A stretch of 32,116 nt of DNA from an uncultured Gammaproteobacteria bacterium (GTDB taxonomy: Bacteria; Pseudomonadota; Gammaproteobacteria; Poriferisulfidales; GCA-002705445), in the NCBI GenBank assembly GCA_913042035.1, contig CAJWIN010000008.1:1-32116 (forward strand), written 5' to 3'. Within the stretch, counting starts at the first letter, position 1, and each line of letters starts with the position of its first letter. Made by a program: the position numbers and the translations under genes. Of the stretch, positions 1 through 32,116 are shown piece after piece. Below the pieces are notes generated by a model. It was not told where the DNA came from, did not search any database, and was given only the letters and a program-made list of their open reading frames with translations.

Positions 1-685
1 TTCCAATGTCTACTGTTCTTTGCTTCCAAATTCTATTGTCAGTTAATAAAGTCTCATATTCATCAATACATTTTGGAAACCTATTTGAAAAATCCTCAAT
101 AAAATCTAGCAATGTTCCTTCTCTAGATTCATTAAGTTTGTCTACCTCTTTTTTAGATTTCCATTTTGTTTCTTCGTATTTTGGCATTTTCAAAGGTAGA
201 TCTTTCGACACTCCACCTGGTCTATAATAAGTTGCATGCATTCTGGTTCCAGAAACAGCTTCATAACAATCCATTAAATCTTCTCTTTCTCTAAAAGCAT
301 ATAGAAATACTGACATCGCTCCAATATCAAGTGCATGAGCTCCAAGCCACATTAAGTGGTTTAGTACTCTTGTAATTTCGTCAAACATAACTCTTATATA
401 TTTTGCTCTTACAGGTATATCAATATCTAATAGTTTTTCTATACTCATGACGTATGCATGCTCGTTGCTCATCATTGAAACATAATCTAATCTGTCCATA
501 TAGCCAATACTTTGATTGTATGGTTTGCTTTCTGCTAGTTTTTCTGTTCCTCTATGAAGTAAACCAATATGTGGATCAGCTCTTACAATCACTTCCCCCT
601 CAAGCTCTAAAATTAATCTTAAAACGCCATGCGCAGAAGGATGTTGAGGGCCAAAATTCATTGTAAAACTTTTTATATCAGGCAT
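1..685 (-). CDS. nuoD: NADH-quinone oxidoreductase subunit D, 5' part (cut by window edge)
   Basis: Complex I 49-kDa subunit of the peripheral arm, forming with NuoB the quinone-binding pocket and N2 cluster environment. The gene is missing from the ORF track because it runs off the left edge. The reverse strand reads [20 protein letters not shown] at the N terminus, the family hallmark, followed by [14 protein letters not shown] and later YRPGGV. About 228 residues are present of a usual ~417. It is a separate gene, not the NuoCD fusion of E. coli. Its ATG overlaps the end of nuoC by 8 bases (ATGCCTGA), so the two are probably translationally coupled. Identity is certain; the 3' end is outside the window. 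Confidence 0.96.
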
Positions 686-1406
686 TTTTATCTTCCTTAT
701 TAGAAACTTCCCTAATAACTTTTGGTATTAAAACTCTTGGTTTTATAGTTACTGGCTGGTAAACAACTCTTTCTTTTTCAATATCGTAATTAACTTCAAC
801 ATTACCGATTAAAGGAAAATCTTTTCTAAGTGGGTGACCAATGAATCCGTAGTCAGTCAGGATTCTTCTAAGATCTGGATGGTCTGAAAACACAATACCA
901 AACAAATCATAAGCTTCTCTCTCATACCAATTTGCAGACGCCCAAATTGATGTAACTGTAGGTAAAGATGGGTTTTTATCATCATTGCAATAAAACTTAA
1001 CTTTTAATCTGACATTAGAACTAACTGATAGCAAGTTATATATTAGAGCAAATCTTTTTATTGGTTGATTATAATTAGTTTTTGTAGATTCATATGTATA
1101 TCGTCCGCTGCTATCTTTTTTTATACCTCTACTATAACCTTTATTATTTGCATCCTTAGCATTCCACTCGCTAATTCCATAATCGGAGTAGTCAATAGCG
1201 ATAACATCAATCAGAGATTCAAATTTAATGTGACTATTGTCTTGAAAGATACTCATGACTTTTAGGAAATCGGTATCAGTGAAAACAACAGTATCATCAT
1301 CTTCAAAATTAAAATCATATTTAGAGAAAATATCTTCAAAGAGTATTTTTAAGGAAGTATTATTTCCTGAATATGATTTTTTTTCTAAATTACTATGATT
1401 ATTCAT
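678..1406 (-). CDS. nuoC: NADH-quinone oxidoreductase subunit C
   Basis: Complex I 30-kDa subunit, a peripheral-arm protein that braces NuoD and NuoB. The 242-residue product carries the family signature near residues 158-200: [20 protein letters not shown], then [20 protein letters not shown]. The first ~40 residues and a stretch around 83-115 ([12 protein letters not shown]..) are lineage-specific and low in conservation. The stop overlaps the nuoD start by 8 bases; the start lies 25 bases after nuoB. ATG start at 1406 has no competing in-frame start that would preserve the N-terminal domain better. Firm assignment from motif and operon position. Confidence 0.95.
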
Positions 1407-1431
1407 TAGAGTACCTGGGTATTTAAAGAAG

Positions 1432-1917
1432 TTATCTTTTAATAGATTTTTTGTTATGAATTTTATTTTTTAATTGCATGATCCCGTAGAGCAATGCCTC
1501 TGCAGTAGGTGGGCAACCTGGAACATAAATATCTACAGGGATAATTCTGTCGCAACCCCTTACAACGGAATATGAATAATGATAATAACCGCCGCCATTT
1601 GCGCAAGAGCCCATTGATATTACCCATTTTGGATCCGCCATTTGGTCATAAACTTTTCTTAATGCTGGCGCCATTTTATTTACTAGCGTACCAGCAATAA
1701 TTATTACGTCTGATTGTCGTGGACTTGGTCGAAACATCATTCCATAACGATCTAAGTCATATCTTGATGCGCCAGCATGCATCATTTCTATTGCGCAACA
1801 TGCTAATCCAAAAGTCATTGGCCACATTGAGCCCGTATTTGCCCAGTCAATTAAATCTTTTGAGGAAGTAGTGACATAACCATTACTATTGTTATTGAGT
1901 GATTCTATAATATCCAT
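1432..1917 (-). CDS. nuoB: NADH-quinone oxidoreductase subunit B (N2 iron-sulfur subunit)
   Basis: Complex I PSST subunit holding 4Fe-4S cluster N2, the immediate electron donor to quinone. The 161-residue protein has the tandem cysteines in [14 protein letters not shown] (C40, C41), then C105 in [12 protein letters not shown] and C135 in [13 protein letters not shown], the four expected ligands. Arg/Asp-rich quinone-site loop [20 protein letters not shown] is intact. It lies 4 bases after nuoA. Length is normal for the family. All catalytic features are present, so this should be a working subunit. Confidence 0.97.
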
Positions 1918-1921
1918 AATC

Positions 1922-2278
1922 TTAATCCCAGTTAAGAGCGCCTTTCTTCCACTCGTAAATGAAGCCTATAATTAAAATTAAAAGAAAAATACTCATAGCA
2001 ACTAAACCACTCACACCTAAACTTTCTAATGCTACTGCCCAAGGAAATAAAAATGCAATTTCTAGATCAAAAATTATAAAAAGAATTGCCACGAGGTAAA
2101 ACCTTATATCAAATTTCATTCGGGCATCACTAAAGTTTTCAAAACCACATTCGTAAGCCGAATTTTTTGCAGAGCTCTTCTCTCCTTTATTAATTATCCT
2201 TGACGCAATTATCGGAAGAGCGCCTATTATTACACTAACAATGATAAACAGTAGTATTGGAAAGTAGTTATTTAACAT
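1922..2278 (-). CDS. nuoA: NADH-quinone oxidoreductase subunit A
   Basis: Small membrane subunit of complex I at the junction of the membrane and peripheral arms. The 118 residues form three hydrophobic segments (about 4-25, 60-80, 87-110). The loop between the first two holds the conserved YECGFENF motif, and F-D[16 protein letters not shown] is clearly readable ([19 protein letters not shown]). First gene of the nuo operon; an AGGAAG Shine-Dalgarno sits 9 bases before the ATG. The preceding gene on this strand is the tRNA-Leu, an arrangement found in several Gammaproteobacteria (secG, tRNA-Leu, nuoA). Confidence 0.96.
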
Positions 2279-2494
2279 AATATATGTCTTCCTAATAATG
2301 ACAAAAAATAATCATAACTGAGAAATTATAAAATATAAATTTATTTTAAGTAATTTAACATAATATTTTTTCTCCCAACTCCAAATAAAATTACAACATA
2401 AAATACAAATATTACAATAGATATAAACGAAAAAGATTTTATGGGGGGATATACATTCCCTATAAAGAGAGATTTTTTTATATATATGATTACT
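2279..2494 (-). promoter_or_regulatory. tRNA-Leu to nuoA intergenic region, probable nuo promoter
   Basis: About 216 bases without a gene. It should hold the end of the secG/tRNA transcript and the start of the nuo transcript. TATAAT occurs on the minus strand at 2330-2325 and TATGAT at 2316-2311, but no convincing -35 hexamer is paired with either, and such hexamers are frequent by chance in sequence this AT-rich. A 4-bp GGGA/TCCC inverted repeat at 2446-2460 lacks a U-run, so I do not call a terminator. The two ORF-track entries here overlap the tRNA and are not genes. Confidence 0.35.
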
Positions 2495-2579
2495 TGGTGC
2501 CGATGGCCGGAGTCGAACCGGCACAGCTCTCGCCACTGCCCCCTCAAGACAGCGTGTCTACCAATTCCACCACATCGGC
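2495..2579 (-). tRNA. leuU: tRNA-Leu (anticodon GAG)
   Basis: The minus strand folds as a class II tRNA: acceptor GCCGATG pairs with CATCGGC, followed by discriminator A and an encoded CCA. The D-arm region GGTGGAATTGGTAGACAC and T-loop GGTTCGACTCC are typical of leucine tRNAs. The anticodon stem CTGTC/GGCAG encloses loop TTGAGGG, giving anticodon GAG for CUC/CUU codons. A variable arm GGCGAGAGCT separates it from the T stem. It begins 11 bases after secG, matching the secG-leuU order of E. coli, so it is probably processed from the secG transcript. Confidence 0.96.
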
Positions 2580-2590
2580 AATATCTAAAA

Positions 2591-2923
2591 TTAGTCAGGG
2601 ATAACTAAATCTTCTTGAGAGTCGTCTTTAATGATATTTTCAGTTTCAGTATTTTCTGTATTGTTTTGAATAATAACACTACTATCAGATACCTTACTTT
2701 TAGCCATATATGCCAATGCCAAACAATTTAGGAAAAATAGAACAACAAGAAAAGTAGTGAGCTTAGTTATAAAATTTCCCGCCCCAGATGCTCCAAAAAC
2801 AGCTCCAGAAGATCCGCCGCCAAACATGCCGCTAGCATCTCCTTTACCCTGCTGCATGAGAATAAAAAATATTATTAATATTGATAAAATAACTGCTACT
2901 ACTAATAAAATTGTATAAATCAT
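2591..2923 (-). CDS. secG: Preprotein translocase subunit SecG
   Basis: Auxiliary subunit of the SecYEG protein-export channel in the inner membrane. The 110-residue product has two membrane segments (about 1-23 and 52-73) separated by the conserved loop LMQQGKGDASGMFGGGSSGAVFGASGAGNFITKLT, which is the SecG hallmark. The C-terminal tail is acidic and Asn/Thr-rich, as is usual for this variable part. It sits 9 bases after tpiA and 11 bases before tRNA-Leu, the standard gammaproteobacterial context. Confidence 0.96.
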   Translation of the reverse strand: MIYTILLVVAVILSILIIFFILMQQGKGDASGMFGGGSSGAVFGASGAGNFITKLTTFLVVLFFLNCLALAYMAKSKVSDSSVIIQNNTENTETENIIKDDSQEDLVIPD

Positions 2924-2932
2924 ATATATTCC

Positions 2933-3679
2933 TTAAATTTTTAAATTACATATTTTTGTAAATTCTTTTGAGTCTAGAGAAGCGCCGCCAATTAAAACAC
3001 CGTCAACATATTGTGCATTAAGTATCTCTGAAGCATTTATAGAATTTACGCTTCCCCCATAAAGCACCATTATATCTTTTTCTTTCAAAAAAGGGTGGTT
3101 TTCTGAAACATAAGTTTTAATAAATTTATGAATAAAAGAAATATCATCTATTTTTGGAATATTGCCAGTTCCTATGGCCCATACTGGCTCGTAGGCAACT
3201 ATAACTTTCTTAGGAATTACCTTTGGATAACTTCTTTTATCGCACAAGTCTTCAAGCTGCTTGCTTATTACGTTTTGAGTATTTCCATCCTTTTTAGTAT
3301 CAGCGCTTTCGCCAACGCAAAAAATAACCTGAAGATCATTTGAAGCCCATAAAGATTTAGCAGCTTCGCTGTATGTGATGTCATGCCCTCTTACTTCTGA
3401 ATGCCCAACTAAAGTATAACTACAACCATTATCAATAAACATGTCACTTGAATGGCCACTTGTAAAGGTTTCATCATCACTTACATAATTTATATTTTGA
3501 CTGCCAAGCATAAAATTTTTTTTTCTTCTGTAGTCATTAACTTGACTAATATAAAGATCAGGGGGGAAAATAATTATTTCGTTATTAGAATCTACATTCT
3601 TAAAAAAATATTCAAAGTAATCTTTTACAAATTTTTTACTTCCATTATTTTTCCAATTTGCAGCAATAATTTTCTTCAT
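2933..3679 (-). CDS. tpiA: Triosephosphate isomerase
   Basis: Interconverts dihydroxyacetone phosphate and glyceraldehyde 3-phosphate. Catalytic residues are visible: K10 in AANWKNNG, H93 in VGHSEVRG, and E164 in AYEPVWAIGTG (flexible loop 6). Phosphate-binding loops YGGSVN and GVLIGGASL are intact; 248 residues is a normal length. Two spots deviate from most family members: GHSERR is GHSEVR, and the usual FTGE stretch reads TFTSGHSSDMF. The ATG overlaps the glmM stop (ATGA), and secG follows after 9 bases. The glmM-tpiA-secG order is that of Pseudomonas and relatives. Confidence 0.95.
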   Translation of the reverse strand: MKKIIAANWKNNGSKKFVKDYFEYFFKNVDSNNEIIIFPPDLYISQVNDYRRKKNFMLGSQNINYVSDDETFTSGHSSDMFIDNGCSYTLVGHSEVRGHDITYSEAAKSLWASNDLQVIFCVGESADTKKDGNTQNVISKQLEDLCDKRSYPKVIPKKVIVAYEPVWAIGTGNIPKIDDISFIHKFIKTYVSENHPFLKEKDIMVLYGGSVNSINASEILNAQYVDGVLIGGASLDSKEFTKICNLKI

Positions 3680-5028
3680 AATAATGTTTTTAGTCTATTT
3701 TCAATATATTCTTTAATATCCATGCTCTTCTCGTCAACAATATCTATATTTTTTGCTTCTACCATAATTCTTATGCAATTTTCTGTTCCTGATTTTCTAA
3801 TAATTAATCTGAGTTCATTATCAGAAAATCTATCTGAAGCCTCTTTAATAACAATATCAATAATGTTGTCCGGTAAATCTTGTTTGAAAAATATATTTGT
3901 AATTTTTTGCGGATATTTTTCTAATATAGTATTTATTTTATTTTTATCTAGAATATCAGAATAAAATAAAAATTGTAATGCCGCTATGATTGAGTCTCCA
4001 GATGTTGAATGGTTTAACATTAATATGTGTCCTGATGTTTCGCCGCCTAAGTCATAATTAAATTTCCTCATTTCACTGAGGACATATTTATCACCCACAT
4101 TAGATCGCACAAAATCAATACCATTATTTTTCAAATAATTTTCTAAGGCAATGTTTGTCATGGTTGTTCCAACAAGCCCTGAGACCTTTTCGTTATTAAT
4201 TATTTTTCCTCTAACAATAGTGTATAAAATATCATCTCCGTCAAGAATATTGTTATGTTTATCAATAATAACAATTCTATCTCCATCGCCATCCATTGAT
4301 ATCCCGTACTTTGAATTATCTAACTTTATTTGCTCTGGCAAATCCTTTAAATATGTTGAGCCACACTTAGCATTAATATTTTTTCCACTAGGCTTATCGT
4401 TACAGCAATTTACTTTGTAACCTGCTTCAATAAAGACTTCCTTCCCAATAATATAATTTGCACCATTAGCTAAATCCAATGTTAACTTTATACTATTATT
4501 AATATTCTTGTCTAAACTTATAGTGTTTAAACATGACTCGATATATTCTTTTTTTATATCCTTAGACACATCAATTAAATTATATTCAGTTTTGTCACAT
4601 TGATAATTTTCGCTAAAAAGTTTTTCAATATAATTTTCAATATAATTTTCATCCTCTAAACTAATCTTAAATCCATTTTTATTAAATATTTTTATCCCAT
4701 TATCATGGTACAAATTGTGTGAGGCGCTGACTACAATTCCAAGATCATACTTATTTTTCCTGGTATAAAAAGCAATTGCTGGAGTTGAAACTATGCCCGC
4801 GTTACTTAAAACACAATGTTCGGAGCTTAGCCCGGAAGAAATTAAATTAATTATTTTATTAGACGATTCTCTTGTATCGCAGCCAAACAATATTCTTTTT
4901 TTACAATCTTTAGACCTAAGTAAAGATTTTGATATTGCCGCACCTAATAATACAAAAAAATTTTCAGTTAAAGGTTCAGCACCAAACTCACCACGGATAC
5001 CATCGGTGCCGAAATACTTCTTAGACAT
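3676..5028 (-). CDS. glmM: Phosphoglucosamine mutase
   Basis: Converts glucosamine 6-phosphate to glucosamine 1-phosphate, on the way to UDP-GlcNAc for peptidoglycan and lipopolysaccharide. The 450 residues show the four expected signatures: N-terminal YFGTDGIRG, the phosphoserine loop VVSASHNLYHDNGIKIF (second Ser, S103, expected to be phosphorylated), metal-binding SMDGDGDR, and sugar-phosphate loops GGETSGH and RKSGTENCIRIMVEA. Two usually conserved prolines are replaced (SASHNP to SASHNL, SGTEP to SGTEN). It lies 8 bases after ftsH; folP, normally between them in this class, is absent. Confidence 0.95.
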   Translation of the reverse strand: MSKKYFGTDGIRGEFGAEPLTENFFVLLGAAISKSLLRSKDCKKRILFGCDTRESSNKIINLISSGLSSEHCVLSNAGIVSTPAIAFYTRKNKYDLGIVVSASHNLYHDNGIKIFNKNGFKISLEDENYIENYIEKLFSENYQCDKTEYNLIDVSKDIKKEYIESCLNTISLDKNINNSIKLTLDLANGANYIIGKEVFIEAGYKVNCCNDKPSGKNINAKCGSTYLKDLPEQIKLDNSKYGISMDGDGDRIVIIDKHNNILDGDDILYTIVRGKIINNEKVSGLVGTTMTNIALENYLKNNGIDFVRSNVGDKYVLSEMRKFNYDLGGETSGHILMLNHSTSGDSIIAALQFLFYSDILDKNKINTILEKYPQKITNIFFKQDLPDNIIDIVIKEASDRFSDNELRLIIRKSGTENCIRIMVEAKNIDIVDEKSMDIKEYIENRLKTLL

Positions 5029-5036
5029 TATTTTTT

Positions 5037-6953
5037 CTAGTGATTACTTGCCGGATCAGAAAAACCTGATTCTTTGACATCACTGCTGTTTGAGGAAGAT
5101 TTGTCATCATCGTCATTTTTATCATCCCATCCTTTTGGTGGGCGAGGTTTTATTCCAGCCATAATATCATCTATCTGATCTTTATCTATAGTTTCATACA
5201 TCATAAGAGCATCTGTCATAGCATGAAGCTTGTCCATATTGTCTTTAATCATTTTTGTGGCTGTCGAATAAGACTTATCAACTAATGACCTAACCTCTGA
5301 GTCTATATCGTTAGCTGTATCATCAGACATTGTTTTTGTTTGAGTTACAGATCTTCCAAGAAATACTTCGCCTTCGTCATCGGAATATGACATCGGGCCC
5401 ATTTTTTCAGATAAGCCCCATTTAGTAACCATATTCTTTGCAATCTCTGTTGCTCTTTCAATATCATTTGACGCTCCAGTTGTAACTTTATCTTTTCCAT
5501 AGATAAGTTCTTCTGCTATTCTTCCGCCGTATAGTGTACATATTTGACTTTCAAGTCTCTGTTTATTGTTACTGTATCTGTCGTCCTCAGGGAGAAACAT
5601 TGTTACACCTAAAGCTCTTCCTCTAGGAATGATAGTTACCTTATGAACAGGATCATGTTCAGGTACTAGTCTGCCAACAATTGCGTGTCCACTCTCGTGA
5701 TAAGCTGTGAGTTTTTTTTCATCCTCACTCATTACCATAGATTTTCTTTCTGCACCCATCATAATTTTATCTTTAGCTAGCTCGAATTCATTCATGCCAA
5801 CTTTGATATTATTTGATCTCGCAGAAAATAATGCTGCCTCATTAACAAGATTAGCTAAATCAGCGCCCGAAAATCCTGGGGTTCCTCTTGCAATAATTGA
5901 TGGTACAACATCATCAGCAATAGGTACTTTTCTCATGTGAACTTTTAATATTTGCTCTCTACCCCTAATATCAGGAAGAGGAACAACAACTTGTCTATCA
6001 AATCTGCCTGGGCGAAGTAAAGCAGGATCTAAAACATCAGGCCTGTTTGTTGCTGCTATAACAATAGTACCTTCGTGTCCTTCAAAACCATCCATTTCAA
6101 CTAATAATTGGTTAAGGGTTTGTTCTCTTTCATCATGTCCACCTCCGACACCAGCACCCCTATGTCTTCCAACAGCATCAATCTCGTCGATGAAAATAAT
6201 ACATGGCGCATGTTTAGTTGCTTGAGCAAACATGTCTCTAACTCGAGAAGCTCCAACACCTACAAACATTTCTACGAAATCGGATCCAGATATTGTAAAA
6301 AAAGGAACTTTTGCCTCACCGGCAATAGCTCTTGCTAATAATGTTTTACCTGTTCCTGGAGATCCAACCATTAAAACTCCTTTAGGAATCTTTCCTCCCA
6401 ATTTTTGGAATTTTGAAGGATCTTTAAGAAAATCAACTAATTCTTCAACTTCTTCTTTTGCTTCTTCTACTCCTGCAACATCAGCAAAGGTTACTTTATT
6501 CTGGTCTTCTGTCATCATTTTAGCTTTACTTTTACCAAATGACATTGCCCCTTTTCCGCCAGACCCACCCTGCATTTGCCTCATAAAGAACAACCAAACT
6601 CCTATAAGCAATAGCATTGGGAACCATTGTATTAATATTTGTAAAAATAAAGATGGCTTTGCAGGAGGTTCAGTTAATATTTCAATGTTATTCGCTAATA
6701 AATCATCAACTAGCTTTGGATCATTTAAGCCATAAGTTAAAAAGCTGGTTCCATTCTTGTAAGTTCCGGATATTGTTTTACCATCTGCCTCAATTAAGAC
6801 GCTTTCAATTTGATTATCTTTGACTTGATTTATAAACTCTGAATATGAAAGATTCGTAGAGCTTTCTTTCTGCGGCACAAAATTGTTGAAAACTGACATA
6901 ATCACTACGGCTATGACTATCCAAACTAACATATTTTTTAACATATCATTCAT
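5037..6953 (-). CDS. ftsH: ATP-dependent membrane zinc metalloprotease FtsH
   Basis: Hexameric AAA+ protease anchored in the inner membrane that degrades misassembled membrane proteins and regulators (in E. coli also sigma-32 and LpxC). Two membrane segments (about 8-24 and 103-124) flank a periplasmic domain. Walker A GSPGTGKT is at 197-204, Walker [10 protein letters not shown] at 252-260, the arginine-finger region LRPGRFDRQ follows, and the zinc site HESGH is at 419-423. The 638-residue length is normal. The tail is rich in Asp and Ser ([16 protein letters not shown]). The start overlaps the rlmE stop by 8 bases; the ATG three codons downstream (M4) is an alternative. Confidence 0.98.
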
Positions 6954-7575
6954 AATGTAATCCTGAGTTATTTATCTTCATATTTGTTGCCAACATATAT
7001 ATTTCTCTGCTATTTGTTTTAGAAGCTTTTGGTTTAATTATTCTTACAGTTCCAAATAATTTCCTAATTTCACTCAAAAACTCATCTGTGCCTTTTCCTT
7101 GAAATAACTTTATTAACAAGTTACCAGAATCATTTAAAACATCTAAAGCAATTTCAGTTACAATTTCAGCTAAATGCAAACCTGCAGCTGCATCTGCACT
7201 CTCTATACCACTTATATTAGGGGCAATATCTGACATTACAAGGTCAATTTTGTGAAAATCAGCGTTTTTTAGGTATTTTTCGCTAAAATCTTCTATATCT
7301 GATTGTACAAAATTTACATTTTCTAGTTTTTCCATACACAAAAGATCAACGGCCGTAATATTAATATTCTTATGTTTTCGGGATGCATACTGACTCCACC
7401 CGCCTGGCGAACACCCGAGGTCTAATATCTTAGAATTTGTTTTTATTAAATTATATTTTTCATCAATTTCTTTGAGTTTGAATACTGCTCTTGAACGCCA
7501 ATTTTCTTTATTAGCTAATTTTACAAACTCATCATTAATATGAGCCTTAAACCACTTAGAAGATTTTTTACCCAT
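6946..7575 (-). CDS. rlmE: 23S rRNA 2'-O-methyltransferase RlmE (FtsJ/RrmJ)
   Basis: Methylates the 2'-OH of U2552 (E. coli numbering) in 23S rRNA during late 50S assembly. The K-D-K-E catalytic tetrad is readable: K33 in [11 protein letters not shown]116 in [12 protein letters not shown]156 in [10 protein letters not shown], and E191 in [11 protein letters not shown]. The SAM-binding motif is [12 protein letters not shown] at 51-62. Length is 209 residues, as in E. coli. It overlaps greA upstream by 8 bases and ftsH downstream by 8 bases. The rlmE-ftsH pairing is conserved; in E. coli it is heat-shock controlled, but I see no sigma-32-like promoter in front of it here. Confidence 0.96.
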
Positions 7576-8041
7576 AAGATATATTTAATATCTCAAACTC
7601 TTTTTTGCCACTTGGAGCTTCAACTGAAGCAATGTCTCCCTCTTTTTTTCCAATTAAAGACCTAGCGATTGGAGAATTTACAGAAATCATACCGCTTTTA
7701 ATATCAGCCTCATCGTCTCCAACTATTGAATATGTAATTTCTTTTTCATCATTAAGATCATAAAGCTTTACTTGTGCACTAAAAACCACTTTATCTGTTG
7801 TAATTTTTTTTGGGTCAACAATTTCAGAATTTGATAGTTTTAACTTAATATCTTTAATTCTGCCTTCTATGAAACTTTGCTGCTCTCTAGCCGCATGATA
7901 TTCAGCATTTTCTTTAAGATCGCCATGTTCCCTAGCTACAGAAATAGCATCAATTACTTTTGGCCTCTCAATATTAGTTAGGTTATCAAGTTCTTTTCTA
8001 AGCTTTTTTTCGCCAATGACTGTTATCGGATATTTATCCAT
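7568..8041 (-). CDS. greA: Transcription elongation factor GreA
   Basis: Binds the secondary channel of RNA polymerase and stimulates cleavage of backtracked transcripts. The 157-residue protein has the N-terminal coiled coil with the acidic tip in AREHGDLKENAEYHAAREQQ (the Asp and Glu are those that position the catalytic magnesium) and a C-terminal FKBP-like globular domain with GKKEGD and SIVGDDEADIKSGMISVNSPIA. It sits 27 bases after carB and overlaps rlmE by 8 bases, the usual carB-greA neighbourhood. GreB is less likely because of length and context. Confidence 0.96.
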   Translation of the reverse strand: MDKYPITVIGEKKLRKELDNLTNIERPKVIDAISVAREHGDLKENAEYHAAREQQSFIEGRIKDIKLKLSNSEIVDPKKITTDKVVFSAQVKLYDLNDEKEITYSIVGDDEADIKSGMISVNSPIARSLIGKKEGDIASVEAPSGKKEFEILNISYG

Positions 8042-8068
8042 ATATTAATTATGAAGTTGATAGAGTTT

Positions 8069-11000
8069 TTACGCAAGTTTAAAAATATTTTGTAGCTTGT
8101 AAACATCTAAATTTTCTGAATAATCAATTGCCTCTACAAGTGCGTTCGCAGCAGCTATAGTCGTAGTATAACAAACCTTGTAATTTAATGCTTCACGTCT
8201 TATTAGATACGAGTCTTTTATAGCTTGTTTTGATTGAGTTGTATTTATAATTAAGTCTATTTGATTGTTTTTAATCATGTCAACAATATGTGTTCTGCCT
8301 TCTCTTACTTTATTAACTCTTTTACATTTAATTTTATTTTCATTTAAGAAATTCTGAGTTCCATCTGTTGCCACTAAACTAAAGTCAAGTTTTAAAAGTT
8401 TTTTTGCTACATTAATAATATATTTTTTGTCTTCATCTTTAACGCTAATAAAAGCTGTGCCTTTGTCAGGTATTGTTACATTTGTAGCTATTTGTGATTT
8501 AGCAAAGGCTTCTCCAAAGTTTTTCCCTATGCCCATAACCTCTCCTGTAGATTTCATTTCTGGACCTAAAATTGGATCAACTCCTGGAAATTTTAAAAAA
8601 GGAAAAACAACTTCCTTAACATAACAAAAATCGTATTTTATATTTTTTGGTAGGGCTTGATCTTTAATACTCATACCAAGCATACATTTGGCTGCGATTT
8701 TTGCTACAGATATTCCGATTGATTTTGACACAAACGGAATTGTTCTTGACGCTCTAGGATTTACCTCAATGACAAAAATTTTATTATCTTTGATTGCAAA
8801 TTGAACATTCATCAAACCTTTAACATCCAACTCATTAGCCATTTTTATAGTATTTTCTTTTATTAATGCTATTTGTGATTTACTTATTGAGTATGTTGGT
8901 ATTGCACATGCAGAATCTCCAGAATGAACGCCTGCTTCTTCAATATGTTGCATTACACCTGCTATAAAAACTTCTCCTTTTAGATCACGAACAGCATCAA
9001 CATCAATTTCAATAGCTTCATTTAAAAACTTATCTATTAATACTGGAGCATCATTTGACACCTTAACTGCTTCGTTAATATATTTTTTTAATTCCTTGGA
9101 ATCATATATTACTTCCATCGCTCTTCCGCCTAAAACATATGATGGTCTTACAATTATTGGGTAACCTATTTTTTCTGCTTCCTCAAGTGCTTGTTTTTTA
9201 TTTCGCGCAGTACTGTTTGCTGGCTGAAGTATATTTATTTTTTTCAAAATATCTTTGAATTTTTCTCTATCTTCGGCAGCATCTATCGACTGAGGAGATG
9301 TTCCGATTACAGGTACTCCAAATTTAGCTAAGTCATTTACCAATTTTAAAGGGGTTTGTCCTCCATATTGAACAATGACACCATCAGGTTTTTCTATATC
9401 TACAATATTTAATACACTCTCTAATGTTATTGGTTCAAAATATAATCTATCTGATGTATCAAAGTCTGTTGAAACAGTTTCAGGATTGCAGTTAATCATT
9501 ATAGTTTCATAGCCTAATTCTTGTGCTGCTTTCGACGCGTGAACGCAACAATAATCAAATTCAATACCTTGCCCAATTCTATTCGGACCACTTCCTATAA
9601 CGATAATTTTTTTATTATTTGTTGGTAGTGCTTCGCAAAACTGTTCATATGTAGAATATAAATATGATGTTGTTGTTGGAAATTCTGCTGCACAAGTATC
9701 AACTCTTTTATAAACGGGCTTGATATTATTTTTCTCTCTTATTTTTCTAACTTTATGTTGAGTAGTATTTGTCAGATGTGCAATTTTAATATCTGTAAAA
9801 CCTTTCTTTTTATATGATAATAACTCTTCCGGCAAAATATCATTTATTTTTTTTTGCGATAAATCTTTTTCTACTTGAACTAAACTAAAAATTTGATCCA
9901 AAAACCATTTGTCTATACCTGATATTTTATAAACCTGTTCCACTGAGTAATCTTTTCTAAATGCTTCAGCAACAAATAATATCCTACTTGGTCCTGGTTC
10001 TTTGAGCTCATATTCAAAATTAGAGACATCTAACTCATCAAGCTCATCAATTATATCTAAACCATTTATGTCTAACTCTAAACTTGAAAGCGCTTTCTGA
10101 AGTGATTCTTGAAAATTTCTCCCTATAGACATAACTTCTCCAACAGATTTCATTTGGGTTGTAAGCCTATTATTTGCATCAGGAAATTTCTCAAATGCAA
10201 ATCTTGGAATTTTTGTTACGACATAATCAATAGTTGGCTCAAATGATGCTGGCGTTGCGCCACCAGTTATTTCATTCTTTAATTCATCTAGAGAATATCC
10301 TACTGCTAGCTTTGCTGCTATTTTAGCTATTGGAAACCCTGTTGCTTTTGACGCTAAAGCTGATGATCTAGATACTCTTGGATTCATTTCAATTACAACT
10401 AGTTTTCCATTTTTGGGATTAACCGCGAATTGGACATTTGAACCTCCGGTATCTACTCCAATCTTTCTAAGAATATCGATTGATGCATTTCGCATTATTT
10501 GATATTCCTTATCAGTTAATGTTTGCGCTGGAGCTACTGTTATAGAATCTCCAGTATGGACACCCATAGGATCAAAATTTTCAATTGAACATATAATAAT
10601 ACAGTTATCTTTAGAATCTCTTACTACTTCCATTTCATATTCTTTCCACCCCAGCAAAGACTCCTCTAAAAGAATTTCTGTTGTAGGAGAAACATCAAGC
10701 CCTCTATTAGAAATTTCAATAAATTCTTCCATGTTATAAGCAATGCCACCTCCACTTCCGCCAAGAGTGAATGATGGTCTAATTATTATTGGAAAACCTA
10801 TTTTTTTCTGTATATCTAATGCTTCATTTATGTTGTGAGCTATAAACGATTCAGCCGAATCTAGATTAATTTCTTTCATTGCATCTTTAAATTGCGCTCT
10901 GTCTTCTGCTAAATCAATCGCCTTTTTTGAAGCGCCAATCATTTCTACATTATATTTTTCTAAGATACCAAGCCTGTCTAAGTCTAATGCACAATTTAAC

Positions 11001-11284
11001 GCGGTCTGCCCACCCATTGTTGGTAAAATAGCGTCTGGCTTTTCTATTTCAATTATTTTTTCAACAATATTATGATTTATTGGTTCTATATAAGTTGCAT
11101 CAGCCATTTCAGGATCTGTCATAATGGTAGCTACATTTGAATTTACTAAAACTACTGAAAAGCCTTCTTCTTTTAAAGCCTTGCAAGCTTGAACACCAGA
11201 GTAATCAAACTCGCAAGCTTGCCCAATAACTATTGGTCCTGCCCCCAGTATCAATATTTTTTTTATATCATTTCTTTTTGGCAT
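8069..11284 (-). CDS. carB: Carbamoyl-phosphate synthase large subunit
   Basis: Makes carbamoyl phosphate from bicarbonate, ammonia and two ATP for arginine and pyrimidine synthesis; ammonia is tunnelled from CarA. The 1071 residues match the usual ~1073: N-terminal carboxyphosphate domain ([20 protein letters not shown]), oligomerisation region about 400-550, second ATP-grasp domain starting near [20 protein letters not shown], and a C-terminal methylglyoxal-synthase-like allosteric domain (from about 935). ATP-grasp motifs such as [15 protein letters not shown] and [16 protein letters not shown] are intact. Its start overlaps the end of carA by 17 bases; the N terminus matches the family exactly, so this start is well supported. 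Confidence 0.97.
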
Positions 11285-12401
11285 TAATATTTTTCTTCAT
11301 AAAATTAATAAAATTTTCAAACAGGTAATTTACGTCTTGTGGACCAGGACATGCTTCAGGATGTCCTTGAAAGCTAAATATAGGAAGTTTTTTATGCTTT
11401 ATACCTTGAATTGTATTATCAAATAATGACCTATGAGTCACTTTGAAATCTTTTGGCAAGGTTTTTTCATCAACAACAAAACCATGATTTTGACTAGTTA
11501 TCATAACTTTTTCTGTCTCTAAATCTAAAACAGGATGGTTTGCACCATGATGGCCATATTTCATTTTTTTTGTTTTAGCCCCACTTGCTAATGATATTAA
11601 TTGATGACCTAAGCAGATGCCAAATATTGGAATGTTGCAATTAAAAAGATCTTTGATAGATTTAATTGCAAAGTCACATGGCTCTGGGTCTCCTGGCCCA
11701 TTGGACAGGAAAATTCCATCAGGATTAAACGATAAAATCTCATCAGATGTGGTTTTTGCGGGAACTACTTTTACTTCGCAATTCATGCTATTTAAAATAC
11801 GAAGTATATTTTTTTTCACACCAAAATCATAAGCAACTACTTTAAACTTTTTATCAGATTTTAATATTTTTTCTTCGTATTGAAAAACTTTTTCACTAAA
11901 AAGATATTTTTTTGTTACGGAAACTTTAGACGCTAATTCTGTACCAGAAATTCCAGAGTAGTTTTCTAACTTCTTTTTTGCTTTATTAATATTTTTTTTA
12001 TCATGAATAATACATGCGCTCATTGCACCTTTATTTCTAATGAGAGATGCGATATATCTTGTATCCAAATCTGCAATACAAACAATTTTTTTATTTATTA
12101 AGTAGCTTGTAAAATCTTCTGTTGATCTCCAGTTCGAAGGATTAGTTGGAATTTCACTTAGAACTAAACCGCTTACGTAGGATGAGTTTGATTCTTGATC
12201 ATCTTTATTGATGCCAACATTTCCTATATGTGGATAAGTAAATGTTATAATTTGATTTTTATAAGATGGATCTGAAATAACTTCCTGATAACCAGTCATA
12301 GCAGTATTAAAAACTATTTCTCCAAAGGAATCTTTTTTGTATCCTATAGATTTACCATAAAATATTTTTTCGTTTTCTAAGATTAAGATTGCCTGTTGCA
12401 A
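11268..12401 (-). CDS. carA: Carbamoyl-phosphate synthase small (glutaminase) subunit
   Basis: Hydrolyses glutamine to feed ammonia to CarB. The C-terminal class I amidotransferase domain has nucleophile C263 in [10 protein letters not shown] and the partner His/Glu H347/E349 in [12 protein letters not shown]. The N-terminal domain shows [17 protein letters not shown] and TYPHIGNVG. Translation starts at a TTG: an in-frame TAG lies just upstream (TAGGAAATACTTTTG), AGGAA provides the ribosome site, and the resulting N terminus aligns with the family. Length 377 is normal. It lies 40 bases after dapB and overlaps carB by 17 bases. Confidence 0.97.
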
Positions 12402-12441
12402 AAGTATTTCCTATTTTATCATTTTATTTAATTTAAGTAAT

Positions 12442-13188
12442 TTATAGCGAAAGTGCATCACTCATTGTATACAAACCTTTATTTTTTTTAGCTATCCATT
12501 TTGAAGCTAAAATTGCGCCCTCTGCAAAAATCTTTCTGTCAAAACTTTTATGATTAATTTCTATAGACTCATTTTCTAAAGTGAACTTAACCATGTGATC
12601 TCCAACTACATTACCTACTCTCAAGCAATGATGGTTAATGTCTTTAAGATTTGATAAATTATTTTTAATAACGTCTTCAAACGCCAAAGACGTTCCAGAT
12701 GGCATATCAACTTTATGCTTATGATGGTGCTCAATTATATCTATATCAGAATTGTCTCCTATAGATGACGTCATTTTTTCAACAAGTTTTAAACATAAGT
12801 TTATTCCTATACTCATATTTGAAGATTTTAGTATAGATATTTCTTTACTCGCCAATTCTATTTCTTTTATTTGGCTATCTGAAAAACCCGTTGTTCCTAT
12901 AATTAATTTCCTGTTATGTCTTATACACTCATCAATTATCTTCATTGAATATTCTGGTCTAGTAAAATCTACGCATACATCGCAATTTAATATTGCGCGG
13001 CTTAAATCCTGAGTGATAATTTGTTGTTCAAAATTTTGTTCAAAATTAGATAAATTTTGACTTATTTTATTTACATCTCTTACAACGCCAGATGACAGTG
13101 TAATATTAGCATTATCTAATGATACTAGTTTTGCTATCTCCATTCCCATTTTTCCTGAAATTCCAGGTACGCAGATGCTTATAGACAT
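12442..13188 (-). CDS. dapB: 4-hydroxy-tetrahydrodipicolinate reductase
   Basis: NAD(P)H-dependent step of the diaminopimelate/lysine pathway, supplying peptidoglycan and protein synthesis. The nucleotide-binding motif is VPGISGKMG at 7-15, GTTGF is at 98-102, and the catalytic/substrate motif EHHHKHKVDMPSGTSLA is at 153-169 (His cluster, K159, SGT phosphate-like site). At 248 residues it is somewhat shorter than E. coli DapB (273) but no motif is missing. First gene of the long minus-strand directon running to secG; dnaJ lies 70 bases upstream, the dnaJ-dapB-carAB order of Pseudomonas. Confidence 0.95.
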   Translation of the reverse strand: MSISICVPGISGKMGMEIAKLVSLDNANITLSSGVVRDVNKISQNLSNFEQNFEQQIITQDLSRAILNCDVCVDFTRPEYSMKIIDECIRHNRKLIIGTTGFSDSQIKEIELASKEISILKSSNMSIGINLCLKLVEKMTSSIGDNSDIDIIEHHHKHKVDMPSGTSLAFEDVIKNNLSNLKDINHHCLRVGNVVGDHMVKFTLENESIEINHKSFDRKIFAEGAILASKWIAKKNKGLYTMSDALSL

Positions 13189-13258
13189 TGTAAGTTTTTG
13201 TGATGTTTAAAATTACATTATATTAACATAGAGTTTGAAAAGGACTAAAAGAAAATTA
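13189..13258 (-). promoter_or_regulatory. dnaJ to dapB intergenic region, possible dapB promoter
   Basis: A 70-base gap, the largest between 3 and 16 kb, so it is the likely start of the dapB-carAB-greA-rlmE-ftsH-glmM-tpiA-secG transcript. The minus strand has TATAAT at 13222-13217 within GTTAATATAATG, about 30 bases before the dapB ATG. No good -35 box is placed 16-18 bases upstream (TCCTTT at 17). I see no hairpin with a T-run that would end the dnaKJ transcript, so read-through is possible. Confidence 0.35.
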
Positions 13259-14194
13259 CTATTTGAAGAAATTTTTTAAGCCTCCAAGCCAACTTTCTGA
13301 CTTTGGACTATGCTTTTTTTTGCTATTTTTTAATTTATCATCAAAACGCAATAATAAATCTTTTTGTTCGTTTGATAAGTTTACAGGTGTTTCGATTTGA
13401 ACAGAGCATATTAAATCTCCAACACCGCCGCCTCTAACGGATTTAATTCCTTTTCCTTTCAATCTGAACAATCTTCCAGTTTGAGTTCCTACTGGTATAT
13501 TAATCGAAACCATACTGCTTGCTAATGTTGGTATTTCAATCTCAGCACCAAAGGCAGCTTCAGCAAAAGAAATTGGTACATTGCAATATAGGTTATTACC
13601 ATCTCTTTCAAATATTGAGTGTTTTTCTAAAACTACTCTGATGAAAAGATCTCCTGATGGGCCTTGATTGATACCAGGTTCACCTTTGCCAGAAAGCCTT
13701 ATTCGATCACCATTGTCAACGCCGGCAGGAATTGAAACCGATATTTCTTTGTCTTCATTTTTTGTTCTAAATTTTATAACTTTATCTATGCCAAAAGCTG
13801 CTTCTTCAAGAGTTAACTGCATTTGATACTCTAAATCAGCACCTTTATATGCTCGATTTGGATTTCTAGCTCGTCCCCCTCCAAAAATATCACCAAAAAT
13901 ATCCTCGAAAACATCTTCAAATCCAGAAGTATTAAAACCTCCTTGAGAGCGACCACCAAAGCCACCGCCAAAACCACCGCCAAAATCTGCAGTTCCATAC
14001 TGATCATACATAGATTTCTTTTGAGGATCTGAAAGGACGTCGTAAGCTTCTTTTGCTTCTTTAAATTTTGTCTCAGCAGTTTTATCGTTACCGGTTCTGT
14101 CGGGGTGAAATTTCATAGCTTTTTTCTTAAAAGCCTTTTTAATTTCATCACTTGATGCCCCTTTACTAAGACCTAAAATCTCATAGTAATCCAT
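13259..14194 (-). CDS. dnaJ: DnaJ co-chaperone lacking the zinc-finger domain
   Basis: Hsp40 partner of DnaK. The J domain (1-70) has the HPD motif in [10 protein letters not shown]; a Gly/Phe-rich linker follows ([16 protein letters not shown]). The peptide-binding domains (about 120-290) align with classical Dna[10 protein letters not shown], then [58 protein letters not shown]. The C-terminal [16 protein letters not shown] also matches classical DnaJ. The four CxxCxGxG repeats that normally sit between these are completely absent: the chain goes from GIDKVIKF through RTKNEDKEI directly to SVSIPAG. Hence 311 residues instead of ~375. CbpA-type proteins also lack the finger, but the tail and the 21-base gap to dnaK identify this as the dnaJ orthologue. 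Confidence 0.93.
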
Positions 14195-14215
14195 ATCAAT
14201 AGTTACGCTCTTTAA

Positions 14216-16147
14216 TTATTTCTTATCGTTATTAACTTCTTTGTATTCAGCATCAACAACATCTGCGTCATTTTCAGAATTAGAATTTGCATTCTCTGCT
14301 GAAGGTTCTGCATTTTCTTGAGCTTTTGCAGCTTGCTCAGCATACATCATTTCAGCCATTTTTGCTGATGCCTCTGAAAGTTCTTTTATGCATTTCTCGA
14401 TAGAATCTTTGTCTTCTGTTTTCAAAGCTTCTGTAAGCGCTTCATTTTTTTCCTTGATATTTTTTTGATCATCTTCAGTAACTTTATCTCCTAGCTCATC
14501 AAGTGATTTGTTTGTTGCATGAACCAAAGCATCTCCTTGATTTTTTAGAGCAACAAGCTCCTGGAATTTTTTATCTTCTTCCGCATGAAGCTCAGCATCT
14601 TTAACCATTTTTTCAATTTCGTCATCTGATAGCCCACTAGACGATTTAATAATTATAGATTGCTCTTTATTTGTAGCTTTATCTTGAGCTGAGACATTCA
14701 AGATTCCATTTGCATCAATATCAAATGTCACTTCAATCTGTGGCATACCTCTTGGAGCAGGAGGAATATCTGAAAGATTAAATTGACCTAAAGATTTATT
14801 TCCTGAAGCAATATCTCTTTCTCCTTGAAGGACATGAACTGTAACAGCAGTTTGGTTATCTTCAGCTGTTGAAAATGTTTGATTTTGTTTAGTAGGTATA
14901 GTTGAATTTTTTTCTATAAGCTTTGTCATAACTCCACCCATAGTTTCGATGCCTAAGGATAATGGCGTAACGTCTAATAATAGAACATCTGTGACATCTC
15001 CAGCCAAAACTCCACCTTGAATAGCTGCTCCAGCTGCAACAGCTTCGTCTGGATTAACATCTTTTCTTGGTTCTTTCCCAAAATAATCTTTTACAATTTT
15101 TTGAACCAAAGGCATTCTTGTTTGCCCACCAACTAATATAACGTCATCAATATCTTTTTTTGATAATTTGGCATCTTTTAAAGCTATTTCACAAGGAGTT
15201 ATTGTTCTTTTCACTAAATCTTCAACCATTGACTCAAATAAAGCTCTTGTGATTTTCATATTTAAATGTTTTGGCCCACTTGCATCAGCAGTTATGTATG
15301 GAATATTAATATCTGCTTGTTGGCCATTTGATAATTCTATTTTTGCTTTTTCAGAAGCATCCTTAAGTCTTTGTAAAGCTAAAGGATCAGATCTTAAATC
15401 AAAACTTTGTTCTTTTTTAAATTCATCAACTATATGATCAATTAATTTTGAATCAAAATCTTCACCGCCTAATTGAGTGTCGCCATTTGTAGATAAAACT
15501 TCAATTTGATTTTCTCCATCAATATCTGATATATCAATTATAGAAACATCAAATGTACCACCACCTAAGTCGTAGACAGCAATTTTTTTATCCCCTTTCT
15601 TTTGATCAAGACCATAGGCAACAGCAGCAGCTGTTGGTTCATTAATAATTCTTTGTACATTTAGTCCAGCAATTTTTCCCGCATCTTTTGTTGCTTGTCT
15701 TTGAGAATCATTAAAATATGCTGGGACAGTAATAACAGCATCTGTTACTTCAGAACCTAAGTATTCCTCGGCGGTTTTCTTCATTTTCATTAAAACTTTT
15801 GCTGATATTTCTGGTAAAGCCATTTTATTAGAATCAATTTGCACCCAAACATCTCCGTTATCTGCCTCAACTATGTTATAAGGTAAGATAGCTTTATCTT
15901 TTTGTACCTCCTTATCAGAATATTTTCTTCCAATAAATCTTTTAATAGCATAAACAGTTTTTTCCGGGTTTGTAACAGATTGTCTTTTTGCAGACTGGCC
16001 TACTAATGTTTCTGCATCAGTAAAAGCTACAACTGAAGGGGTTGTTCTATCTCCTTCGCTATTTTCAATAATTTTAGGTCTATCACCTTCCATGACAGAC
16101 ACACATGAATTTGTTGTTCCTAAGTCAATACCTATGATTTTACCCAT
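14216..16147 (-). CDS. dnaK: Molecular chaperone DnaK (Hsp70)
   Basis: ATP-driven chaperone working with GrpE and DnaJ. The 643-residue protein has the N-terminal phosphate loop [12 protein letters not shown], the ATPase-domain motifs [31 protein letters not shown] and [13 protein letters not shown], the [18 protein letters not shown] interdomain linker, and the substrate-binding domain. The tail [19 protein letters not shown] is the normal bacterial C terminus after an Ala/Glu/Asn-rich linker. GAGG lies 7 bases before the ATG. A sigma-32-type promoter is 40-68 bases upstream. Typical in every respect. Confidence 0.98.
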
Positions 16148-16186
16148 TTTTTACCTCATTAATTTATTTTAGTCTTCAATAGTTTA

Positions 16187-16215
16187 TATATGTGGACGGA
16201 TTTAAATAATTCAAG
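16187..16215 (-). promoter_or_regulatory. Sigma-32-type heat-shock promoter for dnaK
   Basis: Read on the minus strand, CTTGAAT (16215-16209) is followed after exactly 13 bases by CCACATATA (16195-16187). The E. coli RpoH consensus is CTTGAAA, 13-17 bases, CCCCATNTA, so there is one mismatch in each element. It lies wholly in the grpE-dnaK gap. A start site about 7 bases downstream would give a leader of roughly 33 bases with GAGG ahead of the dnaK ATG. No CIRCE repeat overlaps it. Confidence 0.75.
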
Positions 16216-16218
16216 AAA

Positions 16219-16776
16219 TTATTTACTTTTTTTTGATACTATCACTAGGGCTGGTCTTAAGAGCTTTGATTTTAATTTGTATCCTTTTTGCATGACCTCT
16301 AACACCATATTTTCTTCTATTTCAGACTCTTTAGTGGCCATAGCTTGATGATATTCTGGGTCAAAATCTTCATTTAAAGGATTTATTTCTTCAACCTCAA
16401 GCTTATCAAAAATTTCTTTTGTGGTTTTAAGTAGTAAACTATTTCCTTCTATAAGAGTCTCTAGTTTTAAATTCGGCTCTTCAGATAATTTATTTGCTGC
16501 TTCCAGACTATCCATAATAACTAATAATTCTGAAGATAATTTTTCAGTTGAATATAATTGAGCCTGCTGCAATTGCTTTAAAGTTCGTTTTTGAAAGTTA
16601 TCTAGTTCAGCTTTAGATCTAAGGAGCAAATCGTTTAATTTAACGTTTTCAGCTAATAGTTTTTCTTGGTGATCTTCGTTTTCAACATTACTATCATTAA
16701 TTTCTTCAAGAATATCGTCGCTCTCAAGCTTCTCTGAATCTTGCTCAAAGTTTTCTTTAATTTCTTCTTCTTTCAT
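16219..16776 (-). CDS. grpE: Nucleotide exchange factor GrpE
   Basis: Dimeric exchange factor that releases ADP from DnaK. The 185 residues start with a very acidic, probably disordered segment (KEEEIKENFEQDSEKLESDD), then a long coiled coil (about 35-95, with AELDNFQKRTLKQLQQAQ) and the C-terminal beta domain with NPLNEDFDPEYHQAMA and VMQKGYKLKSKLLRPALVIVSKK, the GrpE signature. AAAGGAA precedes the ATG. It lies 43 bases after hrcA and 71 bases before dnaK, with its own heat-shock promoter. Confidence 0.95.
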   Translation of the reverse strand: MKEEEIKENFEQDSEKLESDDILEEINDSNVENEDHQEKLLAENVKLNDLLLRSKAELDNFQKRTLKQLQQAQLYSTEKLSSELLVIMDSLEAANKLSEEPNLKLETLIEGNSLLLKTTKEIFDKLEVEEINPLNEDFDPEYHQAMATKESEIEENMVLEVMQKGYKLKSKLLRPALVIVSKKSK

Positions 16777-16809
16777 TATGTTCCTTTACTTTAATGTTTC
16801 ATTGACTCT

Positions 16810-16838
16810 TATATAGGGTTTAATCAGAGGATTTCAAG
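16810..16838 (-). promoter_or_regulatory. Sigma-32-type heat-shock promoter for grpE
   Basis: On the minus strand CTTGAAA (16838-16832), a perfect RpoH -35 element lying inside the last codons of hrcA, is followed after 13 bases by CCCTATATA (16818-16810), one mismatch from CCCCATNTA. Expected start of transcription is near 16803, about 27 bases before the grpE ATG. Spacer length is identical to that of the dnaK promoter, which supports both calls. Confidence 0.8.
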
Positions 16839-17863
16839 GCTTCAGTCAATAATTTAGCTGTAATATCGACAATTGGGATAACTCTATCGTACGCCATTCT
16901 TTTAGGACCAATTACACCAAGTACACCCACAACATCATTATCAAATTCATAAGGTGCACTTATAACACTGCAGTCATCTAAAACATTGTATCCTGACTCA
17001 GCCCCTATAAATATTTTTACACCATCTGAAGTTATACTTTTATCTAGCAAATGGAGAATATTATTTTTCTCGCTAAATGCATCAAATAGAGTTTTTAATT
17101 TTTCTATATCAGATAATTCTTTGCAGTTCATTAATCTTGTTTGTCCGCTTACAAAAAGATCATCATTTTTTTTCATGTCATCCGTATCTAAAAAAAGTTT
17201 TTTTCCGAAGGTTATTGCTGAGGACATTATGCTATTCATATCTTTTCTCATTTCATCAAGTTCATTTAATAAAATTTTTCTAACATGATGAATTGATTGT
17301 CCAGATATTATTGCATTAAGATAATTTGATGCTTCTTGTAATTCAGAAGAATTATAACTCTTGTCCAGACTTATAATTTTATTTTCAACATCATTATTTT
17401 TGTTTATTAAAATTGCTAAAATTTTATCGTCACTTAATTTTAAAAAATCTATCTGCTTAAGCTGAATATCATTGTGAGTAGGCAAAGAGATTATGCCAGC
17501 TAACCCTGTTATATTTGATAAAATCTCGTTCGTATTTTTTACAATATTTTTTCTTTCTATGTTTCTTGTTAAGTTTAATTTTAATTTTTTAATAAGCTTG
17601 TTATTAACCGGTTGAACTTTGATCATTTTGTCAACAAACACTCTGTATGCTAGTTCTGTTGGCACTCTTCCCGCTGACTTATGAGGTGAATATATGTATC
17701 CGAGATCTTCTAAGTCTACAAATACATTTCTAATTGTTGCAGAGCTTATACCAATATCTGATGTTTGTGATAATTTTGTTGAGCCAACCGGTTGCCCGTC
17801 GGAAATGAAGCTTTCTATAAGTGCTTTTAAAAGTAATTCTTGTCTCTTATTTAAATTTTCCAT
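16820..17863 (-). CDS. hrcA: Heat-inducible transcription repressor HrcA
   Basis: Winged-helix repressor that in other bacteria binds the CIRCE operator of groESL and dnaK operons and needs GroEL for activity. The 347-residue protein has the N-terminal DNA-binding domain (1-75) with DGQPVGSTKLSQ, SSATIRNVFVDLEDLGYI and SPHKSAGRVPTELAYRVFVD, then the GAF-like and dimerisation regions ending in GVLGVIGPKRMAYDRVIPIVD, the HrcA signature. ATG at 17863. It heads hrcA-grpE-dnaK-dnaJ and is divergent from nadK. No CIRCE (TTAGCACTC-N9-GAGTGCTAA) is seen in the gaps of this locus, so its target is probably elsewhere, for example groESL. Confidence 0.95.
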   Translation of the reverse strand: MENLNKRQELLLKALIESFISDGQPVGSTKLSQTSDIGISSATIRNVFVDLEDLGYIYSPHKSAGRVPTELAYRVFVDKMIKVQPVNNKLIKKLKLNLTRNIERKNIVKNTNEILSNITGLAGIISLPTHNDIQLKQIDFLKLSDDKILAILINKNNDVENKIISLDKSYNSSELQEASNYLNAIISGQSIHHVRKILLNELDEMRKDMNSIMSSAITFGKKLFLDTDDMKKNDDLFVSGQTRLMNCKELSDIEKLKTLFDAFSEKNNILHLLDKSITSDGVKIFIGAESGYNVLDDCSVISAPYEFDNDVVGVLGVIGPKRMAYDRVIPIVDITAKLLTEALKSSD

Positions 17864-17958
17864 ATAAGAATATGCATTTTTTATTAATATAATATTATAT
17901 TATAAAATATATTATAATAATTTACATATAATGTTATATATGCAAATGAGGGGGTGTA
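17864..17958. promoter_or_regulatory. hrcA/nadK divergent promoter region
   Basis: A 95-base, almost purely A/T gap between divergent genes. For nadK, TATAAT at 17927-17932 would give a start near 17939 and a short leader containing GAGGGGG just before the ATG. An inverted repeat ATATAA-TG-TTATAT overlaps that -10 (17926-17939) and could be an operator or simply low complexity. Several TATAAT-like words face hrcA. There is no CIRCE element and no sigma-32-like -35/-10 pair. Confidence 0.4.
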
Positions 17959-18828
17959 ATGTCAATGTTTAAAAAAATTGCAATAATTTCAAAAATTGAT
18001 GATGATAGTGTAAAAGATAGCCTAGATACTGTAATAAAATACCTAGATAGTAGAGATATTCAATACTTTCTCGATAAAAGCTCAAGCGCTCTATTAAAAG
18101 GCAAAGTGGAAACACCCATTGAAGAAATAAAAAATAATTGCGATATAGCTTTCATTATAGGTGGTGACGGAACTTTATTGCGTTCAGCTCAAGAATTGGC
18201 AAAAGCTAATATACCAATTTGTGGTATTAACAGAGGCAGGCTTGGTTTTTTAGTAGATATATCTCCGAATCATATTGAAGAAAATTTAAATAACATCTTA
18301 TCTGATAATTATTCAGTTGATGAAAGAATATCATTAATAGGGTCTGTCATTAGAAACGGGAAGGAAATTTCAAATAATATTTCATTTAATGACGTTGTCA
18401 TTCATAGTAAAGATGCAGTAAGGATGATTGAAATGGATACATCTTTAAATGGAAAAAGTTTATACACCGTAAATGCAGACGGATTGGTTGTGTCAACACC
18501 AACGGGTTCAACGGCATACTCTTTATCTAGTGGAGGACCCATATTAGAGCCAACTATGGAAGCCTTAGTTATGGTCCCCATTTGTCCTCATCTTTTAAGC
18601 AATAGACCAATAGTTATAAATATGAATAGTGTAATAGAGATAAGACTCTCTGAAAAATCTAATACAAATGCAAGTGTAAGTTTTGATGGGCAAACAAATG
18701 TTCCAATTCAGGCAAATGATATTATAAAAATATGTAAGGGAAAAATTACTTTAAAATTAATTCAACCTCCAGGAATAAATTTTTTCTCTATACTAAGAGA
18801 AAAGTTAGGATGGGGTTATAAACCTTAA
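17959..18828 (+). CDS. nadK: NAD kinase
   Basis: Phosphorylates NAD to NADP. The 289-residue protein shows the kinase motif FIIGGDGTLLRSA (GGDG at 68-71, catalytic D70), CGINRGRLGFLVD, and the family motif VSTPTGSTAYSLSSGGPI followed by VPICPHLLSNRPIV. GAGGGGG lies 4 bases before the first ATG; a second ATG two codons on is an alternative. recN follows after 6 bases. The nadK-recN pair next to the grpE locus and near bamE is the E. coli arrangement. Confidence 0.97.
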   Translation: MSMFKKIAIISKIDDDSVKDSLDTVIKYLDSRDIQYFLDKSSSALLKGKVETPIEEIKNNCDIAFIIGGDGTLLRSAQELAKANIPICGINRGRLGFLVDISPNHIEENLNNILSDNYSVDERISLIGSVIRNGKEISNNISFNDVVIHSKDAVRMIEMDTSLNGKSLYTVNADGLVVSTPTGSTAYSLSSGGPILEPTMEALVMVPICPHLLSNRPIVINMNSVIEIRLSEKSNTNASVSFDGQTNVPIQANDIIKICKGKITLKLIQPPGINFFSILREKLGWGYKP

Positions 18829-18834
18829 GACTTT

Positions 18835-20484
18835 ATGTTATCAAGTATTTATATTAAAAATTTTGCAATAATTGATGAGATAGAAATAGATTTCCACGAA
18901 AATATGTCGGTTCTAACCGGAGAAACAGGTGCTGGAAAATCAATCTTGATAGATGCTATAAATGTAGTATTGGGAAACAAAAAAACAAATAAGATTTCAA
19001 GGAACGAGGATCTTGATACAGAAATAATTTGTCATTTCAATATATCAAATAAAAATATTTTAGAGATTTTAAAAGAAAAAGATTTATTGGATGAACAAAG
19101 TTGTATTTTCAGAAGGAAGATAAACACAAAAAATATCTCAAAAATTTATATAAACGATAAACCAGTTACATCAGGAACCGCTAAGTTAATTGGGGGAATG
19201 ATAATAGACATACACGGGCAACATGAGAATCAATTAATATTATCTAGTGACGAACAAAGAAATAGATTAGATAATTTTATAAATATAAGTGAAAAGAAGT
19301 TAATTATTAAGAATACACTATTAGAAATAAGTAATATAAAAAAGTCTCTTTCTGAAACTGCGCTAACTAACGAAGAATACAAAGAGAAAGTATCACTATT
19401 AGAGTATGAGGTTAATGAACTTGAAAACGAGGCTCTAGATTCAAGTGATTATGAAAAAATATATCAAGATTATAAGAAGTTAAGTAATGCTGATATCCTA
19501 ATTAAAAAAATTAGCGAATGTAGAAATTTAATTGAAGGTGAAAATAATATTAATATTAGTTCATTACTTTCAAACATGAATAAAAGCTTGAATGATATAA
19601 AGGATATAGACATAAAAACGGACTATGTTCTTGATGCGAACATCGGTATCCAGGATCAAGTTAGAGATTTGTCCAAACTTTTAGAAAAATACGAGAACTC
19701 CATAAATGTTGATAATGAAAAACTTGCCTCTCTTGAAGAAAAAATAAAATCACTCAATAATCTTTCGAGAAAATATAATACAAATGAAAAAGATTTAATA
19801 AAGATTCTTTATAATAAGCAGGATATTTTAAATAAATTAAAAGATAATAAAGATAATATTGATAACAAAAATAAAAAGATTGAAGAAAATATATTGAATT
19901 ATCATAATATTGCTAAGGAAATATCTAAATTAAGGCTTAAAGAATCTCTAATTTTAGAGAAAAAAATTAGTTCGGAGCTAAAAAAACTTGGAATGTCTGA
20001 TTGTGAATTCAAAATTGATATCACCGTAGACAATACGCTAATTAGCATGAATGGTTATGAAAAAATTAACTTTTTAATTAAAACTAATAAAAAATCAAAA
20101 TTACTTCCGTTGAATGAAATAGCCTCTGGTGGTGAATTATCAAGACTAAGTCTAGTTATTCAATTAGAAACAAGATCAAATAATGATTGCGAAACTATGA
20201 TTTTTGATGAAATTGATACCGGTATTGGTGGAGCTACTTCGGAGGTCCTTGGAAACCATCTTTCAAAATTATCAGAGAATACTCAGGTTTTATGTGTTAC
20301 TCATTTAGCTCAGGTTGCAGCAAAATCAAAACACCATTATCTGGTATCTAAGGATAAGGATATTTCATCTACAAAACTGACATATTTAGACAATGACATG
20401 AAAGTAAATGAATTAGCTAGAATGATCGGCGGTATAAAATTAACTGATAAAACATTACAGTTTGCAAAAGAACTTATTGATTAG
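18835..20484 (+). CDS. recN: DNA repair protein RecN
   Basis: SMC-like ATPase acting in double-strand break repair. The 549 residues run: N-terminal half of the ATPase with Walker A GETGAGKS at 29-36, a Q-loop region DIHGQHENQLIL, two long Lys/Glu/Asn-rich coiled-coil arms (about 150-370), and the C-terminal half with signature LNEIASGGELSRLSLVIQ, Walker B ETMIFDEIDTGIGG and VTHLAQVAAKSKHH. Length and architecture are normal. It probably shares the nadK transcript. The convergent gap to the next minus-strand gene is only 18 bases and shows at most a weak ATAAG/CTTAT hairpin. Confidence 0.97.
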   Translation: MLSSIYIKNFAIIDEIEIDFHENMSVLTGETGAGKSILIDAINVVLGNKKTNKISRNEDLDTEIICHFNISNKNILEILKEKDLLDEQSCIFRRKINTKNISKIYINDKPVTSGTAKLIGGMIIDIHGQHENQLILSSDEQRNRLDNFINISEKKLIIKNTLLEISNIKKSLSETALTNEEYKEKVSLLEYEVNELENEALDSSDYEKIYQDYKKLSNADILIKKISECRNLIEGENNINISSLLSNMNKSLNDIKDIDIKTDYVLDANIGIQDQVRDLSKLLEKYENSINVDNEKLASLEEKIKSLNNLSRKYNTNEKDLIKILYNKQDILNKLKDNKDNIDNKNKKIEENILNYHNIAKEISKLRLKESLILEKKISSELKKLGMSDCEFKIDITVDNTLISMNGYEKINFLIKTNKKSKLLPLNEIASGGELSRLSLVIQLETRSNNDCETMIFDEIDTGIGGATSEVLGNHLSKLSENTQVLCVTHLAQVAAKSKHHYLVSKDKDISSTKLTYLDNDMKVNELARMIGGIKLTDKTLQFAKELID

Positions 20485-20502
20485 ATAATATTTTTATAAG
20501 TT

Positions 20503-20619
20503 TCACTTATCTTTATCGTTTTTCTCTAATCGTTTAAATTCTATTACAGTCATGATTGCGCCAGCTATAGCTAAAGCAAAGCAAAAACAACCAGTAAAAA
20601 ATATTAGTGGATCATCCAT
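20503..20619 (-). CDS. 38-residue single-span membrane protein, unknown
   Basis: Too short for the ORF track. The minus strand reads MDDPLIFFTGCFCFALAIAG through VIEFKRLEKNDKDK and stops at TGA. One hydrophobic segment (about 5-27) is followed by a positively charged tail, so the N terminus should be outside and the tail cytoplasmic. The start is 2 bases after the stop of the 58-residue gene (TAACTATG), strong evidence that it is translated as the last gene of the fur operon. Size and shape recall small oxidase-associated proteins such as CydX, but I do not recognise a family. Confidence 0.6.
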   Translation of the reverse strand: MDDPLIFFTGCFCFALAIAGAIMTVIEFKRLEKNDKDK

Positions 20620-20621
20620 AG

Positions 20622-20798
20622 TTAATTTTTTCTTGCTATTATTTTAAAATAAATAGCAAAAGCTAAAATTGATGGGATCCATGTCGCCGTAAATAATGCC
20701 TCTTGTTTTGTATCGACACCTTGAAACCAAAGAAAAGCAGTTGTTACAAAAGCAACTGCAACTGAAAGTAAAATGCATATATCCGAAATTTTCATCAT
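20622..20798 (-). CDS. 58-residue membrane protein, unknown
   Basis: Below the ORF-track cutoff. The product (starting MMKISDIC) has two hydrophobic spans (about 6-25 and 38-52) separated by a short loop FQGVDTKQEALFTATWIP, and a basic end KIIARKN. AAAGGA lies 8 bases before the first of two adjacent ATGs, which decides the start. It lies 24 bases after the 62-residue gene and 2 bases before the 38-residue one, so the three should be co-transcribed. No family recognised; the coding call rests on the ribosome site, the tight spacing and the membrane-protein pattern. Confidence 0.65.
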   Translation of the reverse strand: MMKISDICILLSVAVAFVTTAFLWFQGVDTKQEALFTATWIPSILAFAIYFKIIARKN

Positions 20799-20822
20799 AG
20801 CGAAATCCTTTATTTTAAAAAA

Positions 20823-21011
20823 TTAATCTTCATTCCAAAAAGCCCAAGAACCTATTAGCAAAAAAATTACTGCTAAAGATGCATGTGCTCTAACACTTGT
20901 TTCCTGTGGTAGCTCTATTAAAAATGGTACAACATTAATCATTCCAAGTAAAAGCCAAATTAATGCTACAATTCCTAAGATAAGTGCAGCTTTTCCAATT
21001 TTTCTTTTCAT
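20823..21011 (-). CDS. 62-residue membrane protein, unknown
   Basis: Two hydrophobic spans (about 7-33 and 44-59) with a basic N terminus MKRKIGK and the connecting segment ELPQETSVRAHAS, ending WAFWNED. The positive N terminus and acidic end suggest a hairpin inserted with both ends in the cytoplasm. It starts 40 bases after fur on the same strand. No clear Shine-Dalgarno precedes the ATG (AATAATTTTATG). Not recognised; might be a small respiratory-complex or metal-handling accessory given its place behind fur, but that is speculation. Confidence 0.65.
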   Translation of the reverse strand: MKRKIGKAALILGIVALIWLLLGMINVVPFLIELPQETSVRAHASLAVIFLLIGSWAFWNED

Positions 21012-21051
21012 AAAATTATTATTTTAGCTTATATATTTTAAAAAAAAATTT

Positions 21052-21468
21052 CTATTCTTCATCTAGAAACTCACCATATAAAATCATACTATGGTCTAAT
21101 ATTTTAAAGTTATATTTTTTAGCTAATTCCTTCTGCCTATTTTCAATAATTTCATCGAAAAACTCTACCACCTTTCCAGTTTTCAAAGAAACCATGTGGT
21201 CATGGTGGTCTCCATGATTTAGCTCAAAAACTGCCTGGTTATTATTATCCGCATCAAAATGATGCCTAATTACAATTTTTGCAGCTTCAAACTGAGTGAG
21301 CACTCTATAAACTGTTGCAAGACTAATAACCTCGCCATCTTTAATTAGCTCTTTATATATATCTTCTGCAGACATATGGTGATCTTCAGCATTTTCTAAT
21401 TTGCTTAAAATTTTAACTCTAGGTAACGTTATTTTTAAACCAGCATTTTTTAATTCTATATTGCTCAT
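21052..21468 (-). CDS. fur: Ferric uptake regulator Fur
   Basis: Iron-responsive dimeric repressor. The 138-residue protein has the winged-helix N-terminal domain (about 1-82) with LKNAGLKITLPRVKIL and recognition helix SLATVYRVLTQFE, then the metal-binding dimerisation domain with HHFDADNNNQAVFEL, HGDHHDHMVSLKTGKVVEF and ILDHSMILYGEF. The HHDHM metal ligands are intact, but the CxxC structural-zinc pair of E. coli Fur is replaced (MVSLKTGK); Pseudomonas Fur also lacks it. Fur is favoured over Zur or PerR by overall similarity and by its place divergent from bamE. Confidence 0.93.
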   Translation of the reverse strand: MSNIELKNAGLKITLPRVKILSKLENAEDHHMSAEDIYKELIKDGEVISLATVYRVLTQFEAAKIVIRHHFDADNNNQAVFELNHGDHHDHMVSLKTGKVVEFFDEIIENRQKELAKKYNFKILDHSMILYGEFLDEE

Positions 21469-21512
21469 ATTTGCTATATTATCCTTATTTATATAAACAA
21501 TATAGTAAAAAA
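21469..21512. promoter_or_regulatory. fur/bamE divergent promoter, 44 bases
   Basis: The ORF track begins bamE at an upstream TTG that would abut fur, but the lipoprotein signal starts at the ATG at 21513, leaving this 44-base gap. It contains a perfect 7-bp inverted repeat CTATATT (21474-21480) and AATATAG (21499-21505). TATAGT at 21501-21506 ends 6 bases before the bamE ATG, the spacing of a leaderless transcript. On the other strand TAATAT lies 7 bases before the fur ATG. No classical Fur box is visible (only one GATAAT hexamer). Confidence 0.4.
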
Positions 21513-22532
21513 ATGAAAAATATGAAATTCCTAATAGTGCCTTTTTTTACGGTAATAATTACTGGATGTCAGCTTTTACCTGAGAATTCACAATTAAGAA
21601 GCTATAGGGTTTTGGTGCAACAAGGCAATGTTATAGATGAGAATAAAGTCGAAGCTCTTAAAATAAATATGACAAGAGAACAAGTAGTATTCTTACTTGG
21701 TGAGCCAGTTGTAAATAATATTTTTGATAAAAATAGATGGGACTATGTTTATTACAGAAAAAGAGATCCCGAAGAAACCCAACTAAATATGATAAGTATA
21801 TTTTTTAAAGAGGATAACGTAATCAGCATGAAAAGGATCATAAAAAATGATGATGGATTATTTGAAATTAATGATAAGAATAAAGATTTCCCAGAATTCA
21901 CAAATGAAAATCAAATTACATCTTTAGACAATGATATATTTTCTGATATTGAACTACAAAGCTCACCTAATAACGGGGATAATATTTCTCATAGCCAAGA
22001 GTCTGATAATTCAAAGTCCTCTGAAGAAAAATCAAAAGAAACTGTAAAAATTGAATCTAAGGATATAAAGGATACGAAACCAGAAGAAAATATACCAAGC
22101 GAAAAAAATCTAGAGAAAGATCACTACAAAAATAATACTAAACAAAGTTATTCTGATTCTAATAATAGAAAAAATGACTATGAAATCGTTAAATCAATTA
22201 TAATTGATTGGAAAGAATCATGGGAAAATAAAGATATTGATAATTATTTTTCATTTTATCTAGAAAACTATTCATCCGATTATTTTGATAGTCATGAGTT
22301 ATGGAAAAAAGACAGATATGAAAGAATAATAAAAAAATCTTCTATAGACATTGATATAAAAAACTTAGTTATTATTTTTGACATTAATGAAAATGAAATA
22401 GCAAAAGCCACATTTGAACAGATATATAATTCTAATAATTATTCAGACAGTATTAATAAAAGTATAAAGCTGATTAAGAAGCAAGGTTACTGGAAAATAT
22501 TTAAAGAAGAAATTATTGAAAAAATTTACTAA
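21513..22532 (+). CDS. bamE: Outer membrane assembly lipoprotein BamE with C-terminal NTF2-like extension
   Basis: BamE is a lipoprotein of the beta-barrel assembly machine. Starting at ATG 21513 the product has 339 residues: a lipoprotein signal ending in the lipobox ITGC (C19), then the BamE fold (about 30-107) with NVIDENKVEALKINMTREQV, LLGEPVVNNIFDKNRWDYVYY and the RIIK end. A Ser/Lys/Glu/Asn-rich linker follows (about 115-222), then a compact domain (about 223-339) reading IIIDWKESWENKDIDNYFSF, KDRYERIIKK and KQGYWKIFKEE. That pattern is like the NTF2/Cds6-type domain seen at the end of some L,D-transpeptidases. Ordinary BamE is ~110-160 residues. Context (fur side, rnfH-ratA on the other) supports BamE. 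Confidence 0.88.
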   Translation: MKNMKFLIVPFFTVIITGCQLLPENSQLRSYRVLVQQGNVIDENKVEALKINMTREQVVFLLGEPVVNNIFDKNRWDYVYYRKRDPEETQLNMISIFFKEDNVISMKRIIKNDDGLFEINDKNKDFPEFTNENQITSLDNDIFSDIELQSSPNNGDNISHSQESDNSKSSEEKSKETVKIESKDIKDTKPEENIPSEKNLEKDHYKNNTKQSYSDSNNRKNDYEIVKSIIIDWKESWENKDIDNYFSFYLENYSSDYFDSHELWKKDRYERIIKKSSIDIDIKNLVIIFDINENEIAKATFEQIYNSNNYSDSINKSIKLIKKQGYWKIFKEEIIEKIY

Positions 22533-22813
22533 TTTTTTTCAAATTTGTATTTACGTTTTTCGTTAGGGCTCATTTTTAGATTATCAAGTATTTCTATACG
22601 ATCATTTTTTTTAATAACATAATCTAAGTTTATTATCTCGCCAAAACAACCGTAATGCTTTTTTAGTAAGAAATCTTTTGAAAATAACGATTTTTTAATC
22701 ATATAGTCTATCAAGTTTTGGAGAGTAAAATTATCTTTAATTTCCACATTGCTTGTAATAATTTTATTATTTGAACTTATATATATAATCTCGATGATAC
22801 AATTATTTTTCAT
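22529..22813 (-). CDS. rnfH: RnfH family ubiquitin-like protein
   Basis: Beta-grasp protein of the UPF0125/RnfH family, conserved beside ratA; biochemical role not established. The 94 residues show the end motif KKNDRIEILDNLKMSPNEKR, matching the family's GDRVEIYRPL..DPKE..R, and KKHYGCFGEIINLD before it. Its ATG overlaps the ratA stop (ATGA), so the two are translationally coupled. It converges on bamE with a 4-base overlap of the two stop regions, leaving no room for an intergenic terminator. Sequence is diverged but position makes the call safe. Confidence 0.88.
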   Translation of the reverse strand: MKNNCIIEIIYISSNNKIITSNVEIKDNFTLQNLIDYMIKKSLFSKDFLLKKHYGCFGEIINLDYVIKKNDRIEILDNLKMSPNEKRKYKFEKN

Positions 22814-23232
22814 TTCAGTTTTTTTGACTCTGATACAAATGCTTTTACCAAGTAATCCATAATTTTTTCTAATGATTTGCTAATGGTATAATCTATTATT
22901 TTACTTTGTACTTCATAATTAATTTTCAGCTCAATTAAGGTTTTGTCATCTATTTCTGTAAATTTCCATTCACCATCTAAATATTTGAATGGTCCGTCTA
23001 CTAACTTCATTTGTATAATTTTATTATTTTCTATTATATTTTGTGTTGTAAAAGTTGTTTTTAAGCCTTTGATATTAAAATCTAGCCTAGCTTGCATTTG
23101 GTTATTTTCTTCAGAGATTATTATAGAATCAACACAATAAGGAACAAAATTTTTATATAAGTCAACTCTATTTACTATGTTAAAAACTTTTTCTATGTCT
23201 TCCAGTATAATTGCTTCTTTTTTTATTTTCAT
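22810..23232 (-). CDS. ratA: RatA family START/coenzyme Q-binding-like protein
   Basis: Small START-domain protein related to mitochondrial Coq10; in E. coli RatA has been described as associating with 50S subunits and blocking 70S formation. The 140 residues contain VDLYKNFVPYCVDSIII, DFNIKGLKTTFTTQN, the diagnostic LVDGPFKYLDGEWKF and the C-terminal helix TISKSLEKIMDYLVKAFV. It is 6 bases after the NSS transporter and overlaps rnfH by 4 bases. Whether it acts in quinone handling or on ribosomes cannot be told from sequence. Confidence 0.92.
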   Translation of the reverse strand: MKIKKEAIILEDIEKVFNIVNRVDLYKNFVPYCVDSIIISEENNQMQARLDFNIKGLKTTFTTQNIIENNKIIQMKLVDGPFKYLDGEWKFTEIDDKTLIELKINYEVQSKIIDYTISKSLEKIMDYLVKAFVSESKKLK

Positions 23233-23238
23233 TTTTAT

Positions 23239-24615
23239 TTATGAAAAAATATTTAAATTCAAACCCAATGCGTTTAACATAACAAAAATCACGGCTATCG
23301 GCGCAATTATTCTTGCGGAAAAATACCATATAAATCTTAGAATATTTGATTTTATTTCTAACTCGACGTCTATATTTTCTTTGGCAACCAACCAACCAAC
23401 AAATATTGTTATCATTATTCCGCCCATTGGAAGCAAAATATTTGACGTTAGATAATCTAATAACTCAAAAATTGTCATATTAAATATTTTTATTTCTGCA
23501 CCAATATTAAATGATAATATTGTCCCAATACCTATTAACCAAGCAAAAGTTGCCGCAATTGTCGCTGCTCTAATTCTAGTAATGTTGTATTTTTCAATTA
23601 GCCAGATAATCATTGGTTCAATTAAAGATATTGATGAAGTCCAAGCTGCAAAAATTAGCAATATAAAGAATAATGTGCCAAATAATTGACCCCCCGGCAT
23701 TGTGGCGAAAGCGACAGTTAGTGTTTGAAATATTAGACCAGGTCCTTGTGTCATTTCTAATCCGCTAGAAAGTACAATTGGGAAAATTGCTAACCCTGCT
23801 AACAGTGCAACTATAGTATCTAATAACGCTATAATCACGCATGTCTGGGGGATAGAAATATCGCTAGATAAGTAAGACCCATAAACCATAAGAGCGCCCA
23901 TACCTAAACTTAAACTAAAGAATGCTTGACCCATAGCTATCAAAACTGTTTTCCAAGTAACCTGACTAAAATCAGGATAAAGCATAAATCTTAAACCATC
24001 ATAAAATTTTCCTTCTATTGATGAAAAAATCACTAGAGCTAATAATAGAACCAGCAAAGCTGGCATCAATCTAACTACGGCACTCTCTAGTCCAGATTTA
24101 ACTCCCCTTGCAACTACAACAGTTGTAATAATCATAAAGATTGTATGCCAGGCCAATAGTCTTTCAGGATCAGATATAAGGTTTTCAAACATTGTAGCTG
24201 CACCAACAGCATCGATATTATTTAAAGTGCCAAATGCAGTTCTAACAGAATATGCCATTGTCCAGCCAGCAATTACAGCATAATAAGATAAAATTAAAAT
24301 TCCAGCTAATATTCCTATTAAACCAATAACCTGCCAATTTCTTGATCTGTTTTCTTTTTCAGAAATATACTTTATAGATGCTATTGGATTTAATCTTCCT
24401 CTTTTGCCTAAATAAACCTCTGCTAACATTATCGGTATCCCGATAAAAATTACACATAAAATATAAATTAATACAAATGCACCACCTCCATTTTCACCGG
24501 TAATATAAGGGAATTTCCATATATTACCCAATCCAACAGCTGATCCAGTAGCAGCTAAAATAAAAGCTGTTCTTGAAGACCATTCGCCATGAGAAGAAGT
24601 TCTATTTATTGCCAT
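23239..24615 (-). CDS. Sodium-dependent transporter of the neurotransmitter:sodium symporter (SNF) family
   Basis: LeuT-fold importer, likely for an amino acid or related amine driven by sodium. The 458 residues form 11-12 hydrophobic segments. The N-terminal signature GSAVGLGNIWKFPYITGENG (unwound TM1 with sodium/substrate contacts) is intact, as are SYYAVIAGWTMAYS (TM3 region) and GQAFFSLSLGMGALMVYGSY (TM6 region). Substrate cannot be assigned. It precedes ratA by 6 bases and is divergent from smpB over 38 bases, so it occupies the usual smpB/ratA divergent position. No Shine-Dalgarno is evident. Confidence 0.93.
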   Translation of the reverse strand: MAINRTSSHGEWSSRTAFILAATGSAVGLGNIWKFPYITGENGGGAFVLIYILCVIFIGIPIMLAEVYLGKRGRLNPIASIKYISEKENRSRNWQVIGLIGILAGILILSYYAVIAGWTMAYSVRTAFGTLNNIDAVGAATMFENLISDPERLLAWHTIFMIITTVVVARGVKSGLESAVVRLMPALLVLLLALVIFSSIEGKFYDGLRFMLYPDFSQVTWKTVLIAMGQAFFSLSLGMGALMVYGSYLSSDISIPQTCVIIALLDTIVALLAGLAIFPIVLSSGLEMTQGPGLIFQTLTVAFATMPGGQLFGTLFFILLIFAAWTSSISLIEPMIIWLIEKYNITRIRAATIAATFAWLIGIGTILSFNIGAEIKIFNMTIFELLDYLTSNILLPMGGIMITIFVGWLVAKENIDVELEIKSNILRFIWYFSARIIAPIAVIFVMLNALGLNLNIFS

Positions 24616-24653
24616 TAGTTACTAGTATTTATTATGTTAATATTATTAATATT
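24616..24653. promoter_or_regulatory. NSS transporter/smpB divergent promoter, 38 bases
   Basis: The gap between the two divergent ATGs is only 38 bases. TATTAT at 24641-24646 lies 7 bases before the smpB ATG, again the spacing of a leaderless message, and no Shine-Dalgarno is present. CATAAT at 24636-24631 on the minus strand could serve the transporter. A 17-base palindrome TAATATTATTAATATTA (24638-24654) spans the smpB side; it may be an operator or chance in A/T-only sequence. Confidence 0.38.
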
Positions 24654-25136
24654 ATGGGACAAAGAACTAAAAATACAGAAAATATTATCGCTGTCAACAA
24701 AAAAGCGACTTACGATTATTTTATTCTAGAAAAAATAGAAGCCGGAATTGTGCTTGAAGGCTGGGAAGTAAAAGGAATAAGAGATTTAAAAGTTCAGTTA
24801 AAAGAGGCATATGTGAAAATTAATAAGGGAGATGTAATATTAATTGGATCAAATATTACGCCGCCACCCTACATCAATAATAATACAATTAAAAATTCTT
24901 CAAGGACAAGAAAATTATTATTAAACCAAAAAGAAATAAATGTGTTAGTGGGTAAAGTTCAAAAGGAAGGCCTTACTTTAGTACCACTTTCACTTTATTG
25001 GAAAAATAACAAAGTAAAGTTAAAAATAGGTTTAGCAAAAGGTAAAAAGAAATTTGACAAAAGACAATCAGAAAAAAATAAAGATTGGGCTATCGAAAAA
25101 AATCGTATTGCTAAAACGAAATTAAAAAATAATTAA
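24654..25136 (+). CDS. smpB: SsrA-binding protein SmpB
   Basis: Binds tmRNA and the ribosome for trans-translation of stalled messages. The correct start is ATG 24654 (MGQRTKNTENIIAVNKKATY), not the upstream TTG of the ORF track, which lies inside the divergent transporter gene. The 160 residues contain YFILEKIEAGIVLEGWEVKGIR, SRTRKLLLNQKEI, LVPLSLYWKNNKVKLKIGLAKGKKKFDKR and a basic tail, all standard. The next gene converges with a 2-base gap. The tmRNA gene is not next to it in this window. Confidence 0.97.
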   Translation: MGQRTKNTENIIAVNKKATYDYFILEKIEAGIVLEGWEVKGIRDLKVQLKEAYVKINKGDVILIGSNITPPPYINNNTIKNSSRTRKLLLNQKEINVLVGKVQKEGLTLVPLSLYWKNNKVKLKIGLAKGKKKFDKRQSEKNKDWAIEKNRIAKTKLKNN

Positions 25137-25138
25137 AT

Positions 25139-25342
25139 TTAATCTCTATTGCAAGAAAAAACTTCTTGTTCTAAGTTAATTCCAGTCGATTTTACACCTT
25201 CAATACAGTCAACATAGCTACTATATTCACCAATAACACCATTACTTCCAGTTCCTACCCAATTTCCTGAATCTTCGCTATATTTTAAGAATCCCCAAAA
25301 ACCAATTATTAAAACTATTATTAGAACAAATATTTTATCCAT
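25139..25342 (-). CDS. 67-residue secreted or membrane-anchored protein, unknown
   Basis: Residues 4-20 form one hydrophobic segment (FVLIIVLIIGFWGFLKY) with few charges before it, so this is either an uncleaved anchor or a signal peptide. The exported part is ~45 residues and has two cysteines (DCIEGVKS and EVFSCNRD) that could form one disulfide. AAGGGCG precedes the ATG. It lies 45 bases after dnaQ on the same strand and ends 2 bases from the smpB stop. No family recognised. Confidence 0.6.
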   Translation of the reverse strand: MDKIFVLIIVLIIGFWGFLKYSEDSGNWVGTGSNGVIGEYSSYVDCIEGVKSTGINLEQEVFSCNRD

Positions 25343-25387
25343 CTGCGTTTACGCCCTTTTGTTATTTTATTATTTCATTATATTATA

Positions 25388-26089
25388 TCAAAACTTAGAG
25401 ATATTCCAAATACATCTCCCATTAGATGCCTCTTCAATTTTGCCACATAATTTATTATGCTCCCTTAGTTCTTCTTCGTTAGCTCTAAATACCAGAGATT
25501 TACTGTTATTTTTTCTTTCACTACTAATTTCTTTTTTATTCTCAATATTCTTGGCTAAATCGAAAGACGTTTGCCCCCCAGTCATAAGCAAATAAACATC
25601 GCCAAGTATTCTTGCATCTAATAAAGCCCCATGAAAATCTCGAGAGGAATTATCAACTCCATATCGTTTACATAATGCATCAAGGCTATTTTTTTGTCCT
25701 GGATGAAGCTTTCTTGCAAAAACAAGGGTATCAAAAATTTTACAAATAGAACTTATATCTACTTTTTGTTTTGCTCTCTTAAATTCATATTCTAAAAAAC
25801 CTATATCAAAAGGAGCATTGTGTATGACTAGTTCTGAGCCATCAATGAATTCAATTAAATCTTTTTTTACATCACCAAATAATGGTTTATCTTGAAGGAA
25901 TTCATTGGTTATTCCATGAACACTAATAGCACCTTGATCAATCTCTCGCATAGGATTTAAGTACATATGAAATTTATTGCCAGTAAACTTTCTATCAATT
26001 AGCTCAATGCAGCCAATTTCAATTATTTTATGATTCCTGGTTACGTCAAGCCCCGTTGTTTCCGTATCAAGAATTATTTGTCTACTCAT
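25388..26089 (-). CDS. dnaQ: DNA polymerase III epsilon subunit (3'-5' proofreading exonuclease)
   Basis: Replicative proofreading exonuclease. DEDDh catalytic residues are readable: D8 and E10 in ILDTETTGL, D95 in HNAPFDIGFLEYE, H153 and D158 in DFHGALLDARILGDVYLL. The C-terminal segment (about 195-233, LVFRANEEELREHN to RCIWNI) matches the part that binds the polymerase alpha subunit, which separates it from stand-alone exonucleases. The ATG overlaps the rnhA stop by 4 bases; the rnhA-dnaQ pair is conserved, though in E. coli the two are divergent and here they are co-directional. Confidence 0.95.
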   Translation of the reverse strand: MSRQIILDTETTGLDVTRNHKIIEIGCIELIDRKFTGNKFHMYLNPMREIDQGAISVHGITNEFLQDKPLFGDVKKDLIEFIDGSELVIHNAPFDIGFLEYEFKRAKQKVDISSICKIFDTLVFARKLHPGQKNSLDALCKRYGVDNSSRDFHGALLDARILGDVYLLMTGGQTSFDLAKNIENKKEISSERKNNSKSLVFRANEEELREHNKLCGKIEEASNGRCIWNISKF

Positions 26090-26535
26090 TTAAGTATTTC
26101 TCCTTTAGAATTTATTGCAAAATTTGCAAGTTCGTCAGCCATTTCATTACCAGGATTGCCGCTATGTCCTTTTACCCAGCTCCATTCTATAGAATGATTT
26201 GAATTCAGCTCGTCTATAATTTTCCACAAATCAACATTCTTAACATCTTTATTGCTTGAAGTTCTCCAATTATTTTTCTTCCAGCTATGTATCCACGTAT
26301 TTATTCCATTCATTAAGTATTTAGAATCAGTATAAATAATAATATCAGATTTTTCTTTTATGGATCTTAAAGCTTCTATTGCAGCAATAATTTCCATTCT
26401 ATTATTTGTTGTGAGTTCTTCATAGCCATATAACTTTACTTTCTCATTATTATATTCTATAAATGCACCCCAGCCACCTTCTCCTGGATTACCTTTACAT
26501 GCGCCATCAGTATATATTGTAATACTACTCTTCAT
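26086..26535 (-). CDS. rnhA: Ribonuclease HI
   Basis: Cuts the RNA strand of RNA/DNA hybrids. The 149 residues carry all the E. coli-numbered catalytic positions: D10 (YTDGACKGNPG), E48 (TNNRMEII), D70 (IIIYTDSKY), H124 (VKGHSGNPGNE) and D134 (ADELAN). The basic handle region WIHSWKKNNWRTSSNKDVKN is present. It overlaps the upstream methyltransferase gene by 11 bases and dnaQ by 4 bases, so the three are coupled. Complete and canonical. Confidence 0.97.
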   Translation of the reverse strand: MKSSITIYTDGACKGNPGEGGWGAFIEYNNEKVKLYGYEELTTNNRMEIIAAIEALRSIKEKSDIIIYTDSKYLMNGINTWIHSWKKNNWRTSSNKDVKNVDLWKIIDELNSNHSIEWSWVKGHSGNPGNEMADELANFAINSKGEILK

Positions 26536-27250
26536 AATTATTATGAATCATTGGTTTAGAAAATTTTCCTAAAATAATATTATTTTTTTTATGCCAATTT
26601 TTTAAAGATATAAACTTATATGTATTTTTTTTAGCGTACATGATATAGCTATTGCCAAAAAAATTTATTTTACTAAATATAGCGTTATTTAAAAACCTAA
26701 AGAATTTTAATATTTTTTTGTTTTCAAAAGGTGGTATTTTGTTAATATTTATTATTCTATGGATTTCATATGAAAATAATTTTGCCCAATCCTCAAGCCT
26801 ACTTATACTTATATAGCTTTTATTTTTGAATATTGAATCAATTGGCAGAGAATTAAATAAGCCTATGAAACTCATTTTATTAAAACTAGTTACAATAATT
26901 TCACCATCTTCTGCTAATATTCTATTTATCTCTCTAAAAGCTGCGTGCGGGTCTTTATTGATCTCCAAAGAGTGGACTAAAACAACAAGATCTATCGATG
27001 AATTCTGAAATGGTAAATTTTCAATCTCAGCTTTTATATCAGAAAATTTAGAAGTTGATACAAAAAAACTGTTAAAACTTTTATCACGCTCCATTATTTT
27101 TTTGGTAATATCATTAGGTCCAATATAAAGTATACTTCTGTCATAACGATCTAGAATGATATTATTTATAGAGTCTACGACTAAATCTTGATTTATTTTT
27201 CCAGCTTCTGTTTTGTACCAATTATTTATTTCTGAAATATTAAAATTCAT
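26525..27250 (-). CDS. yafS: YafS-like SAM-dependent methyltransferase
   Basis: Class I methyltransferase fold of unknown substrate. The 241 residues show LPFQNSSIDLVVLVHSLEI, then DPHAAFREINRILAEDGEIIVTSFNKMSFIGLFNSLP, resembling E. coli YafS, which also sits next to rnhA and dnaQ. The usual glycine-rich SAM motif is degenerate (SILYIGPNDI), as it is in YafS itself, so catalytic activity is not certain. It follows the yejF-like gene by 11 bases and overlaps rnhA by 11 bases. Confidence 0.82.
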   Translation of the reverse strand: MNFNISEINNWYKTEAGKINQDLVVDSINNIILDRYDRSILYIGPNDITKKIMERDKSFNSFFVSTSKFSDIKAEIENLPFQNSSIDLVVLVHSLEINKDPHAAFREINRILAEDGEIIVTSFNKMSFIGLFNSLPIDSIFKNKSYISISRLEDWAKLFSYEIHRIININKIPPFENKKILKFFRFLNNAIFSKINFFGNSYIMYAKKNTYKFISLKNWHKKNNIILGKFSKPMIHNNYEE

Positions 27251-27261
27251 ATCTAGTATCT

Positions 27262-28857
27262 CTAGTATCTTATTTGTGGCGCAGATTTTAAAAGATTTCT
27301 TGTGTACTCGTTTTTTGCATTATTTATTATATCAAATGTATTCCCACTCTCAACCATCTTTCCTTTATGCATTACTGAGATAGTATCTGATATATTTGAA
27401 ATTAGTTTAATATCATGTGATATAAATAAATATGATATCTGAATTCTATTTTGAATATCCATTAATAAATCTAGAACTTGTTTCTGAACTGTAACGTCAA
27501 GTGAGCTTGTTGGTTCATCGCAAACAAGTAGCTTTGGCTCAAGAACCAAAACTCTTGCAATGGCTATTCTTTGTCTTTGACCTCCAGAAAACTCATGAGG
27601 GTATTTATTTAAAGTATTTTTATTAAGACCAACATTATTAATTACTTCAAGTACTTTATTATTAATCTCTGAACTACTCAATTCAGGCTTTAAAAAACAT
27701 AATCCTTCTCTAATAATATTACCAACTCGCATTCTAGGATTTAAAGATGAAAAGGGATCTTGAAATATCATCTGATAAAATTTTCTCAAATTTCTCTTAC
27801 TTGGATCACTAATGTTAATTATGTCTTTATTCAATATCTTAATATGTCCAGATGTTATATGAGTTAATCCCATTATGGCTTTTGCAATTGTGGTTTTACC
27901 TGAGCCTGACTCTCCAACAATTGAATGTATTGATCCGGGCTTAATTGAGAAACTTATGTCGTCAACAGCTTTAATAAAAGATTGTTTTTTAGTAAAAAGA
28001 GAATTATTTTCCTTATAATAAACTTTAAGATTTCTAACATTTAAAATATCTTCTTCTTTACTAGAAAATTTTTTTTTAAATTTTCTATTATAACTAGATG
28101 ATTCTAATAGTGATTTACTATATTTATCTTTTGGTTTTTGAAAAAATGAACTTCTATCGTTGTTTTCTACTATACTTCCGTTTTTCATGACAACTATTCT
28201 ATCTGATATTTGTGATGCAACGGCTAGGTCATGAGTTATAAATAGAATGGCCATATTTAACTTATCCTTTAACTCTAAAAGTAAATCTAAAACTTGTTTC
28301 TGTATTGTAACGTCCAAAGATGTTGTAGGCTCATCAGCAATTAATAGTTTTGGTTTGCATGCAATTGCCATAGCAATCATAACTCTTTGCTTCATTCCGC
28401 CAGATAACTGATGAGGATATAAGTTTATTACGCGACTAGCATCCTCTATACCAACTGATATTAAATTTTTTATAATTTCTCTATCAACGTCATCTTTTTT
28501 TTTGTTCTCATAGGATTCTTTTAGTTGATCTCTTATGTTCATTACTGGATTTAAAGATCGCATTGGTTCTTGAAAGATCATCGATATATCTTTTTTTCTA
28601 ATTTTTCGCATCTCTTTTTCTTCTATACGAAGCAAATCTTCATTTTGGAAGACTATTTCACCACTTACTATTTTGCACGATTTTTCCAATAATCTGATTA
28701 TTGACAAAGCTGTTAGCGATTTTCCACTGCCAGATTCACCAATCAACGAAACGACTTCTGATTCTTGTATATTAAAACTTATATTTTTTAAAATCTCTTC
28801 ATTTTGATTAGATTTTATTTTTAAATATAGGTTTTTTATTGTAAGTAAATTATTCAT
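27262..28857 (-). CDS. yejF: Peptide ABC transporter, fused double ATP-binding protein (YejF/DppDF type)
   Basis: Energises uptake of peptides or similar solutes. Two complete ABC modules lie in tandem: first with Walker A GESGSGKS (40-47), signature LSGGMKQR and Walker B LLIADEPTTSLDVT; second with GESGSGKTT, FSGGQRQR and LLVCDEPTSSLDVT. I start at ATG 28857 (MNNLLTIKN), giving 531 residues as in E. coli YejF (~529) and an 8-base overlap with the permease gene; the ORF-track start eight codons upstream has no support. Downstream gene is the methyltransferase after 11 bases. Confidence 0.93.
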   Translation of the reverse strand: MNNLLTIKNLYLKIKSNQNEEILKNISFNIQESEVVSLIGESGSGKSLTALSIIRLLEKSCKIVSGEIVFQNEDLLRIEEKEMRKIRKKDISMIFQEPMRSLNPVMNIRDQLKESYENKKKDDVDREIIKNLISVGIEDASRVINLYPHQLSGGMKQRVMIAMAIACKPKLLIADEPTTSLDVTIQKQVLDLLLELKDKLNMAILFITHDLAVASQISDRIVVMKNGSIVENNDRSSFFQKPKDKYSKSLLESSSYNRKFKKKFSSKEEDILNVRNLKVYYKENNSLFTKKQSFIKAVDDISFSIKPGSIHSIVGESGSGKTTIAKAIMGLTHITSGHIKILNKDIINISDPSKRNLRKFYQMIFQDPFSSLNPRMRVGNIIREGLCFLKPELSSSEINNKVLEVINNVGLNKNTLNKYPHEFSGGQRQRIAIARVLVLEPKLLVCDEPTSSLDVTVQKQVLDLLMDIQNRIQISYLFISHDIKLISNISDTISVMHKGKMVESGNTFDIINNAKNEYTRNLLKSAPQIRY

Positions 28858-30223
28858 AGTTTTTACTCGCTTTTGGATCAAAAGCTTCTCTTACAACATC
28901 TGAAAATAAATTTGCGAATAATACCAGGGCAAACATAAATAGAAATGCTGAGAATAATGACCACCATACTATGGGCTCTCTAGACATTTCTAGCCTTGCC
29001 GCATTTATCATGTTTCCCCAACTATATGTAGTTGGATCAACTCCAATATTAACGTATGACAAAACAGCTTCGGCCAACACAAGAGCACTGAAATCAAGAA
29101 CGACAGTTATTATGACTATATGCATTATATTCGGGATTATATGTCTTACAATTATTGACATTTTTTTTAACCCAAATGTTTGCGATGCCTGAACATACTC
29201 TACCTCTCTAAGCTTCATAGATTCACCTCTTAGCAGCCTACATAGTCCAGTCCAACTAGTTAAACCTAATATCATGCATAAAAAAAATAGTCTTAAATCA
29301 GCTCTTTCATATATATTCTCAAATTCGAGAGGGTTATTCGACATATAAACTTGAAGCATTAATATAGCTGAAGCTATTAGTAAAACACTTGGAATAGAAT
29401 TTAAAGTTGTATAAATATACTGGATTATATCATCAACATAACCTCCAATATAACCTGCAAAAATTCCAAGAAATACTGCAAATGGTAGCATGACTATGGT
29501 TGTTAGGGTCCCAATAAGTATTCCTGTCCTTATGCTTTTTATACTTTTATATAGCACATCTTCTCCAACTTTATCGGTACCTAGGACATAATATTGAGTT
29601 CCTAGATCATATAGTATTAAAATAATTGACAACATAATTAATAAAGAAGAGAAAAGAACTGAATTTCTTTTAAGCGGAGAAAAAATAAATTTATTTTTAA
29701 AAACATCTTCTCTGAAAATTAATATATAAATAAAAAAAACTAAAATAAATGACTTTAAAATTGATAACAAGGAAGTAAAGAATATATTTTTAATATTATC
29801 GTCTAAATACTTATTATGATTTCCTTTGTGTAACAACTTTGGATAAATTCTTTTTTCTTTGTCATTATACGATTTTACGGTCTCTTTAGAATATAGATGG
29901 GAAGAAAATGGTGAAGAATAACTTTTTTCTGTATTTTTAGAAATTGGTAATAAAATTATATCTAAAATACTATTAATTTCTTGAGAATAAACATACTCGT
30001 TTCTATCTTCATTATAGATTTTATCTTTTATATGTATTGAGTCTAATAAAGCGGTTAGCATAAAGAAAGACAATACAACCGCAGATATAATTCCAGTTTT
30101 ATTTTTGAAAACATACGACCATGTTTCCCTAATATCAGGTGTTTTTCTCACATAGTTTATATATATTATTAAAGAAAAAAATATTATATAAAAAAATATA
30201 TCTGTTAGTAAAAAAGTAAACAT
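28850..30223 (-). CDS. yejE: Peptide ABC transporter permease (YejE/DppC type) with enlarged N-terminal part
   Basis: Inner-membrane channel subunit. The C-terminal ~245 residues are a standard DppC-type permease: LGTDKVGEDVLYKSIKSIRTG (214-234), transmembrane spans, the ATPase-coupling EAA loop RGESMKLREVEYVQASQTFG (332-351), and VLAEAVLSYVNIGVDPTTYSWG. The first ~210 residues hold two N-terminal spans (about 5-23, 43-62), a ~80-residue polar loop and two extra spans (about 150-170, 188-206). Total 457 residues versus ~340 in E. coli YejE. It shares one base with the yejB stop (TAATG). Confidence 0.88.
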   Translation of the reverse strand: MFTFLLTDIFFYIIFFSLIIYINYVRKTPDIRETWSYVFKNKTGIISAVVLSFFMLTALLDSIHIKDKIYNEDRNEYVYSQEINSILDIILLPISKNTEKSYSSPFSSHLYSKETVKSYNDKEKRIYPKLLHKGNHNKYLDDNIKNIFFTSLLSILKSFILVFFIYILIFREDVFKNKFIFSPLKRNSVLFSSLLIMLSIILILYDLGTQYYVLGTDKVGEDVLYKSIKSIRTGILIGTLTTIVMLPFAVFLGIFAGYIGGYVDDIIQYIYTTLNSIPSVLLIASAILMLQVYMSNNPLEFENIYERADLRLFFLCMILGLTSWTGLCRLLRGESMKLREVEYVQASQTFGLKKMSIIVRHIIPNIMHIVIITVVLDFSALVLAEAVLSYVNIGVDPTTYSWGNMINAARLEMSREPIVWWSLFSAFLFMFALVLFANLFSDVVREAFDPKASKNYE

Positions 30224-31200
30224 TATTTTAACCTTACTCTTGGATCAACTAGAGTATATGATATATCTGTTAAAATAAGACCTGATATGTATAGTATGGT
30301 GCCAAGAAAAACCATTGCTCTTACTATTGCAAAATCTTGGCTTTGTATGGCGTCTATAGTGTAGCTCCCAAGTCCAGGTATGCCAAAAAATGACTCAACT
30401 ATTAAACTCCCTAAAAATAATAACGGAAGTATTACTACAACCCCAGTTAAAATAGGTATTAAAGCATTTTTAAAAACATGATTAAATAATACTGAGCTTT
30501 CTGATAATCCTTTTGATTTTGCAGTCTTAACATAATCTTTTTCTATTTCTTCTAAAAATAGAGACCGATACCACCTTGTTCCAGAACCTATACCATAAAC
30601 TACACTTATGATTACTGGTAAAACTAAAAATTTTATTGCCTCATAACCTTGAGCATATCCAGATATTGGAACCAAATGTAATAATTTACTAATAAGATAT
30701 TGCCCTCCAATAATATAAAACAAGCTTGATATTGACATTAAAGCAACACAAAATATTACTCCAATATAATCAACTCTAGTAGACCGAAAGAAAACAAAAA
30801 ATAACGCAAAAGTAATGTTTATAAATAATCCAACTAAAAGAGAAGGAAGTGCAATAGCTAAGCTGGGCAACATTCTTTGCTTAATATCATATTTAATATC
30901 TCTTCCACTATCAGATATACCAAAATCAAAAAGAAAAAGTTTTAAAGATTTCTCATAAAAAATTGTCTCTTTAAAAACATTAAAACCTTTTTCAGAATTA
31001 TTGTAAAAAAGAGGATTGTTATAACCTCTTTCTTCATTCCATTGCACAATTTGTTCTTGTGTTACTCTTTTATTTCCTAAGTGTAATCTTGCAACTTCCT
31101 CTGGAGAGTTTACAACAAAAAATAATGTGAAAGTTAACAAATTAACGCCAATCAATATTGGGATTGCATAAATAAATCTTTTTATGATGTACTTAATCAT
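30223..31200 (-). CDS. yejB: Peptide ABC transporter permease (YejB/DppB type)
   Basis: Second channel subunit. The 325-residue protein starts with MIKYIIKRFIYAIPILIGVN, the typical DppB N terminus, and ends with TDISYTLVDPRVRLK. The coupling loop EIEKDYVKTAKSKGLSESSVLFNHVFKNALIPIL and VESFFGIPGLGSYTIDAI are diagnostic. A periplasmic loop (about 33-105) with a YNNPLFYNNSEKGFN segment lies after the first span. It overlaps the upstream binding-protein fragment by 8 bases (ATGATTAA) and touches yejE by one base, so these genes form one operon. Confidence 0.93.
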   Translation of the reverse strand: MIKYIIKRFIYAIPILIGVNLLTFTLFFVVNSPEEVARLHLGNKRVTQEQIVQWNEERGYNNPLFYNNSEKGFNVFKETIFYEKSLKLFLFDFGISDSGRDIKYDIKQRMLPSLAIALPSLLVGLFINITFALFFVFFRSTRVDYIGVIFCVALMSISSLFYIIGGQYLISKLLHLVPISGYAQGYEAIKFLVLPVIISVVYGIGSGTRWYRSLFLEEIEKDYVKTAKSKGLSESSVLFNHVFKNALIPILTGVVVILPLLFLGSLIVESFFGIPGLGSYTIDAIQSQDFAIVRAMVFLGTILYISGLILTDISYTLVDPRVRLK

Positions 31201-31474
31201 ATATTTTTTCTTTTTCTTTTTTTCTAATCATATAAAGTATAGATAAAAAAATAATAAAAATAATAAAAATTAAAAAATATAGTAAAATAAAATTAGGTTT
31301 ATTCCATGACTTTATATTATTTAGTCTTTTTGATTCATTTATATCTTTATATTTTAAAGTATTATTTGCCATTAAATTTGACTCAGTATTTCCTACCCAA
31401 GCGTGCGATAGAGAAAATGATTTTGGATGAAAACCCCAGATCCATGGACTGTCAACTTGTATTATCTCCAACAT
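31193..31474 (-). CDS. C-terminal fragment of a family 5 extracellular solute-binding protein (yejA-type), 5'-truncated
   Basis: Only the end of a peptide-binding protein is present. The pattern DSPWIWGFHPKSFSLSHAWVGN, then LMANNTLKYKDIN and SWNKP, matches the C terminus of SBP_bac_5 proteins that accompany such permeases. A membrane span (about 64-85) and basic tail follow, so the protein would be anchored in the inner membrane by its C terminus. The similarity continues upstream of the ORF-track Met (KKIIKEM), to about 31498, without a start codon that makes sense; ~500 residues are missing. The frame then runs antisense into the glucosaminidase gene. Either a real deletion or an assembly join. 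Confidence 0.75.
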   Translation of the reverse strand: MLEIIQVDSPWIWGFHPKSFSLSHAWVGNTESNLMANNTLKYKDINESKRLNNIKSWNKPNFILLYFLIFIIFIIFLSILYMIRKKEKEKIYD

Positions 31475-32116
31475 TTCTTTAATAATTTTCTTTTCACTCT
31501 TCTTAGTAATTGTAGAAGCACAAAATAAAACAGAGAAATATATTACTAAATATAGCAGTATTGCTGTTCAAGAAATGAATAAATATAATATCCCAGCATC
31601 AATAACTCTTGCACAGGGAATTCTAGAGAGTGGAGCAGGGGAGAGCCGATTAGCAAAAGAAGGAAATAATCACTTTGGAATCAAATGTCATAGTAACTGG
31701 AAGGGGAAAACTATTATTGAAGATGATGATAAAAAAGGAGAATGTTTTAGAAAATATCATGATGTTACTGATTCTTATAGAGATCATTCCTTGTTTCTAG
31801 TAGAAAAGGGAAGGTACTCATTTCTATTTAAATATAAAAAATCACAATACAAAAAATGGGCAAAAGGTTTAAAAAAAGCAGGATATACTACAAATCCAGA
31901 ATATGCTAAATTACTCATTAATATAATTGAGAAAAATAAACTCTACAGATTTGACAATAATAATTTTGAAACAAAAAAGCTTTATTTTGCACATACTTAC
32001 GGACTTCCTTATTTAACTGGATTAGGTGCATATTATTTTAATAAAAAATCAATATATTTTTTAAAATCAAATACTTCATTTATATTTAGTGAAGCTAACT
32101 TTGGTTATAATTACAA
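31473..32116 (+). CDS. GH73 glucosaminidase (peptidoglycan hydrolase), no start codon, runs off the window
   Basis: Not in the ORF track because it is open at the right edge. The plus frame is open from 31431. A hydrophobic run ending FSLFLVIVEAQ looks like a signal peptide, followed by the FlgJ/Auto-type glucosaminidase domain: YNIPASITLAQGILESGAGE (catalytic Glu in ESG), NNHFGIKCHSNWKG, DDDKKGECFRKYHD, YRDHSLFLVEKGRYSFLF and WAKGLKKAGYTTNPEYAKLL. That wording is typical of Bacteroidota proteins. No ATG, GTG or TTG precedes the signal peptide in frame; the first in-frame ATG (31575) lies inside the domain. The C-terminal part (YFAHTYGLPYLTGLGAYYF..) is beta-rich and unrecognised. Confidence 0.82.
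   Translation, partial: MSLIIFFSLFLVIVEAQNKTEKYITKYSSIAVQEMNKYNIPASITLAQGILESGAGESRLAKEGNNHFGIKCHSNWKGKTIIEDDDKKGECFRKYHDVTDSYRDHSLFLVEKGRYSFLFKYKKSQYKKWAKGLKKAGYTTNPEYAKLLINIIEKNKLYRFDNNNFETKKLYFAHTYGLPYLTGLGAYYFNKKSIYFLKSNTSFIFSEANFGYNY

Follow-up and report, generated by a model that had tools for sequence, protein, structure and literature searches.

Zinc-finger loss from the sole operon DnaJ of a gammaproteobacterial genus and probable exchange of the finger-less allele by homologous recombination

Arguments about the role of the DnaJ zinc finger have so far drawn on engineered mutants and ancient paralogues. A class B J-domain protein is defined by the absence of both the finger and the C-terminal tail (PMC8215388), and repeated loss of the finger from duplicated class A proteins has given rise to such proteins (Domanski and colleagues, PMC12799103). 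E. coli DnaJ engineered to lack residues 144-195 supports full maximal DnaK refolding, with about 2.5-fold more protein required for the half-maximal rate, and its thiol-reductase activity is lost (PMC4428491). The type II DnaJ of Thermus can substitute for E. coli DnaJ in vitro (PMC3727329). Our literature search, whose coverage was incomplete, turned up neither a sole operon DnaJ that had lost its finger nor an exchange of such a form. Herein, we describe a gammaproteobacterial genus in which the operon DnaJ occurs both with and without its finger.

The stretch of DNA analyzed (the window) comprises 32,116 nucleotides of contig CAJWIN010000008.1 from an uncultured marine Gammaproteobacteria bacterium (assembly GCA_913042035.1). 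Its dnaJ reading frame at 13259-14194, to which the initial annotation gave no strand, lies on the minus strand and encodes a 311-residue DnaJ without a zinc finger, as identified by ORF, Pfam, and NCBIfam. The gene order is hrcA (16820-17863), grpE (16219-16776), dnaK (14216-16147, 643 aa), dnaJ, and dapB (12442-13188), with carA and carB next; every one of these genes is on the minus strand. The first three genes were assigned by Pfam/NCBIfam profile matches, and dapB, a conserved downstream neighbor, by such matches and synteny. Pfam recognized only two domains in the window DnaJ. The N-terminal J domain bears the HPD motif (PF00226, residues 2-64; 14003-14194 when counted as residues 1-64), and the DnaJ_C substrate-binding domains have no inserted finger (PF01556, residues 121-270; 13385-13834). 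Both β-sandwich domains are kept, as judged from PF01556 and a structure model. Alignment with the tails of relatives indicates that a class A-type C-terminal tail of 16 residues is also kept (13262-13309).

The initial annotation had described an operon-borne DnaJ missing its entire zinc finger. This description was confirmed: the protein reads as quoted, Pfam did not find the zinc-finger domain PF00684 in it, and alignment with congeners leaves a gap at columns 147-211. The gap amounts to 65 residues or 195 bp, is in frame, and takes in all four CxxCxGxG motifs. The deletion point falls between K145 and N146 (13759/13760, minus strand; FRTK/NEDKEIS), where relatives carry the 65 codons, and two cysteines are left in the protein. 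Around this breakpoint, where direct repeats were considered, the sequences are strongly diverged. The further statement that everything else is that of classical DnaJ was nearly right, but 15 additional columns flanking the deletion are fixed differences.

The window genome (G000) was assembled to 720 kb and is 73.5% complete; we compared it with ten congeners. The same deletion was found in three of them (G009, G002, and G010), at 84-89% identity over the full protein, while the other seven (G001 and G003-G008) have the full finger and ten cysteines at the same locus. A window genome fragmented into 37 contigs raises the question of an assembly or binning artefact in which the CxxCxGxG repeats collapsed. 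The junction, however, is codon-precise and identical in four finger-less species-level genomes, with linked fixed substitutions on both sides, and the three others stem from independent projects (a MED781 MAG, an ERR2098401 MAG, and the single-cell genome AG-447-N20). Because the same deletion recurs in three further genomes from different projects, a collapsed assembly is very unlikely to be the cause of the missing finger, and we give such an artefact almost no credence. The finger-bearing congeners also include single-cell genomes (AH-287-I11 and AG-390-O20). Pairwise dN/dS is 0.046-0.081 among finger-less DnaJ proteins, similar to the 0.024-0.080 among finger-bearing pairs; the finger-less dnaJ is thus a maintained gene under strong purifying selection and not a decaying one.

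A class B-like layout and a class B protein as the best structural match might suggest that a CbpA gene took over the dnaJ slot in the operon. The profiles speak against this: the best NCBIfam family is bacterial DnaJ (PRK10767, 390.9 bits vs a cut-off of 338), and the CbpA profile PRK10266 scores far below its own cut-off (186.2 vs 403). In a tree of 66 proteins built with the finger columns left out, the proteins of the genus group together within DnaJ (98), and among them the four finger-less ones are united with support of 100, whereas 17 CbpA-like proteins form their own clade with support of 100. The initial annotation had proposed such a tree of the shared domains, and the protein falls with the DnaJ of its genus rather than with the CbpA-like proteins. 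The C-terminal tail is likewise of the DnaJ type, and CbpA-like proteins end differently. Judged by profile, tree, and tail, the window protein is a true DnaJ by descent, and a CbpA takeover has next to no chance of being correct.

The annotation had also called this protein the sole DnaJ, and our search bears that out: neither a CbpA nor a second, finger-bearing DnaJ was found in the window genome (73.5% complete) or its relatives. Since completeness is 73-84% for the window genome and for several finger-less relatives, the absence of a second DnaJ rests partly on the better congeners. The J proteins of the genus are of three kinds, namely DnaJ, HscB (about 175 residues), and a small J protein of the membrane (about 150 residues). 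Each genome has one DnaK, and most have HscA. The finger-less DnaJ is apparently the cell's only general DnaJ.

To follow the history of the locus, trees were compared for the four finger-less and seven finger-bearing genomes of the genus. Neighbor genes (hrcA, dapB, carA, carB, and two upstream genes) scatter the finger-less species over three places among the finger-bearing ones. In this tree, G000 is joined to G009; G002 pairs with G004 (99/97) and G010 falls with G001 and G005 (100/100), these last three partners all being finger-bearing. Monophyly of the finger-less species is rejected (delta lnL 457, p-AU 2e-45). Unlinked genes agree, ZnuA placing G010 with G001/G005 (100/100) and HscA placing G002 with G004 (95/92). 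The dnaJ segment around the deletion gives the opposite picture: here the four finger-less species form one clade (100/100), and the groupings of G010 with G001+G005 (p-AU 9e-67) and of G002 with G004 (p-AU 5e-45) are rejected. The initial annotation had assumed a conversion within one lineage; this does not hold, as the finger-less species are interspersed among finger-bearing ones and the allele appears to have moved by recombination.

Sliding-window comparisons located the switch. In G002, the preference for G000/G009 over G004 sets in near dnaK codon 560, is strongest around the deletion, and has turned back by dnaJ codon 280-320, before dapB. In G010, the switched identity spans roughly dnaJ codons 40-270. 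On the window, trees and sliding windows together place the approximate recombined tract, whose history unites the four finger-less species, at 13565-14017 on the minus strand, with the G002 tract reaching back into dnaK to about 14468. Silent positions carry the same local flip. Synonymous (same-amino-acid) codon identity of G002 inside the segment is 0.66 to G000/G009 vs 0.46 to G004, and in carA it is 0.57 vs 0.71. A tree of third positions only still unites the four finger-less species in the segment (84/86). The G010 synonymous signal is weaker (0.59 vs a background of 0.51-0.56), with synonymous sites near saturation. The exchanges are old, with synonymous identities of 0.59-0.71.

Because the history of the dnaJ segment conflicts with those of neighboring and unlinked genes, we infer that the allele moved between species by homologous recombination. 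A finger-less allele would have replaced, or been replaced by, a finger-bearing one in the dnaK-dnaJ region. The alternative is two or three independent losses of the finger in the genus, the shared flanking residues being convergent adaptation. The neighbor-gene tree does require three changes, residues beside a lost domain could co-adapt, and a separate loss did occur in another family (G050, described below). Still, the junction is the same in all four finger-less species, and 15 gap-free DnaJ columns outside the finger share no residue between the groups, the highest count of all 330 four/seven splits; together with a shared G/F variant they exceed any of the 329 others. Because synonymous and third positions also unite the four species, with flips confined to one segment, segment replacement is favored over convergence, and repeated loss is a distinctly improbable account. 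The fixed columns beside the deletion may have travelled with the segment, or they may be responses to the absent domain.

A closer competitor is ancient polymorphism: the ancestor of the genus would already have had both forms, which then underwent sorting or repeated exchange, with recombination also restoring a lost finger. The finger-less lineage of G010 branches deeply, at an age close to that of the genus, and the finger-less proteins have S at aligned column 234 and E at column 262, the general gammaproteobacterial state, unlike the finger-bearing congeners. Passive sorting without exchange is implausible for species so diverged, and the rooting of the segment does not choose for it: the segment is placed within the family (100/100), with within-genus and sister-lineage origins both compatible (p-AU 0.29). 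We consider ancient polymorphism possible but would not bet on it; it parts from our preferred explanation only in direction and timing. Our preferred explanation, which we hold to be very probable, is that the sole operon DnaJ lost its finger in one clean in-frame deletion and that the allele was then exchanged between congeners by homologous recombination. Mechanistically, one deletion event would remove the entire finger from dnaJ, and finger-less and finger-bearing versions would subsequently trade places in the dnaK-dnaJ region of congeneric species.

A broader proposal, offered tentatively and with some doubt, is that the two forms are long-lived interchangeable alleles of one operon slot, that selection keeps both across the genus, and that recombination switches between them when zinc, oxidation, temperature, or proteome conditions vary. 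If this proposal were true, the class A/class B split would be a segregating trait and not a deep split between paralogues.

The idea that DnaK may have adapted to the altered partner found no support. Across the 4 finger-less and 7 finger-bearing genomes, zero DnaK columns separate the groups, so no DnaK column tracks finger loss; the C-terminal differences in the DnaK of G002 are explained by the exchanged segment. Zinc economy had also been suggested; on this reading, a saving of zinc in surface sea water would have been what selected against the finger. For ribosomal proteins, swapping of zinc and non-zinc versions by transfer has been published (PMC3087516), and all four finger-less genomes encode the cysteine-poor, zinc-free type of ribosomal protein L31. 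The zinc-free type, though, also occurs in four of the six finger-bearing congeners in which L31 was found. Three of the four finger-less genomes encode ZnuA, the fourth being the 73.5%-complete window genome, and one finger-bearing genome lacks it. With no clear association with either marker, zinc economy is an unlikely driver of the loss. Separately, L31 itself alternates between zinc-binding and zinc-free types inside the genus (L187-L198).

Finger loss from DnaJ is rare outside this genus. A survey covered 370 gammaproteobacterial genomes, all but that of the window with a completeness of at least 90%, and 354 of them scored above the finger cut-off. Among those below it, only in G050 is an intact DnaJ without a finger encoded in a grpE-dnaK-dnaJ-dapB operon. 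This genome belongs to another family (0.9 Mb, 97% complete); its finger-less DnaJ (L014/L115) is the only J protein detected, and no HscB match was found in it. Two apparent cases were discarded, G012 as a contig end and G043 as a gene split between contigs, and the other genomes below the cut-off yielded no intact operon DnaJ, only CbpA-like or weak J-domain matches. Across the phylum, 244 of 249 genomes were above the cut-off, and the four below it besides the window genome contained no finger-less protein in the place of DnaJ. G050 and the genomes with reduced or altered fingers described next are all small, yet small genome size alone does not explain the loss, because genomes of 0.3-0.4 Mb keep the finger whole.

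Several further variants were observed during this survey. In G136 and G237 (another family, 1.2 Mb; L127 and L130), DnaJ has only two CxxCxGxG motifs, the middle pair by the look of the sequence. In G181 and G347 (a third family, 1.2-1.3 Mb; L124 and L121), the first CxxCxGxG motif is altered; the segment tree groups the DnaJ of these two genomes with finger-less G050 (88/85), which hints at stepwise erosion there. G537, a two-contig genome of the same class (4.2 Mb, 100% complete), gave no DnaJ match and one weak J match (L200). G011 carries dnaK-dnaJ twice, in almost identical form and on separate contigs (L116 and L117); with 6% contamination, it is probably a mixture of two strains. A viral scan returned only distant finger-less J proteins. 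Marine viral contigs (L201-L206) encode full-length DnaJ-like proteins without a finger, about 290-300 aa long, and five of the six contigs have an ORF of about 750 aa for a ClpA/ClpB-like ATPase within the same 7 kb.

A structure check at the short loop, as the initial annotation had advised, returned a short β hairpin at the deletion. In the model, strands 136-143 and 148-155 form a tight hairpin with a short turn at the finger site; the model has a pTM of 0.50, and the relative positions of its domains carry no meaning. The best solved structural match is the finger-less Thermus DnaJ 4j80. The class B-like layout that had been proposed agrees with our results, in that the finger is absent and the J domain and DnaJ_C are present. 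By its sequence, the protein nevertheless fits neither class A nor class B strictly, as it has no finger but keeps the tail. A lengthened G/F region, a trait of other class B proteins, was considered and dropped, since the lengths overlap (44-48 vs 40-46 residues).

The finger had been called important for DnaJ function, a view that published work tempers: the engineered finger-less E. coli protein needs the higher dose noted above, yet it is still an effective DnaK co-chaperone (PMC4428491). Because this construct and the finger-less Thermus DnaJ both work with DnaK, the window protein is expected to be a working co-chaperone with a weaker client grip and no redox activity. Its J domain would still dock on DnaK and trigger ATP hydrolysis, and its two β-sandwich domains would still deliver unfolded clients. 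Without the finger, client affinity would be somewhat lower and thiol-reductase activity would be gone. Overall, the finger-less DnaJ probably acts as a class B-like DnaK co-chaperone that retains the class A C-terminal tail.

These genomes provide matched pairs of closely related wild bacteria that differ in having or lacking the finger at one locus; the DnaK proteins of the congeners are 88-96% identical to that of the window, and no back-up CbpA was found. As a natural experiment, they make the purpose of the finger testable in natural backgrounds. They also suggest that a duplication stage, on which the published model of the class A to class B transition relies, is not needed for the only general DnaJ to lose its finger, and that a core chaperone can switch class by recombination.

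In comparison with known systems, the window DnaJ resembles class A (bacterial type I) DnaJ in operon position, J domain, G/F region, two β-sandwich domains, C-terminal tail, and phylogenetic placement, and differs in having no zinc finger at all and 15 fixed substitutions around the deletion. It shares complete finger loss from class A with the Actinobacteria DnaJ 2B and eukaryotic cytonuclear class B proteins (PMC12799103). Those proteins lost the finger in duplicates, whereas the present one is the sole operon copy with no visible duplication; the event is limited to a single genus, whose species probably trade the two forms by recombination. The Thermus thermophilus type II DnaJ (4j80, PMC3727329) is likewise finger-less, works with DnaK, and is the best structural match; it differs in forming a DnaK-DnaJ-DafA complex, in its identity of about 36-38%, and in having no class A tail. 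E. coli CbpA, itself a general DnaK co-chaperone, is also finger-less, but it belongs to a separate clade, has another C-terminus, and is a second J protein beside DnaJ. The engineered E. coli DnaJ (PMC4428491) has essentially the same deletion in the same protein, yet this laboratory construct retains the last CXXC, while the natural version drops all four motifs. The nearest analogy for the exchange is ribosomal protein S4, a core gene whose zinc and zinc-free versions are transferred between lineages (PMC3087516). S4 differs in that whole genes were transferred over phyla, with paralogues in some genomes, whereas the dnaJ case is replacement of a segment within a genus. The origin of class B by finger loss is thus already published, from duplicates; what sets the present case apart is the loss in the sole operon copy and its probable exchange as an allele.
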